Assembly (NCBI GenBank): GCA_944383015.1
Contig: CALWOC010000001.1
Coordinates: 1 to 64,000 of the forward strand
Length of the DNA: 64,000 bases
Reading direction: 5' to 3'
Source of the DNA: an uncultured Clostridia bacterium
GTDB lineage: Bacteria > Bacillota > Clostridia > TANB77 > CAG-465
Shown one piece after another: positions 1 through 64,000 of this stretch. Within the stretch, counting starts at the first letter, position 1. Every line of letters begins with the position of its first letter. The notes beneath the pieces are model-generated. The model ran no database searches, was not told the DNA's origin, and was given only the letters and a program-made list of their open reading frames with translations. Both the position numbers and the translations under genes were made by a program.

Positions 1-70
1 CCTCTTTTATTTTTATTTTTCTCATATATTTTTATATTATCCTATAATAAAACTTTTTTCAACAAAAAAT

Positions 71-99
71 AAAATGGTTAAAAAAGTTTTAACCATTTT
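71..99 (-). terminator. Terminator of the fatty-acid operon
   Basis: A perfect 13-bp stem (71-83 with 87-99) and a 3-nt loop lie just past the last gene. On the minus strand the stem is followed by a T-rich run. No gene was seen in the remaining bases up to the window edge. Confidence 0.85.
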
Positions 100-110
100 A
101 TAAATTTATT

Positions 111-335
111 TTAATACTCATTTCCTTTAATATCTAAACCATTAAGTTGCAATTTTATTACTATAGATTGTATATCACTTTGAACAAAATCTAAATTTCT
201 TAAATCACCTCTTGTGTAATTACATAATTTACCAATTGTATCAATATTGTTATCAATTAACTTACTATAAATTTTACTATTTAATTTTAGTTCATTTACA
301 TCATTTTCAAGTATCTTTAAATTTTTATTCTTCAT
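111..335 (-). CDS. Stand-alone RNA polymerase alpha-CTD-like protein (helix-hairpin-helix)
   Basis: This 74-residue protein aligns along nearly its whole length with the C-terminal domain of RpoA. The pattern is leucine-rich helix, Asn-Asn-Ile-Asp-Thr-Ile-Gly-Lys-Leu, then Asp-Leu-Arg-Asn-Leu and a final helix ending in Leu-Asn-Gly-Leu, matching RpoA's 'AGINTV-EL ... D-..NLG..S ... L..LGL'. No polymerase assembly domain is attached. The residue matching the DNA-contacting Arg265 of E. coli is Lys, and the NLGKKS loop is replaced by Asp-Phe-Val-Gln-Ser-Asp, so classical UP-element binding looks unlikely. The gene is last in the lipid operon and its start overlaps the end of the preceding gene by 11 bp, which suggests translational coupling. 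The fold is clear by eye; the function is not known. Confidence 0.7.
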   Translation of the reverse strand: MKNKNLKILENDVNELKLNSKIYSKLIDNNIDTIGKLCNYTRGDLRNLDFVQSDIQSIVIKLQLNGLDIKGNEY

Positions 336-1383
336 AATTTTCTACCTCTTTAATTAGTTCATCTATTAAATCTTTAACAGTAGTTATTTTATTTATTTTA
401 TCCACATTACTACCACAAAAAATAAGTCCATTATCAACATCACCATTTACAGAATTTACCAAAGCCTGAGTTATACAATATGGAACTGTTTTTCTATCGC
501 AAGTTTTTATACAATTATAGCATTTATTTATTTTATAATTTTCTAAATTATTAAGAAAATGATTTTTTATAGCTCTTCCAGGCATTCCTACTGGACTTTT
601 AATAATTACTATATCTTCTTTTTTAGCATTCACATACGCCTCTTTAAATTTAATATTAGCATCGCATTCTTTAGTCGTAACAAACCTTGTTGCTATTTGA
701 ACACCATCTGCACCATGCTTAAAAGCATTTACTATATCTAAACCATCAAATATTCCTCCTGCTGCTATTACTGGAATATCTTTATTATAGTTTTTAACTA
801 CATTTTTCACATCAGATACAATATCATATATATTTATATTCTTATCATTTAACTCATCAATACTAAAGCCTAAATGACCACCAGCTTTTGGTCCTTCTAC
901 AACTATCATATCTGGAACATAATTATATTTTGTAGTCCATAACTTACATATTAAATTAGCTGCTCGTGAGCTTGAGACTATAGGAGCTATCTTTATATCA
1001 TATTCCTTTACTATATCTGGTAAATTTTTTGGAAGTCCAGCTCCAGATATTATCATATCCGCTCCAAAGTCTGCTGCTTTTTTTACCATATCTTCATAGT
1101 TTGTAGTAACACACATTATATTTACTGCAATCATTCCATTGCCCTGACTTATCTTTTTTGCTTCTTTAATGTATTTTTCTAGCGCTCTGTAATTGGCTTC
1201 ATATGTATTAGTTTCAAAATCAGCTTCTTTAAATCCAATTTGAGCACTAGATATTACTCCAATACCACCACATTTTGCAACATTTCCAGCTAAATTTGAA
1301 AGTGATACACCTACACCCATACCACCTTGAATTATTGGTACTGATATAATTTTTTCTCCTATTTTTAATTCTGGTAATCTCAT
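325..1383 (-). CDS. FMN-dependent nitronate monooxygenase / FabK-family enoyl reductase-like
   Basis: A TIM-barrel flavoprotein of the 2-nitropropane dioxygenase family. The N-terminal Ile-Gln-Gly-Gly-Met-Gly motif (residues 19-24) and the Glu-Gly-Pro-Lys-Ala-Gly-Gly-His segment are the FMN-binding and active-site signatures. At 352 residues it exceeds true FabK (about 310-320) and carries a Cys-rich tail (Cys-Tyr-Asn-Cys...Cys...Cys). That matches the longer clostridial nitronate monooxygenase branch. Its place directly after fabI suggests a second enoyl-ACP reductase or a detoxifying or quality-control oxidoreductase of lipid synthesis. FabK itself is possible; the extra tail makes me less sure. 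Confidence 0.75.
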   Translation of the reverse strand: MRLPELKIGEKIISVPIIQGGMGVGVSLSNLAGNVAKCGGIGVISSAQIGFKEADFETNTYEANYRALEKYIKEAKKISQGNGMIAVNIMCVTTNYEDMVKKAADFGADMIISGAGLPKNLPDIVKEYDIKIAPIVSSSRAANLICKLWTTKYNYVPDMIVVEGPKAGGHLGFSIDELNDKNINIYDIVSDVKNVVKNYNKDIPVIAAGGIFDGLDIVNAFKHGADGVQIATRFVTTKECDANIKFKEAYVNAKKEDIVIIKSPVGMPGRAIKNHFLNNLENYKINKCYNCIKTCDRKTVPYCITQALVNSVNGDVDNGLIFCGSNVDKINKITTVKDLIDELIKEVENYEE

Positions 1384-1391
1384 TATTCCTC

Positions 1392-2159
1392 CTATATTCC
1401 CATTATTGAATATCCATTATCCGCATATACCACTTGACCTGTAATTGAGCTTGATAAAGGACTACACAAAAAACTAATTACATTTCCTACTTCTGTTGTA
1501 GTAACATTTCTTTTAAGAGGTGCATTATTTTCTACAACATTTAGTATTGAACTAAAATTTTGAATTCCTTTTGCAGAAAGTGTTTTTATTGGTCCTGCAG
1601 ATACTGCATTTACTCTTATTCCATCTTCTCCAAGATTTGATGCAAGGTATCTAACTGAAGCTTCAAGTGCTGCCTTTGCAACTCCCATAACATTATATCC
1701 AGGAAATACTTTAGTTGATCCATGATAAGTTAGACACACTATACTTCCACCTTCTTTTAACAACTCAATTTCTTTTGCTTTTCTTGCTATAAGAACTAAA
1801 GAATATGCACTAACTTCATTTGCATGTAAAAATCCCTCTTTACTAGTATAAAGAAATTCGCCTCTTAAATCTTGAGTGTTAGCATGTGCAATACAGTGCA
1901 CTATAGCGTCAAATTTATCATATTTTGCTTTTAATGTTGAAAATAATGATTCCACTTTTTGCTCATCTGATACGTCACATTCAAATGCTTTTGCACCTTT
2001 AAATTCACTAATTAGCTCTTCAATTTTTTCCTTATTTTCTTCACCCATATAAGTAAAATATAGTTTTGCTCCTTGCTCATAAGCAGATTTTGCTGCCCCA
2101 TATGCTATAGACCATTTATTTCTTATTCCCATAATTAATACTTTTTTCTTTTTTAGCAT
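1392..2159 (-). CDS. fabI: Enoyl-ACP reductase (NADH-dependent, FabI)
   Basis: FabI reduces the trans-2-enoyl-ACP double bond, the last step of each fatty-acid elongation cycle. The 255-residue protein has the FabI dinucleotide site Gly-Ile-Arg-Asn-Lys-Trp-Ser-Ile-Ala near residue 11 and catalytic Tyr155 and Lys162 in the FabI-specific Tyr-x6-Lys spacing. Tyr145 sits in Leu-Thr-Tyr-His-Gly, and the Ser-Ala-Gly-Pro-Ile-Lys-Thr-Leu substrate loop is present. This separates it from FabG, which uses Tyr-x3-Lys. Its ATG overlaps the accA stop by one base (TAATG), indicating coupled translation. It is the likely target of triclosan-type inhibitors, although the FabK-like gene next to it may provide a bypass. 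Confidence 0.95.
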   Translation of the reverse strand: MLKKKKVLIMGIRNKWSIAYGAAKSAYEQGAKLYFTYMGEENKEKIEELISEFKGAKAFECDVSDEQKVESLFSTLKAKYDKFDAIVHCIAHANTQDLRGEFLYTSKEGFLHANEVSAYSLVLIARKAKEIELLKEGGSIVCLTYHGSTKVFPGYNVMGVAKAALEASVRYLASNLGEDGIRVNAVSAGPIKTLSAKGIQNFSSILNVVENNAPLKRNVTTTEVGNVISFLCSPLSSSITGQVVYADNGYSIMGI

Positions 2160-2956
2160 TAGTAATCTCCTCCCATTTTTCTATACTTATTATATCTTCT
2201 ATCTAAAAGTTCCTCTTTATTTATTTTTATTAGTTTATCCATATTTAATATAATATCTTCTTTTATTATATTTGACATCTTTAGTATGTCAGTTTTAGCA
2301 TTTCCATTTGGCTCTTTAAGTATATTATCTATAACATTAAAGTCTAATAAATCTTTCGCAGTAAGTTTCATTTTTTCTGCAGCCTCTTCTTTTCTTGATG
2401 AATCTTTCCATAAAATACTTGCATACCCCTCAGGAGATAAAATTGAATATATAGCATTTTCAAGCATACAAACTCTATCTGCAACTCCAATTGCAAGAGC
2501 TCCACCACTTGAACCTTCTCCTATTACATATGAAATCGTTGGAATTTTAAGAGAAGACATTGTTTCAATACATTTAGCTATTACTTGGCCTTGACCTCTC
2601 TCTTCTGCTCCAATACCTGGATATGCACCTTTTGTATCAATAAATGTTATTAATGGTCTATTAAATTTTTCAGACTGCTTCATAAACCTAATTGCTTTTT
2701 TATAGCTTTCTGGATTTGGCATTCCAAAATTTCTTTTTATATTTTCTTTCGTGTCTCTTCCTTTTTGTTCTGCAATAATTGTATAATTTCTTCCTTTTAA
2801 TGTAGCAATACCACAAACTATAGCGCCATCTTCTGCAAAATCTCTATCACCATGAAGTTCTATAAAATCTTCAAAAATATTTTCTATATAATCTAGAGCA
2901 GTAGGTCTATCTTTATCTCTAGCAATTTCTACTTTTTTCCATGCATTACTATCCAT
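2159..2956 (-). CDS. accA: Acetyl-CoA carboxylase, carboxyltransferase alpha subunit
   Basis: AccA pairs with AccD to move the carboxyl group from carboxybiotin to acetyl-CoA, giving malonyl-CoA. The 265-residue protein has the crotonase-fold motifs Glu-Leu-His-Gly-Asp-Arg near residue 34, Phe-Gly-Met-Pro-Asn-Pro-Glu, Thr-Lys-Gly-Ala-Tyr-Pro-Gly, and Gly-Glu-Gly-Ser-Ser-Gly-Gly-Ala-Leu for the oxyanion hole. It is shorter than the E. coli subunit (319) but normal for clostridia. It overlaps accD by 8 bp and fabI by 1 bp, so it is made in step with its partners. Confidence 0.95.
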
Positions 2957-3757
2957 TATAATCCCCCTTACTCATACTAATAATTTTTGCTATAGTATCT
3001 TTTAAAGCTTTTCTTTCCACAATTTTATCTATAAATCCATGTTTAAACAAAAATTCAGATGATTGAAAGTCTTCAGGAAGTTTCTCATTTATTGTCTGTT
3101 CAATAACCCTTTTCCCAGCAAATCCAATCATCGCCCCAGGCTCTGAAAGTATTACATCAGCAAGAGTTGCAAAACTTGCAGTAACTCCACCATATGTTGG
3201 ATCTGTTAAAATGCTTATATATAACAGTCCTGCATCATGAAGCTTTGAAACAGCAGCACTTGTTTTTGCCATTTGCATTAAAGATATAATTCCTTCTTGC
3301 ATTCTTGCTCCACCTGATACACTAAATATAACTATTGGTAATTTTTCTTCAATTGCTCTTTCTATTGAATATGTTATATATTCACCTACAACGTATCCCA
3401 TACTTCCCATAAAGAAATTTGAATCCATTGCACAAACAACTGCTTTTTTACCATTTATATCCCCTATTCCACATTTTACAGCTTCTTTTAATCCTGTTTT
3501 TTGTCTTAGTCCTTCTATTTTATTTATATATTCTGGCATATTAAGTGGATCTTTTGTATCAATTTCTAAATCGAATTCTTCAAATGTGTCCTTATCTACA
3601 ACTTGCTCTATTCTTCTACGACTAGATAATCTAAAATAATGAGAGCATTTAGGGCAAATGCTATAATTAGCTTTTACATCATCTTTATATAATATTTCCT
3701 TACATTTTGGACATTTTATCCATTTTCCAATAGGTATATCTGCCTTTTTTCCTTCTA

Positions 3758-3761
<4 letters not shown>
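2949..3761 (-). CDS. accD: Acetyl-CoA carboxylase, carboxyltransferase beta subunit
   Basis: The partner of AccA in the carboxyltransferase. An N-terminal zinc ribbon is formed by Cys17, Cys20, Cys36 and Cys39. Next comes the biotin-carboxyltransferase core with Ser-Gly-Gly-Ala-Arg-Met-Gln-Glu-Gly and the [11 protein letters not shown] segment. At 270 residues it is the usual length. The ATG overlaps the accC stop by 4 bp (ATGA). The zinc ribbon is known to bind nucleic acid in other bacteria, a possible route for feedback on carboxylase mRNA, but nothing in this sequence proves it. Confidence 0.95.
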
Positions 3762-5101
<1,340 letters not shown>

Positions 5102-5109
5102 AAAATCAC

Positions 5110-5532
5110 CTATACTACTGCAAAGGTAAGTTCACCTTTTGCAGCCACCTTATCGTTTACATATGCAATAGCTTCTCCTACTCCTATAGGCCCTTTTTCT
5201 TTTATTATATTTACTTCAAGTCTTAATACATCTCCCGGCACTACTTGCTTTTTAAACTTAAACTTATCTATTCCACCAAAAAGTGCATTTTTTCCTTTAT
5301 TTTCTTCTTTTGAAAGTATTGCAACAGCTCCTGCTTGTGCTAAAGCTTCTACTATTAAAACACCTGGCATAATTGGATTACCTGGAAAATGTCCTTGAAA
5401 ATGTGGTTCATTTATGCATACATTTTTATATGCAATACAGTTTTTTCCAGGTTCAAAACTTTCTACTCGATCTATCATTAAAAATGGTGGTCGTTGTGGT
5501 ATTATTTTCATTACCTCATTTATATCTAACAT
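5110..5532 (-). CDS. fabZ: 3-hydroxyacyl-ACP dehydratase FabZ
   Basis: A hot-dog-fold dehydratase that turns 3-hydroxyacyl-ACP into trans-2-enoyl-ACP. The 140-residue protein has catalytic His48 in Gly-His-Phe-Pro-Gly-Asn-Pro and Glu62 in the following helix (Val-Glu-Ala-Leu-Ala-Gln). The Pro-Gly-Val-Leu turn is typical. No FabA-type isomerase features were seen, and no FabM/FabN gene lies nearby, so the source of unsaturated acyl chains is not visible here. Confidence 0.95.
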
Positions 5533-5542
5533 TTTCTTCCTC

Positions 5543-5980
5543 CTATTTTATTTTAAATAATGGTTTTCCGTAATCTACCATTTCTTCATTTTTTGTACAT
5601 ATCTCTACAATTTGACCGTCATATTCAGATTCAATTTCATTCATTAGTTTCATTGCCTCTATTATACAAAGCACTTGACCTTTTTTCACTGTATCTCCTA
5701 CTTTTACAAAATCTTCTTTATCTGGTGATGGTTTTAAATAAAAGGTACCTACCATTGGAGATTTTACTATATTTGCTGAAATTTCCTTTTCATTTTGATT
5801 TGTTTTTTCTTCAGCCTTTTGAGTAGTAACCACAGTTTGTACTGGAGCTATATTATTAGCATTACCACTTGTATCTTTAGTTAAATTAATTTTTACCCCA
5901 TCTGGAAATTCAATATTTAAACTGCTTAAACTTGACTGACTCATATCATTTATTATCTTTTTTATTTGATCATATTCCAT
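5543..5980 (-). CDS. accB: Biotin carboxyl carrier protein of acetyl-CoA carboxylase
   Basis: This 145-residue protein carries the biotin that AccC charges and AccA/AccD discharge. The C-terminal biotinyl domain holds Glu-Ala-Met-Lys-Leu-Met, with the modified lysine at about residue 111. A polar linker rich in Glu, Asn and Lys precedes it, and the N-terminal helical region starts Met-Glu-Tyr-Asp-Gln. It lies 13 bp after fabF. A monofunctional biotin ligase that can modify it is encoded one operon upstream. Confidence 0.95.
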
Positions 5981-5993
5981 ATTAATACCTCCA

Positions 5994-7229
5994 TTAATCT
6001 TTATATTTTTTTAATATAATGCTACTATTATGACCACCAAAACCAAGTGAATTAGACATAGCATATTCTATCTCATGTTTTATTGGCTTATTTGGAACAA
6101 TATTTAAATCACATTCCTCATCTTTTACTTTATATCCAATTGATGGTGGTATTATACTCTCTTCAATAGCTTTTACACAGGCAATAGCTTCTATTGCACC
6201 TGCTGCTCCAAGTAAATGTCCTGTATGACCTTTTGTTGAACTTACAAATAACTTATCTGAATTTGGAAAAGCAGCTTTTATAGCAGCAGTTTCATACTTA
6301 TCATTAATTGGTGTTGCTGTTCCATGAGCATTTATATATGTAATATCTTCTGGTGATATTTTAGCATCTCTTAAAGCATTTATCATTGCTCTTTTTCCAC
6401 CTTCACCACCAGGTGCAGGTGAGGTTATATGATACGCATCAGATGATGCACCATATCCAACAACTTCTGCATATATTTTAGCTCCCCTACTTTTGGCATG
6501 CTCCAATTCTTCTAAAACAAGTACACCTGCTCCTTCTCCCATTACAAAGCCTGCACGTTCTTTATCCCAAGGAATACTTGCACGAGTTTTATCTTCTGTA
6601 GTATTTAAAGCTTTAATTGTTGTAAAGCCTGCAATTCCTGATGGAGTAATTGAAGCTTCACATCCACCACAAAGCATTGCATCTTGATATCCATGTCTAA
6701 TAAGTCTAAAAGCTTCACCTATTGAATGTGTACCTGATGCACACGCTGTTACAATACACTCAGACTCTCCTTTTATTCCTAAATCTATTGCTATATTACC
6801 TGCTGCCATATTACAAATTGCCATAGGAATATACATAGGTGATACTCTATCTGGTCCTTTTTGATTTAAATTTATATTTTGCTCTTCAATAGTAGAAAGA
6901 CCACCTATTCCAGAACTTACTATTATTCCTACTCTTTCCATATCTGTATTAGTTTCATCTATCATACTATCTTTCATTGCTTCGCGAGCTGCAATCATTG
7001 CAAACTGAGAAAATCTATCAAGTCTTTTGGCAGACCTTCTATCAAAATAGTCTTCTGGATTATATCCTTTTACTTCTGCTGCAAGTTTTACTTTAAAATT
7101 TGTTGTATCAAAAAGTGTTATATTATCTATTCCACATTTGCTTTTAACAAGACCATCAAAAAATTCTTCTACATTATTTCCTATTGGTGTTATTGCACCC
7201 ATACCAGTTACTACTACTCTTCTTTCCAT
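5994..7229 (-). CDS. fabF: Beta-ketoacyl-ACP synthase II (FabF)
   Basis: The elongating condensing enzyme, joining acyl chains to malonyl-ACP. In the 411-residue thiolase-fold protein the Cys-His-His triad is visible: Cys in Thr-Ala-Cys-Ala-Ser-Gly-Thr (about residue 163), His in Asn-Ala-His-Gly-Thr-Ala-Thr, and His in Lys-Gly-His-Thr-Gly-His-Leu-Leu-Gly. The C-terminal Gly-Phe-Gly-Gly-His-Asn loop is also standard. No FabB paralogue is present, so FabF is probably the main elongation enzyme. It is 10 bp after fabG. Confidence 0.96.
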   Translation of the reverse strand: MERRVVVTGMGAITPIGNNVEEFFDGLVKSKCGIDNITLFDTTNFKVKLAAEVKGYNPEDYFDRRSAKRLDRFSQFAMIAAREAMKDSMIDETNTDMERVGIIVSSGIGGLSTIEEQNINLNQKGPDRVSPMYIPMAICNMAAGNIAIDLGIKGESECIVTACASGTHSIGEAFRLIRHGYQDAMLCGGCEASITPSGIAGFTTIKALNTTEDKTRASIPWDKERAGFVMGEGAGVLVLEELEHAKSRGAKIYAEVVGYGASSDAYHITSPAPGGEGGKRAMINALRDAKISPEDITYINAHGTATPINDKYETAAIKAAFPNSDKLFVSSTKGHTGHLLGAAGAIEAIACVKAIEESIIPPSIGYKVKDEECDLNIVPNKPIKHEIEYAMSNSLGFGGHNSSIILKKYKD

Positions 7230-7239
7230 TTTCTACCTC

Positions 7240-7980
7240 CTACATTACCATTCCGCCATCTACATTAATAACTTGACCAGTTATATATGAGCTTTCATCA
7301 TCAGATAAGAAATATACTACATTTGCTACCTCTTCTGCTTCTCCCATTCTCTTAAGTGGTATTTGTGAATAAATATTGTCTTTTACTTTATCTGTTAAAA
7401 CACTTGTCATATCTGTATCTATAAATCCTGGTGCAACAGCATTTACCCTAATATTTCTTGGTGCAAGCTCTTTTGCAAGAGACTTTGTAAAGCCAATTAT
7501 GCCAGCTTTTGATGCGGCATAATTTGACTGTCCTGCATTTCCTGCAACTCCAACTACAGATGATATATTTACTATATTTCCACATCTTTTTTTCATCATA
7601 TATGGAACAACATTTCTAGTCATATTAAAAGTACCTTTTAAATTTACATCTATAACTCTATCAAAAGCATCTTCTTTCATCATTGCAATAAGACCATCTT
7701 TAGTTATACCAGCATTGTTTACCAAAACATCAATTTTACCAAATTTTTCTATTGCCTCTTTAACTAAATTTTCACATTCATTAAACTTTGATACATCTGC
7801 TTTAACTAAAATAACTTCATTTTTATATTCCTTAAAACTATCAATAACAGAGTTTATATCTGTATTATCTGACACATAATTTAGTACTAAATTATATCCT
7901 TCCTTTGCAAATTTTTCTGCAACCTTTTTACCTATTCCTCTAGTTCCACCTGTAACTAATGCAATTTTTTTATCTTCCAT
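7240..7980 (-). CDS. fabG: 3-oxoacyl-ACP reductase FabG
   Basis: An NADPH-dependent short-chain dehydrogenase for the first reduction of the elongation cycle. The 246-residue protein has Thr-Gly-Gly-Thr-Arg-Gly-Ile-Gly at residues 10-17, Asn-Asn-Ala-Gly near 88-91, and catalytic Ser140, Tyr154 and Lys158 (Tyr-x3-Lys). The ending Val-Asp-Gly-Gly-Met is typical of FabG. Position inside the operon distinguishes it from the two unrelated SDR genes further along the window. Confidence 0.96.
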   Translation of the reverse strand: MEDKKIALVTGGTRGIGKKVAEKFAKEGYNLVLNYVSDNTDINSVIDSFKEYKNEVILVKADVSKFNECENLVKEAIEKFGKIDVLVNNAGITKDGLIAMMKEDAFDRVIDVNLKGTFNMTRNVVPYMMKKRCGNIVNISSVVGVAGNAGQSNYAASKAGIIGFTKSLAKELAPRNIRVNAVAPGFIDTDMTSVLTDKVKDNIYSQIPLKRMGEAEEVANVVYFLSDDESSYITGQVINVDGGMVM

Positions 7981-7987
7981 TTTCTTC

Positions 7988-8911
7988 TTACTCCTTTACT
8001 AATTCTAATAGCTTATTTAAAGCTTCAATATTTTCAACACTTATAACTTGTGCATTTCTATTTTCTTTTTTTACAAATCCGCCAAGAGCTTTTCCTGGTC
8101 CTACTTCTACATATAATTCAATATTACCATCATTTAACTTTTTTATTATTCTATCCATTCTTACTGGACTTACCATATGTTTAGATAATATATCTATAAA
8201 GTCATCATTTTCTTTATACTCAGTTCCATCTAAATTTTTAAGTACTAAAGTTTTTCCCATCTTAAAATCTATTTTTTTTAATTCTTCTTTTAACTTTAGA
8301 CTTGCATCATTTAACATAGATGTATGAAATGGTCCAGAAGTATTAAGTGGTATTACTCTTTTTGCACCTTTTTCTTTTAAAATATTACTTGCTAATTCTA
8401 CAGCATCTTTTGTTCCTGAAATAACTGTTTGCATTGAATAATTATAATTTGCTGGTACAACAAATCCGTCTATTTTACTTAATTCATCCTCAATTATCTT
8501 ACTATCTAGTCCAATTACAGCAGCCATCATATATTCGCTAGAATTACATTCTTGCATTATTTGACCACGTTTTTGTACAAGTTTAAGCCCATCTTCAAAA
8601 CTTAAATAACCACTTTCTATTAAAGCAGTATATTCCCCAAGACTTAAACCTGCACATATATCTGGTTTTATATTATATTTTTTTAACACATTACATATTG
8701 CAAGAGAACTAACCAATATAGCAATCTGCGTATTACTAGTCTTATTTAATTCTTCTGCTTTAGAGTCAAAACATAATTTAGCAATATCTTTATTTAATAT
8801 TTTACTTGCTTTATCATACACATCTCTTGCTTCAGAATAACTATCATATATATCTTTACACATTCCTGGTACTTGTGCGCCTTGACCAGGAAATAAAAAA
8901 GCAATTTTCAT
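7988..8911 (-). CDS. fabD: Malonyl-CoA:ACP transacylase FabD
   Basis: Loads malonyl groups onto acyl carrier protein. The 307-residue protein opens with Phe-Leu-Phe-Pro-Gly-Gln-Gly-Ala-Gln. The nucleophile Ser90 sits in Gly-Leu-Ser-Leu-Gly-Glu-Tyr and the catalytic His196 in Gly-Pro-Phe-His-Thr-Ser. Only 2 bp separate it from fabH. The ACP substrate must be encoded elsewhere, because no acpP was found in or beside this operon, where many clostridia carry it. Confidence 0.96.
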   Translation of the reverse strand: MKIAFLFPGQGAQVPGMCKDIYDSYSEARDVYDKASKILNKDIAKLCFDSKAEELNKTSNTQIAILVSSLAICNVLKKYNIKPDICAGLSLGEYTALIESGYLSFEDGLKLVQKRGQIMQECNSSEYMMAAVIGLDSKIIEDELSKIDGFVVPANYNYSMQTVISGTKDAVELASNILKEKGAKRVIPLNTSGPFHTSMLNDASLKLKEELKKIDFKMGKTLVLKNLDGTEYKENDDFIDILSKHMVSPVRMDRIIKKLNDGNIELYVEVGPGKALGGFVKKENRNAQVISVENIEALNKLLELVKE

Positions 8912-8913
8912 AT

Positions 8914-9834
8914 CTATACCTCCATTAATATACTTCCTAAATTTAATCCTCCTCCATAACCTAAAAGAATTATTTTATCATTTTCTTTTATTTGATTAAA
9001 TTCAAATAACTCATCAAGAGCTATTGGAATACTTGCACAAAATGTATTTCCATATCTTTTTATATTGGTATACATATTTACACCTGTCTTCTTACAGATT
9101 TTTTCTAAAATTTTAATATTAGATTGATGAGGAATAATAAATTTAATGTCTTCAATTTTTTCTTTAGATTTTTCTATAATTTCACTAATATTTTCTACAG
9201 TCTTTGATGTAGCAAACTTATATACTTCTTTTCCATTCATAAACAACTCATGTTGCATACTACAAGTTAAAATTTGATTTTTATCATCAAAACTTTTTAT
9301 ATTACTTATATACTTTTTATCTTCTTTTATTGCTTTTAATAAAACACATCCAGCACCATCTCCAAATAATATCTGAGTTTTTATATCATGATATATATTC
9401 TTAGATAATATATCAGCTCCAATAACTAATACATTTTTAGCACTTGAAGTTGCAATATACTTTTGAGCAATATCTAAAGCATTAATATATCCACTGCATC
9501 CTGCAAGCACGTCAAAACACATACAATCTTTTATATTAAAATATTTTTGAACTCTAAATGACAGAGATGGCATCATGTTATTGTATGTTGTAGACGAAGT
9601 AACAATCATATCCACATCTTGAATATTTAAATTGTTATTTTTTCTAATCATATCTTTTACTGAATTAATAGCCAGATCTTCTAGCGTCTCATCCAGAGAA
9701 TAATATCTAGTTTTAATACCAGTTCTTTTATATATATATCCATCTTCTAAGTTATTTTCCTTTTCTATATCTTCACTTTTAATTTCTTTCTTTGGCAAAT
9801 ACTTACCTGTAGCAATAATTTTTACTGAGCTCAT
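8914..9834 (-). CDS. fabH: Beta-ketoacyl-ACP synthase III (FabH)
   Basis: Starts fatty-acid synthesis by condensing an acyl-CoA primer with malonyl-ACP. The triad is Cys113 (Leu-Ala-Gly-Cys-Ser-Gly), His236 (Pro-His-Gln-Ser-Asn) and Asn263 (Tyr-Gly-Asn-Thr). The longest frame begins at a TTG at 9846, but the ATG at 9834 has GGAGG five bases upstream, so I start there (306 residues). It is the first gene of the operon and sits directly behind a TetR-type palindrome, so its transcription probably sets the level of the whole pathway. Confidence 0.94.
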   Translation of the reverse strand: MSSVKIIATGKYLPKKEIKSEDIEKENNLEDGYIYKRTGIKTRYYSLDETLEDLAINSVKDMIRKNNNLNIQDVDMIVTSSTTYNNMMPSLSFRVQKYFNIKDCMCFDVLAGCSGYINALDIAQKYIATSSAKNVLVIGADILSKNIYHDIKTQILFGDGAGCVLLKAIKEDKKYISNIKSFDDKNQILTCSMQHELFMNGKEVYKFATSKTVENISEIIEKSKEKIEDIKFIIPHQSNIKILEKICKKTGVNMYTNIKRYGNTFCASIPIALDELFEFNQIKENDKIILLGYGGGLNLGSILMEV

Positions 9835-9889
9835 ATCATCCTCCAACTATAAATAGTTTATATTAAAAAAAAAATAAAATCACTAACCT

Positions 9890-9901
9890 GACTGGTCAGT
9901 C
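9890..9901 (-). promoter_or_regulatory. TetR-type operator before fabH
   Basis: An inverted repeat with 5-bp arms GACTG and CAGTC around GT, overlapping a second TGAC-TG-GTCA symmetry, lies about 55 bp upstream of the fabH start. Sequences of the form TGACTGGTCA/TGACCAGTCA are common TetR operators. It stands between the tetR terminator and fabH, with an AT-rich segment that could hold the promoter. The -35/-10 pair is not clear. Confidence 0.55.
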
Positions 9902-9929
9902 TAATAATATCAAAAAAACATATAAAAAA

Positions 9930-9958
9930 AGAAAGTATTTATTTTCTAAATACTTTCT
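9930..9958 (-). terminator. Terminator between tetR and the fab operon
   Basis: A perfect 12-bp stem (9930-9941 with 9947-9958) and a 5-nt loop are followed on the minus strand by seven Ts. It separates the regulator operon from fabH, so the lipid genes need their own promoter. Confidence 0.85.
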
Positions 9959-9986
9959 AAACTTAAACTTTACATATTTTTTAATA

Positions 9987-10553
9987 TTATTTTTTCATGC
10001 CACTTAAAATTATATCACTAAACTTCTTAGCAGTATCACTTATATTTATTTTTTTATCATTTTTATATCTTAACATAACTCCAGAGCATATAACACCAAA
10101 AATCTCAAATGCAATTGTTCTTGTGTCACATTCTTTTAGGTCACCATTTTCAATACCGTCAATTAGTACTTTTTCAATTACATCTACACACTCATAAATA
10201 CATTTCCTACAATTTTCATTTCTTTTGGCATTTCCACAAAATTCATTCATAACCAAACTTATTAAATTATCATACTTATCTACTACTTTAATTTCTACAA
10301 GAATAATTGCCCTTATTTTATCTTCAAAAGTATTTGCAAGCCTTGATTTTATCTCAATACTATGCTGTAAAAGCTTCATTCCCTCAGAAATTAAAAAAGC
10401 AAGTATCTCTTCTTTACTTGAAAAATGATAATATAACGTACCTTTAGCAATACCTACAATAGATGTAATCTCTTCAATACTAGTTGCGTCATATCCTTTT
10501 TTTGCAAATAAATCCATCGAGGTTTCAAATATTTTTCTTTTTGTTCTATTCAT
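9987..10553 (-). CDS. TetR/AcrR-family transcriptional regulator of the lipid operon (likely)
   Basis: A 188-residue TetR-type protein. The N-terminal helix-turn-helix (about residues 23-45) contains Ile-Val-Gly-Ile-Ala-Lys-Gly-Thr-Leu-Tyr-Tyr-His-Phe, the family signature, and the C-terminal part is a helical ligand domain. It is the last gene of an operon with a biotin ligase and lies immediately upstream of fabH, where a palindromic operator is found. By context it replaces the MarR-type FabT used in many Firmicutes and probably senses an acyl product. That role is inference; the domain call is firm. Confidence 0.85.
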   Translation of the reverse strand: MNRTKRKIFETSMDLFAKKGYDATSIEEITSIVGIAKGTLYYHFSSKEEILAFLISEGMKLLQHSIEIKSRLANTFEDKIRAIILVEIKVVDKYDNLISLVMNEFCGNAKRNENCRKCIYECVDVIEKVLIDGIENGDLKECDTRTIAFEIFGVICSGVMLRYKNDKKINISDTAKKFSDIILSGMKK

Positions 10554-10554
10554 A

Positions 10555-11142
10555 TTAATCCTCCAAAATTTTCAAATATTTAGTTTCAAATATATTTAAA
10601 ATACTAGCAATTATATCTTCTCTACTACACTTTATATTAAACTCATTATATATAGATGAAGCAATATCTTTTATGTTATCATTAAACTTTTCTTGTAATA
10701 TATTTATTCCAATACCTATATATAACCTTTTTACTTCTTCATTTTGAATTCTAGTCTCAGTTAAAATTCCACCAATTTTTCTAGAATTAGCCATAATATC
10801 ATTTGGAACTTTTATATCTAACTTTATATTATATAATTTAAGAAAAGTCTCTGTAATACAGTTTGCAATAATTAGAGTTAAACTTTTAAATTTATTTACA
10901 TTACAATTTGGAAAAAGAACAAAAGACATAGCAATATTTTTATATTTTGAATCTGTAAACCATACTCTTCCATGAGTTCCTTTTCCCTTTGTCTGCTCCT
11001 CTGCTATTATTACTGTTCCTTCTTTTATATTTTCTTCTTTTTTTATCTTAGTTTGAGTTGAGTCAATTATATCATAAATGTCTATGTTTCGTCCTAAAAT
11101 TTTTGTAGTTAATTTACTTTTTATTATTTTTTTATCTATCAT
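10555..11142 (-). CDS. birA: Biotin--[acetyl-CoA carboxylase] ligase, monofunctional
   Basis: Attaches biotin to AccB through biotinyl-AMP. The 195-residue protein has the catalytic Gly-Lys-Gly-Thr-His-Gly-Arg-Val-Trp loop, Lys-Val-Pro-Asn-Asp-Ile (Val in place of the usual Trp) and Lys-Ile-Gly-Gly-Ile-Leu-Thr-Glu. There is no N-terminal helix-turn-helix and no room for the C-terminal SH3-like domain, so it is a short enzyme without repressor function. The start overlaps the preceding gene (ATGA) and the stop is one base before tetR, making a tight three-gene operon that pairs cofactor attachment with control of the carboxylase genes. Confidence 0.93.
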   Translation of the reverse strand: MIDKKIIKSKLTTKILGRNIDIYDIIDSTQTKIKKEENIKEGTVIIAEEQTKGKGTHGRVWFTDSKYKNIAMSFVLFPNCNVNKFKSLTLIIANCITETFLKLYNIKLDIKVPNDIMANSRKIGGILTETRIQNEEVKRLYIGIGINILQEKFNDNIKDIASSIYNEFNIKCSREDIIASILNIFETKYLKILED

Positions 11143-12389
11143 TTTACCTCACTCAAATCTTCATAAATTATCTTAGCTGCTTCTCTTCCAGAAAAACTTG
11201 CCCATGCAACTGTTGACTTAACTCCTGCAACATCTCCCCCTGCATATACACCTTTTATATTTGTTCTATAATTTTTATCTATTTTTAATTTATTCCACTC
11301 ATTTTTTTCTAAATTTCTAACAGCTTCTTCTTCTAGTTGTGATCCAATTGCCATTATTACATAATCTATATCTAAAGTATAATTTGAATTTTCTATATTT
11401 ACTGGATATGGTCTTTTTCCCTCTTCATATACAAGCTCTGTTTTTATACATTCAATTTTTTCTACCTTTTCCTTACCTAAAATTTTAACTATGTTATTTA
11501 AAAACATAAATTCTATTCCTTCTTCTTTTGCCTCTTTAATTTCTTTCTTTTCTGCTGGCATTTGCTCTTCTGCTCTTCTATATATTACATATACATGATG
11601 CGCACCAAGTCTTTTTACAGTTCTACTTGTATCCATTGCTACATTTCCACCGCCAATAACAGCAACATTTTTTCCGTTAAAATCTGGATACCTCTTATAC
11701 TCTAATAGCTCATTTCCACCATATACTCCATTTAAGCTTTCTCCTTCTATTCCCATTTTAGAAGAAATATTTGAACCTATTGCAACAAATACTGCATCAT
11801 ATTTTTTTCTTAATGTATCTAAAGATAAATTTTTACCAAGTTCCATATTATACTCTACATTTATTCCTAATTCTAAAATTTTATCATATGTATTTTTTAC
11901 TATGTCTTTAGGTAATCTAAAATCTGGTATACCATGAATAAGTAGCCCACCAAGATATGATTTTTTTTCATATAAGTCTACATGTTCAACTCCAAGTCTT
12001 TTTAAAGTTGCAGCACATGTAATTCCACATGGTCCACTTCCAATTACAGCTACTTTTTTATCTAATTTATTATAATTACTATACGAATTTAATTTAAGAT
12101 TATTTTCTAAAGCATAATCTCCAACAAAAGCTTCAATATCTCCAATTGAAACACTTTCTGATTTTATTCCTCTTATACAGCTTCCTTGACATTGTTTTTG
12201 GTGTGGACATACTCTACCACAAATACTAGATAAAACACTAGTTTCACTAAACTTATAATATGCAGATTCAAAATCATTATCTTTTACAAATTTTATTGCA
12301 TCTGTTATATCATTAGATAAAGGACATCCCTTAACACAGTTTTTATTCTTACAACTTAAGCAGTAATTTGCTTTATCTTTTATGCTCAT
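11139..12389 (-). CDS. NAD(P)-dependent oxidoreductase, glutamate synthase small-subunit-like (GltD family)
   Basis: This protein has an N-terminal Fe-S domain with Cys-Leu-Ser-Cys-Lys-Asn-Lys-Asn-Cys...Cys-Pro and a later Cys-Gly-Arg-Val-Cys-Pro...Cys. Two Rossmann domains follow: Gly-Ser-Gly-Pro-Cys-Gly for FAD and Gly-Gly-Gly-Asn-Val-Ala for NAD(P). It ends with Tyr-Ala-Gly-Gly-Asp-Val-Ala. The longest frame starts at a TTG at 12410, but AGGGG lies just upstream of the ATG at 12389, giving 416 residues. No glutamate synthase large subunit is adjacent, so it may act as a free-standing electron-transfer subunit. Co-transcription with birA and tetR hints at a redox link to lipid synthesis, which is inference. 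Confidence 0.85.
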   Translation of the reverse strand: MSIKDKANYCLSCKNKNCVKGCPLSNDITDAIKFVKDNDFESAYYKFSETSVLSSICGRVCPHQKQCQGSCIRGIKSESVSIGDIEAFVGDYALENNLKLNSYSNYNKLDKKVAVIGSGPCGITCAATLKRLGVEHVDLYEKKSYLGGLLIHGIPDFRLPKDIVKNTYDKILELGINVEYNMELGKNLSLDTLRKKYDAVFVAIGSNISSKMGIEGESLNGVYGGNELLEYKRYPDFNGKNVAVIGGGNVAMDTSRTVKRLGAHHVYVIYRRAEEQMPAEKKEIKEAKEEGIEFMFLNNIVKILGKEKVEKIECIKTELVYEEGKRPYPVNIENSNYTLDIDYVIMAIGSQLEEEAVRNLEKNEWNKLKIDKNYRTNIKGVYAGGDVAGVKSTVAWASFSGREAAKIIYEDLSEVK

Positions 12390-12464
12390 TTTTCCTTTTC
12401 CCCTTTTCAATTGAATTATACTATATAATGTAAAAAATGAAAAGAGAATTTTTATATAAATATA

Positions 12465-12493
12465 TTGTTTAATTTTTTTAGCTATGCTATAAT
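12465..12493 (+). promoter_or_regulatory. Sigma-A-type promoter
   Basis: TTGTTT, a 17-bp spacer and TATAAT with an extended TG dinucleotide lie 19 bp before the start of the plus-strand gene. AGGTG at 12501 is its ribosome binding site. Confidence 0.8.
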
Positions 12494-12511
12494 TTTTGTG
12501 AGGTGTAATAT

Positions 12512-12982
12512 ATGAGAAAAAGGAATTGGATATTATTAATTGTATCTTTAGTTATTATTGTAGCTTTTATTTTTGTTATTATTTTGTCTAATAAAAATAA
12601 AAACTTGGGATTTATATCTGATGATTCAAGACAAATAGCTCTTGTACAGGAAATATATAAATTAATACTAGATGAAAATTTAGAAAATAAAATAAACCTT
12701 ACTAAAGATACTTCTTTATATATAAATTTTATTACATATAATCACTATGTATTAAGTCACGAATCTGCTATTAATACACTACTTGAATCGTACACTACAG
12801 ATAAAGATGCAGATAAATACACTTTAAGTAACGAATTTAACTTAAAAAAACAAACTCTTAAAGTAACTCTCAAAAGAGATGATATGCTAGATGAAAAGAA
12901 TTATATGTTTAAGTTAAAGATAAACAAAAAAGAAAATAAAATAGACTATAAGCTTATAGATACAGAATTTGTAATCGAATAA
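12512..12982 (+). CDS. Membrane-anchored protein of unknown function
   Basis: This 156-residue protein begins with positively charged residues and one hydrophobic helix (about residues 7-26), then a polar, Lys/Asp/Asn-rich domain. It is probably an N-terminally anchored protein with an extracytoplasmic domain of about 125 residues. I do not recognise the family. The gene is well formed: it has a near-consensus promoter, a ribosome binding site and its own terminator. It diverges from the GltD-like operon, and nothing in the context indicates a role. Confidence 0.8.
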   Translation: MRKRNWILLIVSLVIIVAFIFVIILSNKNKNLGFISDDSRQIALVQEIYKLILDENLENKINLTKDTSLYINFITYNHYVLSHESAINTLLESYTTDKDADKYTLSNEFNLKKQTLKVTLKRDDMLDEKNYMFKLKINKKENKIDYKLIDTEFVIE

Positions 12983-12986
12983 TATA

Positions 12987-13020
12987 AAAAGATAGAAAAT
13001 ATATACGTTTTCTATCTTTT
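12987..13020 (+). terminator. Intrinsic terminator
   Basis: A 13-bp perfect stem (12987-12999 with 13008-13020) and 8-nt loop run into Ts, four bases after the stop codon. Confidence 0.85.
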
Positions 13021-13033
13021 TTTGTCTCAAACG

Positions 13034-13062
13034 TTGTTTTTTTATGTAAATCATGATATAAT
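13034..13062 (+). promoter_or_regulatory. Promoter and leader hairpin of the 251-residue gene
   Basis: TTGTTT, 17 bp, then TATAAT. The following leader of about 75 nt holds a 7-bp hairpin, GTTATTC with GAATAAC, near 13088-13110. A strong AAGGAGGA ribosome site at 13131-13138 follows. Confidence 0.75.
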
Positions 13063-13146
13063 AAGAATCTCAAACATACATTGCATAGTTATTCGTAATG
13101 GGAATAACGGAATATTTTAATAATTTAATTAAGGAGGAATTTGTAT

Positions 13147-13896
13147 ATGAAGAAATTTAGTAATGTACAAAAAAGTGAAAATTTAAAAAAGGAGGATTAT
13201 AATTTAGCTACAAGAAACAAACTAGACAAAATAAACATTTTAGATAGCGATATTGAAGCTAAATTAAATAATCAAAGATACCAAAATGTTGGTAAATTAT
13301 TTATAATACTAAATAGTAAACTAGACAAAAAACTACCTTTTAATGTTAGAATTAGTTGTCTTAGTTTAGAAGCTCTAGCAAAGGCATCAATGTCTTATAC
13401 TCAAAAAGAATTTGAAAAACTTATATTACAAAATATTACACCAATTAATTTTTTTAGATTAGTAACCGACATTAGTATGCAAATTACATGTCCATCATCA
13501 AGAAAGATAGCACAAGACTATTTAGAATCAGAAAAGAGCTTAAAAAGACTTAATAGATTCTATAATGAATATTCAGACATATTTAATGAATGTCAAAAGT
13601 ATCATTATTCTTCTTTATATCTTTTTAATTTAGTAATAGATAATGCTAAAGCAAATAACACTCCATATACTAATATTTTTACTTTACTTCATAGTGATGA
13701 TAAAAGAAAAAGACATATTGTATGCAATATAATAAACGAAATGGAAAATGAAACTAGAAAAAATTATATTACTGAAGATACTGTCTTTGAATATCATCAT
13801 AAATTCCAAAAAATTGACAAAAATATAGAAAAGCTATTTAGCAAAATTGACTTAAATAGTCTTTACTCTATTGATTATCTTTATGAAAATATATAA
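13147..13896 (+). CDS. Hypothetical soluble protein
   Basis: This protein of 249 residues has no signal peptide or membrane segment and is rich in Lys, Asn, Leu and Ile. It looks all-helical, with a central Lys-Arg-Lys-Arg-His patch. I do not recognise the family. The open frame could start at a TTG at 13141, but the AAGGAGGA site sits 8 bases from the ATG at 13147, so that start is preferred. It converges on the C39 protease gene; a shared function is possible but unsupported. Confidence 0.75.
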   Translation: MKKFSNVQKSENLKKEDYNLATRNKLDKINILDSDIEAKLNNQRYQNVGKLFIILNSKLDKKLPFNVRISCLSLEALAKASMSYTQKEFEKLILQNITPINFFRLVTDISMQITCPSSRKIAQDYLESEKSLKRLNRFYNEYSDIFNECQKYHYSSLYLFNLVIDNAKANNTPYTNIFTLLHSDDKRKRHIVCNIINEMENETRKNYITEDTVFEYHHKFQKIDKNIEKLFSKIDLNSLYSIDYLYENI

Positions 13897-13899
13897 TTT

Positions 13900-13925
13900 A
13901 AGCGGAAAGTTAAATCTTTCCGCTT
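13900..13925 (+). terminator. Intrinsic terminator between convergent genes
   Basis: A GC-containing 10-bp stem (AAGCGGAAAG with its complement) and 6-nt loop are followed by Ts on the plus strand. On the minus strand the U-run is poor, so it mainly serves the plus-strand gene. Confidence 0.8.
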
Positions 13926-13929
13926 TTTA

Positions 13930-14529
13930 TTATCTATACAAAAGTAATATTCTACTCTCTTCATTTTTTACAAAAGAAAAATCTTCTTTTGTATGTGAAT
14001 TCAACCTTTTCTTTGTTACAATTCTATTATATTCAAAAGGTTTGTCAAATACCATTTTACAATCATCATCATCATCATATTCAAATTCATATAAATAATA
14101 TGGATCAAAAATATATACATTCTCTTTATTAATTTTTGTACAAAGTACATAATGCTCACATTCAGACCACACTCTAAAAACAGCAACACCACCATTTTTT
14201 AAGCAATTATTTAATTTTATATTATTTATATCAACATCATTTCCTCTTAGTATTTCTGCTTTTAAATCTAAATTTAAAGAATCTATGCTGCTATTTATCC
14301 AATTAGATAAATACTCAATTGCATGTGGAGATGTTCCACATAATCCAATTTGTCCATTTTGCCCTATTGTATCTAAAGTATATTGCGTTATATACTTAAT
14401 TATAACTGGAGGAATTTCTCCCCTTTTAAATAAAAAACGCATTGCATTTAAAAGTGTAGCTTGCCCACAATCATACTCTGTTATCTGATATGCAAGAGGC
14501 GTTTTCATATCTGCATACTTTTCAACCAT
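13930..14529 (-). CDS. Free-standing C39-type cysteine protease (double-glycine peptidase-like)
   Basis: This 199-residue protein has the layout of a bacteriocin-processing C39 peptidase: Gln15 for the oxyanion hole, Cys21 in Tyr-Asp-Cys-Gly-Gln-Ala-Thr-Leu, His126 in Cys-Glu-His-Tyr-Val-Leu, and Asp142 in Phe-Asp-Pro-Tyr. The Gln-to-Cys spacing of six residues is the same as in ComA-type exporters. The usual ABC transporter portion is absent, and no signal peptide or membrane helix is visible, so the protein is probably cytosolic. It starts 15 bp after a protein with a double-glycine leader, and its ribosome site overlaps that gene's stop. It probably cleaves that partner. A C39-like superfamily member with another substrate is the alternative. 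Confidence 0.75.
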   Translation of the reverse strand: MVEKYADMKTPLAYQITEYDCGQATLLNAMRFLFKRGEIPPVIIKYITQYTLDTIGQNGQIGLCGTSPHAIEYLSNWINSSIDSLNLDLKAEILRGNDVDINNIKLNNCLKNGGVAVFRVWSECEHYVLCTKINKENVYIFDPYYLYEFEYDDDDDCKMVFDKPFEYNRIVTKKRLNSHTKEDFSFVKNEESRILLLYR

Positions 14530-14544
14530 AATTTTTTTAATCTC

Positions 14545-15705
14545 CTATCTAACTTGCTCTTGTTCCTCTTTTTGTTTTTTTAACACATTTTTTTCTCTTA
14601 TCTCTTCTATATCTATAACTCTTTGAAGCTCCATTGCTTCAGAATTAAAGATTGCAAGTGCTGTAACTTGAAAACTTCTATTATATCTAAATCTCCTTCT
14701 TTTATCTAAATTATAACAAATATCTTTTTCAGCATCTGCTGATACATACATACCACTAAAAAATCTAACACATCCTTGCACTAGTCCTTCTGTTATGGCT
14801 TCGTCGTTATACCTTTCGTCCCATTCATTTCTTTCAGTAAGAACTGGTCTTTGTATTTTATTAATTATTTTAAACTTAAATTCTTGATAATTATCTTTAT
14901 ATCTTTCAAAATCTCTATATAATTGCTCTAAATATGGCTTTACTCTATCATAACACTGCTCTGATGTTTCTCCCGGATTTGGCATTACTCCACATCTTAA
15001 ATATGAATCTCTACTCTTAGGCTCTAAAGTATTATCCCATCTAAGCATATCTAAAAATTCTAGTTTTTTCTTATAAAAGCCTTTCTCAACTCTTGTCTTT
15101 ACATCCATATATACCTTATACTTTTGTTCTTCTGTAGTATGTTCAACTTTAAATGGATCAAATACATATAATTTTACTTCATTTTTTAAAATATCATGCT
15201 CTATAGAATCTACACTATCTACTACGGCAAATATATCTTCAAGCACTATTACATCACTAAGATCTGCTATCTCACAAATAACATTTCTTACATTATATTT
15301 TTCCATTTTTTCTCCAATTTGTTTTGCTACTATCTGTCTTACAATGTCATCTGGTACTACTTGATTTTTAGTTGCAGAGTTTACATTTATTAAAACATCT
15401 TTATACTGAGATGGTCTTACCATAACTGTTGTATCTTTTAAACTTCCATACATTACATACCTTGTTCCTGGATTATACTTTCCATCAACTAGTACTTCAT
15501 CATTATTTGCTTTTCCATCTGATAAATCCATTCTATCATATTCTTGCCATTTAGAGTAATACTCTGGTAAATCTGAAGGAGGTGTATACCATTTTATCTT
15601 AGGACTTGATGGTTTAAGCCCCCCTCTTACTCTTTCTAAATCTCTTGCTTCCATATTTGTATAATCACTGCAATCATTAGTAAGCATTACAAACTTATTC
15701 TCCAT
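14545..15705 (-). CDS. Large protein with double-glycine leader, putative C39 substrate
   Basis: I do not recognise the 386-residue body, but the first 29 residues end in Asp-Leu-Glu-Arg-Val-Arg-Gly-Gly. That gives Leu at -7, Val at -4 and Gly-Gly at -2/-1, the classical double-glycine leader of bacteriocin and pheromone precursors. The rest starts Leu-Lys-Pro-Ser-Ser-Pro and is hydrophilic, with many Asp/Glu/Lys/Arg residues and scattered Cys. It ends in a charged helix rich in Gln, Glu and Lys. No membrane helix or Sec signal is seen. At about 357 residues after cleavage it is far larger than normal double-glycine cargo. The TGAGGTG ribosome site is strong, and a C39-like protease follows in the same operon. 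Confidence 0.75.
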   Translation of the reverse strand: MENKFVMLTNDCSDYTNMEARDLERVRGGLKPSSPKIKWYTPPSDLPEYYSKWQEYDRMDLSDGKANNDEVLVDGKYNPGTRYVMYGSLKDTTVMVRPSQYKDVLINVNSATKNQVVPDDIVRQIVAKQIGEKMEKYNVRNVICEIADLSDVIVLEDIFAVVDSVDSIEHDILKNEVKLYVFDPFKVEHTTEEQKYKVYMDVKTRVEKGFYKKKLEFLDMLRWDNTLEPKSRDSYLRCGVMPNPGETSEQCYDRVKPYLEQLYRDFERYKDNYQEFKFKIINKIQRPVLTERNEWDERYNDEAITEGLVQGCVRFFSGMYVSADAEKDICYNLDKRRRFRYNRSFQVTALAIFNSEAMELQRVIDIEEIREKNVLKKQKEEQEQVR

Positions 15706-15760
15706 ATTATCACCTCAAAAATCATATATAGCATATCAAATAAAAATAAAAAAATCAATA

Positions 15761-15787
15761 AAAAAAGTGCCTGTTGGCACCTTTTTT
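15761..15787 (-). terminator. Terminator of the diaminopentanoate dehydrogenase gene
   Basis: GTGCC (15767-15771) pairs with GGCAC (15776-15780) around TGTT, extended by A/T pairs, with six Ts following on the minus strand. It overlaps the stop codon and separates this gene from the double-glycine operon. Confidence 0.75.
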
Positions 15788-16862
15788 ACTTATTTATATA
15801 CTCGTCTAATGATTTAGTTCTATACTGTAATATTGGCATTTGACTTGTTGGAATAAATCCTGGTTTTGCATTTATTACATCTGGTATTCTGTTTACAACA
15901 GTTGCACATGTAAGTTCTACAGTATTAGGTCTTGTTATTACTACAGTTGTATTAGGCTCACCATAAATAGTCCATTCATTTTTATCACACTCATCTGGTC
16001 CATATACTTTTCCTATACATTCTGTTTCAAATACAATTCCTTCTTTAGTTTGACTTGTAACAATAGCTGACATTCCTGTTGCGTCTCCTGCTTTAACAGT
16101 CATACCTAAAGTAGAAGAGTCTAAATCTGTACTATAAGTAGTTGGAACTGTTTTTTGTGTTTGATGTGTTATTGTAAGTCCCATTTTATCTGCAAGCCAT
16201 CCATTAACATTCCACATATATGAAGGTAAATACTCTCCTCTTTCTATTACAGCTTTACGCTCATCATCACTAACTTTATCTACTGATGCAACTTGTTTTT
16301 CAAATTCATCTAAAGTAAGACCTGCTCCATGAGCTTTGGCAAGTGCAATCCCATAATCCTCTACATTATAACTTGAACTTCCTTTAATTTTTGTTATTTT
16401 ATGTGTTGCTCCTCCAAGTACTGTTATTAAATTTCCCCAAAATATATCTTGATATCCAGCTCCTGTTAAAGTACAACCATTCTCTTTTGCAAGCTTATCT
16501 AGTTTCTCTGTTAAAGTAGGATTAGAATTTTGAGGATAAAAAGCTTCCTCACAAGTAGAAATAGCATTAATTCCAAGTTTTGCACAAATTTCAAAAGCAT
16601 CGTATACATCACTCATTAAGCTCATTGTAGTTATTATACAAATATCTGGTTTTGCTTCTTTAAGGATACTTTCTGCATCTTTAGCATTTAAAATAACTAC
16701 TCCTTTTTCTTCTCCCCCCATAACACTAGAAATATCTTTACCAAATTTTTTCTCGTCGATATCTAGTGCCGCAACAATTTGTGCTCCTTTTTCATAAACA
16801 TATCTCATAGTATAAACAGACATTTTCCCACAACCATATTGGGCAACTTTAATTTTACTCAT
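15786..16862 (-). CDS. ord: 2,4-diaminopentanoate dehydrogenase-like amine dehydrogenase
   Basis: This 358-residue protein has an N-terminal NAD(P) fold (Gln-Tyr-Gly-Cys-Gly-Lys-Met) of the dihydrodipicolinate-reductase type and a long C-terminal domain. Its length and motifs, such as Thr-Gly-Ala-Gly-Tyr-Gln-Asp-Ile-Phe-Trp-Gly, fit the clostridial enzyme of oxidative ornithine fermentation, which deaminates 2,4-diaminopentanoate to 2-amino-4-oxopentanoate. The usual neighbours (ornithine aminomutase oraS/oraE, thiolase ortA/ortB, racemase) are absent, and the gene is monocistronic. The family assignment is good; the exact substrate in this organism is uncertain. Confidence 0.75.
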   Translation of the reverse strand: MSKIKVAQYGCGKMSVYTMRYVYEKGAQIVAALDIDEKKFGKDISSVMGGEEKGVVILNAKDAESILKEAKPDICIITTMSLMSDVYDAFEICAKLGINAISTCEEAFYPQNSNPTLTEKLDKLAKENGCTLTGAGYQDIFWGNLITVLGGATHKITKIKGSSSYNVEDYGIALAKAHGAGLTLDEFEKQVASVDKVSDDERKAVIERGEYLPSYMWNVNGWLADKMGLTITHQTQKTVPTTYSTDLDSSTLGMTVKAGDATGMSAIVTSQTKEGIVFETECIGKVYGPDECDKNEWTIYGEPNTTVVITRPNTVELTCATVVNRIPDVINAKPGFIPTSQMPILQYRTKSLDEYINK

Positions 16863-16953
16863 AAATACCTCCTATTTTTGGATAATTTTAATATCCTATA
16901 TAAGTAGTATATCACAAAAAATATATTATTAAAACAAATCTACAATAAAACTT

Positions 16954-17829
16954 CTAATTTGTACACTTACCACATTTTGAACAACCATTACAGATTAACC
17001 TATTTGCACATTCTTTACAATTACTATTCCAATATGGCTTATATAAATCTTCATCCCTTAAAGGGATACCAAGTTCATCTGTTAATTTAAAATCTATTTT
17101 TTTACCAACATAACTAAGACCTAGCCTATATGCAATTTTAGACTGTGTCTGTTTACTTTTTATTTTATATAATTTTTTATCCTTTAAAAAGAAGTTTCCA
17201 GTTTCAATAAAAGCAAAAGTAGTATTATATTTTTTACATTGATCACTTAAATTCTTTACCCATTCATAATCTAAAACTCTTGCACCATCATAGTTTTCTC
17301 CACCTGCAATCACTTGTTCTATAATACCTTGCTTTAAATATTTTTCTATATTCACTTTACCTATAAAAGGTGCAACCATTATACCTTTATGCTTAAATGG
17401 AAGTGAAAAAAGTATTGGTATTCTCTCGTCAGCTCTTTTTTGATTTTCACAAGTAACATTAAAAAATACATTTTCAAGTCCATCATTCCACCAACTTGGT
17501 AAATTTTCCATCACTCTTTGAGGTCTTTTAGTTAAAATAAAAAAAACAACATCAGGCCTTTGACGAATAATCTCCCACGCTTCATCTCTCCATTTATCTG
17601 CTTCTTCTAAAAAGAAATCTGATGTCATACATACTCTTATTTGTTCTCCACTTTTTACCTTATAATTACCTTTTCTATCTTTATGTAAAGGATAATTAAA
17701 GTTGTCCTTTACTTTATATATTAAGTTTCCTTGCTGTCCTCTTACACGATCTAAAAAATACATATAACAATTTTTACAACCTTCACTAATTTTTCTGCAG
17801 CCATGCCAAGGATTCCAAATATCATGCAT
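16954..17829 (-). CDS. DUF5131 / phage Gp37-Gp68 family protein with Cys-rich tail
   Basis: The N-terminus reads Ile-Trp-Asn-Pro-Trp-His-Gly-Cys...Gly-Cys-Lys-Asn-Cys-Tyr, the three-cysteine signature of DUF5131, a radical-SAM-like family common in phages and accessory DNA. The middle part has Phe-Phe-Ile-Leu-Thr-Lys-Arg-Pro and Ile-Ala-Gly-Gly-Glu-Asn, also family features. Residues beyond about 268 form a Cys cluster of seven cysteines in 20 positions, which could bind another Fe-S cluster or zinc. At 291 residues it is normal to slightly long. No prophage genes and no TcmP partner are adjacent. The reaction is unknown. Confidence 0.8.
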   Translation of the reverse strand: MHDIWNPWHGCRKISEGCKNCYMYFLDRVRGQQGNLIYKVKDNFNYPLHKDRKGNYKVKSGEQIRVCMTSDFFLEEADKWRDEAWEIIRQRPDVVFFILTKRPQRVMENLPSWWNDGLENVFFNVTCENQKRADERIPILFSLPFKHKGIMVAPFIGKVNIEKYLKQGIIEQVIAGGENYDGARVLDYEWVKNLSDQCKKYNTTFAFIETGNFFLKDKKLYKIKSKQTQSKIAYRLGLSYVGKKIDFKLTDELGIPLRDEDLYKPYWNSNCKECANRLICNGCSKCGKCTN

Positions 17830-17851
17830 TATTTTCTACTCCTTTTTTAGG

Positions 17852-17880
17852 ATTATATCACAAAAGCAAACAAATGTACA
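17852..17880 (-). promoter_or_regulatory. Promoter of the DUF5131 gene
   Basis: On the minus strand TGTACA, a 17-bp spacer and TATAAT with an upstream TG, followed by AGGAG before the ATG. The gene is therefore transcribed separately from the Nudix operon. Confidence 0.65.
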
Positions 17881-17886
17881 CAAAAT

Positions 17887-17912
17887 AAAAGAGACCTTTT
17901 TTAGTCTCTTTT
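17887..17912 (-). terminator. Terminator of the radical-SAM/Nudix operon
   Basis: A 9-bp stem AAAAGAGAC with GTCTCTTTT and an 8-nt loop, overlapping the Nudix stop codon and followed by a T-rich run on the minus strand. Confidence 0.8.
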
Positions 17913-18806
17913 AAATACATCTAATACATCAAGTGCCATTTTCTTCTTTTCTGGAAATGTATTAAAATCTTCTTTTATTATCTCTTCTTTTGAAAACCAT
18001 CTGCTTCCAAGAACTTCATCTTGCTTTTCCTTTAGAGCGGATGTACCTTTATCTACTGCTATATAAAATAAATCCATATGTATATGACCATCTTTTACAA
18101 TATTTCTTTGAAGTGCAAATGGTCTAATATAATCCTCTTGTCTTGGATATCTCTCTCCAACAAGTTCAATATCTAAATTTGTCTCTTCTTTTACTTCTCT
18201 AAGTACTGCATGTTCTGGATCCTCATTTTCTTCTATATGTCCACCTACAAAAAGCCATTTATTTAGCTTTTTATGGTGAATAAATAATATTTTATCCTTT
18301 TCTTTATTTACGATACATGCGGTAGCACAGAAATGACATTCAGAATCTGCTACCTTAGGTTTTGCATTAAAATTATATATTTCTAAACATTCTTTTACTT
18401 CATCTGTTATTTTACTATTTTCCATTGCACTTTGTATTGTTTCCCATTTATATGCATCATGCTCTGTAAGCTTAATATCATCTTCCTTTTCAACTGTTAT
18501 TGCAAAATTATACTGACGAGCTTTTTTTCCACTTCCAGAAATATAATCAAAAGAATTAATAAAACATACTACATCTTTAAGATCAAGATTTGTTTCTTCT
18601 TTTACTTCTCTTTTTAATGCAGTAAATATGTCTTCTCCTTTTTCCATATTGCCACTAGGTAACTCATCTATTCCACCCATAAAATCGTCAAGCTTTCTAC
18701 TCATTATTAATACTTCATTTTTTTTGTTTAATATAACTGCTCCTACTACATTTTTTTCAATTCCATTTTCTTTTCCTTTTTCAATTAAAAAATCATAAAA
18801 TTTCAT
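17901..18806 (-). CDS. Tandem Nudix hydrolase (two Nudix domains)
   Basis: This 301-residue protein carries two complete Nudix boxes. The first (about residues 50-75) ends Leu-Lys-Arg-Glu-Val-Lys-Glu-Glu-Thr-Asn; the second (about residues 195-220) ends Leu-Arg-Glu-Val-Lys-Glu-Glu-Thr-Asn. Both keep the metal-binding REVKEE core, so both could be active. Nudix enzymes cleave nucleoside diphosphates linked to another group. A single chain with two intact Nudix modules is unusual and suggests internal duplication or a substrate handled in two steps. It starts three bases after the radical-SAM/aminotransferase gene, so the two are almost certainly made together and may act in one pathway or clean up its nucleotide by-products. 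Confidence 0.85.
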   Translation of the reverse strand: MKFYDFLIEKGKENGIEKNVVGAVILNKKNEVLIMSRKLDDFMGGIDELPSGNMEKGEDIFTALKREVKEETNLDLKDVVCFINSFDYISGSGKKARQYNFAITVEKEDDIKLTEHDAYKWETIQSAMENSKITDEVKECLEIYNFNAKPKVADSECHFCATACIVNKEKDKILFIHHKKLNKWLFVGGHIEENEDPEHAVLREVKEETNLDIELVGERYPRQEDYIRPFALQRNIVKDGHIHMDLFYIAVDKGTSALKEKQDEVLGSRWFSKEEIIKEDFNTFPEKKKMALDVLDVFKRD

Positions 18807-18809
18807 ATT

Positions 18810-20954
18810 TTATACCTCACCTTTCTTATAATAATTTGAGACTTTATTTAATATATCGCAATACTTTATTACTATTTCTTCATCATCTTTATTGTACCAA
18901 ACTGGTATTTTAAATGAATTATCATAAAAAGTATCTGCTCCTTGAAATTTTTCATTATCTTTTAGTATTTTATCATAAGATGGAAAGAAATAGCTAGGAT
19001 TTTTAAAAAGTTCTAAACGATTTAATGGACATGTTGAACCTGGTTTATCAAATTCAACGCCTCCTTCCTCATTTAATGCTCTAACAAACTCTTCAATCGG
19101 TGTATTATTAAACTTAGATGAGTCATATTTTATAATTAGTGCATAATAACTACATTTACTACCTTCATATGGAATATTTAAAGTTAGACCATCAATTTTA
19201 TTTACTGTATTTTTAACTATTTGAACCATATCTTGTTTTACTAAATTAATTTTATCTAAATCTTTAAATTGTTCATAAGCTATTCTAATTGCAATAGGAT
19301 GTGCTCTAAGCTTTAATCCTTTTCCTGTTACAGCATATTTATAGTCTGTACTATCTTTACTTATTTCTTGTTTACATCTTTTATTATAATGACCTAACAA
19401 TAACGCATTTTTATATATATACTTATTATTAGTAATTATAATTCCACCTTCTCCTCCTGTAATTATCTTATTTCCTTGTAAGCTAAATGCAGCAGCATCT
19501 GACCATTCTCCAAGTTTTTTTCCTTTATATTCTCCTCCATGAGCATGAGAACAGTCTTCTAACAAATAAATTCCATACTTATCTGCAATTTCTCTTATTT
19601 TATCCATTTTACATGGATATCCCCACATATGTGTTACCATTATTGCCTTTGTATTTTTATTTATTTTTTCTTCAATTTTTGTATAATCAATATTTCCAGT
19701 CTCATCACAGTCTACAAACACAGGCTTTGCTCCTGTTTGGAAAATTGGAGTAACAGTTGCAAAGAAAGTATATATTGGACAAATAACCTCATCACCTTCT
19801 TTTAAATTAATAGCATCATATAATGAATGAAGTGCACTAGTACCAGATGAGGTAACTAGTCCATATTCTTTATTATGGTACTTTGCAAAAGCTTCCTCAA
19901 ATTTTTTAAATATATTGCTATCATCATAGATTGAAATAGTGTCATTTAACTGCTCTATAACTGCTTTTTCAATTTCTGGCGTTATTTTTGGATGAATAAA
20001 TCTTCCCTCTTCTTTACTCATAACAGGATTTCCACCATTAATAGCAAGCTTAGTTATTGTATTCATAGGACAATGCTTTCCAAGTAGTTCATTAGCAAGC
20101 CTAATCTTTTTTTCAAGTCCTTTTTCATCTCTATTTATAACTTCATCTTTTATACTTACTTCTTGCTCTAAATATCTACATAATTTTATAACGCCATTTG
20201 GTGAAACAAATAAATCATTAAAAGAATTACAATAACTATTAGGATTATATCTATCATTTGCTGCAGCACAAAAAATCTTAGATAAAATAATCTTAGTTAC
20301 TCCATCATATAATACAATTTTATGTGTAAACTCTTCTAATACTTTGAAATTTAAATTAATCAATTCTTTTTTTATTTCATAAATTGGTACAATTTGATCC
20401 TTATTTTCACTAAATAACTCAATTATTTTTATACTAGCATTCAACTTTTTAGCAAGAGAAACGATTTTTTTCATATTTTCAATTCCATCATTTTGATTTC
20501 TTACTACAGTCATATTAATTCTAATATCTATCTTTTTATTTAAATTTCTAAGTTGAGATAAATTATATATTACTTTTGAAAGTTTTCCTTTTCTTTGAAC
20601 AATATTATCATAGGTATTTTCATCAAGACTATGAATAGATACATTTAGTCTTTCTACTCCCTCAAAGCATGGCATATTCTTATCTATGAGTTCACCATTA
20701 CTAACAACTGTTATATTTACACCTAACTCTTTTAAATTATTAATAATATCTAATATGTCATCTCTAATTAAAGGCTCTCCACCAGTTAAAGTAACAGTAT
20801 TCCACCCATATTTTCTTTTACAAAAATCTACAAGGAATTTGTAGTCCTCACTTGAAAACACTTCTTCTGTTCCTTTTTTAACTCCTTCTCCGTGACAAAA
20901 GTAGCAGTCATAATTACATCTTCTGCTTATTATAAGTCTTAACTCTTTATTCAT
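18810..20954 (-). CDS. Radical SAM - DegT/DnrJ/EryC1/StrS aminotransferase fusion
   Basis: A 714-residue two-enzyme fusion. Residues 1 to about 300 are a radical-SAM domain with Cys13-x3-Cys17-x2-Cys20, Thr-Gly-Gly-Glu-Pro-Leu near residue 58, and a later Cys set (Phe-Cys-Ala, Ser-Tyr-Cys, Ile-Lys-Leu-Cys-Arg) placed like the second cluster of MoaA. From about residue 306, Lys-Leu-Ala-Ile-Asn-Gly-Gly-Asn-Pro-Val is the usual start of a DegT/StrS PLP enzyme. It keeps Thr-Ser-Ser-Gly-Thr-Ser-Ala, Glu-Asp-Cys-Ser-His-Ala-His-Gly and the PLP lysine in Gln-Gly-Asn-Lys-Ile-Ile-Thr-Gly-Gly. A radical rearrangement or oxidation followed by transamination of a sugar-like keto group is the natural reading. 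The substrate is unknown. Confidence 0.88.
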   Translation of the reverse strand: MNKELRLIISRRCNYDCYFCHGEGVKKGTEEVFSSEDYKFLVDFCKRKYGWNTVTLTGGEPLIRDDILDIINNLKELGVNITVVSNGELIDKNMPCFEGVERLNVSIHSLDENTYDNIVQRKGKLSKVIYNLSQLRNLNKKIDIRINMTVVRNQNDGIENMKKIVSLAKKLNASIKIIELFSENKDQIVPIYEIKKELINLNFKVLEEFTHKIVLYDGVTKIILSKIFCAAANDRYNPNSYCNSFNDLFVSPNGVIKLCRYLEQEVSIKDEVINRDEKGLEKKIRLANELLGKHCPMNTITKLAINGGNPVMSKEEGRFIHPKITPEIEKAVIEQLNDTISIYDDSNIFKKFEEAFAKYHNKEYGLVTSSGTSALHSLYDAINLKEGDEVICPIYTFFATVTPIFQTGAKPVFVDCDETGNIDYTKIEEKINKNTKAIMVTHMWGYPCKMDKIREIADKYGIYLLEDCSHAHGGEYKGKKLGEWSDAAAFSLQGNKIITGGEGGIIITNNKYIYKNALLLGHYNKRCKQEISKDSTDYKYAVTGKGLKLRAHPIAIRIAYEQFKDLDKINLVKQDMVQIVKNTVNKIDGLTLNIPYEGSKCSYYALIIKYDSSKFNNTPIEEFVRALNEEGGVEFDKPGSTCPLNRLELFKNPSYFFPSYDKILKDNEKFQGADTFYDNSFKIPVWYNKDDEEIVIKYCDILNKVSNYYKKGEV

Positions 20955-20978
20955 CTTGCATCGCTCCCTTTGTTAGGC

Positions 20979-21007
20979 ATTATATCCTAGATACGGTATT
21001 TTGTCTA
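20979..21007 (-). promoter_or_regulatory. Promoter of the radical-SAM/Nudix operon
   Basis: On the minus strand TAGACA, 17 bp, TATAAT. Two copies of a 13-bp palindromic motif begin about 10 bp upstream of the -35 element. Confidence 0.75.
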
Positions 21008-21016
21008 TACATTTTT

Positions 21017-21051
21017 GCAAATAAGTTGCATTTTCGACGCAATTTATTTGC
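21017..21051. promoter_or_regulatory. Double operator-like repeat upstream of the radical-SAM promoter
   Basis: GCAAATAAGTTGC (21017-21029) and GCAATTTATTTGC (21039-21051) have centres 22 bp apart, two helical turns. Each matches, at 11 or 12 of 13 positions, the palindrome at the mgtE promoter (22601-22613). The 3' copy can also form a 7-bp GACGCAA/TTGCGTC hairpin, but no plus-strand gene precedes it. Confidence 0.55.
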
Positions 21052-21075
21052 GTCTTTTTATAAAATTTACATAAA

Positions 21076-21105
21076 AAAATCACATAATATAAATTATGTG
21101 ATTTT
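21076..21105 (-). terminator. mgtE terminator
   Basis: A perfect 13-bp stem (21076-21088 with 21093-21105) and a 4-nt loop, with seven consecutive Ts following on the minus strand. Confidence 0.85.
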
Positions 21106-21110
21106 AAATA

Positions 21111-22460
21111 TTATAATCCCATTATCATAACTGCAACATTAAAAAATACAAGTACTGAACAAGTATCTAAAATAGTAGAAATTAATGGTGCTGCCATTAT
21201 TGCTGGATCTAGCTTTAATTTTTTACAAATTAAAGGTAACATACTTCCAAGACTCTTTGCAATTGCAATAGTAATTATTAAAGTAAGACCAACTACTATT
21301 CCAAGTTGTAAATCATTGTACTGTATTAAAATTCTAATACAGTTTACTATTGCCATTATTACTCCAACTATTAAAGCTACCCTTATTTCTTTCCACCAAA
21401 CTTTTAAGAAATCTTTAGCTTTTATTTCATCTACTGCAAGACCACGAATAACAAGTGTTGATGATTGTGAACCACAATTTCCTCCTGTACCCATTATCAT
21501 TGGAATAAATGATACAAGAATTGGAAGTGCTGCAAAAGCCTGCTCGTAATGTGTTATAACTGCACCTGTAATAATTGAAGAAAACATCAAAAATAATAGC
21601 CATACTATTCTATTTTTAGCATGAGATACAACTGATGTTTTATAATAACCATCTTCATTTGGAGATATCGCTGCCATTTTTTCAAAGTCTTCTGATGCTT
21701 CATCTTGCATAACATCAATAGCATCATCGACTGTTACAATACCAACTAGTCTTTTTTCTTTATCTACTACTGGAAGTGCAACATAGTCATATTTTGCTAA
21801 AACATTTGCAACATCTTCTTTATCATCTAAAGTATTAACGGTTACAATGTTCTCATCCATTAAATCTTTAATTATCTCATCTCTATCTGCAATTAATAAA
21901 TCTTTTATATCAATTACACCTAGTAATTTTCTGTTTTTATCTAGTACATAACAATTATATACAGTTTCTTTTTTTAATCCAATTTTTTTAATTTTATCAA
22001 AAGCTTGACTAACAGTCATATTTTCTTTTAGGTCAATGAACTCTGTTGTCATTATGCTTCCCGCACAGTCATCTGGATAATTTAATATTTCGTTTATTAT
22101 TTTTCTATCTTTTTCATCTACATTTTTTAAAATACGTTTTACTACATTTGAGGGCATTTCCTCTATCATATCAACTGTATCATCCATAAATAGATTATCT
22201 ACAACATATTTTAACTCTTTATCTGAAAAAGAATTAATTAATTTTTCTTGTAAATCTGCATCTAATTCTGCAAAAATCTCAGCTGCTTCTTCCTTGTTTA
22301 AAAGTCTAAATATGATTATCATATCCTTGTCATCTACAGCTTCAAAAATACTCGGGAAATCAGCACCATTAATCCTTTCCAAGTATTTTTTTAATTCATT
22401 AAACTTTTTTTGTTCTAATAATTCTAAAACTTCTTCTACTTCAAAATTTTTCTCTAACAT
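21111..22460 (-). CDS. mgtE: Magnesium transporter MgtE
   Basis: A 449-residue cation channel. The N-terminal helical MgtE domain (about residues 1-125) has repeated acidic helices. A CBS-domain pair (about 130-255) follows, with Ala-Gly-Ser-Ile-Met-Thr-Thr at its entrance. Then come about five membrane helices with the pore segment Gly-Thr-Gly-Gly-Asn-Cys-Gly-Ser-Gln-Ser-Ser. In this family the cytosolic domains sense Mg2+ and gate the pore. Transport of Co2+ or Mn2+ is also known in relatives. It has its own promoter with a palindromic operator, a leader containing a terminator, and a terminator downstream. Confidence 0.95.
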   Translation of the reverse strand: MLEKNFEVEEVLELLEQKKFNELKKYLERINGADFPSIFEAVDDKDMIIIFRLLNKEEAAEIFAELDADLQEKLINSFSDKELKYVVDNLFMDDTVDMIEEMPSNVVKRILKNVDEKDRKIINEILNYPDDCAGSIMTTEFIDLKENMTVSQAFDKIKKIGLKKETVYNCYVLDKNRKLLGVIDIKDLLIADRDEIIKDLMDENIVTVNTLDDKEDVANVLAKYDYVALPVVDKEKRLVGIVTVDDAIDVMQDEASEDFEKMAAISPNEDGYYKTSVVSHAKNRIVWLLFLMFSSIITGAVITHYEQAFAALPILVSFIPMIMGTGGNCGSQSSTLVIRGLAVDEIKAKDFLKVWWKEIRVALIVGVIMAIVNCIRILIQYNDLQLGIVVGLTLIITIAIAKSLGSMLPLICKKLKLDPAIMAAPLISTILDTCSVLVFFNVAVMIMGL

Positions 22461-22506
22461 AATACTGATCCCACCTTTCTTTTTATATAAATTTACAGTA
22501 ATAAAA

Positions 22507-22530
22507 AAAGACTATTTTATGATAGTCTTT
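22507..22530 (-). promoter_or_regulatory. mgtE 5' leader with terminator (possible attenuator)
   Basis: Between the promoter and mgtE is a leader of about 95 nt. It first holds a 6-bp hairpin, GTAGTT with AACTAC. Then comes a terminator-like 8-9-bp stem AAGACTAT/ATAGTCTT with seven Ts, about 45 bases before the ATG. A full terminator inside a leader suggests conditional read-through. It is too short for an M-box riboswitch, and I recognise no known class. Confidence 0.6.
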
Positions 22531-22562
22531 ATACATTTAGTAGTTCATTTAACTACATATTT

Positions 22563-22591
22563 ATTATATCATAATTTACAAAACTTGACAA
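22563..22591 (-). promoter_or_regulatory. mgtE promoter
   Basis: On the minus strand TTGTCA, 17 bp, TATAAT: a near-consensus housekeeping promoter. Confidence 0.85.
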
Positions 22592-22597
22592 CTAAAT

Positions 22598-22616
22598 TTT
22601 GCAAATTATTTGCAAA
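22598..22616. promoter_or_regulatory. Perfect palindrome upstream of the mgtE promoter
   Basis: Nine-base arms (TTTGCAAAT / ATTTGCAAA on the minus strand) around one central base, ending 6 bp from the -35 box. It resembles the two sites before the radical-SAM operon, so one regulator may control both. Confidence 0.6.
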
Positions 22617-22650
22617 AAAACAAGGATTTAGATAACTAAATCCTTGTTTT
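22617..22650 (-). terminator. Terminator of the adhesin gene
   Basis: A 15-bp perfect stem (22617-22631 with 22636-22650) and a 4-nt loop. The A/T flanks give a U-run in both directions; on the minus strand it follows the adhesin. Confidence 0.85.
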
Positions 22651-22659
22651 AATTTAATT

Positions 22660-25600
22660 TTAACTCATAATTTTATTTCTTCTTATAACAAATACTATTC
22701 CTACTGCACATATTACTGCTACAGATGCTATAGCCATTATTGCTATATCTGATGTATCTGGTGCTTTTTCATTTGTTACTTGTATCTTCATCTCTTCTGC
22801 ATCTATTGTTACTTCATGTGATGTTGTATCTATTATATACTCTTCTGGTGCTTCTAGCTCTGTATATGTATATTTTCCATATGGTATATTTTCAAATACA
22901 TATACCCCATTTTCATCTGTTACTCCTTCTACCTTAAAATCTGTCTCTAGACTCTTTAATTCAAACTTACAATTTGGTATTGGTGTTGAATCTATAAAGT
23001 CTATCTTTTCAAATGTTACTGTTGATTCTTTTCTTCTGTTTTCTACTTTTATTTCATCTACATCCCAGTTACCTTCTTCATCAAACTTGGCTACAAATTC
23101 ATGTGGCTCTGTATTTAAATCATAAATATCTGGTGCCTCAACTTCTGTATATGTATATATTTTTCCATCTTCAAACATTGATACTGGTATATATCCTCTT
23201 CCTTCCTCATCTGTTATTGATTTTAATAACAAGTTATCATTTTCGTCTCTTATTTCAAATACACAATTTGGTATTTCTTCTCCTATAAATATATCTATTT
23301 TTGTTATTAATTGTTCCATTAAATCACTTTCAATTAGTGCTTGATATACCATTGTATCTTTATTTGTATTATCTAATGTTACCTTTACTATCTCATCAGA
23401 TAACTCATATCCTTGTGGTGCTTCTATTTCTTTTAAATAATATTCTCCTAATGGAATATTATTTAGTTCTACTAGTCCTGTATCATCTGTTACTATTACT
23501 GCTTCTTCAAATACTCCTGTTTCTTCATCTTTTATTCTTAATGCATTTTGACATTCCTCATCTGTATATATTCCATATTTTGCGCCTGCTACAAATTTTA
23601 CTTCATTTTTCTCAAAATATTCTTTTATCTCTTCTTTTGTCATTCCTTTTATTTGATCTAATATTACTTGTACTTCTTCATCTAATGTTGTTGTATCTAT
23701 TTTATCTCCATTTAGTATTATATTATCCATTGTTGTTGTTGAAAGTTTTACGAGTGTTATTGATGTACTTTCATAATCATTTGTAAAATCTGGTCCTTCT
23801 ACTACTACAAATTCTTGATTTGAATCATCTGTATATTTTAATACAAAATCTACAGTTTCTGTGCTTATTGTATATGGATATGAAGCATAAAGTTCTTTTA
23901 CATAGTATGTACCTTCTGGTAAATCTATTGTACTTGTTACATCTCCATTTTCATCTGCCCATATTAAGTCCATAAGCATATTACTTGGTATAATTGCTTG
24001 TCCTTTATAATTTTGAATTTCATTTTTTGTATATACTCCAAATAATGATTTTTTCTCTAATTTTTCTCCATTAGAATAACTAACATCTTTAAATATTTTA
24101 TTAAAAGTTAATTGTAACTTTTGTCTTTCATTTGTATACTCTTCTTTAGTTATTTTTACTCTCTCATATGGATCATCATTTGTTAAAGTAACATTTGGTA
24201 TTTCTTTATTAATTGTATATCCATTAGGAACTTTAACTTCTTTTATCTCATATTCTCCTAAATATAACTCTTTAGTTGTTGCTATTCCATTTTCATTAGT
24301 TGTAATTGTTTGAACTTTTTGTCCTTTTGTAACATATGTTATTCTTCCATCTGGAGACTTTATATCCTCTGCTGCATATATTTCATATGTTACTCCTTCA
24401 AGTCCTTGCAATTTATATACAGGTGTTGCTTTTTCTTCACTATATATTACTTTTTCTCCATCTTTTTCACTATCAACTTCAAATATAGCTTCTGTTAGCA
24501 TTTCTCCTGTTTTATATATATCAAGTTTTCCTTTTAAAGGTCTATCTTGTACTTTTGCTGTATAGATTAAATTTCCTTCGTTATCTTCTTCTACTTGAAT
24601 TTGAGTAGATAAAGTAACCTTTATTCCACCTTCTCCAAGTTTAGACTCATCTTCTGGTAATCTGTAATCATCTTCTAAATAATATCCATCAGGTGACTCT
24701 GTCTCATATATTACATATTCTCCACTTTTTAATGCTTGTGGTGTAATAAAATACCCATTTTCATTAGTCACAAATTCAGATATCATCTCTCCACTTGGAG
24801 TCTCCATTAGAGTAACCCACTCTCTATTTTCTACATCCCATATTTTAAATTTTGCTCCTTCAAGCATAATTGCTTCATTTGTGTCTTTGTCCATCTTTTG
24901 TACTTTTAAAAATACTTCAAGTCTATTATCTGCAACTATTACTCTATATGTATAAGTCTGCTGTGAATTATACATATTAATTACCTGCTCGTTCATTTTT
25001 AAATACTTGACTGAATTTGTTTCATCTTCTGTTAATGTATATGTTCCATATGGAATGTTTTCAAAACTACAATAACCATTTTCATCTACAATTGCTGTAT
25101 ATGTCTCTTGTTTATTACTATTTAATGTTAACCTTAATATAGCACCTGTGGCTGAAGTACCTTCTGAAGGTTCCCCTTCATCTCTATATTTTATAACTTC
25201 AAGTCTAGTTGGAATAATTTCATTTTCTGTATTTATTGTAATAGAGAAATCACCGTCAGCATCTGTTGCCGCATTTTCAGGATTAATAGTTAACACATTG
25301 GTATTTAACATAGTTCCTTCTGATTCTGTTATTTCTTTTAAATAATATGTTTGATATGGCAAATAATCAGTTTTATTTGAATATCCATTTTCTCCAACTG
25401 TTACTCTTGCAATTTCATTAGTACAATCTATGTCAGAATATATTCCATATACAGCATTTTTAACAGTTGCATCTCCATAGTTTCTATTTATATCTACTAA
25501 ATCTTTATGTACTCTTACTTTAAAACCTTCTGTATACGCTTTAGCATACATATACGTTGGTGTTCTTTTGCCATCAACAATTCTACCTAATGGTTGGTCA

Positions 25601-26616
25601 CCTGCTGGGTCTGTATGATTTTGCCACATTTTTAGCTTTCCACGGCCATTATTTATATTCTTTTCTGCTGTTAATATAACAGGACTGTTTATTGTTCCTG
25701 TAGGCTCGTCTGCACAAATAATAACATCACTTCCATCATACTCTACATATATATTTCCAGTAGGATCTGACCAGTTGTAGCTTACCTTTGGAACACTATG
25801 CATATTATTTGTATCAGTAACTCTTGCTTCAAATCTTTGATTTGTTTGATTCCATTTTAATTTAATTGGTTGTATAAATTCTTCTGGTGTTTCTTTTAAG
25901 AAACTTATATCTTTATATGAATTGTTTACATTTTCAACTATAATTCTATAAGCACTCATTGCCAATCCTCTTGGATCTTGATCATCATTTAAATATGCTT
26001 GTGCAAGTTGCTCTTGTAATGATGTTCCCCACGCACCATCAGCTGCTGCCCACACTGCAACTTGTGTTGCAAACATAAGATGCGCATTTTGAGTACATTC
26101 ACCTTGCATTAAAGGTCTATATGAGCCCTCTACAATTTCAGAAGGATCATATCCATAGATTAATACTCTTTCTACTTTATCTATAATTTCTGAAGTTAAA
26201 TATTTACCATTACTTAATGGACTACCTGTAGCGTCTAATTTTACACCATAGTGCATTTTCATACTATGCCCTAAGCAATATGCTATATAACTCTTATTAG
26301 GGTTAGTTCCATAATCTGTAATCATATAAAAGTTATATACATCGTATTCATTATCCTTTGAAAATTCACTAAAAGGATATGGTAATCCTGTTGAACCATG
26401 TTTATTTTTTCCATATTCTATTATTCCAGGATTCAACTCAGGTAAGGAACCTGAATAAACAGTTATATAACAAGTTATATTGTCTGAAATACTTGGTAAC
26501 AATGTCCATACTGAATCTCCCTGATTATTTATTAGTTCAGAAGCTTCTACATTTGTAAAACAAAATGAAGCAACTAAAACAAATAATATAAACACCTTTT
26601 TTAATATAGATTTCAT
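22660..26616 (-). CDS. Cell-wall-anchored thioester-domain adhesin with eight B-type repeats
   Basis: A secreted surface protein of about 1,318 residues. A signal peptide (about residues 1-26, cleaved after Val-Glu-Ala) leads into a thioester adhesion domain. Cys114 (Ala-Tyr-Cys-Leu-Gly-His) and Gln185 (Ala-Thr-Gln-Val-Ala-Val-Trp) can form the covalent host-binding bond. About eight SpaA/Cna-B-like beta-sandwich repeats follow, each closing on a Glu motif such as Tyr-Tyr-Leu-Lys-Glu-Ile-Glu-Ala-Pro-Gln-Gly-Tyr, typical of isopeptide-stabilised stalks. The end is a sorting signal, Ala-Pro-Asp-Thr-Ser, a membrane helix and Arg-Arg-Asn-Lys. The motif departs from LPxTG in its first and last positions, and no sortase gene is nearby. 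The longest frame starts at a GTG at 26625; the ATG at 26616 with AGAGGTG is better. Confidence 0.9.
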   Translation of the reverse strand: MKSILKKVFILFVLVASFCFTNVEASELINNQGDSVWTLLPSISDNITCYITVYSGSLPELNPGIIEYGKNKHGSTGLPYPFSEFSKDNEYDVYNFYMITDYGTNPNKSYIAYCLGHSMKMHYGVKLDATGSPLSNGKYLTSEIIDKVERVLIYGYDPSEIVEGSYRPLMQGECTQNAHLMFATQVAVWAAADGAWGTSLQEQLAQAYLNDDQDPRGLAMSAYRIIVENVNNSYKDISFLKETPEEFIQPIKLKWNQTNQRFEARVTDTNNMHSVPKVSYNWSDPTGNIYVEYDGSDVIICADEPTGTINSPVILTAEKNINNGRGKLKMWQNHTDPAGDQPLGRIVDGKRTPTYMYAKAYTEGFKVRVHKDLVDINRNYGDATVKNAVYGIYSDIDCTNEIARVTVGENGYSNKTDYLPYQTYYLKEITESEGTMLNTNVLTINPENAATDADGDFSITINTENEIIPTRLEVIKYRDEGEPSEGTSATGAILRLTLNSNKQETYTAIVDENGYCSFENIPYGTYTLTEDETNSVKYLKMNEQVINMYNSQQTYTYRVIVADNRLEVFLKVQKMDKDTNEAIMLEGAKFKIWDVENREWVTLMETPSGEMISEFVTNENGYFITPQALKSGEYVIYETESPDGYYLEDDYRLPEDESKLGEGGIKVTLSTQIQVEEDNEGNLIYTAKVQDRPLKGKLDIYKTGEMLTEAIFEVDSEKDGEKVIYSEEKATPVYKLQGLEGVTYEIYAAEDIKSPDGRITYVTKGQKVQTITTNENGIATTKELYLGEYEIKEVKVPNGYTINKEIPNVTLTNDDPYERVKITKEEYTNERQKLQLTFNKIFKDVSYSNGEKLEKKSLFGVYTKNEIQNYKGQAIIPSNMLMDLIWADENGDVTSTIDLPEGTYYVKELYASYPYTISTETVDFVLKYTDDSNQEFVVVEGPDFTNDYESTSITLVKLSTTTMDNIILNGDKIDTTTLDEEVQVILDQIKGMTKEEIKEYFEKNEVKFVAGAKYGIYTDEECQNALRIKDEETGVFEEAVIVTDDTGLVELNNIPLGEYYLKEIEAPQGYELSDEIVKVTLDNTNKDTMVYQALIESDLMEQLITKIDIFIGEEIPNCVFEIRDENDNLLLKSITDEEGRGYIPVSMFEDGKIYTYTEVEAPDIYDLNTEPHEFVAKFDEEGNWDVDEIKVENRRKESTVTFEKIDFIDSTPIPNCKFELKSLETDFKVEGVTDENGVYVFENIPYGKYTYTELEAPEEYIIDTTSHEVTIDAEEMKIQVTNEKAPDTSDIAIMAIASVAVICAVGIVFVIRRNKIMS

Positions 26617-26773
26617 ATATTTCACCTCTTACTTAACTAAATTTTATACAATATATAAAACATATTAAATAAAAGTAGAATTAATTTAAAATATTTTAAA
26701 AGTACGTATCAAAAAAGTGTTTTTTCTATTTCAAAATATAAAAAAATAGTAATATTTTTGTTACAAAAATAAA

Positions 26774-26793
26774 AGGATGAAAAAGTTCATCCT
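26774..26793 (-). terminator. glmM terminator
   Basis: An 8-bp stem AGGATGAA/TTCATCCT with a 4-nt loop, followed by a T-rich stretch on the minus strand. The 155 bp between this point and the adhesin are AT-rich; TTGATA-17-TTAAAT there is a weak promoter candidate. Confidence 0.75.
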
Positions 26794-26802
26794 CTTTATA
26801 AA

Positions 26803-28167
26803 TTATTTTAGTCTCTCTTCAATTAAATCTGCAAGTTCATGTGCTCTTTTATCTAATACTTCTTGATTTTCCCCTTCAATCATAACTCTTACTAAAGGTT
26901 CAGTACCAGATGGTCTAATAAGTACTCTACCAGAATCTGCAAATTCTTTTTCAATTTCTTCAATTTTTGCCTTTATAACTTCATCTTCCATATAACTATA
27001 TTTTTTATCTCCAGATACTTTTGCATTAACTAATACTTGTGGATAAATAGTTATAATTGATGCTAGTTCACTAGCTTTTTTCTTTGTCTTTAACAATATT
27101 TCTGTAAGCATTAAAGATGTAAGTATACCGTCTCCTGTTGGATTATAATCTAAGAAAATTATATGACCTGATTGCTCTCCACCAAGATTATATCCATTTT
27201 CTAACATATTTTCTAAAACATATCTATCTCCAACATTTGTTTGAACAAACTTTAGCTCATTTTCTTTACAATATTTCTTAAGACCTAAATTGCTCATTAC
27301 AGTGGCTACTATAGTATCATTTTTTAGTTTACCTTCTGCTTTTAAATATTTAGATGTAATAGCAAGTAAAATATCTCCATCCATTATATTACCTTTTTCA
27401 TCTACACAAAGACATCTATCTCCATCTCCATCATATGCAATACCCAAATCATATCCTTTTTCAACTACAGTTTTTGCCAAATTTTCTATATGTGTAGAAC
27501 CACAGTCTTTATTTATATTAATTCCATCAGGACTATTATTTATTACATCATAGTTTATTCCTAATGCTTTAAATACTTTTGGAGCAACTTTACTTGTAGC
27601 ACCATTTGCTGTATCTATTAATACCTTAAAATTATCATCTAAATAATCTAAAACTTTATCTTCAAATATTTTTCTAAAGAAAAATACGTATTCTTCAAGT
27701 AAATCTTCTCTATTTTCACTTACTCCAATTTTATCGTTAATAGCTGTTAATTCATCAAGTTTTCCTGATTCCATAACTTCTTCAATTTCTTCTTCTAAAC
27801 TATCTGGAATTTTCATTCCCTTATTACTAAAATATTTTACACCATTAAATTCAAATGTATTATGTGATGCAGAAATTACAACAGATGCATCTGCTTTAAA
27901 TTTACGTGTAAGATATGCAACTGCAGGAGTTGGCATAACTCCTAAAGTTTTTACATTTGCACCATAACTTAAAAATCCTGCAATCATAGCACTTTCAATT
28001 AAAGTACCAGATATTCTTGTATCTCTTCCTATAAAAATTGTTGGTGTATGATCTGTATGTTTAGATAAAACATATGCACCAGCCTTTGCAACCTTATATA
28101 CAAGCTCGGGTGTAAGCTCAGTATTTGCAATTCTTCTAATCCCATCTGTTCCAAAATATTTTCTCAA
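26803..28167 (-). CDS. glmM: Phosphoglucosamine mutase
   Basis: Converts glucosamine-6-phosphate to glucosamine-1-phosphate for peptidoglycan precursors. The 454-residue protein starts Arg-Lys-Tyr-Phe-Gly-Thr-Asp-Gly-Ile-Arg. The phosphorylated Ser101 is in Ser-Ala-Ser-His-Asn, the metal loop is Asp-Gly-Asp-Gly-Asp-Arg, and the sugar-binding Glu-Gln-Ser-Gly-His and C-terminal Arg-Pro-Ser-Gly-Thr-Glu-Pro are present. The start codon is TTG, supported by AGGAGG eight bases upstream and by family alignment; no in-frame ATG fits. It is monocistronic. Confidence 0.96.
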   Translation of the reverse strand: MRKYFGTDGIRRIANTELTPELVYKVAKAGAYVLSKHTDHTPTIFIGRDTRISGTLIESAMIAGFLSYGANVKTLGVMPTPAVAYLTRKFKADASVVISASHNTFEFNGVKYFSNKGMKIPDSLEEEIEEVMESGKLDELTAINDKIGVSENREDLLEEYVFFFRKIFEDKVLDYLDDNFKVLIDTANGATSKVAPKVFKALGINYDVINNSPDGININKDCGSTHIENLAKTVVEKGYDLGIAYDGDGDRCLCVDEKGNIMDGDILLAITSKYLKAEGKLKNDTIVATVMSNLGLKKYCKENELKFVQTNVGDRYVLENMLENGYNLGGEQSGHIIFLDYNPTGDGILTSLMLTEILLKTKKKASELASIITIYPQVLVNAKVSGDKKYSYMEDEVIKAKIEEIEKEFADSGRVLIRPSGTEPLVRVMIEGENQEVLDKRAHELADLIEERLK

Positions 28168-28195
28168 AATAACTACCTCCTATTAATTCATATTC

Positions 28196-28906
28196 TTAAT
28201 CTAATTGCATTATTTCTTTAGCTCTTTTTACATCTGCTTCATTTGCTGTTCTATACCTAGCAAGAGGATATTCAAGATTTAGATTTTCCCACTTGAATCT
28301 TCCTAAATCATGATATTTAAGAAGTTCAAATTTTTCTACACCTCTTAAAGATTTTAAATAATTTGCAAGCTCTCTTAAGTCATTTTCATTATCTGTTATT
28401 TGTGGTATTAGTACTTGTCTTATCCACATTTTTTTATTGTTATCACTTAAATATTTAGCAAATTCTAATTCTTTTTTATTTGATACTCCTGTTAAGTCTT
28501 TACAAATGTCATCATTAATACATTTTATATCAAGTAAAAAGAGATCTGTCAAGTCTATTAATTTTTTTACCTTGTCTGTTAATGCTACACTTCCAGATGT
28601 ATCAATGCATGTATGAATTTTTTCTTTTTTTAATTTTTCAAATAATTCAATTAAAAAATCTACTTGAAGTAATGGCTCTCCACCACTTATTGTTACACCA
28701 CCATTAGGAGTTATATAGTTTTTATATCTTAATATTTTCTCTAAAACATCATCAGTTTCATATTCTATTCCACCTTTTAAATCCCATGTATCCCTATTTT
28801 GACAATATTTACACTTCAAATGACATCCTTGCATAAATATTATAAATCGTATACCAGGTCCATCTACTGCTCCTAAAGATTCAAAAGAATGTATACGTCC
28901 TTTCAT
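28196..28906 (-). CDS. pflA: Pyruvate formate-lyase activating enzyme
   Basis: A radical-SAM enzyme that installs the glycyl radical on PflB. From the ATG at 28906 (AGGAGG just upstream; the longer frame begins at a TTG) it has 236 residues, with Cys28-x3-Cys32-x2-Cys35, Ser-Gly-Gly-Glu-Pro-Leu-Leu and the usual single-domain length. It follows pflB by about 75 bp that hold a hairpin. This lets the catalyst be made in smaller amounts than its substrate enzyme. Confidence 0.94.
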   Translation of the reverse strand: MKGRIHSFESLGAVDGPGIRFIIFMQGCHLKCKYCQNRDTWDLKGGIEYETDDVLEKILRYKNYITPNGGVTISGGEPLLQVDFLIELFEKLKKEKIHTCIDTSGSVALTDKVKKLIDLTDLFLLDIKCINDDICKDLTGVSNKKELEFAKYLSDNNKKMWIRQVLIPQITDNENDLRELANYLKSLRGVEKFELLKYHDLGRFKWENLNLEYPLARYRTANEADVKRAKEIMQLD

Positions 28907-28927
28907 AGCTCCTCCTTTAAACAATAA

Positions 28928-28960
28928 TATAACACTAGAGCTTGAAGTCCTAGTGTTATA
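28928..28960 (-). other. Intercistronic hairpin between pflB and pflA
   Basis: An 11-bp stem TATAACACTAG/CTAGTGTTATA with an 11-nt loop and no good T-run on the minus strand. It is more likely a leaky terminator or mRNA-stabilising stem than a full stop. Confidence 0.55.
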
Positions 28961-28980
28961 CTTAAATTATTTTTTATATA

Positions 28981-31215
28981 TTAAAACTTCTCATGTATTG
29001 TTCTATTAATTACATCTAATTGTTGCTCTCTAGTTAGCTTTACAAAGTTAACTGCATAACCTGATACACGAATTGTAAGTTGTGGATATTTCTCTGGATG
29101 CTCCATAGCGTCTTCAAGTAATGCTCTATCAAAAACATTTACGTTTATATGATGTCCTGTTTGTTTAAAATATCCATCAAGTAAGTTTACTAAATTCTTT
29201 ACTTGTGTTTCTGATTCATGGCCTAAAGTACCTGGTGTTATTGAGAATGTATATGATATTCCATCTTCTGAATACTCATATGGAAGTTTTGCAATTGAAT
29301 TCATTACAGCAACTGCACCATTTACATCTCTTCCATGTATTGGATTTGCTCCAGGTCCAAATGGCTCTCCTGCTCTTCTTCCATCTGGTGTATTTCCTGT
29401 AGCTTTACCATAAACCACATTTGATGTTATAGTAAGTACTGATAATGTATGTTTTGAATTTCTATATGTAATATGTTTTTGTAATTTTCTCATAAATGTT
29501 TTAACAAGTTCAACTGCTATATCATCTACTCTATCATCATCATTTCCATATTTAGGGAAATCTCCTTCAATTTCATAGTCCACTGCAAGACCAGTCTCAT
29601 CTCTTATAACTTTAACTTTTGCATATTTAATTGCTGAAAGAGAATCTGCAACTACAGAAAGACCAGCAATACCACACGCCATTGTTCTTAGTATATTTCT
29701 ATCATGTAGTGCCATTTCTAAAGCTTCATAAGAATATTTATCATGCATATAATGAATAGCATTTAATGCTTTAATATAAATTTTTGCAACATAATCCATC
29801 ATTTGATCAAATTTTTCAACAACTTCATCATAATCTAAATATTCTGAAGTTATTGGTTCATATTTTGGTGTTACTTGTTTTCCTGTTTTTTCATCTCTAC
29901 CACCATTTATTGCATAAAGCAGAGTTTTTGCAAGATTTGCTCTTGCTCCAAAAAACTGCATTTGTTTTCCTATTTCCATTGCAGAAACACAACACGCAAT
30001 TCCATAATCATCTCCTAGAGTTATTCTCATCAAGTCATCATTTTCATATTGAATTGAAGAAGTTTTTATTGAAATTTTTGCTGCATAATCCTTAAATCCT
30101 TGTGGTAAATTTTTTGACCAAAGAACAGTTAAGTTTGGTTCAGGTGCTGGACCTAAATTAACTAATGTATGTAAAATTCTAAATGAATTTTTAGTAACAA
30201 GTGTTCTACCATCAATTCCCATACCACCAATACTTTCAGTTACCCATACTGGATCTCCACTAAATAACTCGTTATATTCTGGTGTACGTAAAAATCTAAT
30301 CATTCTAAGTTTCATTACAAAATGATCCATTAATTCTTGAGCTTCTTTTTCTGTTAATGTTCCATTTTCTATATCTCTTTGAATATATATATCTAAAAAT
30401 GTAGATGTTCTTCCAATACTCATTGCAGCACCATTTTGATCTTTAGTAGCTGCTAAGTAAGCAAAGTATAACCATTGTATTGCCTCTTTAGCATTGCTTG
30501 CTGGTATAGATATATCATATCCATATTTTAATGCCATAGCTTTAAGATCATTTAAAGCTTTTATTTGATCATGTATTTCTTCACGATCTCTTATTATTTC
30601 TTCTGTAAATTCATCTGTATTTAATACTTCTAAATCTACCTTTTTTGCTTCAATTAAAGCATCTACTCCATAAAGAGCTACTCTTCTGTAATCTCCTATT
30701 ATTCTTCCACGACCATATCCATCTGGAAGTCCTGTAATTAAATGTGAACTTCTAGCAGCTCTTATATCTGGTGTATATACACTAAATACGCCATCATTAT
30801 GTGTTTTTCTTAAATTATTATATATATAATCTGTTTCTTTATCTACTTCATAGCCATATGCTTCACATGACTTTTCAACAATTCTAATTCCACCATTAGG
30901 CATAATTGCTCTTTTAAGTGGAGCATCAGTTTGAAGTCCAACAATTTGTTCTAAATCTTTATCTATATATCCTGCATCATATGCATTGATAGAAGATGGA
31001 GTTTTTGTATCAACATCAAGTACTCCTTTTTTTCTTTCTTCCTCATAAAGCTTTAAAACTTCATCCCATAGTTTTTGTGTTCTATCTGTTGTACCTTCTA
31101 AGAAAGATTCATCTCCTTCATAAGGTGTGTAATTTCTTTGTATAAATCCTCTAACATCAATTTCTTTTGTCCATTCTCCAGATTTATCAAAGCCTTCCCA
31201 TTGTTTAAATTCCAT
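28981..31215 (-). CDS. pflB: Formate C-acetyltransferase (pyruvate formate-lyase)
   Basis: Splits pyruvate with CoA into acetyl-CoA and formate under anaerobic conditions. The 744-residue glycyl-radical enzyme has the adjacent cysteines in Ile-Ala-Cys-Cys-Val-Ser and the radical glycine at about residue 719 in Arg-Val-Ser-Gly-Tyr-Ala-Val-Asn-Phe. These features and the length mark true PFL, not a diol dehydratase or choline lyase relative. A strong AGGAGG site and a promoter with an upstream inverted repeat point to high, regulated expression. Confidence 0.97.
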
Positions 31216-31268
31216 AAAAAAACCTCCTCAAAATTTCAACAATATTATTTATAAATTATCCATATAAT

Positions 31269-31297
31269 ATAATAGCATACCGATATTTTTTTTTCAA
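31269..31297 (-). promoter_or_regulatory. pflB promoter
   Basis: On the minus strand TTGAAA, 17 bp, TATTAT with an extended TG. An inverted repeat TTTTCAC-N10-GTGAAAA (31334-31357) lies about 37 bp upstream of the -35 and could bind a Crp/Fnr- or Rex-like regulator. Confidence 0.7.
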
Positions 31298-31378
31298 CAA
31301 ATTTTACATGATAATTTAAAAAAATTGTACTAATTTTCACTACTTATTTTGTGAAAAAACTTTTTAATTTAAACATAA

Positions 31379-31406
31379 AAAATGCAAGTATAAAAACTTG
31401 CATTTT
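31379..31406 (-). terminator. Terminator of the dockerin-repeat gene
   Basis: An 11-bp stem AAAATGCAAGT/ACTTGCATTTT overlaps the stop codon and is followed by Ts on the minus strand. Confidence 0.8.
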
Positions 31407-32262
31407 ACTCACCATATTTATATACGTCAAGAATTAAAGCGGCATCATTTGCATTTATTACGCCATCTTCATTCATATCACCAATTTTCATGTCACTATC
31501 TGATACATTACCATACTTATATAAATCCAACGCTACAGCAGCATCGTTTGCATTTACTGCTCCATTTCTATCTAAATCGCCTTTTTTAAAGTCGGTACTT
31601 TGCTCTATTTTTTGATACATAAACGTTATATCTACAATATTAAATATTCCATCTTCATTTAAATCTCCTAATTTTAAGTAAATGTCATTCATATCAACTT
31701 GTCCTCCAAGTATTTTATATCCAAAATCTATATCATTCGTATCAAATCTTCCATCTTGGTTTAAATCACCTTTAATAAAATCTTCTTCTTTTATAGAGTC
31801 TAATATTAATCTTACATCTTTAATTGTAATTTGATTATCATTGTCTAAATCTCCTATTTCTAAATAAATATCAGTTAACTCTACTTTTCCTAATGAAATA
31901 TTTAAAGCAAGTTCACTATCTTTAGTTGTAACTTTCCCATCTCTTGTTAAGTCTCCTTTAGGAAAATTTGAAGAATCAATTATCATTCCTAATAACATAT
32001 TTACATCTAATGTTGTTAATTTTTCATCTTTGTTTAAATCTCCCAATTTAACGTAAATTTCTTCTTCATCCTTTTTTCCCAAAAGAATATCTAAAATTAG
32101 TTGACAATCATTTTCATCCAAACATCCATCTTGATTTACATCACCTTTTCTATAGCCATTTATAAACTCATCACTCAATGGTACTGCAAATACTGTTGAT
32201 GCAAAAATACTAGCTGTTAAACCAATTCCTACTAAAGTTTTTAAAACATTTTTTCTTTTCAT
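31405..32262 (-). CDS. Secreted protein built from eight dockerin-type calcium loops
   Basis: This 285-residue protein has a signal peptide (about residues 1-26) and then only repeats. Eight loops begin Gly-Asp-(Leu/Val/Met)-(Asn/Asp/Thr), with Asp/Asn at calcium-ligand positions and a following helix such as Asp-Ala-Ala-Leu-Ile-Leu-Asp. A normal dockerin has two such loops and is fused to an enzyme or anchor; here there is no other domain and no wall-sorting signal. Loop spacing alternates between short and long helices, as in four dockerin modules in tandem. It could be a calcium-dependent adaptor for cohesins or a self-standing calcium-binding protein. No cohesin gene lies in the window. 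Family recognition is good; function is open. Confidence 0.8.
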   Translation of the reverse strand: MKRKNVLKTLVGIGLTASIFASTVFAVPLSDEFINGYRKGDVNQDGCLDENDCQLILDILLGKKDEEEIYVKLGDLNKDEKLTTLDVNMLLGMIIDSSNFPKGDLTRDGKVTTKDSELALNISLGKVELTDIYLEIGDLDNDNQITIKDVRLILDSIKEEDFIKGDLNQDGRFDTNDIDFGYKILGGQVDMNDIYLKLGDLNEDGIFNIVDITFMYQKIEQSTDFKKGDLDRNGAVNANDAAVALDLYKYGNVSDSDMKIGDMNEDGVINANDAALILDVYKYGE

Positions 32263-32400
32263 AAAAAACCTCTCTAAAAATTTTACTAATTTATATATAT
32301 ATATATATTACCTATATTATAAAATATCATATAAATATTTTTCTTTCAATAAATTTACACAATTATTAAAAAGCTTAAATCTCTTAACTAAGTTACGTAA

Positions 32401-32670
32401 TTAAAAAAAATTACTCGATGCTTTAGAAATAAATGCTTGTATAAGATATACTAAAATTAAGGATGCCAAGATTACACCAATAATACCTATTATCATTCCT
32501 ATAAGTGATACTTTACTGTTATACATTTTTCTTCCTTTATTTCCAAAAATAATTGCCATAATACCTGCTGGTAATGAAGTATAATAATATACTGCTGAAA
32601 AAATAGATATAATTCCTAATGTGAGTGCTACAACTGAATAAGGATTCTTTTTTTTAATTTTTGTATCCAT
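32401..32670 (-). CDS. Small membrane protein, DUF4190-like
   Basis: An 89-residue protein with a short basic N-terminus and two strongly hydrophobic segments (about 11-42 and 53-80) with the Ala-Leu-Thr-Leu-Gly-Ile-Ile-Ser start and Gly-Asn-Lys-Gly-Arg loop typical of DUF4190. The function is unknown. It is 10 bp after another small membrane gene and probably in the same transcript. Confidence 0.7.
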   Translation of the reverse strand: MDTKIKKKNPYSVVALTLGIISIFSAVYYYTSLPAGIMAIIFGNKGRKMYNSKVSLIGMIIGIIGVILASLILVYLIQAFISKASSNFF

Positions 32671-32680
32671 AAATATCCTC

Positions 32681-33052
32681 CTATGTCCAAACTATAATTT
32701 CCATTATAGCTGATATATATGTATTTGAACAAATAGCTAGTCCAACTATAGAAAAAAATGTAGCTAATTTTGAAATAAATGAACCGCTATCAATTATTCT
32801 TTTTATAGAATATATTAGACTAATTGTTCCCAAAATTATTGATAAATACCAAAATGAATAAGTAATAACAGATAATATGCTAAATAACAAAAATATTATG
32901 TCCCATATTCTTTTGGGTCTTATTCTTTTAACTACCATTATAAGCCCTATGTTAATTATAATAACTAGAAGAGGTAAAAAATTATTAATTATTATTGAAA
33001 ACACTAATACTATAGTAGCTAATATTACTGGTAATTTAATATTCTTTATCAT
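32681..33052 (-). CDS. Small polytopic membrane protein
   Basis: About 123 residues with four hydrophobic segments and a basic loop (Lys-Arg-Ile-Arg-Pro-Lys-Arg). The longest frame begins inside the preceding gene at 33118, but AAGGAGGTA lies before the ATG at 33052, which I take as the start. The gene overlaps the beta-propeller gene by 17 bp. I do not recognise the family; it resembles other small uncharacterised Firmicutes membrane proteins encoded with DUF4190 genes. Confidence 0.65.
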   Translation of the reverse strand: MIKNIKLPVILATIVLVFSIIINNFLPLLVIIINIGLIMVVKRIRPKRIWDIIFLLFSILSVITYSFWYLSIILGTISLIYSIKRIIDSGSFISKLATFFSIVGLAICSNTYISAIMEIIVWT

Positions 33053-34247
33053 TTTGTACCTCCTTAAATATAGAAATTTTTCTATATGATTTAATATTTT
33101 CTGTAAACTCAACATCATATTTTTTATTATCTACATATTGAACATTTCCTTGCCTATCTATAACTAGCTTTACAGCATAAGTCTCAGATTCGGTATCATA
33201 TGAATAAGAATGATAATCTCCATTTACTCCCTCTAAGCTAAATAATTTAGAAATTCTATTTTTTATTGACGCATATATATAATTTTTGGGTTTGCTTATA
33301 ACATATTGCAAATATATATTATAATCAGTAAAATATACATTGCTAGTATAAATTAAATATGATTTAATATTAAAATTTGATGCTTTTTCTTCTAAATCAA
33401 GCCAAGCTATAGCTGTAAAAAATCTACTAGTATCATTTTTAAAATAATATGTATTATTTAAGTCAATCTCTTTTTTTATCCCATCTTCAGTATATTGTAA
33501 AGCTAGCATGTCATTTGAGAGTTCATTTATTTTATCGCAAAATACATAATATAGTTTTCCATCAATAATTTTTAAATAAGCCTTTTCAGAGTCTGTTTCA
33601 ATATTTTTTTCTTCTATAGGATTATATCTATCAGTAAGATCATATATAATTATTTTTGTTCCAACTACTTCCTCTTTTTGATGACTAAAAGATGGCATTA
33701 GGGAAGTTTTAATTTCATTTAGATTAACAACTAGTTTATCTTTATATAGTAAAAGTTCTTTTGGTGTATACCCATTATCAATGGTAATACTACTAATCAA
33801 ATCTCCCGGTATAAGTCCGTCCGCCTCATAAATATTTATGTAATTATCAGAAAAATCATATATATACTTACCATCATACTTCTTTCGTTCAGGCTCATCA
33901 ACAAACACTGATGGTGTATGGTCAATACTACTATTATTTGCCTCAGCTTTTTTTAAACTATAATAAGTTAACATTGGCTGCATTCCATCACTACTTTCTT
34001 CAAATTCTAAATAACCAGGATATTTATAAAGACCATCACGATTAAAAGGAAAACAAAAAGTATATAATATGTTATATAATAGATATTCCCCAGGATTATT
34101 ATATATATCCTCAAGCTTTTCTTTTGTTCCAACAATTTGGGGAGTATTTGAATTAATATTACGCATTATTGTTCCTATAATACAAATAATAAAAACAAAA
34201 ATAAGTCCAATAATAAATATACTAATTTTTGATTTAAAAAACTTCAT
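33036..34247 (-). CDS. Membrane-anchored beta-propeller domain protein
   Basis: This protein of about 403 residues has an N-terminal anchor helix (about residues 7-26) and an extracellular region rich in beta-strands. It contains Thr-Lys-Ile-Ile-Ile-Tyr-Asp-Leu-Thr-Asp and a later Lys-Leu-Tyr-Tyr-Val, the style of the secreted C-terminal beta-propeller family (PF09826). Full-length relatives are commonly over 600 residues, so this is a short version. A GTG start at 34265 is possible, but GGAGG points to the ATG at 34247. It is first in a run of three membrane genes; ligand and role are unknown. Confidence 0.65.
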   Translation of the reverse strand: MKFFKSKISIFIIGLIFVFIICIIGTIMRNINSNTPQIVGTKEKLEDIYNNPGEYLLYNILYTFCFPFNRDGLYKYPGYLEFEESSDGMQPMLTYYSLKKAEANNSSIDHTPSVFVDEPERKKYDGKYIYDFSDNYINIYEADGLIPGDLISSITIDNGYTPKELLLYKDKLVVNLNEIKTSLMPSFSHQKEEVVGTKIIIYDLTDRYNPIEEKNIETDSEKAYLKIIDGKLYYVFCDKINELSNDMLALQYTEDGIKKEIDLNNTYYFKNDTSRFFTAIAWLDLEEKASNFNIKSYLIYTSNVYFTDYNIYLQYVISKPKNYIYASIKNRISKLFSLEGVNGDYHSYSYDTESETYAVKLVIDRQGNVQYVDNKKYDVEFTENIKSYRKISIFKEVQNDKEY

Positions 34248-34304
34248 ATATAAACCTCCATACACTTTAAATTATATATTATATATATAAAATATTACAA
34301 TAAA

Positions 34305-34384
34305 AAAAGTAACCTTTTGCAAGATTACATTAAATATTAAAGAAAAATTAATATTATTGTAAATTTTACTTAAAGGTTACTTTT
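34305..34384 (-). terminator. Long hairpin terminator of rubrerythrin
   Basis: A 13-bp outer stem (34305-34317 with 34372-34384) encloses a second imperfect stem around TTAATATT; on the minus strand it ends in seven Ts. The outer arms are about 55 nt apart, so the folded structure is unusually large. Confidence 0.7.
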
Positions 34385-34389
34385 AACTA

Positions 34390-34929
34390 TTAATAATTTT
34401 CTGCTTTTATTTCAAAGAAAGCTTTTGGATGAGAACATACAGGACAAACTTCTGGAGCTTTTTCTCCAACATGTAAATGTCCACAATTTCTACATTTCCA
34501 AACTTTTACTTCTCCACAATCAAATACTTTTCCTTCTTCAACATTTGATAGAAGTTTTAAATATCTTTCTTCATGTTCTTTTTCTATTTTTCCTACTGCT
34601 TCAAATAGATATGCAATTCTGTCAAAACCTTCTTCTTTTGCTTCTTTTGCCATTTTATCATACATATCTGTCCACTCATAGTTTTCTCCTTCTGCAGCAG
34701 CTTTTAAATTTTCAGCTGTTGATGGTATATCTCCACCATTTAATAGTTTAAACCATAATTTAGCATGTTCTTTTTCGTTATCTGCAGTCTCTTGGAAAAT
34801 AGCAGCAATTTGCTCATATCCTTCCTTTTTAGCTTTAGAAGCAAAATATGTATATTTGTTTCTAGCTTGTGATTCACCTGCAAATGCAGTCATTAAATTT
34901 TGTTCTGTTTTTGAACCCTTTAATTCCAT
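34390..34929 (-). CDS. rbr: Rubrerythrin
   Basis: A peroxide-reducing protein of anaerobes. The 179-residue chain has an N-terminal diiron four-helix domain with Glu-Ser-Gln-Ala-Arg-Asn and repeated Glu-x2-His motifs (Asn-Glu-Lys-Glu-His; Ile-Glu-Lys-Glu-His). A C-terminal rubredoxin domain has Cys-Arg-Asn-Cys-Gly and Cys-Pro-Val-Cys. Both metal sites look complete. It is a single gene with its own promoter, a leader hairpin and a terminator, as expected for an oxidative-stress gene. Confidence 0.96.
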
Positions 34930-34976
34930 TTATTATTCCTCCATTCTTTAATAGGTGTCTCCCTATTTTCTATATT

Positions 34977-35005
34977 ATTCTATCATAAATTACAATTAAA
35001 ATCAA
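34977..35005 (-). promoter_or_regulatory. Rubrerythrin promoter
   Basis: On the minus strand TTGATT, 17 bp, TAGAAT. A 6-bp leader hairpin (AATAGG/CCTATT, 34950-34967) and a GGAGG site follow. Confidence 0.7.
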
Positions 35006-35103
35006 CACTAAAAGGAAATATATATTTTAAGTATATAATTACTTTTTTATGTAGTTTATATTCTGATTTTATACATTATTTTAGCGTTTTTATCTGTTTT
35101 ATG

Positions 35104-35132
35104 TTGATTTTTGTAACATTTTATGATATTAT
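35104..35132 (+). promoter_or_regulatory. Glycosyltransferase promoter
   Basis: TTGATT, 17 bp, TATTAT on the plus strand, 54 bp before the start codon. Confidence 0.75.
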
Positions 35133-35135
35133 TAT

Positions 35136-35165
35136 ATGGGTAACAAAAATCGTTTACCCATTTTT
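35136..35165 (+). promoter_or_regulatory. Leader hairpin before the glycosyltransferase
   Basis: ATGGGTAA pairs with TTACCCAT around a 10-nt loop, followed by five Ts. It begins within a few bases of the expected transcription start, so it is either a 5' stabilising hairpin or a small attenuator. Confidence 0.5.
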
Positions 35166-35186
35166 AATTAAAAGGAGGAATATTTA

Positions 35187-36704
35187 ATGAAAATTTTACA
35201 AGTAACAGGTTTTCCTAATAATGGTGCTGGTAGTGGTACTTTAATTACTACTCAAGCTGAAGATTTTGTAAAACATAATCATGAGGTATGCACTATATTA
35301 TCAGAAAACAGAACAGATTTTCCACGTGTGCCAGGAGTTAAATATCACTTAATTCCATTTACTGCAGAAAGTGAAAGTCCTGAAAAAATTGATGGACAAC
35401 TAAAATTTAACTTTCCAATGTTTACAACACACACACGTTCAACATCAACATTCTGGAACCTAAATCTTGATGAGATAAAGGCAATAGAAGCTAAGTACAA
35501 AGAAGCAATTCAAAGTGAAATAGATAGTTTTAAACCTGACGTAATTCACGGTCAACACAACTGGATACACAATGCTGTAGCAACAGAGTTTGGACTTCCT
35601 GTTGTAGTTACAATTCACGGTACAGATTTAATGGGATATAGAAGAAGCTTAGAAGAGTTACAAAAATTAAGAGCTACTCTAAATGCTGGTAATTTAACAC
35701 CAGATGAGCTAAAAACTCTAAAAGCTGACGCAGATAAATACTTTTATTTTGTAGAACAAGCAAAAAAATCTGCACAAGGTTCACAAAGAGTAATAGTTAT
35801 CTCAGAAGATCAAAAGCAACAATTCTGCGAACTATTTCCAGAAGCTGCTGATAAAGTTGTACTTGTAAAAAATGGATATAACCCAGATAAATTCCATGTA
35901 ATGGAAAGTGTTGACAAAGATGCGCTATTTGATAGCTTAACTTCTGACAGAAGTGATGATGGAAAATTACCAAAAGACTATGATAAAATGGCTCTATTTG
36001 TTGGGAAGTTTGCCGATTTTAAAGGTATTGATGTACTAATTGATGCAACTAAGAAAAATGAAGAAGAAGCTGAAAAAAGAGGTGAAAACCTATTAACAGT
36101 TATTGTTGGTACAGGTGCTCTTGAACCAGATCTTAAAGCTCAAGCTGAAAATCTTGGCCTAAAAAATCTTCATTTTGTTGGATTACAAGGTCCTGACGTA
36201 ATACGTCAATTGCAAAACTTAGCAGATTTATCTGTTGTTCCATCAAGAAATGAACCTTTTGGTTTAGTTGTAATTGAAGGAACTGCATGTGGACATCCTG
36301 TTGTTGCAACAAATAGTGGCGGTATACCTGATATCATGAACACAACTGGTAAAACAATCAAACAAAACTATGATCCTGCTGTTGATGGAAATGATCCAAC
36401 AGTTCTTGCTCCAAATCCTGGAACAAAAGGAACTTACACAACAGACCTTGGAATGCTAGTACCAGTTGATGATAGTCAAGCTCTTTCTGACGCTATGATG
36501 CAAATTCTTGATGGAGATGTTACTTTTAATAACAAAGCTATTGCAGACTATACTCAAAGAACATACTCTCAAGAAGCAATTAATGGCGAAATTCTTAATA
36601 TTTTCTCTCAAGCAATTGAGGAATGCTATGGAAAAAATGAAAGTGCAAAAAAGCTTCAACTAACAAAAAAACCATCTGGTCCTAGTCTAGATGATGACTT
36701 ATAG
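35187..36704 (+). CDS. GT4-family glycosyltransferase
   Basis: A 505-residue GT-B enzyme. The N-terminal acceptor domain begins Lys-Ile-Leu-Gln-Val-Thr-Gly-Phe-Pro with a glycine-rich loop. The C-terminal nucleotide-sugar domain has Phe-Val-Gly-Lys-Phe, and the Glu-x7-Glu motif is in Glu-Pro-Phe-Gly-Leu-Val-Val-Ile-Glu, followed by Asn-Ser-Gly-Gly-Ile-Pro. It is longer than a typical GT4 (about 380), with an insertion of about 40 residues near 155-200 and a tail ending Ser-Leu-Asp-Asp-Asp-Leu. The acceptor is not evident: membrane glycolipid, sucrose-phosphate-type and glycogen-type products are all possible. It is a lone plus-strand gene with a good promoter, leader hairpin and AAGGAGGA site, suggesting high expression. 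Confidence 0.85.
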   Translation: MKILQVTGFPNNGAGSGTLITTQAEDFVKHNHEVCTILSENRTDFPRVPGVKYHLIPFTAESESPEKIDGQLKFNFPMFTTHTRSTSTFWNLNLDEIKAIEAKYKEAIQSEIDSFKPDVIHGQHNWIHNAVATEFGLPVVVTIHGTDLMGYRRSLEELQKLRATLNAGNLTPDELKTLKADADKYFYFVEQAKKSAQGSQRVIVISEDQKQQFCELFPEAADKVVLVKNGYNPDKFHVMESVDKDALFDSLTSDRSDDGKLPKDYDKMALFVGKFADFKGIDVLIDATKKNEEEAEKRGENLLTVIVGTGALEPDLKAQAENLGLKNLHFVGLQGPDVIRQLQNLADLSVVPSRNEPFGLVVIEGTACGHPVVATNSGGIPDIMNTTGKTIKQNYDPAVDGNDPTVLAPNPGTKGTYTTDLGMLVPVDDSQALSDAMMQILDGDVTFNNKAIADYTQRTYSQEAINGEILNIFSQAIEECYGKNESAKKLQLTKKPSGPSLDDDL

Positions 36705-36708
36705 TCAA

Positions 36709-36742
36709 AAAAAATACCAAACATAATAGTTTGGTATTTTTT
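36709..36742. terminator. Bidirectional terminator
   Basis: A perfect 14-bp stem AAAAAATACCAAAC with its complement and a 6-nt loop ends both the glycosyltransferase gene and, on the minus strand, the small membrane gene that converges on it. Confidence 0.85.
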
Positions 36743-36863
36743 ATACTAGTTTTATTACTACAAACCCTAGAATATATCCTACAAGTAATAATATACCAGC
36801 AGATATTGCCATGTTTACTTTTCCATTTGTTGCTAAATCTAATATTTCTTCTACTTTTTTCAT
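36741..36863 (-). CDS. Small single-pass membrane protein (40 residues)
   Basis: A short frame that encodes Met-Lys-Lys-Val-Glu-Glu-Ile-Leu-Asp-Leu at the start, then an uncharged segment of about 21 residues ending Ile-Lys-Leu-Val. The amphipathic head plus one membrane helix is protein-like. Codon choice matches the neighbours, and the stop falls at the edge of the shared terminator. The ribosome site (AAAGGGATG, about 10 bases upstream) is mediocre. I know no family for it. A different, less plausible frame overlaps it. Confidence 0.45.
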   Translation of the reverse strand: MKKVEEILDLATNGKVNMAISAGILLLVGYILGFVVIKLV

Positions 36864-36986
36864 TTTTTACTACATCCCTTTCTACGTTTAATTCTACATT
36901 TATTACAATAACATTATAACATAGATTTAGCAAAATAATATTATTTTCACAAGCATTTCACAATTTTTATGTAAATTTCACATCTT

Positions 36987-37808
36987 TTATTCTTTAGGTG
37001 CATCTAATGACTTAAAGAAATCTCTTTTATTAAATGAAGCTGTCATAAATCTCCAAGCAGCTTTTCTATTTGTAAGCCATTCTATTTTTGCATTATTTTT
37101 AGTATTATCAAGTATACCGTTTACCATATGATTTGCAATAACATCAGGATAATCACCTAAAATATTATATACTTTCTTTGTTTTTTCAGATAATACTATT
37201 TTTTCTTTGTCTCCAACAGCATTTACTAAAAAATCTGTTATCATTATACCTGGTGAAAGCTTACCTACAATAATGCCTGTCTGTTTCACTTCATTTTCCT
37301 TTGCAAGTGCTTCTGTAAAATATGTTATACCTCTTTTAGCTGTACCATAAATTGAAAGACCAAGCATTGTTGCATCATTACTTCCATATCCTTCCACATT
37401 ATATATTGCTCCACTCTTTTGTTTTTCCATTTCTTTCATTATAAGTCGTGAGCAATTTATTGTTCCTTTTAAATCTACGTTGATTATAAAATCAATTTCT
37501 TCTTCAGTTAATTCCCAAATTGCTTTTTCTGGTTGGTTAACTCCTGCATTATTTATCCAAATATCTATTTTAGAAAATTTTTCTATAGAAAACTTAATTA
37601 AATTTTCAATTTCATCAGTTTTAGTAACATTACAAATACAAGATTCAACTTTAGCTTGACAGTCTATTGTTCTTAAAGTATCTAAAGCTTTAGATAAGTT
37701 TTCTTCATTAACATCACTAATTACAACATTTACATTATTTTTTAAAAACACCCTTGCCATTTCATACCCTAGTCCTCTTGCACTCCCGGTAATTACTACT
37801 GTTTTCAT
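36987..37808 (-). CDS. Short-chain dehydrogenase/reductase
   Basis: This 273-residue SDR has Thr-Gly-Ser-Ala-Arg-Gly-Leu-Gly near residue 7, Asn-Asn-Ala-Gly in the middle and Tyr-Gly-Thr-Ala-Lys as the catalytic Tyr-x3-Lys. The usual Ser before it is replaced by a Val-Glu-Gly-Tyr-Gly-Ser segment, as in the branch that includes chlorophyll b reductase-like enzymes. A C-terminal extension with Trp-Leu-Thr-Asn-Arg-Lys-Ala-Ala-Trp is present. It is monocistronic; the substrate is unknown. Confidence 0.85.
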   Translation of the reverse strand: MKTVVITGSARGLGYEMARVFLKNNVNVVISDVNEENLSKALDTLRTIDCQAKVESCICNVTKTDEIENLIKFSIEKFSKIDIWINNAGVNQPEKAIWELTEEEIDFIINVDLKGTINCSRLIMKEMEKQKSGAIYNVEGYGSNDATMLGLSIYGTAKRGITYFTEALAKENEVKQTGIIVGKLSPGIMITDFLVNAVGDKEKIVLSEKTKKVYNILGDYPDVIANHMVNGILDNTKNNAKIEWLTNRKAAWRFMTASFNKRDFFKSLDAPKE

Positions 37809-37859
37809 AAAACATTCCCCCTACTACTTATTTAAACTAATTACAAATACTCTTATTTA

Positions 37860-37888
37860 ATTTTATCAAAACTTAATAAATTCTTCAA
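37860..37888 (-). promoter_or_regulatory. Promoter of the SDR gene
   Basis: On the minus strand TTGAAG, 17 bp, TAAAAT with an extended TG. Confidence 0.65.
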
Positions 37889-37958
37889 TTTTATTGAATA
37901 TTTTAGAACTCTCTCAAAAATATACACTAAAAAAGAAATTTTTGCGAAATAATTTTGT

Positions 37959-38990
37959 CTAATTACATATTTTTTCAATTAAATTTTTATATTGTTCTTT
38001 ACATTTTAATAAGCTATTTATATCTACATGTTCATTTATCTCATGAGCAGTCATGGGACCTGGTCCTAAAATTATTTTTTTACAATTATTTATAAAACTT
38101 GCTTCTGTCATAAATCCAGCAGTATAAGCTTTTTTTATATTGCTAATTTCATTATAAAATGTATTAACATCAATATCTACTATATAGTATCCGTCATATT
38201 TCTTGCACAATTCATCTAATTTTTCTTTTAACATAATTACATGCTTATTACTTATAGTTCTAAAATCAATATAGCTCATACATTCTGCTGCAACTGAATT
38301 TATTGCACTTCCTCCATTTAAAAGCCCAATATTCATAGTTGTATTTGAAATCTCATACTTATTATTCTTTATATTTCTTATTTTTTCATTATAAAAATCT
38401 TCAAGCTCACAAAGTAGTCTTATCATACTTGTATTTGCACTTATACCTTTATCTGGAGTACTAGAATGTACTTTTATTCCTTTTGTATATAATTTTATAG
38501 CAAATAATCCTTTGCATCCTATCATTTCTTTATTTTCTGTTGGTTCTCCTACTAAAACATACTCAGGAAAAATTTCTTTTTTTTCAACTATTTCTTTTAT
38601 TCCAGTAAATCCAATTTCTTCATCATAAGTTATATACACTCTTATACCATATTTTAAATTTTTTAAATCTATATCACTTATAGCACTTAAAAACGCTGCT
38701 ATTCCACCTTTCATATCACAAGCTCCAAGTCCATATAAATTATTATCTTTTTTAGTAAGTATAAATGGATCACTATTCCAACCATCAATATATTCTACTG
38801 TATCACTATGTCCTATAAATCCAAATTTAATATTTTTTCCATATTCCATAATTAAATACTTATTTTTATATTTTGTATTAAATCCTAATTTTAATAAATA
38901 ATTTTCAATATAATCTAATATTTTTTTATTTTCTTTATCTTTTATCGTATTAAATTTTACTAAATCTCTTAAAATATTTACTACATCCAT
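37959..38990 (-). CDS. M20-family metallopeptidase / deacylase (ArgE/DapE type)
   Basis: A 343-residue dizinc hydrolase. Metal ligands are visible: His in Gly-His-Ser-Asp-Thr-Val-Glu, Asp in Ala-Cys-Asp-Met-Lys-Gly-Gly, the catalytic Glu pair in Tyr-Asp-Glu-Glu-Ile-Gly-Phe, Glu in Gly-Glu-Pro-Thr-Glu, and the last His in Met-Thr-Ala-His-Glu-Ile-Asn-Glu-His. The family removes acyl groups from amino acids or cleaves small peptides; the substrate cannot be read from sequence. It follows the ZIP transporter by 19 bp. Confidence 0.88.
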   Translation of the reverse strand: MDVVNILRDLVKFNTIKDKENKKILDYIENYLLKLGFNTKYKNKYLIMEYGKNIKFGFIGHSDTVEYIDGWNSDPFILTKKDNNLYGLGACDMKGGIAAFLSAISDIDLKNLKYGIRVYITYDEEIGFTGIKEIVEKKEIFPEYVLVGEPTENKEMIGCKGLFAIKLYTKGIKVHSSTPDKGISANTSMIRLLCELEDFYNEKIRNIKNNKYEISNTTMNIGLLNGGSAINSVAAECMSYIDFRTISNKHVIMLKEKLDELCKKYDGYYIVDIDVNTFYNEISNIKKAYTAGFMTEASFINNCKKIILGPGPMTAHEINEHVDINSLLKCKEQYKNLIEKICN

Positions 38991-39009
38991 TACTCATTCT
39001 CCTTAAAAT

Positions 39010-39789
39010 TTATCCTAAAGCAGTATCTAACACCATCATAACAACAAATCCTAATGCTACACCAATTGTTCCTAAGTTTGTATGTTTACCCTGTTGTGAT
39101 TCTGGTATTAATTCTTCAACAACGGCATAAATCATAGCCCCTGCAGCAAAAGATAATAAATATGGAAGAATTGGTACAACTAAATTTGTTAAAAGTATTG
39201 TAATTAATGCAGCTATAGGCTCAACTATACCAGATAAAACACCATAGAAAAATGCTTTTGGTTTACTAAATCCTTCAGCTTTAAATGGTATTGATATAAT
39301 AGCACCTTCCGGAAAATTTTGAATTGCTATTCCAATTGATAAAGCTAATGCCCCTGCAAAACTTAATCCTACATTATCCAATAAAACTCCGGCAAAAACA
39401 ACACCTGCTGCCATACCTTCTGGAATATTGTGCAAAGTTACAGCTAGAAAAAACATTGTAGTCTTTTTAAAATTACTTTTTAAACCTTCTGGCTTAGTGC
39501 TACTCACATGCAAATGAGGAATAATTATATCTAGTAATAATAAAAATAATATTCCTAGTAAAAAGCCTACACATGCAGGAATCCATTCAACAATTCCTTG
39601 TTCTTTTGCTATATTCATTGAAGGTAATAATAATGACCAAACCGAAGCTGCTATCATAACTCCTGCAGCAAACCCTAAAAGGAATTTTTGAATTTTATCA
39701 TTAATTTTATTTTTCATAAAAAACACTAAAGATGAACCTAAAGTAGTACCTATAAATGGAATTAATATTCCCAACAAAACATTTTGCAT
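39010..39789 (-). CDS. ZIP-family divalent metal transporter
   Basis: This 259-residue transporter has about eight membrane helices. The metal-binding motifs are His-Asn-Ile-Pro-Glu-Gly in helix 4 and Gln-Asn-Phe-Pro-Glu-Gly in helix 5, with a short cytosolic loop holding His-Leu-His. It probably imports Zn2+ or other divalent ions. The start follows a GGAGAG site, and the stop of the upstream sensor kinase is 23 bp away, so it may be read through from the two-component genes. The dizinc hydrolase after it would benefit from the metal. Confidence 0.9.
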   Translation of the reverse strand: MQNVLLGILIPFIGTTLGSSLVFFMKNKINDKIQKFLLGFAAGVMIAASVWSLLLPSMNIAKEQGIVEWIPACVGFLLGILFLLLLDIIIPHLHVSSTKPEGLKSNFKKTTMFFLAVTLHNIPEGMAAGVVFAGVLLDNVGLSFAGALALSIGIAIQNFPEGAIISIPFKAEGFSKPKAFFYGVLSGIVEPIAALITILLTNLVVPILPYLLSFAAGAMIYAVVEELIPESQQGKHTNLGTIGVALGFVVMMVLDTALG

Positions 39790-39812
39790 TTATTTATCAC
39801 TCTCCTTTTTTG

Positions 39813-41024
39813 CTAATTAAAATATTTAATTAAAAATTTTGTCCCTTTTCCAATTTCAGATTCAACACTAATATAACCATTGTTCTTTTCAATAATAGAT
39901 TTAGAAAGAGCTAGTCCAATTCCAACACTATCACTTGAAGAATTTTTTCCTTTATAAAATCTCTCAAATATATGAGGTAAATCTTCTTTATATATTCCAA
40001 CGCCATTATCTATTATTTCTATTTTACAAAACAACTTATTATTTGATACTATGATTTCAATTTGAGAATTCTCTTTTGAATGCTCAACACAGTTTTTTAA
40101 TATATTAGTTATAGCTTCAACTTGCCATTTAAAATCACAATCTAGTTTTATATCTTTATCTATTTCTAGCATAATATTTACATTTTTCAAATCACATAAA
40201 GTTGATACATTCTTTACACTTTCTTTAATAATATCTATAACTTTTTCTGGTTTTATTATAAAACTAACACTATTTGCATCAAGCTTAGAAAGTTTTAATA
40301 AAGAATTTACCAAAAAATTCACATTAACTATTTCCTTTTTAATATCTTTTATAAATTCATTTCTTGTATTTTCGTCCATATTTGGATTATCTAATATATT
40401 ATCTAACATTATAATTATAGATGTAAGAGGTGTCTTTATTTGATGCGATATATCTGATAAAGAGTCCTTTAAATCTCTCTTATCCTTTAGAGAATTCTCG
40501 GCTACTTCTTTTAACATAACTGTCGTCTTATATATCTCATTTTTAAGTATTGAAAGCTCATCTTCAGTGTTATCTTCAATATATAATTTATAGTTTCTAT
40601 TATTTAACTCCTCAATATATCTAGTTATTTCATTTAGCTTTTTATCCTTTGAATGATTATATCTTAAAAATATAATAACTAATGTACAAAACATTATAGT
40701 AAGTATTATTATATTAATAAAAACAAAAGCTTTAAAATAATTATCATTTGCAAGAATAAGTGTATCTTCTTGTAAATCAATTCCATATTCTTTTAAAGAT
40801 ATATCACTAAAACTTTTTTCATTCAAAATTTCAATAAGCTCATTTTGTGTTACTTCTGGATATTTTTCTTTTACAGTAGATAATATACTAGATATTTTAT
40901 AATTATAATTGTTATTATAGCTATTGTATTGAATTAAACTTATCACAAAAAAAGTTATGTCAAAAGCAACAATACATATTAAACTTATAATTATTGTCTT
41001 TTTTAGTTCTATTTTATTTTTCAT
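39813..41024 (-). CDS. Sensor histidine kinase
   Basis: This 403-residue kinase has two membrane helices (about residues 11-30 and 95-118) with an extracytoplasmic domain of about 65 residues. A short linker leads to the phosphoacceptor His in Ile-Ser-His-Gln-Ile-Lys-Thr-Pro-Leu and a HATPase domain with Leu-Lys-Asn-Cys-Val-Glu-His, Asp-Asn-Gly-Val-Gly-Ile and Gly-Ile-Gly-Leu-Ala. It overlaps the response regulator by 11 bp, so the two form a pair. The signal is unknown. Confidence 0.9.
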   Translation of the reverse strand: MKNKIELKKTIIISLICIVAFDITFFVISLIQYNSYNNNYNYKISSILSTVKEKYPEVTQNELIEILNEKSFSDISLKEYGIDLQEDTLILANDNYFKAFVFINIIILTIMFCTLVIIFLRYNHSKDKKLNEITRYIEELNNRNYKLYIEDNTEDELSILKNEIYKTTVMLKEVAENSLKDKRDLKDSLSDISHQIKTPLTSIIIMLDNILDNPNMDENTRNEFIKDIKKEIVNVNFLVNSLLKLSKLDANSVSFIIKPEKVIDIIKESVKNVSTLCDLKNVNIMLEIDKDIKLDCDFKWQVEAITNILKNCVEHSKENSQIEIIVSNNKLFCKIEIIDNGVGIYKEDLPHIFERFYKGKNSSSDSVGIGLALSKSIIEKNNGYISVESEIGKGTKFLIKYFN

Positions 41025-41667
41025 CTATTCTATACCCTATTCCTTTTATTGTAGTTATTATATCACAACCTAATTTTTCTCTTATTCTTTTTAAATATAC
41101 AGTTACTGTATTATCATTTACATCATTGCCTGTCCATTCCCAAATCTTTTCTAAAATATAGTTTCTAGTAACTGCTTTATTTAGGTTTATAAACAACAAA
41201 TGTAGTATTTTTAGCTCTAAACTTGTAAATTGTATTTGATCGTTGTTTTTGTAAACAACCATTTTATCTATATCGAACTCAATATCTTTTACTTTTATTA
41301 CTAAGTTTTTCTTCTTTTTAAGTACTATCTTATTAATTCTTGCAATTAATTCTCTTACAGAAAAAGGCTTGGTAATATAATCTTCTGCTCCCATTTCTAG
41401 ACCTCTTACTATATCATCTTCTTCATCTTTTGCAGTTAAAAATATAGTTGGTATATCCATATTAAATATTATACTTTTATATAAGTCAAATCCGTTTCCA
41501 TCCGGAAGTGATATATCTAGTATTATAACATCTACTTTATTATCTTTTAAGAACTCTTTTGATTCTTTTACATTTGTTTTATGAACTATGTCAAAACTCT
41601 GCTGATTTAATGAGTATATAAGTCCTTTTGCAAGCATTATATTATCTTCTACAAGCAATATTTTCAT
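41014..41667 (-). CDS. OmpR-family response regulator
   Basis: This 217-residue regulator has a receiver domain with the acidic pair Glu7-Asp8, phosphoacceptor Asp51 (Leu-Asp-Ile-Ser-Leu-Pro) and Lys in Thr-Lys-Pro-Phe. A winged-helix DNA-binding domain with Val-Thr-Val-Tyr-Leu-Lys-Arg-Ile-Arg as its recognition region follows. It is first in a run with the kinase, ZIP transporter and M20 gene. The FtsX-type ABC genes lie upstream behind a terminator, so they are a likely target but are not co-transcribed in full. Confidence 0.92.
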   Translation of the reverse strand: MKILLVEDNIMLAKGLIYSLNQQSFDIVHKTNVKESKEFLKDNKVDVIILDISLPDGNGFDLYKSIIFNMDIPTIFLTAKDEEDDIVRGLEMGAEDYITKPFSVRELIARINKIVLKKKKNLVIKVKDIEFDIDKMVVYKNNDQIQFTSLELKILHLLFINLNKAVTRNYILEKIWEWTGNDVNDNTVTVYLKRIREKLGCDIITTIKGIGYRIDEK

Positions 41668-41699
41668 TTTTATTTCCTCCGTATATATTATATAACAAT

Positions 41700-41724
41700 A
41701 AAAGGGACTTTTCTAGTCCCTTTT
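41700..41724 (-). terminator. Terminator of the ABC permease gene
   Basis: A 10-bp stem AAAAGGGACT/AGTCCCTTTT with a 5-nt loop; the minus strand continues TTATTGTT. It separates the ABC operon from the two-component operon. Confidence 0.75.
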
Positions 41725-41734
41725 ATTAGTACAG

Positions 41735-44380
41735 TTATATGTTTTCTTTTCTTATTGTCTCTATAATGTTTTGTTTATTTATCTTAGAAATTGAATATCT
41801 CATAATAATAAATACTAAAATAAATACAAATACTATTGATATTATAATTGGTACAATCGGAATATATACTCCACTATCAAGTTTTATTGCAGTTGCTTTA
41901 TACATTGCAAATGTTCCAATTAGCCCAAATATTATTCCATAAATAAGTGCTTTTGTAGAGTAAAATATAGTCTCTAAATTTATCATGTTATTAAACTCTC
42001 TTTTTGTCATACCTATACTTTTTAACATTGCAAATTCTTTCTGCCTTAACTCCATATTAGAGGTTATAGTATTAAATATGTTTGTAACACCAATTAAAGT
42101 TATTACTGTAATAAATCCATATAAGAATATATTAATTACAAGTATCATAGACTTTTGCTCTTTTACACTCTCCTCAAAATTAGTATAAACAATTTGGTTA
42201 TTAATATCTTCAAGCTGTTTTTCAAATTCTTCACTATCATTTGCATTTATACAAATTCTAGATAGACGAAATTCTAAATTATTAAACACACTAGCATCTA
42301 CAATTAAAAATCCACCCTCATAATATGTACTCTCAAGTCCATATGGCTTTTTATCTGTAATAGCTCCAACTTTTATACTAATTGGTTCTTCATTATACTC
42401 ACCATTAATAGTATCTGAAGCTTTATATTTATATCTTCTCATTGATTTTGTATTTTTATCATTTTCATCATAATATTCATATGTATCAACTAAAATTCCT
42501 GTATCTTTAACTTTTTCATAATCTACGTTTATACTCTCTACATATTCTTTAAAAGCATTTGTATCAAGTCCATATATTAATACGCTAATATATTTACCTT
42601 TTCCAGTTGGTATTACAGAATTAGTTTCTTCATCATATTCTGAATCATCAACTAGCTCTAATCCATCGTCTAAATTTATTTTATCTGTGTCAAATATCTT
42701 AAAGTTTCCGGTATCCCCATACAACAAGAAACTTTCATCAACAGTACTTAGACTTGTTATTTCTTTTACTTCATCTTCTGTTAAATTATCTATGTTATGA
42801 TATAGTTCTATATTATGATTATAATCTGTAAAATACATTCCAGATAAATCAAAAGCATTTGTTAAGAAGCTATTCATTGTTATAAATACAAAAATACTTA
42901 CTGCTAAAGATACAACAGTTGTTCTATATTTCTTTTTACTTCTTTTTAAATTTTTGTACGCAAGTACTCCTCCTGTTTTAAATACTTTTTGTATAATTTT
43001 TGGAGTTTTCAATTTTTTATTATTTATTTTTATATCTTGAGAATTTCTTAAGCTCTCTATTGGGCTTGCTTTACTTGCTTTTCTTGCTGATGAAATTGCA
43101 GATAAATATATTACAACAAAACCAAGTATGAATGCAATAACTATAGGTAAAACAGAAACGTAAAATATAAGTCCATCTAAATGTGCAAACATATTATCTC
43201 CAAGTATATAGTTTACTAAATTAATAAGCACAAACACTGCAAATATTCCTGAAAGTATTCCAAGAGGTATACCTATTATTCCTAATACTAAAGCTTCTGT
43301 TATAACACTATGCCTTATTTGTTTCCTAGTTGCACCAATACTTGCAAGCATTCCATACATCTTTATTTTTTCTGTTGTTGCTATTGCAAAAGAATTTCTT
43401 ATGCAAAAAATACTTGTTATAATTATTATTACAATAACTACTCCAGCTATAGCATAAAGAGTTGAAACAGTAGAGTCCGAAAACGCCATAGCTTCCCATC
43501 TAAGTAATTCAGTATTTATACTGAAATCGTCATACTTAAGCTCTGTATCACTTCCATTTTGCAAATTTTCATAGCTACTTGCTCCAAGAATATTTACTAC
43601 AGTACTTTTATATTCATATGGATTTTTAAATGATATAAACAACTTCTCTTTACCTTGTGTGTCTTGCGTTGTTATTACTGTATATCCAGGATCTGAATAT
43701 CCTTCAAAATCCATATTTGGTCTTTCAATAATTCCAACTATTGTATATGTTTTAGTAATAGTATCTACTATATGTTCGTCACTTTTTCCTTCATAATATG
43801 AATATATTTCTTCTTCTGTTTCTGCATTTATTGCTCCTCCAGATTCATCATATGGATTATATGGATTTGATGGATGCAGTTCAAAGCCATCTATACTCTC
43901 TCTTTTTCCAACATCAATTGTTATTTTATCTCCTAGTTTAAGATCTATATTAGCATTATCTATGATATGTCTACTAATAATAATCTCACTACTATTTTTA
44001 GGAAATCTGCCTTCTATTAAGTTAAATTTTAATCTATTAAATACATCCTCTGACATTGATTCTACTTTATAATATGGTTTATATTCATTCTGTGAATTTT
44101 CCATAACTGCATATCCATTTTCATATATACTAAAATAGTCTTTTACATCCCTGTTATTTTTTATAGTTTCAATATCTTCATCTGTAACATTATTTATTTG
44201 AAGATGATAATATCCACTTTGATTTATTGTTTCTTCTATTAGAGTTCTTTGAAAACTACTTACTAAAGTTCCAACAGCACAAATTAATGCAACAGATAAT
44301 ATAATTCCAATTACTGTACTTATACTTCTTTTTTTATTAAGTTTTAAACTTTTTAAAGATAATTTGCTAAGAATTGTCAT
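41735..44380 (-). CDS. FtsX-like ABC transporter permease (MacB/Vex type)
   Basis: An 881-residue permease with an N-terminal helix after a Lys-Arg-Ser-Ile-Ser-Thr-Val start and a first extracytoplasmic domain of about 250 residues. A group of three helices forms an FtsX domain; then come a fourth helix, a second large external domain (about 510-745) and a closing FtsX domain. This double-FtsX layout is that of permeases moving peptides or lipids out of the envelope, and it differs from the shorter Bce-type permease elsewhere in the window. It starts two bases after its ATPase gene. Confidence 0.88.
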   Translation of the reverse strand: MTILSKLSLKSLKLNKKRSISTVIGIILSVALICAVGTLVSSFQRTLIEETINQSGYYHLQINNVTDEDIETIKNNRDVKDYFSIYENGYAVMENSQNEYKPYYKVESMSEDVFNRLKFNLIEGRFPKNSSEIIISRHIIDNANIDLKLGDKITIDVGKRESIDGFELHPSNPYNPYDESGGAINAETEEEIYSYYEGKSDEHIVDTITKTYTIVGIIERPNMDFEGYSDPGYTVITTQDTQGKEKLFISFKNPYEYKSTVVNILGASSYENLQNGSDTELKYDDFSINTELLRWEAMAFSDSTVSTLYAIAGVVIVIIIITSIFCIRNSFAIATTEKIKMYGMLASIGATRKQIRHSVITEALVLGIIGIPLGILSGIFAVFVLINLVNYILGDNMFAHLDGLIFYVSVLPIVIAFILGFVVIYLSAISSARKASKASPIESLRNSQDIKINNKKLKTPKIIQKVFKTGGVLAYKNLKRSKKKYRTTVVSLAVSIFVFITMNSFLTNAFDLSGMYFTDYNHNIELYHNIDNLTEDEVKEITSLSTVDESFLLYGDTGNFKIFDTDKINLDDGLELVDDSEYDEETNSVIPTGKGKYISVLIYGLDTNAFKEYVESINVDYEKVKDTGILVDTYEYYDENDKNTKSMRRYKYKASDTINGEYNEEPISIKVGAITDKKPYGLESTYYEGGFLIVDASVFNNLEFRLSRICINANDSEEFEKQLEDINNQIVYTNFEESVKEQKSMILVINIFLYGFITVITLIGVTNIFNTITSNMELRQKEFAMLKSIGMTKREFNNMINLETIFYSTKALIYGIIFGLIGTFAMYKATAIKLDSGVYIPIVPIIISIVFVFILVFIIMRYSISKINKQNIIETIRKENI

Positions 44381-44382
44381 AT

Positions 44383-45054
44383 CTATACCTCCTTAACAAC
44401 TTTTCCATCTTCTATTTTTATAATTCTATCTGCCTCTTTAGCAATATCCATATTATGAGTAATCATAACTATTGTTTGATTATAATCTCTATTAGATTTT
44501 TTTAGCAGTTCAACAATTTCATCACTTGATTTAGAGTCTAGATTTCCAGTTGGTTCATCTGCAAGTATTATAGCTGGACTAGTAATCATTGCTCTACCTA
44601 TTGATGTCCTTTGTTGTTGTCCTCCAGAAAGCTCGTTTGGTAAATGATTTCTTCTATCACTTAAACCTAATAGCTTTATTAAATCATCTAGCTTTTTCTT
44701 ATTAACATCTCTATTATCTAAACTTAAAGGTAGAGTTATATTTTCCTCAACGTTAAGTATTGGAATTAAATTATAAAACTGATAAATAAGTCCTACCTGT
44801 CTTCTTCTAAATATTGCAAGCTCATCATCATTAAACTTATATATATCTTTTCCATCTATATATACAGTTCCACTAGTAGGTCTATCAACTCCACCAATTA
44901 AATGTAATAATGTAGATTTACCACTTCCTGAAGCACCAACAATAGCAACAAATTCTCCCTTATTTACGGTAAATGAAACATTATCTAATGCTGTAACTTT
45001 TGTTTCTCCTTTTCCATAAACTTTTGTTAAATTTTCTACTTTTAATATTTCCAT
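44383..45054 (-). CDS. ABC transporter ATP-binding protein (LolD/MacB type)
   Basis: From the ATG at 45054 (AGGAGA upstream; the longer frame starting at 45108 lacks support) the protein has 223 residues. It has the Walker A Gly-Ala-Ser-Gly-Ser-Gly-Lys-Ser-Thr, Q-loop in Leu-Ile-Tyr-Gln-Phe-Tyr-Asn-Leu, signature Leu-Ser-Gly-Gly-Gln-Gln-Gln, Walker B Ile-Ile-Leu-Ala-Asp-Glu and switch His in Thr-His-Asn. It powers the adjacent FtsX-type permease. Confidence 0.93.
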   Translation of the reverse strand: MEILKVENLTKVYGKGETKVTALDNVSFTVNKGEFVAIVGASGSGKSTLLHLIGGVDRPTSGTVYIDGKDIYKFNDDELAIFRRRQVGLIYQFYNLIPILNVEENITLPLSLDNRDVNKKKLDDLIKLLGLSDRRNHLPNELSGGQQQRTSIGRAMITSPAIILADEPTGNLDSKSSDEIVELLKKSNRDYNQTIVMITHNMDIAKEADRIIKIEDGKVVKEV

Positions 45055-45129
45055 AAAAAATTTCTCCTCTCTTTTTATATCTATATTATAGTACATATAA
45101 AATGACAAGTAAGTGACTTTAAAATAAAA

Positions 45130-45166
45130 ATAGGTTAAATAGATAAAAAAATCTAATTTAACCTAT
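45130..45166 (-). terminator. Terminator of the DUF4153 gene
   Basis: An 11-bp stem (45130-45140 with 45156-45166) with an inner AGAT/ATCT pair, followed by TTTTATTTT on the minus strand. Confidence 0.8.
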
Positions 45167-45172
45167 AAAAAT

Positions 45173-46816
45173 CTATTTTTCTAATATATATGCTCCTATA
45201 TAATAGCTATTAATTAAGTCATCCTCTCCATAATTTATATAAAATGAAGTTATAACAATACATCTATTTTCATCTATTATAAATCTATTATTATTTTTAA
45301 AGTATTCATTTATATTATCTTTATTTTCTATATAGCTTTTTATTATATTACTAATGTCAATATTAAACCTGTACTCATCTGATTGTGTAGAAAATTCAAT
45401 ATTTTTAAATACTTCATCTATATTTTTGCTTTCCAAATAGTAATTACTACTTACCTCATATAATTTTTTATATCCTTCGATATTAATTTCTTCTATATCT
45501 TCACTTACTGTAATAGTTTGAGAATAACTATCGTAATACTCTGTTTTAAAATTAGTTATATCCTGAATCTCATCGTAACTTAAATAATTATCTATTAATG
45601 CTTCTCCACCAACAGCATTTTTTAAATAGTAATATGCTCCGCTAATTTTATCTTTATCCTTATCTGTAAGATTATCTTTTTGTCTATATATTCTTAAATT
45701 ATTAAATTGACTATTTAAAGACACTTTATACATATTAATAGCTGGTACTATTAATGATATTATACTAAAGCATGTAAATACAATTATAATATTTGCTATT
45801 TTGTCTCTTTTTTTAAAGTACAATGCTATATATACTATTTCAAATAATATAAGCATCACACATAGATATCTTGCCTCTGTTATTCCATTTCTCAAAATTC
45901 TTACGCCTATTGAGTAGATCTGCAGAAATATAAAAGGAATAAACAAGTATGGTAATTTACTATTTATTTTATATAAAACCTTATTATCTTTAAAATAGCT
46001 TGCCATTGTCCATATTGGAAGCCCTATAATAAATAGACTAGCAATAATTCTAAATATTTGATTTGAAGGAATATTCTGTGTAATTAATATTTTTGCTATA
46101 TACATATATATTATGCCAAAAGCTATAATTACAAGTACATTTAATACATACTTAATTATAAATTTAAAGAATGTACTTATCTCTCCTTTAGTATTATATA
46201 ATGAAAACAAAAGTCTTGGTATATAGTATAGTCCAAGTAAAAGTATTTCAATTTTTAAAACTAATTCATAATTATCTCCATTTAGTATTAAAAATACAAA
46301 AATTGATGAAATAATTGCAAGACCTATACTTAAAAGTCCAAAAACAATACTAGATTTAAAAATATTTGAACAAACTCTTACCACATACTCTTCAAATTCC
46401 AATTTACTATTTTTAAAGTTAATATACACAGACAAAGCAAGCAAAGAAATTACATAAGCCATAGTAAATCTAAATGTATACTCATTAATTATAACGTTTT
46501 CTATATTAAATAATTCAACTTTAATATTTAATAATATAGTAAGGAAAACCGATAAGATAAATAAGATAGTCTCACTTATTATTTTTTTCTTACTAAATCT
46601 TGATGAACATGACTCTACAAAATATGAGCCTACTCCAAAAAATACTGAAAACTGCATAATTTTTGCTAATATATCACTAGAAAATAATGTATTATCTACT
46701 GATATTGCATATACTATTGTAGCTAAAAATACTACAACTGTTGTTATTGGAAAACATTCAAACAGAGTTTTAAACTTATCCAATATATTTTGAGTTACTT
46801 TTTTTATATCTATCAT
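45173..46816 (-). CDS. DUF4153-type polytopic membrane protein
   Basis: This 547-residue protein has about ten to twelve hydrophobic helices in the first 370 residues, then a soluble C-terminal domain of about 150 residues rich in Asp, Asn and Tyr. The arrangement fits DUF4153 proteins, which are common in Firmicutes and of unknown role. It is a single gene bounded by a terminator downstream and a strong hairpin upstream. Confidence 0.75.
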   Translation of the reverse strand: MIDIKKVTQNILDKFKTLFECFPITTVVVFLATIVYAISVDNTLFSSDILAKIMQFSVFFGVGSYFVESCSSRFSKKKIISETILFILSVFLTILLNIKVELFNIENVIINEYTFRFTMAYVISLLALSVYINFKNSKLEFEEYVVRVCSNIFKSSIVFGLLSIGLAIISSIFVFLILNGDNYELVLKIEILLLGLYYIPRLLFSLYNTKGEISTFFKFIIKYVLNVLVIIAFGIIYMYIAKILITQNIPSNQIFRIIASLFIIGLPIWTMASYFKDNKVLYKINSKLPYLFIPFIFLQIYSIGVRILRNGITEARYLCVMLILFEIVYIALYFKKRDKIANIIIVFTCFSIISLIVPAINMYKVSLNSQFNNLRIYRQKDNLTDKDKDKISGAYYYLKNAVGGEALIDNYLSYDEIQDITNFKTEYYDSYSQTITVSEDIEEINIEGYKKLYEVSSNYYLESKNIDEVFKNIEFSTQSDEYRFNIDISNIIKSYIENKDNINEYFKNNNRFIIDENRCIVITSFYINYGEDDLINSYYIGAYILEK

Positions 46817-46853
46817 ATTAAATCACCTATACTAAGTACATATATAATATCAT

Positions 46854-46884
46854 AGTAGCAGATAATTATCAATTATCTGCTACT
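46854..46884. repeat. Strong inverted repeat without a U-run
   Basis: A perfect 14-bp stem (46854-46867 with 46871-46884) and 3-nt loop sit between the DHH and DUF4153 genes. Neither side has a T-run, so it is not a standard intrinsic terminator. Confidence 0.6.
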
Positions 46885-46914
46885 TATATACCTTAAACAA
46901 ACTATATTAATCAC

Positions 46915-47844
46915 CTATATACTATTTATAACCATTTTAAATTTTTCGTTTTCTTGCAAGTTGCTTCCAGCACCTCTATGTCCTTTTCCACCAAAATACT
47001 TTGAAATAATAGAAACATCTACGTCCTTTACCTGCCTATAAGAAACAGTTTCAATATCTGTCATTATCATTCCTACAGCATCAATGTTATATACATTATT
47101 TTTTTTAATAAATTTATTCATATCGTTTCTATATTTATACGGACATTTAACAAATCCAACTTTAAATATATTGCCATCTATACTTAAATCTACGCATTTC
47201 ATATCATTTAATATATTTAAAATATCTTTTTCCATTTCTTTATTAAATTTATCTATAACTTCTTTTTCATAGTTATTAAAAACAATAGAATTTAATTTAT
47301 CTACCTTATCATTAATAATTTTTAAATAAGCATCATATCCTAAAACTTCAAATAAAACGTGTAGATTCCTAGCATTTATATTGTTCTTACTTTCCCAGTC
47401 CCATACATCATATTGTCTTGTCCATTCAACTAGCTCATCTAATATATTACTTCTTTGTAAATAATTATTTTGAATAAGATAATTGTAAAATAGACTTGTT
47501 CCTGATTCTTTTCTTCCATTCTTTTGAACAATAATATTTACAAAGTCATATTTATTATTTCCTTCTTCAATTTCTGTTTTATGATGATCTAAAACTAACA
47601 ATCTATTTTTCAGTATCTCATCATTATCTATAAATTTTAAAACTGGTTCTTTTATACATAAATCTGTTACATATATCTTATCAAAATCATATATTTTCTT
47701 AGATTTAATATAGTTTTCTACATTTTTAGTTATTTCAAAAGTTTTTGTAGGAACAAGTGTATAATCTCCAAACGCCTTTCTTGCAAGTACTGCACATCCC
47801 ATTCCATCTATATCTTGACTATGTGTAAAAAGTAATACTTTCAT
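46915..47844 (-). CDS. DHH-family phosphoesterase
   Basis: This 309-residue protein has the DHH-superfamily motifs in order: Ser-Gln-Asp-Ile-Asp-Gly-Met-Gly near residue 9, Val-Thr-Asp-Leu, Leu-Asp-His-His-Lys-Thr-Glu, and the DHHA1 signature Gly-Gly-Lys-Gly-His-Arg-Gly-Ala-Gly. The size and motif spacing suggest the NrnB/oligoribonuclease or cyclic-dinucleotide-degrading branch. A central Trp-Thr-Arg-Gln-Tyr-Asp-Val-Trp-Asp-Trp segment is also found in NrnB-like proteins. It starts one base after the LD-carboxypeptidase gene. Confidence 0.85.
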   Translation of the reverse strand: MKVLLFTHSQDIDGMGCAVLARKAFGDYTLVPTKTFEITKNVENYIKSKKIYDFDKIYVTDLCIKEPVLKFIDNDEILKNRLLVLDHHKTEIEEGNNKYDFVNIIVQKNGRKESGTSLFYNYLIQNNYLQRSNILDELVEWTRQYDVWDWESKNNINARNLHVLFEVLGYDAYLKIINDKVDKLNSIVFNNYEKEVIDKFNKEMEKDILNILNDMKCVDLSIDGNIFKVGFVKCPYKYRNDMNKFIKKNNVYNIDAVGMIMTDIETVSYRQVKDVDVSIISKYFGGKGHRGAGSNLQENEKFKMVINSI

Positions 47845-47845
47845 A

Positions 47846-48892
47846 TTATTCTCCTATTTTTGTTGCTGATTCAATAAGTTTGAATATTTTTTTGTCAAAA
47901 TCTATTTCTACTTCTGTACCTAAAGGAATAACACCAATAGGAACAGCATGACCAACATTTACATTATATAAAATTGGTAAATCTTCACAGTCATATTCTT
48001 TTAGTATTTTAAGATATACTTCTTTATATTCTTCATAATATGTTTCATGCTTTGGTTTTCCAACTATAATTGCCTTTATTTCTTTTAAAATACCTTGAGC
48101 ACCTAAATTTCTTAAATACCATAATAGATAATCTGGTGGCATTTTTTCTTCACTTGTCTCAAGTAGTAATATCTTACCTTTCCAATCTTCTAATTTAGGC
48201 CAAATTTCAGTTGATACCATCATTGGAAAAACATCAACACATCCGCCGAGTATCTCTCCTTTTACAATACCATTTCCAGATAAAACCTCATAATGATGTT
48301 CTTCTCTTTTTAGTTTTCTTGCTACATTTATATTTTCTTCAATCCAGCTTACATGATCATCTGACCAGTAATCACTAGACTTTATTTCATATCCTTTACT
48401 ATCTTTAAATAATATTTTTTCTACTGCCTCTTTAGTATAATCAAAAATTTTTACATATTCACCAAACTCACATATTATAGTAGGTCCATAATATGATACA
48501 ATTCCAGCTTTATGCATCATAAAATGATTAACTGTAGTATCTGAATATCCCATAAATATTTTAGGATTTTCTCTAATAACATTGTAGTCTATATATGGAA
48601 GTAATCTTATTGTATCATCTCCACCTATTGCACAAATAATCGCTTTTATAGTTTTATCTTCAAATGCCTCCATTAAGTCTTTTGCTCTAAGTTCTGGATG
48701 CTCATATATAAATTTGCTTCCCTTTAAAGCATTTGGCATAGTTACAACCTCAAGTCCAAAATCATTTTCTAGTCTTTCTTTTGCAATATAGTACTTATGT
48801 ATCATATTTTCATCTCCAAGTACTCCTGATGAAAGACTTACTATAGCTATCTTATCACCTTTTTTTAACATTTTAGGTTTTATCTTTTTCAT
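47846..48892 (-). CDS. S66-family LD-carboxypeptidase (MccF-like)
   Basis: A 348-residue serine carboxypeptidase of the LdcA/MccF family. It begins Lys-Lys-Gly-Asp-Lys-Ile-Ala-Ile-Val-Ser-Leu-Ser-Ser. The nucleophile Ser is in Gly-Tyr-Ser-Asp-Thr-Thr (about residue 118), and His is in Asn-Val-Gly-His-Ala-Val-Pro near the end. LdcA enzymes trim the terminal D-Ala of murein tetrapeptides; MccF enzymes inactivate microcin C-type nucleotide-peptide antibiotics. There is no signal peptide, so it acts in the cytosol. It forms an operon with flavin reductase, SDR and DHH genes; which of the two roles applies is not decidable. Confidence 0.85.
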   Translation of the reverse strand: MKKIKPKMLKKGDKIAIVSLSSGVLGDENMIHKYYIAKERLENDFGLEVVTMPNALKGSKFIYEHPELRAKDLMEAFEDKTIKAIICAIGGDDTIRLLPYIDYNVIRENPKIFMGYSDTTVNHFMMHKAGIVSYYGPTIICEFGEYVKIFDYTKEAVEKILFKDSKGYEIKSSDYWSDDHVSWIEENINVARKLKREEHHYEVLSGNGIVKGEILGGCVDVFPMMVSTEIWPKLEDWKGKILLLETSEEKMPPDYLLWYLRNLGAQGILKEIKAIIVGKPKHETYYEEYKEVYLKILKEYDCEDLPILYNVNVGHAVPIGVIPLGTEVEIDFDKKIFKLIESATKIGE

Positions 48893-48897
48893 AAAAT

Positions 48898-49806
48898 CTA
48901 TTCCTTTCCATCTGGTAAAGCTTTTGTGCCTGCTTTACTCATCATTTTTTTAGCTAGAGCACAAATAATTGGGTTTGTTGCAGATACTGCTTCAAGATTT
49001 TTCTTTAGTTTTAGTACTTTAAGACATGTATCAGTATAATCTACTACCATGTCAAGTCCTGATATAAATGAAGCCATATCTGAATTTAAAAATACCATAG
49101 GATATGCCATTTCTTCAGATTTTGCAAGTCTTCCAGCAAGACCAGTTTGAGCAATTAAAGCCTCTTCGCTTCCTATCATATCTTGAAATTCTTGTTTCAT
49201 ACCAGTATCCGTTGAAGCTGGCAACACATTATTTATTCTAATGCCCAATTTTGCAAACTCTACAGCTTGCTCACATGCAAACTGTGATAAGCATCTTTTG
49301 GAATACATATATGCAAATGTTGCTGGAGCAGAAGAAGCCAATTTTCTTGTTCTTTCTTCTACCTCTTCCCAAGTTTTGGCATGTACTACTTTATTTTGTT
49401 CTTTTTTAAATTTCTTCCATTCAAGTCCTGCTGTTGATGTACAATACACAATTGAGCCACCTTTTTTCATTCTTTCTTTTAAATAATTTAAAGTTATATA
49501 CATATTAGCAGTATAATTACAATCAAAAGTTGTCCTATAATCTGTCTTAGAACCAGAAAGTCCCGCTACACCAAAAAATGAATCTATATGCTCTGGTAAT
49601 TTCTCAAATGTATTGTCTATCTCTTCTTTTTTAGCTAAATTACATTCAATAAATTTAGTAATACCTTCAACACTACATGGATTTAAGTCTATAGCATATA
49701 CTTTTGCTCCTAAATCTACAAGCATTTCTACTGTTGCCTTTCCCATTCCACTGGAAGCTCCTGTCACAACACATACTTTATCTTTATATCCAAAATAATC
49801 CTTCAT
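48898..49806 (-). CDS. Short-chain dehydrogenase (3-alpha-hydroxysteroid dehydrogenase-like)
   Basis: A 302-residue SDR with Thr-Gly-Ala-Ser-Ser-Gly-Met-Gly at residues 15-22 and Tyr-Met-Tyr-Ser-Lys as the catalytic Tyr-x3-Lys. The long insert before the active site and the acidic residue at the end of strand 2 (Ala-Ile-Asp-Leu) match NAD-dependent HSD-like enzymes. A further 50-residue tail is present. Bile-acid or other alcohol oxidation is possible in a gut clostridium, but the substrate cannot be assigned. It is 22 bp after the flavin reductase gene. Confidence 0.8.
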   Translation of the reverse strand: MKDYFGYKDKVCVVTGASSGMGKATVEMLVDLGAKVYAIDLNPCSVEGITKFIECNLAKKEEIDNTFEKLPEHIDSFFGVAGLSGSKTDYRTTFDCNYTANMYITLNYLKERMKKGGSIVYCTSTAGLEWKKFKKEQNKVVHAKTWEEVEERTRKLASSAPATFAYMYSKRCLSQFACEQAVEFAKLGIRINNVLPASTDTGMKQEFQDMIGSEEALIAQTGLAGRLAKSEEMAYPMVFLNSDMASFISGLDMVVDYTDTCLKVLKLKKNLEAVSATNPIICALAKKMMSKAGTKALPDGKE

Positions 49807-49828
49807 TCTATCTCCCCCTTAATTTATA

Positions 49829-50395
49829 TTATTTTTTTAATTTAAGTCCATCTCTAAAAGCATTACCTACTCTTTCTCCTATTTTATAATATCCATAAGT
49901 ATATGGATCATATGCTATAGCATCTAAAAGAGAAATATCTATTTTTTCTCCTGTCATAACACTTTCATCTGCTGTTACATTTACTATTTTTCCAATAACG
50001 CCACATCCATATTTTTCATCTTGATACTCTATAAATTCACATTCCATACATATTGGAAATTCATTTATTATTGGAGCATCAACATGATCTGACTTTGTAG
50101 CTGTAAGTCCAGAATTTTCAAATTTATTAGGTGTATTATTACCTGATACTACGCCAAAATAATCTGCCTCTACTACGTGTTTTGCGTTAGCAATACTTAC
50201 AGTAAATGCCCTTTTATTTCTTATATTTTTTACTGTTTTATGTCCCTCAGATAAATTTAAAACTATATGATCTTTTTCAAGCATCATTCCCCATGCAGCA
50301 TTCATAACGTCAATTGTTCCATCTGCATTATATGTTGCAATCATAAGCACTGGCATTGGAAATATTGCATCAGTTGTTCTTATATTTTTTCTCAT
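49829..50395 (-). CDS. Flavin reductase-family protein (flavoredoxin-like)
   Basis: This 188-residue FMN-binding split-barrel protein has Met-Pro-Val-Leu-Met-Ile-Ala-Thr near the start, Asn-Ala-Ala-Trp-Gly, and Lys-Thr-Val-Lys-Asn-Ile-Arg as the flavin-phosphate loop. It probably carries FMN and transfers electrons or reduces small molecules. It is the first gene of the operon with SDR, LD-carboxypeptidase and DHH genes. Confidence 0.85.
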   Translation of the reverse strand: MRKNIRTTDAIFPMPVLMIATYNADGTIDVMNAAWGMMLEKDHIVLNLSEGHKTVKNIRNKRAFTVSIANAKHVVEADYFGVVSGNNTPNKFENSGLTATKSDHVDAPIINEFPICMECEFIEYQDEKYGCGVIGKIVNVTADESVMTGEKIDISLLDAIAYDPYTYGYYKIGERVGNAFRDGLKLKK

Positions 50396-50495
50396 AATAA
50401 TTCCTCCTAATCTTTACAGTAATAAGTATAACACAAAAAATAATATATATAAATATTTATTTTATTATTTAATTTTATCTTTTATATATAATAAA

Positions 50496-50518
50496 ACTGT
50501 CGCAAAATATGCGACAGT
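50496..50518 (-). terminator. rtcB terminator
   Basis: A 9-bp GC-containing stem ACTGTCGCA/TGCGACAGT with a 5-nt loop, followed by TTTTATTATA on the minus strand. Confidence 0.8.
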
Positions 50519-50526
50519 AAAAACTA

Positions 50527-51735
50527 TTATTCACTTGCTTTAAAATTATATATTGGTTTTATTATTTTTTCTATTTCAACTGTATCTTTTATACAATCTA
50601 CTATTTCTTGCATTGGCTTATATACCATTGGCGCTTCATCTATTGTATCTTTATTTACTGATGTAGTATATATACCATTCATGGATTTTCTATATTCATC
50701 AATTTTTACTACTTCTTTTGCCTTATTTCTAGACATAATTCTTCCTGCTCCATGTGGTGCTGACTTATTCCAATCATCATTTCCTTTACCAATACCAATT
50801 ATACAACCATCCCTCATATTCATAGGAATTAATACTCTTTCTCCACTTCTTGCTGCTATTGCACCTTTACGAATAATGTTGTCTTCAAAAGAAATATAAT
50901 TATGTATTGTCTCAAAATATTTAAAATTATTATCCAAATTGTCTATATTAAAATAATTAAATAATATTTGTTTTGCTATACATAAGCGATTATTCCTTGC
51001 AAATTCTTGACAAATTTTCATATCATGTAAATATTTTTCTCTATTTTCTCCTTCTAAATAACATAAGTCTATAGGTAATTTAGTTTTTCCTTCATATTTT
51101 TTCTCTACATCAATTAATGCAGCTGTAATTTCACTTTTTCTACCCTGCTTTTTATACTCTAATTTTATTTTTTCCTTTTCTTCTTGCATTTCCTTTTTAT
51201 ATGAACAGTATTTAATTGCTTTTTCTTGATAAATTGAAGCAACTTGCTTACCTAAATTTCTTGAACCTGTGTGAATAACTAAATATTTATTGTTATCTTC
51301 ATCTTTATCTACTTCTATAAAATGATTACCACTACCAAGTGTACCAAGACTTCTTTCTAAAAAATCATTATTATTTTTTAATTCTTTTAAGCAATACAAT
51401 TTCTCTAAATCCACAAATTTACTTTGTGTTTTTTCATGTACATTTCTTCCGCTTGGAACATAGTTTCTTATTATATTATCTATTTTCTCTAAATCTAATT
51501 CTACATTTCCAAGTTCTATACATAGCATTCCACACCCAATATCTACTCCAACAATATTTGGAATAACTTTATTTCCTAAATTTCCTGTAAAACCAATTAC
51601 ACAGCCTTTACCTGCATGTACATCTGGCATTATACGAACTTTGCTATCCTTAAAAGCATCTTGGTCTAACAACTCATTAATTTGTTTTAGTGCTTCCTCA
51701 TCTATATTTTTAGTAAATATTTTTAGATTTTTCAT
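50527..51735 (-). CDS. rtcB: RNA-splicing ligase RtcB
   Basis: Joins RNA ends bearing 2',3'-cyclic phosphate or 3'-phosphate to 5'-OH ends using GTP and Mn2+. From the ATG at 51735 (AGGAGTG upstream; a TTG at 51756 is less likely) it has 402 residues. The metal and nucleotide sites are present: His-Ala-Gly-Lys-Gly, Val-Asp-Ile-Gly-Cys-Gly-Met, His-Thr-Gly-Ser-Arg-Asn-Leu-Gly, and the GMP-accepting His in Pro-His-Gly-Ala-Gly-Arg. No archease, RtcA or PrfH gene is adjacent. The likely work is repair of RNA cut by toxins or stress nucleases. Confidence 0.94.
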   Translation of the reverse strand: MKNLKIFTKNIDEEALKQINELLDQDAFKDSKVRIMPDVHAGKGCVIGFTGNLGNKVIPNIVGVDIGCGMLCIELGNVELDLEKIDNIIRNYVPSGRNVHEKTQSKFVDLEKLYCLKELKNNNDFLERSLGTLGSGNHFIEVDKDEDNNKYLVIHTGSRNLGKQVASIYQEKAIKYCSYKKEMQEEKEKIKLEYKKQGRKSEITAALIDVEKKYEGKTKLPIDLCYLEGENREKYLHDMKICQEFARNNRLCIAKQILFNYFNIDNLDNNFKYFETIHNYISFEDNIIRKGAIAARSGERVLIPMNMRDGCIIGIGKGNDDWNKSAPHGAGRIMSRNKAKEVVKIDEYRKSMNGIYTTSVNKDTIDEAPMVYKPMQEIVDCIKDTVEIEKIIKPIYNFKASE

Positions 51736-52059
51736 ATTTATCCACACTCCTTTCAATGCTTTTTTATTTTAACATATTATTATATATTATGTCTATATAG
51801 TTTTACTATACATTTTCATATCAAAGCAAAGAATATCTCTACTTTAACTAAGGGAATTCTAAGCAACAACTCAATTATAACTTCTTTTCCATTAGGATTT
51901 GATTTAGCCACCAAAAATGTTAAAGTAGTTAAAATATTATAAGTATATTTTTTGCACATTACTTTTTTATACAATTCACTTTCATTAAAAATATCCCTCC
52001 TTTAAGGAGAGATATTATACTCTAATATATTTTAATTTCAAAAATAATTTTAATTATTT
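51736..52059. other. Gene-poor gap with an open segment on both strands
   Basis: This 324-base gap holds the rtcB promoter region at its left and a terminator at 51990-52016. Between them, positions 51816-51959 on the minus strand form a 47-codon ATG-to-TGA frame (Met-Cys-Lys-Lys-Tyr...Ala-Leu-Ile). The plus strand is open over the same stretch up to a TAA at 51940-51942, with no start. There is no ribosome site, and codons such as CCC, GTG, GAG and GCC look foreign to the neighbourhood. It may be a gene or mobile-element remnant; I do not call it a gene. Confidence 0.3.
51990..52016 (-). terminator. Terminator of the decarboxylase-cupin gene
   Basis: An 11-bp stem with one mismatch (AATATCCCTCC with GGAGAGATATT) and a 5-nt loop, followed by five Ts on the minus strand. 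Confidence 0.7.
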
Positions 52060-52803
52060 TTATTGTAACTTTTGGTATTCTTCATCAGATACTGGTTCTA
52101 ACCATTCATTTGATGTGTTTTCACCTGGTACTTCCACTGCAAGATGGCTAAACCAAGAATCTGCTGTTGCTCCATGCCAATGTTTAACATTTGCAGGTAT
52201 TACAACTACATCTCCAGGATGTAATTTTTGTGCTGTTTTTCCCTCTTCCTGATAATACCCTTCACCTTCAACACAGACAAGTATCTGACCACCTCCAGAA
52301 GTGCTTTTATGAATATGCCAATTATTTCTACATTTTGGCTCAAAAGTAACATTTGCAATAGATACAACTGACTCACCTGGTTTTGTAAGTGGTTTTAAAT
52401 ATGAATTACCTATAAAATACTTTGCATATGCTGTATTTGGTTCTCCCATTCCAAACATACCACCATGGGTTTCTTTTGTATTCTCATCTGCATATACTTC
52501 TTTTGCCATATTAAATACTGCCCATGCATTTGGCCATCCAGCATAAAATGCTGCATGAGTTATAATTTCTGCCATTTCTTCTTTTGTTATTCCATTATTT
52601 TTTGCATTTTGTAAGTGATATTTTAAAGAGCTATCCACCATTCCTTTTCCCATAAATACACAAATTGTAACAAGTGATCTGTCTCTTAAAGATAACTTAT
52701 CTTCTCTTGACCAAACTTCACCAAATAACACATCATCGTTAAGCTGTGCAAACTTAGGTGCAAATTCTCCTAATGAATCATGTCCTGCTGTTTGTTTTTT
52801 CAT
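52060..52803 (-). CDS. Carboxymuconolactone decarboxylase - cupin fusion
   Basis: A 247-residue two-domain protein. Residues to about 110 are an AhpD/CMD-like helical domain with Leu-Ser-Leu-Arg-Asp-Arg-Ser-Leu-Val-Thr and Glu-Ile-Ile-Thr-His-Ala-Ala-Phe-Tyr-Ala-Gly-Trp-Pro. The usual Cys-x-x-Cys of peroxidase AhpD is missing. Residues from about 145 are a cupin with His-Ile-His-Lys-Ser-Thr-Ser-Gly-Gly-Gly, Pro-Gly-Asp-Val-Val and Lys-His-Trp-His, a complete metal site. Such fusions are frequent in gut anaerobes and of unsettled function. It is a single gene. Confidence 0.88.
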   Translation of the reverse strand: MKKQTAGHDSLGEFAPKFAQLNDDVLFGEVWSREDKLSLRDRSLVTICVFMGKGMVDSSLKYHLQNAKNNGITKEEMAEIITHAAFYAGWPNAWAVFNMAKEVYADENTKETHGGMFGMGEPNTAYAKYFIGNSYLKPLTKPGESVVSIANVTFEPKCRNNWHIHKSTSGGGQILVCVEGEGYYQEEGKTAQKLHPGDVVVIPANVKHWHGATADSWFSHLAVEVPGENTSNEWLEPVSDEEYQKLQ

Positions 52804-52870
52804 AATTTATCTCCTCCTTTGATAAGTAAATTATATCACTTAAAGTGTACTCTAAGGCAAGAGAAAATTA

Positions 52871-53269
52871 CTATTTTTCTTTATCTTTTTTTCTTAGTAA
52901 ATATAGTGCTATTGCTGTTATTGCAATACCTAGCAATATAAATGCATTTTTTACTTCTATACTATTTAATATTGATGTAACAATAATACATAGTCCCATT
53001 GCAAGAGCAACACAAATTAAAACTAAATCAATTATATTATTTATATTTGTATTGTTATTTTTCCCTTTAGCATTTAATAGCTCTTCTACAGATACATCAA
53101 GTATTTCTGCAAGTTTTGGAATAGAATTTATATCTGGACAAGATATGTTTCTCTCCCATTTTGATACAGCTTTATCTGTTACATTCATTTTATTTGCCAG
53201 CTCACTTTGTGTCATATTTTTTTCTTTTCTTAAAGTACTAATAATACTTCCAATATTTTTATTTTCCAT
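52871..53269 (-). CDS. XRE-family regulator with C-terminal membrane segments
   Basis: From the ATG at 53269 (AAGGAGG upstream) it has 132 residues. The N-terminal helix-turn-helix (about 10-62) contains Met-Thr-Gln-Ser-Glu-Leu-Ala-Asn-Lys-Met and Val-Ser-Lys-Trp-Glu-Arg. A polar linker and two hydrophobic helices (about 80-120) end in a Lys/Arg tail. This makes it a membrane-tethered DNA-binding protein. It is preceded by TTGAGC-17-TAAAAT and an AT-rich region with repeated AGTTTA/TAAACT half-sites, suggesting self-control. Confidence 0.85.
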   Translation of the reverse strand: MENKNIGSIISTLRKEKNMTQSELANKMNVTDKAVSKWERNISCPDINSIPKLAEILDVSVEELLNAKGKNNNTNINNIIDLVLICVALAMGLCIIVTSILNSIEVKNAFILLGIAITAIALYLLRKKDKEK

Positions 53270-53292
53270 GTTAAAATACCTCCTTTTAATAT

Positions 53293-53321
53293 ATTTTAAC
53301 ATCAAACATATATAAGCTCAA
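53293..53321 (-). promoter_or_regulatory. Promoter of the XRE regulator
   Basis: On the minus strand TTGAGC, 17 bp, TAAAAT with an extended TG. Half-sites AAACTAATGGTTTAT and TTAAACTTATAG lie just upstream. Confidence 0.6.
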
Positions 53322-53359
53322 TCGACTATAAGTTTAATTTAATAAACCATTAGTTTATA

Positions 53360-53833
53360 TTAGTCACTTACAATCTTACATACATCTATCCATTCTTTAT
53401 AATTAGAAGCTTTCTCTAACTCTTCTATAGATAGTTTAATTGCACTATTAGAACTTCCACAAGCAGGATAAACTGTATCAAAACGTTTTAAAGACTCGTC
53501 TAAAAAAACATCAACATCTTCATTTACTCCAAAAGGACAAACTCCTCCTACTGCATATCCTACTAGTCTCTCAACATCATCAAAAGGTATCATTTTAGCT
53601 TTTACATTAAATTTTGTTTTAAATTTACTATTATCCACTTTTGAATCTCCAGCGGTAACTATTAGTACTGGTCTATCATTTACAATAAAAGACAAAGTTT
53701 TTGCTATCTCTTGCTCTTTGCAGTTTAAAGCAATTGCAGCCTCTTTTACAGTTGCTGAAGATACATCAAATTCCATTATTTTATTATCTAATCCAAATTT
53801 TTTTAAATATTCTCTTACTTTTTCTATTGACAT
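53360..53833 (-). CDS. YbaK/EbsC-family aminoacyl-tRNA deacylase
   Basis: A 157-residue protein of the YbaK/ProX fold. It hydrolyses mischarged tRNAs such as Cys-tRNAPro or Ala-tRNAPro. Features are Lys-Thr-Leu-Ser-Phe-Ile-Val (the catalytic Lys region), Gly-Asp-Ser-Lys-Val-Asp, and Gly-Gly-Val-Cys-Pro-Phe-Gly. It lies between the XRE regulator and the Bce permease as its own short unit. Confidence 0.88.
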   Translation of the reverse strand: MSIEKVREYLKKFGLDNKIMEFDVSSATVKEAAIALNCKEQEIAKTLSFIVNDRPVLIVTAGDSKVDNSKFKTKFNVKAKMIPFDDVERLVGYAVGGVCPFGVNEDVDVFLDESLKRFDTVYPACGSSNSAIKLSIEELEKASNYKEWIDVCKIVSD

Positions 53834-53890
53834 AATTTTATCTCCTTTTTTCTTTTGTGATTATATCATTAAATGTTGCTCTTAGCAACT

Positions 53891-53921
53891 AAAAAGTAAG
53901 AAGCTATCCTTCTTACTTTTT
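53891..53921 (-). terminator. Terminator of the Bce-type transporter operon
   Basis: A 13-bp perfect stem AAAAAGTAAGAAG with its complement and a 5-nt loop, 17 bp after the permease stop. Confidence 0.8.
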
Positions 53922-53937
53922 ATACATTTAATTATTT

Positions 53938-56028
53938 CTATTCCTCTTTTATAATATTCTTGCTTCCAAAATACGTTGAAAGGAAATATATTCCATATAT
54001 TACACCAATTATTATAACTGTAGCAATTATTGATGGAATCAATTCTTCTGAACTTGCAAGTCCTGAAAGTAATGATAATGCAAATTGTATTCCAAATATA
54101 GAATGAATAATTGCAAGTAGTAATGGTAACATAAAGAATATAGCAATTTGAGCAAATAAAGCTTTATTTATCATCTTCTCATCACAGCCTATTTTCCTTA
54201 AAACGGTATATCTTTGCTTATTATCTGCACTTTCTGTTAACTGTTTTAAAGCAAGAATTGCTGCACTAGCAATTAAAAATACTAACCCTAAATATATTGC
54301 TATAAATACAACCATAGTTGCCAGACCCACACTTGATTCAACTATTGCATTTTTAGTCATTCCGTCAAGTTCTATACTATCATTTTTTAACTCTTTAATT
54401 ATCTGACTTGTATTATTTGTAAAATCTTCTTCTATTTTTAAATATTCATCTTCACTATCTGTATTATAATTTGCAGCAAGAAAATACTGTTCTTTCCACT
54501 CTTCTTTTAAATTACAATTATCTGGTACAAGTATTATACCAGTATTTACATGACTTGTATACATACGAATATATCCACTTTGACATTCATTATACTTTGA
54601 ATGATATATTTTTCCATCAAGTGTAATTGTTGCATTACTCTTTTTAAGCTCTCTATCTCTTAATTCTTTCATAGAATCAAAATCACAAAGCACTATAAAC
54701 TCATCATCTTCTAAAGAATATTCGCTAAGTCCATACACTCTTGCAATTTTATTATAATCTGAGACTTTAACAATTTCCTCTGGTGAATCATATAAGAGTC
54801 CTGGAAATTCTAGTTTTGCCTCTTCAAATGAACTACCCAAACTATCACGCCAAGTAAGCTCATCTGTAACATAAATTGGTATTTCTACTATATCTTTTAG
54901 TTTGTTTAAGTCATAATTATAATTTTCTAAAGTATACGTTATTGGATATTTTGAATCTTCAATCTGTTTTTCAGTACATGTAATTACATTTCCATATGCA
55001 TTTACATAAGATTTGGGTAAATTTGCAGTTTTATATAAATTTAAATCTACTGGTGTCATCTCTACTAAATCTTTTTCCATTGTATTTCTTAAAGATAAAC
55101 TTGCAGATAAAATACTTATTGTCATAAACAACATGATGCAAATCACACTCATACTTACAACTGTCGTATTTATCTTATTATTAAGTTGCCTTAACACAAA
55201 CATATTTGTGCCTTTTAAATATATGCTTTTTCGTGATTGTATAACTTTTATAATAAATCCAGAAAGTGACCAAAAAAATAGTAATGTTCCAACTATTCCT
55301 ACAATAATTGGTTCAAAAGCTTTTTCAGCAGTATTTAATGTATTTGCTTTTACTGTTACAGTCCAATATGCCCATCCAAGAAGTGCAATTGAAACAAAAA
55401 AAACTATAACAGATAATACAGGATTTTTTAATTTTAATTTTTCATTTTTCTTTATTGCTGTTAGCAAATTTATTAGTTTATATCTTGATATAGTTATGGT
55501 ATTAAAAATCATAACTGCAAAATACATTAGAGCAAAATATATACAAGTCTTTATGCATGCTGCCTTTGAAAATACAAACTGAAACTCAGATAAGTCTGCT
55601 TGAAAAAGTTTAGCAACAAGTATTGACATAAACTGAGAAGCAAATACCCCAATCACAATTCCAGCCACAAGAGATAATATACCAACTAATATTGTCTCAA
55701 ATAATATTATTCTAGAAATTTGTCCTTTACTCATTCCAAGAGTCATATATATTCCGAACTCTTTTTTTCGTCGATTTATTAAAAAATTATTTGCATAGAC
55801 TATTAAAAGTCCTAAAACTACAGCGACAAAAACAGATACAAGTTCAAGCATCCTAACCATAATTTTAATAAACTCTCTAGTACTACTTGTAACGTCAAGC
55901 ATTGCCTGTTGACTATCAAGAGAGTTAAACATATAAAATATAGCAACACCTAAAACAAGAGTTAAAAAATAAATTGCATAATCTTTAAAACTCTTTTTCA
56001 TATTTTTAAATGAAATTTTAAATAACAT
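53938..56028 (-). CDS. Bce-type ABC transporter permease
   Basis: A 696-residue permease with ten predicted helices: an FtsX group near the N-terminus, a large external domain (about residues 315-585) between helices, and a final group of three helices. This size and single large loop are the mark of BceB-type proteins, which remove peptide antibiotics such as bacitracin from their lipid targets and activate the partner kinase. The frame could begin at a GTG at 56031; GGAGGTG suits the ATG at 56028. It overlaps the ATPase gene by 11 bp. Confidence 0.88.
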   Translation of the reverse strand: MLFKISFKNMKKSFKDYAIYFLTLVLGVAIFYMFNSLDSQQAMLDVTSSTREFIKIMVRMLELVSVFVAVVLGLLIVYANNFLINRRKKEFGIYMTLGMSKGQISRIILFETILVGILSLVAGIVIGVFASQFMSILVAKLFQADLSEFQFVFSKAACIKTCIYFALMYFAVMIFNTITISRYKLINLLTAIKKNEKLKLKNPVLSVIVFFVSIALLGWAYWTVTVKANTLNTAEKAFEPIIVGIVGTLLFFWSLSGFIIKVIQSRKSIYLKGTNMFVLRQLNNKINTTVVSMSVICIMLFMTISILSASLSLRNTMEKDLVEMTPVDLNLYKTANLPKSYVNAYGNVITCTEKQIEDSKYPITYTLENYNYDLNKLKDIVEIPIYVTDELTWRDSLGSSFEEAKLEFPGLLYDSPEEIVKVSDYNKIARVYGLSEYSLEDDEFIVLCDFDSMKELRDRELKKSNATITLDGKIYHSKYNECQSGYIRMYTSHVNTGIILVPDNCNLKEEWKEQYFLAANYNTDSEDEYLKIEEDFTNNTSQIIKELKNDSIELDGMTKNAIVESSVGLATMVVFIAIYLGLVFLIASAAILALKQLTESADNKQRYTVLRKIGCDEKMINKALFAQIAIFFMLPLLLAIIHSIFGIQFALSLLSGLASSEELIPSIIATVIIIGVIYGIYFLSTYFGSKNIIKEE

Positions 56029-56785
56029 CACTCAAATCACCTCCAAGAAGTGTTTGTACCTCAATTATTTTTTCAAAAAACTCTTTTCTTGAAGCTTCTC
56101 CTTTTACTATTTCATTAAAAATTTTTCCGTCTCTAATAAATAAAATCCTGTCAGTATAGCTAGCAGAAAAAGCATCATGAGTAACAACTAAAATTGTTGC
56201 TTTTAACTCTTTATTCATATATTCAAACGTCTCTAGTAATTGTCTTGCAGATTTACTGTCAAGGGCACCTGTTGGCTCATCAGCAAGAAGTAATTTTGGA
56301 TTTGTTATAATTGCCCTTGCAGATGCCACTCTTTGTTTTTGTCCTCCAGATATTTGATAAGGATATTTCTTTAAAATATCTGTTATTTCTAATTTTCTAG
56401 CAATATCTTCTACTCTTTTTTCTATTTCTTTAGGATTTACTTTTTGAATAGTAAGTGCTAAAGCTATATTTTCATAACAATTTAGTGTATCAAGTAAATT
56501 AAAATCTTGAAAAATAAATCCCAGTTCTTCTCTTCTAAATTTATTTAGTCTATTACCTTTAAGCTTTGTAATGTCTTTATCATTAATTATAATATGACCA
56601 GCTGTAACTCTATCTATAGTAGAAATACAATTTAGAAGTGTTGTTTTTCCACTACCGCTTGCCCCCATTATTCCAACAAATTCACCATCATTAACCTTAA
56701 AACTAATATTATCTATTGCTTTAGTTAAATTTGATTTATTTCCATAGTATTTTTCTACATTTTTAACTTCTAAAACTTTACTCAT
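56018..56785 (-). CDS. Bce-type ABC transporter ATP-binding protein
   Basis: A 255-residue ATPase with Walker A Gly-Ala-Ser-Gly-Ser-Gly-Lys-Thr-Thr, Q-loop Ile-Phe-Gln-Asp-Phe-Asn-Leu-Leu, signature Ile-Ser-Gly-Gly-Gln-Lys-Gln, Walker B Leu-Leu-Leu-Ala-Asp-Glu and switch His in Thr-His-Asp. A tail after the core (Lys-Gly-Glu-Ala-Ser-Arg-Lys-Glu-Phe-Phe) is common in BceA. It pairs with the permease downstream and lies behind a BceR-type box. Confidence 0.92.
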   Translation of the reverse strand: MSKVLEVKNVEKYYGNKSNLTKAIDNISFKVNDGEFVGIMGASGSGKTTLLNCISTIDRVTAGHIIINDKDITKLKGNRLNKFRREELGFIFQDFNLLDTLNCYENIALALTIQKVNPKEIEKRVEDIARKLEITDILKKYPYQISGGQKQRVASARAIITNPKLLLADEPTGALDSKSARQLLETFEYMNKELKATILVVTHDAFSASYTDRILFIRDGKIFNEIVKGEASRKEFFEKIIEVQTLLGGDLSDVI

Positions 56786-56862
56786 ATTTCTATTCTCCTT
56801 TCGTATATTTTAATTATACGATTTTAAATCTTAGAGTACCATCGATTTTAATTACATTAAAC

Positions 56863-56876
56863 TTACATTTTTGTCA
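56863..56876 (-). promoter_or_regulatory. BceR-type box before the transporter genes
   Basis: TTACA-N4-TGTCA on the plus strand (TGACA-N4-TGTAA on the minus), the shape known for BceR-family regulators, lying about 80 bp before the ATPase start. It is nearly identical to the box before the regulator gene, differing in one base. Confidence 0.6.
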
Positions 56877-56880
56877 TAGA

Positions 56881-56903
56881 AAAAGACCTAATATAGGTCT
56901 TTT
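56881..56903 (-). terminator. Terminator of the Bce-type two-component operon
   Basis: A 10-bp stem AAAAGACCTA/TAGGTCTTTT with a 3-nt loop, overlapping the kinase stop and followed by TTCTATG on the minus strand. Confidence 0.75.
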
Positions 56904-57912
56904 ATTTACTAAAACTTGTATAACTTCCTTTAGGAAAAATTATTCTAACTTCCGTTCCTTCACCTTTTTTAGAACTTATTTGTAATCCGATTCTTAACTT
57001 ATCACAGAGTTTTTTACAAAGATAAAGTCCTATACCTGTTGATTTTTTTCCAATTATTCTTCCATTTTCACCTGTAAATCCTTTTTCAAATACTCTATCT
57101 AAATCACCCTTACTAATTCCAAGTCCATCATCTTTTATATATAGTACAACATTTTCTTTTAGTTCTTTTTTAAAAATTGTTATTTTTCTAGAAGAGTATT
57201 TTATTGAATTTTGAATAATCTGATTTACTATAAATACTGACCATTTACTATCTGTATATACCTCTATATCTAAATCATTCATTTCCAAACTAATTTTTGA
57301 ATTTACAAAACTATTAGTATTTTTTAAAATTGCTTGATTAATAATTTCTTTTAAATTATATTTTTTTATTAAATAATCTTTTTCAGCTGTATTACTTCTT
57401 GCGTAGTAAAGTGCTTGCTCTGTATAATTTTCAATCTTATCTAATTCTTCATCTATACTTTTAGTTACACTTGTTTTATTATTTTCTATTATCATTTTAC
57501 TTGCAGAAATTGGTATTTTTATCTCATGTATCCAAAGCTCTATATATTCTTTGTAATCATCTTGCAAGTGCTTGTACACATTAACATTTTCAAGCATTGA
57601 TTTACCAGCTTCCTCTACTACCCCTTTTAATATTTTTCCCTCACAAAAATCAGGTATATCTATTAACTCTGAAATCAAATACTTGTCTTTAAGTTCATTA
57701 AGTTTTATATTAAGATCATTATAATAATTTCTTTTTATAAAATACTCTACTAAAATTCCCACAATAAACGCAAAAAAAATAGAAAAAAGTATATATAATC
57801 TAACTATAATATTTATATCATATGGTATTAAAAGTATTTCAATAGATATAGCTGAAAACATACTTAATACAATAAGCAATAGTTTATCTTTTAAATAACT
57901 AAAAAAATTCAT
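56902..57912 (-). CDS. Bce-type intramembrane-sensing histidine kinase
   Basis: A 336-residue kinase with two N-terminal helices (about 11-30 and 35-60) joined by only a few residues. It therefore has no extracellular sensor domain and must sense through its transporter. The phosphoacceptor is in Trp-Ile-His-Glu-Ile-Lys-Ile-Pro; the HATPase domain has Ile-Gln-Asn-Ser-Ile-Lys-Tyr, Asp-Asp-Gly-Leu-Gly-Ile and Gly-Ile-Gly-Leu-Tyr-Leu. It overlaps the regulator by 4 bp (ATGA). Confidence 0.92.
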   Translation of the reverse strand: MNFFSYLKDKLLLIVLSMFSAISIEILLIPYDINIIVRLYILFSIFFAFIVGILVEYFIKRNYYNDLNIKLNELKDKYLISELIDIPDFCEGKILKGVVEEAGKSMLENVNVYKHLQDDYKEYIELWIHEIKIPISASKMIIENNKTSVTKSIDEELDKIENYTEQALYYARSNTAEKDYLIKKYNLKEIINQAILKNTNSFVNSKISLEMNDLDIEVYTDSKWSVFIVNQIIQNSIKYSSRKITIFKKELKENVVLYIKDDGLGISKGDLDRVFEKGFTGENGRIIGKKSTGIGLYLCKKLCDKLRIGLQISSKKGEGTEVRIIFPKGSYTSFSK

Positions 57913-58580
57913 TTTAACATATACCCCTGTCCTCGCTTTGTCTCTATGATATCATTTAATCCTATCTCTTCTAATTTTCCTCTAAGTCTTTTCATATTTA
58001 CTGTAAGTGTATTATCATCAATAAAATACTCACTATCCCATAAGTATTTTATTATATCCTCTCTTGGAACAATTGTTGCTCTATGTAGTATTAAAAAATA
58101 TAATATACTTATCTCATTTTTTGTGAGTTCAACTTTTAAATCATCTTTTTCTATAATACTCTTTGACCTATTTAATATAAAATCTTTACAGTCAATTTTA
58201 TCTTGATTTATACCAGCACTTTGGTTTCTTTTAAGTAATACAGATATTTTTGCAAGTAAAATCTGAATATTATATGGTTTAGTTACGTATTGATCTGCTC
58301 CATAATTTAAGCTAATAAGCTCATCCATTTCATTATCTCTACTTGTTACCATTATAATTGGAACATTAGATATTTTTCGAATTTCTTTTAATACAAACTC
58401 GCCATCAACATATGGAAGATTTATATCTAGGAGAACTAAATCAGCTTTTTCATTTATTATATCTTCTACTAAATTGTTAAATCTATTCAAAGCTTTTGCA
58501 TTATAACCATTTCTATTTAAAAAGTTCTCTAACTCTTTTCTTATCTTTTCGTCATCTTCAATAATTAAAATTTTATTCAT
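57909..58580 (-). CDS. Bce-type response regulator (OmpR family)
   Basis: A 223-residue regulator from the ATG at 58580 (AGGTGA five bases upstream; a GTG at 58589 is less likely). The receiver has Glu-Asp-Asp near residue 8, phosphoacceptor Asp52 in Leu-Asp-Ile-Asn-Leu-Pro and Thr-Lys-Pro-Tyr. A winged-helix domain with Leu-Thr-Val-Asn-Met-Lys-Arg-Leu-Arg follows. It should bind the two TnACA-N4-TGTnA boxes in this region and so control both itself and the transporter. Confidence 0.92.
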   Translation of the reverse strand: MNKILIIEDDEKIRKELENFLNRNGYNAKALNRFNNLVEDIINEKADLVLLDINLPYVDGEFVLKEIRKISNVPIIMVTSRDNEMDELISLNYGADQYVTKPYNIQILLAKISVLLKRNQSAGINQDKIDCKDFILNRSKSIIEKDDLKVELTKNEISILYFLILHRATIVPREDIIKYLWDSEYFIDDNTLTVNMKRLRGKLEEIGLNDIIETKRGQGYMLK

Positions 58581-58626
58581 AAAGCTCACCTAGAGTAATT
58601 ATACCACAAAAGATATAGAATAAAAC

Positions 58627-58640
58627 TTACATTTTTGTAA
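58627..58640 (-). promoter_or_regulatory. BceR-type box before the regulator gene
   Basis: A perfect TTACA-N4-TGTAA palindrome. On the minus strand it lies directly upstream of a weak -35 region, with TATAAT 22 bp after it, the geometry expected of an activated promoter. Confidence 0.65.
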
Positions 58641-58642
58641 TT

Positions 58643-58837
58643 TTAATCCTCTTCTAAAACTAAAGCCTTTTTAGGACAAAAATTTGCACATTTGCCACAC
58701 TTAATACATTTATCATGATCTACAGTAGGAGCATTAAATCCCTCTTGTCTTAGTGCATTTACTGGACATATTTTAACTGATGGACATTTATGATTTTGTG
58801 GACATTTCTCTTTTATTACATTTAATTTTTTAGACAT
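58643..58837 (-). CDS. Small 4Fe-4S ferredoxin
   Basis: A 64-residue protein. One cluster motif is clear: Cys-Ile-Lys-Cys-Gly-Lys-Cys-Ala-Asn-Phe-Cys-Pro. The other half has Cys-Pro-Gln-Asn-His-Lys-Cys-Pro-Ser-Val-Lys-Ile-Cys-Pro, which departs from the classic spacing but could hold a second cluster. It is an electron carrier for anaerobic metabolism; nothing ties it to the Bce genes except position. Confidence 0.85.
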   Translation of the reverse strand: MSKKLNVIKEKCPQNHKCPSVKICPVNALRQEGFNAPTVDHDKCIKCGKCANFCPKKALVLEED

Positions 58838-58920
58838 AAAGCATTTCTCCTTTTTTTTAATAATATGATAATAGCCTTATCTGATATTACCATTTTTGCT
58901 AATATATCATATAAAAGTCT

Positions 58921-58955
58921 AAAAATCAACAAGAAAAATTTTCCTGTTGATTTTT
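58921..58955 (-). terminator. Terminator of the ABC exporter operon
   Basis: A stem of about 16 bp with one G-U pair, centred on AAAAATCAACA/TGTTGATTTTT, 5 bp past the stop codon, followed by a short T/A run. Confidence 0.8.
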
Positions 58956-58959
58956 AATA

Positions 58960-60816
58960 TTAATCCATTTCAATTGCACCAGTATAAAGTCCATAATATG
59001 TTTTATGTTCTTTAATTAATTCATCATGATTTCCTCTTTCAATAATTCTACCATGATCAAGCACCATAATTAAATCAGAATTTCTTATTGTAGATAAACG
59101 ATGAGCTATTACAAATACAGTTCTGCCTTTCATAAGTTTATCCATACCTTCTTGAACTATTTTTTCTGTTCTTGTATCAATACTTGAAGTGGCCTCATCA
59201 AGTATTAAAACTGGTGGATTATTAAGTGCTGCTCTTGCAATAGATAAAAGTTGTCTTTGTCCTTGACTCAAACCTTCTCCTCCACCTTTAATTACTGTAT
59301 CATATCCTTGTGGTAAATCTTCAATAAAATAGTTAGCATTTGCAAGCTTAGCAGCTTCTACTACTTCTTCATCTGTTGCATCTAATTTTCCATATCGAAT
59401 ATTATCTTTAATTGTACCTGTAAACAAGCTTGTATCTTGTAATACCATTCCAAGAGATCTCCTTAAATCATCTTTTTTTATCTTTTCTACATTAATACCA
59501 TCATAACGTATCTTTCCTTCATTTATATCATAGAAACGATTAATTAAATTTGTAATTGTAGTCTTACCTGCACCAGTTGCACCAACAAAAGATACCTTTT
59601 CTCCCTCTTTGGCATTTAAAGATATATCATGTAATACCATTTTATTTGGTTTATACCCAAATGTAACGTTTTCAAACTCTACATTACCTCTAAGTTTTAC
59701 ATAACTAAGTGTTCCATTACGATGTGCATGCTTCCATGCCCACATACCAGTTCTTTCTTTTACCTCAACAATTTTACCATTTTCTTCTTTAGCATTTACT
59801 AAAGTTACATATCCATCATCTTTTTCAACAGGCTCATCGATAAGCTCAAAAATTCTTTGTGCACCAGCTAAAGCCATTACAATCGAATTCATTTGTTGTG
59901 ATACTTGACCTAGTGGATTTGTAAATGCTTTTACATACTGTAAAAATGCAGCAATTGCACCAATTGTAAGTATTCCATTTACAGATAAAATACCACCAAT
60001 TACTGCAACAAGTACATATCCTACATTACCAATATTCATTATACATGGCATTAACACATTTGCATAAGTATTAGCATTCGTTACACTATCACATAATTCT
60101 TCATTTAATTTATCAAAAGAGTTTTTATTTTCTTCTTCATGATTAAATACTTTAACCACTCTTTGACCTTCCATCATTTCTTCTATATAGCCGTTAAGTT
60201 CACCTATGTCTTCTTGTTGTTTAACAAAAAATTTAGAACTATTTGTTCCTAGATACTTTGATACAAAAATCATTAAAATAACCATTGCAGCCACCACTAA
60301 AGTTAAATATACATTAGTTGAAAGCATTGCAATAGCAACTGCAACCATAGAAACAACACAAGAAAATACTTGTGGAATGCTTTGGCTTAGCATTTGTCTT
60401 AAAGTATCTACATCATTAGTATAAGTACTCATTATTTCACCATGACCTTTTGAATCAAAATATGAAATTGGTAACTCTTCCATATGTTCAAACATTTCTT
60501 TTCTTATTTTATTTAAAACACCTTGTGAAATATTTATCATTAAACGATTATATAAGTAAGTACATACTACACCTACTAAATATACAAGAGCCATTATCTT
60601 TAATGTATTAAGTAAAGGAGTAAAATCTTTTACTTGACTTGTAATAAGTGGAGTAATATATTCATCTATTAAAACTTTAATAAATTGAACGCCAACAACA
60701 CCAACAAGAGCACTAATAATAATACTAATAAAAACAATTATAAATTGAAATTTATATTCTTTTGCAACATAACTTAAAAGTCTTTTAATTGTTTTTGACT
60801 TATTCTTTTTATGCAT
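58960..60816 (-). CDS. Heterodimeric ABC exporter, subunit 2
   Basis: A 618-residue half-transporter with six membrane helices (residues about 18-310) and an ATPase domain with Walker A Gly-Ala-Thr-Gly-Ala-Gly-Lys-Thr-Thr, signature Leu-Ser-Gln-Gly-Gln, and Walker B ending in Asp-Glu. A loop of about 40 residues before the ATPase domain (Thr-Gly-Met-Trp-Ala-Trp-Lys-His) is typical of one half of this type of exporter. There is no C39 protease domain. It overlaps its partner by 8 bp. Confidence 0.92.
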   Translation of the reverse strand: MHKKNKSKTIKRLLSYVAKEYKFQFIIVFISIIISALVGVVGVQFIKVLIDEYITPLITSQVKDFTPLLNTLKIMALVYLVGVVCTYLYNRLMINISQGVLNKIRKEMFEHMEELPISYFDSKGHGEIMSTYTNDVDTLRQMLSQSIPQVFSCVVSMVAVAIAMLSTNVYLTLVVAAMVILMIFVSKYLGTNSSKFFVKQQEDIGELNGYIEEMMEGQRVVKVFNHEEENKNSFDKLNEELCDSVTNANTYANVLMPCIMNIGNVGYVLVAVIGGILSVNGILTIGAIAAFLQYVKAFTNPLGQVSQQMNSIVMALAGAQRIFELIDEPVEKDDGYVTLVNAKEENGKIVEVKERTGMWAWKHAHRNGTLSYVKLRGNVEFENVTFGYKPNKMVLHDISLNAKEGEKVSFVGATGAGKTTITNLINRFYDINEGKIRYDGINVEKIKKDDLRRSLGMVLQDTSLFTGTIKDNIRYGKLDATDEEVVEAAKLANANYFIEDLPQGYDTVIKGGGEGLSQGQRQLLSIARAALNNPPVLILDEATSSIDTRTEKIVQEGMDKLMKGRTVFVIAHRLSTIRNSDLIMVLDHGRIIERGNHDELIKEHKTYYGLYTGAIEMD

Positions 60817-62548
60817 TTTCTTCTACTCCTTTCATTTGAGATTCATATACTTCTTGATATATTTTATTTGTCTTTAATAATTCCTCATTTGTTCCTATTC
60901 CATCAATTTTACCATTATGTAAAACAATTATACGATCTGCATCAATTACTGATGAAATTCTTTGAGCAATAATAATTTTAGTAGTTTCTGGTAAGTCTTC
61001 TCTAAATGCTTTACGTATTAATGCATCTGTTTTTGTATCAACAGCACTTGTAGAATCATCTAGTATTAATATTTTAGGCTTTTTAAGAAGCGTTCTTGCA
61101 ATACAAATTCTTTGTTTTTGTCCACCTGATACATTTGTTCCACCTTGATCTAACATTGTATCATATTGTTCTGGAAATTCTTTTATAAATCCATCTGCTT
61201 GAGCAAGTTTGCAAGCATTTTCTAACTCTTCAAAACTTGCTTCTTTATTTCCCCATCTTAAGTTTTCCGCAATAGTTCCTTTGAACAATACATTTTTCTG
61301 TAAAACCATTGATACTGCATCACGTAAAGATTTAATATCGTAGTCTTTTACATTTTTTCCACCAACTAATACATCACCATGTGTTGTATCATATAGTCTT
61401 GGAATTAATTGAACAAAAGTAGACTTTGAACTACCAGTACTTCCTATTACTCCTATTGTTTCTCCAGATTTGATTTTTAAATTAATATCCTTTAAAGCAA
61501 ATTTATTTGGATCTTTTTCATCACTATATACAAAATCTACATGTCTAAATTCAATATCTCCATTTTTTACATTTTTTATGCAATTCTTTTTATTCTTAAT
61601 CTTTGGCTCTTCTTCTATAACTTCTAAAATTCTCTCTGCTGAAGATGATGCCATTATAACCATTACAAAAACCATTGAAAGCATCATTAAACTTGCAAGT
61701 ATTTGCCAAGCATAAGTAATCATACTAGAAAGTTGACCTGTTTGCATACTTCCACCAACAATTAAATTTGAACCAATCCAAGATATCAACACTATACATG
61801 TATATATTGTAATCTGCATTGCTGGACTATTAAAAGCAACTATTTTCTCAGCTTTTTTAAATAATGAATATACCTCATCATTTACTTTTTTAAACTTATT
61901 TTTTTCATAGTCTTCACGAACATATGCTTTTACCACACGAATTGCTTGAACATTCTCTTGAACAACCCTATTTAAATGGTCATATTTTTTAAATACTTTT
62001 TCAAAATTAGGATGAGCTTTTAATGCAATATATACAAGTACAATACCTAGTAAAATTATTGCAACAATATATACTAATGAAAGTTTTGGACTTATACTTA
62101 ATACCATAAGCAAAGCAAAAAGCATCATTACAGGTCCACGAACTAATATACGAATTATCATTTGAAAAGCCATTTGAACATTTGTAACATCAGTTGTCAT
62201 TCTAGTAACCAAACTTGATGTAGAAAATTTATTAATATTTTCAAAAGAATAGTCTTGAATTTTATGAAACATCTCTTTTCTTAAATTTTTAGAAAAACCA
62301 GCACTTGCTTTTGCAGCAAATTTTCCAGAAAGCATTCCAAAAGCAAGTGATAACATTGCACTTATAATTAAAAATGTACCAATTTTTACAATATAATGCA
62401 CATCTCCATTATTAATACCAACATCTATTATTTTTGCCATTAAAAATGGAATTAGCACTTCCATAATAACTTCAAGAACAACAAAAATTGGTGTTATTAA
62501 TGCAGATTTTTTATACTCTTTTAAGTAACTAGCTAATTTTTTTACCAT
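60809..62548 (-). CDS. Heterodimeric ABC exporter, subunit 1
   Basis: A 579-residue half-transporter with six helices and an ATPase domain. Walker A is Gly-Ser-Thr-Gly-Ser-Ser-Lys-Ser-Thr, with Ser in place of the usual Gly before Lys. The signature is Val-Ser-Gly-Gly-Gln, and after Walker B the residue is Asp where Glu normally acts (Ile-Leu-Asp-Asp-Ser-Thr). It therefore carries the degenerate site of an asymmetric pair, as in BmrCD/TM287-288 exporters. It follows the MarR gene with overlapping start and stop. Confidence 0.92.
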   Translation of the reverse strand: MVKKLASYLKEYKKSALITPIFVVLEVIMEVLIPFLMAKIIDVGINNGDVHYIVKIGTFLIISAMLSLAFGMLSGKFAAKASAGFSKNLRKEMFHKIQDYSFENINKFSTSSLVTRMTTDVTNVQMAFQMIIRILVRGPVMMLFALLMVLSISPKLSLVYIVAIILLGIVLVYIALKAHPNFEKVFKKYDHLNRVVQENVQAIRVVKAYVREDYEKNKFKKVNDEVYSLFKKAEKIVAFNSPAMQITIYTCIVLISWIGSNLIVGGSMQTGQLSSMITYAWQILASLMMLSMVFVMVIMASSSAERILEVIEEEPKIKNKKNCIKNVKNGDIEFRHVDFVYSDEKDPNKFALKDINLKIKSGETIGVIGSTGSSKSTFVQLIPRLYDTTHGDVLVGGKNVKDYDIKSLRDAVSMVLQKNVLFKGTIAENLRWGNKEASFEELENACKLAQADGFIKEFPEQYDTMLDQGGTNVSGGQKQRICIARTLLKKPKILILDDSTSAVDTKTDALIRKAFREDLPETTKIIIAQRISSVIDADRIIVLHNGKIDGIGTNEELLKTNKIYQEVYESQMKGVEENA

Positions 62549-62991
62549 TAATTTTTACTCCTTTCATTTATATTCTTTAAAATTTTATTAATAATTTCAA
62601 TAAACAATTTATATTCTTTTTCACTCACATCTTTTAATAAATTATAATCCATATTAAGTATTGTTTTATTTACTTGTACTAATAGTTTTTCTGCCTTTTT
62701 TGTTAGTACAAGTTCTTTATACCTATTATCATCACATAAAGACTCTCTTTTTATTAGTCCTTTTTGTTCTAAGAGCTGAATTATACCAGCTACAGTAGAC
62801 TTTCTTTTATCAAATTCATTTTCTAAATCTTTAGCATATACTTTACATTTTAAACTGTTATCTGCAATATATTTTAAAAATATAGTTTGCTCATAAGTAA
62901 TATCATACTTTGATACTTCTTCATTTAAAATCCTTTTTATATTTCTTGAAAGAATGCTCACATATTTTCCTAATTTTTCTTCATTTTCCAT
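62548..62991 (-). CDS. MarR-family regulator of the ABC exporter
   Basis: A 147-residue winged-helix protein with Lys-Asp-Leu-Glu-Asn-Glu-Phe-Asp-Lys-Arg-Lys-Ser-Thr-Val as recognition helix and Gly-Leu-Ile-Lys-Arg-Glu-Ser in the wing. Being first in the exporter operon, it probably represses it and itself and responds to an exported drug or lipid. It diverges from the next gene across about 180 bp. Confidence 0.9.
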   Translation of the reverse strand: MENEEKLGKYVSILSRNIKRILNEEVSKYDITYEQTIFLKYIADNSLKCKVYAKDLENEFDKRKSTVAGIIQLLEQKGLIKRESLCDDNRYKELVLTKKAEKLLVQVNKTILNMDYNLLKDVSEKEYKLFIEIINKILKNINERSKN

Positions 62992-63074
62992 ATGGTTCGT
63001 CTCCTAACTATCAGATTATAATACAATTTAAAATATAAGTCAAACATTTTTAATAAAAATACGTATATTTTTCG

Positions 63075-63103
63075 TTGACTATAAAAGCTCATTATGTTAT
63101 AAT
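63075..63103 (+). promoter_or_regulatory. Promoter of the first HD-GYP-like gene
   Basis: TTGACT, 17 bp, TATAAT with an extended TG. A 12-bp palindrome ACTTAATTAAGT (63133-63144) lies in the following leader, and AGGAGG at 63158 is the ribosome site. Confidence 0.8.
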
Positions 63104-63170
63104 TTTTATGTAAACATACTTTTTAAAAATATACTTAATTAAGTAATATTATTTTTTAGGAGGTTTGAAA

Positions 63171-63719
63171 ATGAATGAATCTAAAGAAAAATTAATTTTA
63201 AATTCTTTACTTAAGCCAGAAAAGGAAATAAGAATTGCAAAAATAGCAAAGTCTATAGCAGAAGAATTAAATAGCTCTGGATTTTCTATTCCTATAGATA
63301 TTGTATATGATACAGCACTAATTATGAATTTAGGACAAAAACAAATATCATATATCTATAAAAAAAATTATGACTGGGATAAACATCCAAAAGCTAAAGA
63401 ATTAAATAAAATGCATGGTAAATTTTCTGTAAAAAAAGCTGAAGCATTAGGTATTGAGCTAACAAATTTACAAAAGGAAGTTATAGAAAAACATTCAAAA
63501 GGTGATTATCCTTATATGCTTGGTTTAATTTTAAAAACTGCTGAAATTTGTGAATCTGCATTAAAGAGAAGAAAATACAATAATAAATTTCAAGAGCCTG
63601 CAAAAACTTGGGAAGATGTTGAAAAAATTCTAAAAGAAGATTCCAAAATTTCACCTAGAATATTTCCATATGCAAAAAAAGTAATTGAACCATTATTAAC
63701 TAAAAAACAACAAGAATAA
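63171..63719 (+). CDS. Degenerate HD-GYP-like protein
   Basis: A 182-residue helical protein that follows the HD-GYP outline but lacks its catalytic residues. Residues 48-55 (Thr-Ala-Leu-Ile-Met-Asn-Leu-Gly) stand where HD-GYP has Leu-Leu-His-Asp-Ile-Gly. His82 (Met-His-Gly-Lys) matches the 'HpeiG' position. Lys-His108-Ser-Lys-Gly-Asp-Tyr-Pro matches 'HHErwDGsGYP', and Lys-Arg-Arg-Lys-Tyr matches 'DRpYr'. It probably binds a ligand or partner and does not cut cyclic-di-GMP. The start at 63171 has AGGAGG at good spacing; the TTG at 63165 is less likely. A paralogue with the same Met-Asn substitution follows. The family link is made by eye. Confidence 0.6.
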   Translation: MNESKEKLILNSLLKPEKEIRIAKIAKSIAEELNSSGFSIPIDIVYDTALIMNLGQKQISYIYKKNYDWDKHPKAKELNKMHGKFSVKKAEALGIELTNLQKEVIEKHSKGDYPYMLGLILKTAEICESALKRRKYNNKFQEPAKTWEDVEKILKEDSKISPRIFPYAKKVIEPLLTKKQQE

Positions 63720-63732
63720 TTCTTGTTGTTTT
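63704..63732 (+). terminator. Terminator whose loop is the stop codon
   Basis: A 13-bp perfect stem (63704-63716 with 63720-63732); its 3-nt loop is exactly the TAA stop of the preceding gene. The last codons (Lys-Gln-Gln-Glu) form the 5' arm. Confidence 0.75.
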
Positions 63733-63757
63733 TATAATTAAGAAATAATACTAAAAT

Positions 63758-63786
63758 TTGACATGTATTTAAAAAAATGTTATAAT
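63758..63786 (+). promoter_or_regulatory. Consensus promoter of the second HD-GYP-like gene
   Basis: TTGACA, 17 bp, TATAAT with an upstream TG: a full consensus match. AAAGGAGGG precedes the ATG. Confidence 0.85.
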
Positions 63787-63842
63787 TATTATGTAATGTT
63801 AATTTAATATTTGCACTGAAATATGTGTAAAGGAGGGTAAAT

Positions 63843-64000
63843 ATGAATAAAAAAGACCGCGCTATTGTAGCAAGTTTTCTTATCGACTCTGAGAAAGGAT
63901 TACGGACAGCTCAAATAGCAATGGCAATAGCAATTAAAGCCAAAAATAGCGGGTATAAAATCTCTTGCGAACTAGCATATGATACTGCTCTCATTATGAA
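63843..64000 (+). CDS. Second degenerate HD-GYP-like protein, cut by the window edge
   Basis: The first 52 residues are present: Met-Asn-Lys-Lys-Asp-Arg at the start, ending Tyr-Asp-Thr-Ala-Leu-Ile-Met-Asn. They match the preceding gene closely in the second half, including Tyr-Asp-Thr-Ala-Leu-Ile-Met-Asn, so the pair arose by tandem duplication. The same Met-Asn replaces the His-Asp expected in an active HD-GYP enzyme. It has its own consensus promoter and a strong ribosome site, so it is transcribed separately from its paralogue. The remainder lies beyond the window. Confidence 0.7.
   Translation, partial: MNKKDRAIVASFLIDSEKGLRTAQIAMAIAIKAKNSGYKISCELAYDTALIM

Follow-up and report, generated by a model that had tools for sequence, protein, structure and literature searches.

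The window, 64,000 nucleotides from an uncultured Clostridia bacterium, is the start of a 570-kb contig in a host genome of 1.65 Mb. Two consecutive genes on its reverse strand form the subject of this analysis. The first (window 14545..15705, (-)) encodes a 386-residue putative precursor protein of an orphan family, with 13 orthologues at 56-95% identity, and the second (13930..14529, (-)) encodes a 199-residue protein with the features of a free-standing C39-type cysteine protease. The named relatives are uncultured gut Clostridia. An earlier note on this DNA had described a 386-residue protein whose leader ends in DLERVRGG, and both the open reading frame and the motif, at residues 22-29, are confirmed.

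The two genes are separated by a spacer of 15 nt (14530..14544, (-)) which carries TAGATAGGAG, including a ribosome-site-like GGAG for the downstream gene. The short gap with this sequence indicates that the precursor and protease genes are closely coupled, as the earlier note had proposed on account of a ribosome site, and nine relatives have spacings of -11 to 16 nt. Terminator-like hairpins are found on both flanks, one just past the protease gene (13900..13925; its score is for the + strand, and the near-palindrome is shared with the convergent gene) and one dividing the pair from the upstream gene (15757..15790, (-)), so the gene pair looks like a unit of its own. A comparison with Rfam gave no match in window 12900-17000.

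The gene convergent with the protease gene (window 13141-13896) belongs to a fast-evolving family, is 251 residues long in translation, and has an unlinked paralogue (L168 8718-9491). Every one of the 13 precursor genomes has this gene and unlinked paralogues of it, as does only one other genome of the family, and the gene family is restricted to the clade of the precursor genomes. No link is claimed for it as a third component, since the co-occurrence reflects shared ancestry according to the GlmM tree. A small protein of about 130 residues, rich in beta structure, adjoins the unlinked paralogue (L168 9635-10051; L118 8322-8714) and also has an ArsR-type regulator and an SdpI-like membrane protein as neighbours. 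As a possible partner it was set aside because shared ancestry explains its co-occurrence as well, and Radical-SAM and DUF5131-like neighbours, kept in some loci only, were treated as background. Elsewhere in the window (18810-20954) there is a 714-residue protein in which a MoaA-like radical SAM domain is fused to a DegT/DnrJ-type aminotransferase domain; it adjoins a protein with two Nudix-like halves.

The precursor and its leader

The precursor has no family match in Pfam, NCBIfam, PHROG, PADLOC or PDB. Prediction of its structure, which the earlier note had suggested for the body as a check, yielded a model with pLDDT 61 and no significant fold match in the structure search, and no conclusion about the fold is drawn from these results. 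The protein is large and charged, it has no signal peptide, and with a highest 19-residue hydropathy value of 1.5 and a mean of -0.77 it has no membrane segment. After the putative cut, the predicted mature protein (residues 30-386) is 357 residues long, and its putative N-terminus Leu-Lys-Pro is well kept, with each of the three residues found in 12/13 orthologues.

The leader comprises the first 29 residues (15619..15705, (-)) with Gly-Gly at residues 28-29. Conservation of this Gly-Gly in homologues, named in the earlier note as a way of checking the leader, holds in 13/13 orthologues, and apart from G28 and G29 no column of residues 1-29 is invariant. The leader as a whole varies more than the body of the precursor, with a mean column entropy of 1.27 bits in residues 1-27 compared with 0.81 bits in residues 30-386 (13 orthologues). 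The codons of both glycines differ synonymously from species to species, and therefore it is the amino acids that are under selection; judged from these codon changes and the invariance of G28 and G29, the double-glycine leader is under purifying selection.

Between positions -20 and -3 the only columns that are hydrophobic in all 13 orthologues are -12 (M/V), -7 (L/V/I) and -4 (V/I). Residues -4, -7 and -12 occupy a hydrophobic groove in the LahT150 C39 domain, and leaders lacking hydrophobic residues at these positions are not cut by LahT150 (PMC6363468; PMC10885120). The leader columns of the precursor are thus exactly those of the published recognition rule for C39 peptidases, and the substrate rule (GG with hydrophobic -4, -7 and -12) is satisfied by 13/13 orthologues.

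When 1.02 Mb of the 1.65-Mb genome (62%) was scanned, nine of the 1,270 ORFs of at least 30 amino acids matched the -12/-7/-4/GG rule at some point in the first 60 residues. Leaving out the precursor, the remaining eight are accounted for by Nudix motifs, very short ORFs and stretches that are hydrophobic or resemble membrane segments, so that no comparable second leader protein was found in the 1.02 Mb. A leader profile search over 36 genomes likewise rendered the 13 precursors and no second protein. The best match outside the precursors (G006, E 0.07) runs antisense to a gene resembling a transporter and was taken as chance.

The protease and enzymes of the same fold

The earlier note had described the second gene as a C39-type protease with Gln15, Cys21, His126 and Asp142. 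These residues are present and are invariant in 14 homologues (alignment A2), and the equivalent residues remain invariant in a set of 23 rows that includes distant solitary relatives. The Gln-Cys spacing of 6 and the His-Asp spacing of 16 are those of LahT. The match to Pfam PF03412 is a narrow pass, 22.8 bits with a cut-off of 22, while all ten aligned members of the protease family match the same model with E <=0.1 (best 5.5e-07). The predicted structure has pLDDT 74 and is weakest at residues 1-19 and 52-65. It aligns with the peptidase domains of ComA, PCAT1 and LahT with Z 9.8-10.5 and rmsd 2.8 over about 121 residues; when PeiR is included with these three, Z is about 10-11. A plain Foldseek search rendered the same families, with E 0.001 not reached. 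By sequence and by modelled fold the 199-residue protein can accordingly be placed in the peptidase C39 family.

A C39 fold does not always mean a protease. CtaG and BtrH are also single-domain proteins with a C39-like fold and a Cys-His-Asp arrangement, but they are longer and catalyse acyl or amide transfer in antibiotic synthesis; to our knowledge, no leader-bearing partner is known for enzymes of this type. They provide the main rival explanation, in which the present enzyme would be an acyl or amide transferase and the Gly-Gly of its neighbour a structural turn or a docking site for the partner. The narrow Pfam support is compatible with this, the model also aligns with CtaG (Z 8-9), and a sequence comparison with PDB has CtaG chains as its best matches, with E 0.021 in a local match over 66 positions. 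However, the Z scores to the C39 peptidases are slightly above those to CtaG, the spacing of Gln, Cys, His and Asp is that of LahT, and the leader of the partner fits the C39 rule at four separate features, -12, -7, -4 and GG, in 13 orthologues. A transferase is therefore considered unlikely.

The earlier note's statement that the protease lacks an ABC transporter also stands: the protein consists of a single domain of 199 amino acids with no transporter domain. Single-domain organisation is also known from C39_2 proteins (PMC10318531). The exporters of the PCAT/AMS type (ComA, PCAT1, LahT) share with the present pair the C39 fold, the local spacing of Gln, Cys, His and Asp and a double-glycine leader with hydrophobic -12, -7 and -4. 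On the other hand, the protease has neither a transmembrane nor an ATP-binding domain, there is no exporter in the locus, and the mature part of the cargo is 357 residues long and not a small peptide. The protease is not a PCAT/AMS exporter; by analogy, it would work like the peptidase half of one.

Proposed leader removal and its relation to export

The accepted role of C39 proteases and double-glycine leaders is in export. No partner for export was found among the genomes of the genus: a Pfam C39 search in 22 of them rendered no C39-ABC fusion, in a search that also misses several members of the protease family and that a very divergent fusion could escape, and no transporter gene lies beside the pair in any locus inspected. 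The window does contain an ordinary heterodimeric ABC exporter at 58960-62548, about 43 kb off, with no other link to the pair.

This exporter, together with the observation that every characterised C39/GG system serves export (PMC6363468), leaves room for a split arrangement, in which the free protease strips the leader while secretion of the large protein, which would then act outside the cell, is left to a separate ABC or other exporter encoded elsewhere. Such an arrangement is distinctly unlikely given that no locus has a transporter gene with the pair, that neither C39 nor C39-like fused exporters were found in the 22 genomes, and that the cargo is large and charged and has no membrane segment.

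The preferred reading is that the two genes are a self-contained precursor and protease unit, in which a cytosolic C39 protease strips the leader apart from export; this is given about an even chance of being correct. The large protein would be made with its 29-residue double-glycine leader, and the protease from the next gene would act on it in the cytosol without a transporter, gripping the leader via the hydrophobic residues at -12, -7 and -4. A cut after Gly29 would then give the 357-residue protein beginning Leu-Lys-Pro. What the sequences show is the leader with its conservation, the catalytic residues, the adjacency of the two genes and, for the genomes searched, no C39-ABC fusion; cleavage, its cytosolic location and its purpose are inferred. 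Removal of the leader would most likely serve to mature or activate the protein within the cell, and not to export it, because the protein has no signal peptide or membrane segment, no C39-fused exporter was found in the 22 genomes, and no export machinery accompanies the pair.

The earlier note had started from the premise that known double-glycine cargo is processed by a transporter-fused protease. As a rule for all such leaders this is too strong, because PoyH in polytheonamide biosynthesis is a free-standing C1A protease which cuts at an LDQAAGG motif (PMC10885120). PoyH resembles the present protease in being a transporter-free cysteine protease that acts on a leader of double-glycine type (PMC10885120), and by this comparison it is the nearest functional analogue. 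It differs in that it is a C1A and not a C39 enzyme, and in acting on a modified natural-product peptide whose cluster also encodes modification enzymes. A literature search, thin on subscription journals, rendered no description of a free-standing C39 protease with a large cargo.

Distribution and ancestry of the pair

Full-length orthologues of the precursor number 13 and all belong to one clade of the genus of the window. A scan of one genome per species, covering 84,980 prokaryote species, rendered 12 precursor loci, the same twelve relatives, and no credible match was found in 290 other genomes of the class. In the GlmM tree, all sampled precursor genomes are found in one supported clade, which also contains the precursor-less G006, and the precursor was thus probably gained once. 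A phage origin was discarded, since neither protein had a match in viral contigs and the precursor was absent from the phages searched, as was a plasmid origin, with no match to the protease in the plasmids searched.

The co-occurrence of the two genes proposed in the earlier note holds in part. The protease gene is directly downstream of the precursor in 10/13 genomes, and the adjacent pair is kept in these species down to about 50-60% identity. The remaining three (G017, G026 and G020) have a leader-bearing precursor, but no protease of the C39-like family was detected in them, which counts against the preferred reading; G017 and G026 are near-copies, and G020, which is 77% complete, has a sigma-factor-like gene after the precursor in the place of the protease. 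In addition, G009 has a divergent precursor homologue without GG and also lacks the protease, and this joint absence is counted in favour of a precursor and protease unit.

Within the genus, the order and the phylum there are also protease homologues that have no precursor. They were found in G006, G019, G027, G047 and G086, and eight genomes farther away in the phylum have solitary forms as well; no leader-bearing neighbour was seen in the six of these eight loci that were inspected (G485 and G315 left out). These solitary C39-like proteins of other Bacillota show full-length homology to the protease, share its invariant residues and have no transporter, but differ in having no leader-bearing neighbour in the loci inspected. 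In the midpoint-rooted protease tree, the paired forms group with the solitary protein of G006, the solitary relatives of the order adjoin this paired group, and the distant solitary family is outside. Pairing therefore looks like a local arrangement of later date than the protease family itself, which is mostly solitary. Since most members stand alone, other substrates must exist and the ancestral job would have been something else, a further point against the preferred reading.

It could then be asked whether the adjacency is incidental, with the protease keeping its older solitary role and the leader-like segment of its neighbour being recognised by some other factor or by none, which would suit both the age of the family and the three genomes where a precursor with GG persists without the protease; this is very doubtful when the leader fits the C39 rule exactly, has no counterpart in the 62% of the host genome scanned or in the 36 genomes of the profile search, and stays next to the protease gene over such a range of identity. 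Because all precursor genomes are in one clade, co-occurrence is weak evidence, and the argument for pairing is carried by the leader chemistry and the adjacency.

Taken as a precursor and protease unit, the double-glycine leader and the free-standing C39 protease might constitute a cytosolic switch that needs no transporter and by which a large protein from a new family is matured or activated, a proposal put at somewhat less than an even chance. A clean case of two genes, in which the cargo is large and no C39-fused exporter was found in the genus, would uncouple leader processing from transport, and it suggests that in a small clade of gut bacteria the C39 leader tag can serve within the cell with no pump involved. 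The pair would also open up an orphan protein family whose activity is maybe gated by a single cut, and would supply a naturally free-standing C39 enzyme with which leaders could be removed. Stand-alone C39 domains are wanted as tools (PMC10885120).

The solitary C39-like proteins from other Bacillota (L092, L093, L095, L097, L098 and L099) all have IEYFI as a conserved tail at their end, which is absent from the paired form. A broken copy of a solitary protease gene with in-frame stops is found next to intact genes in L077 (7386-7992).
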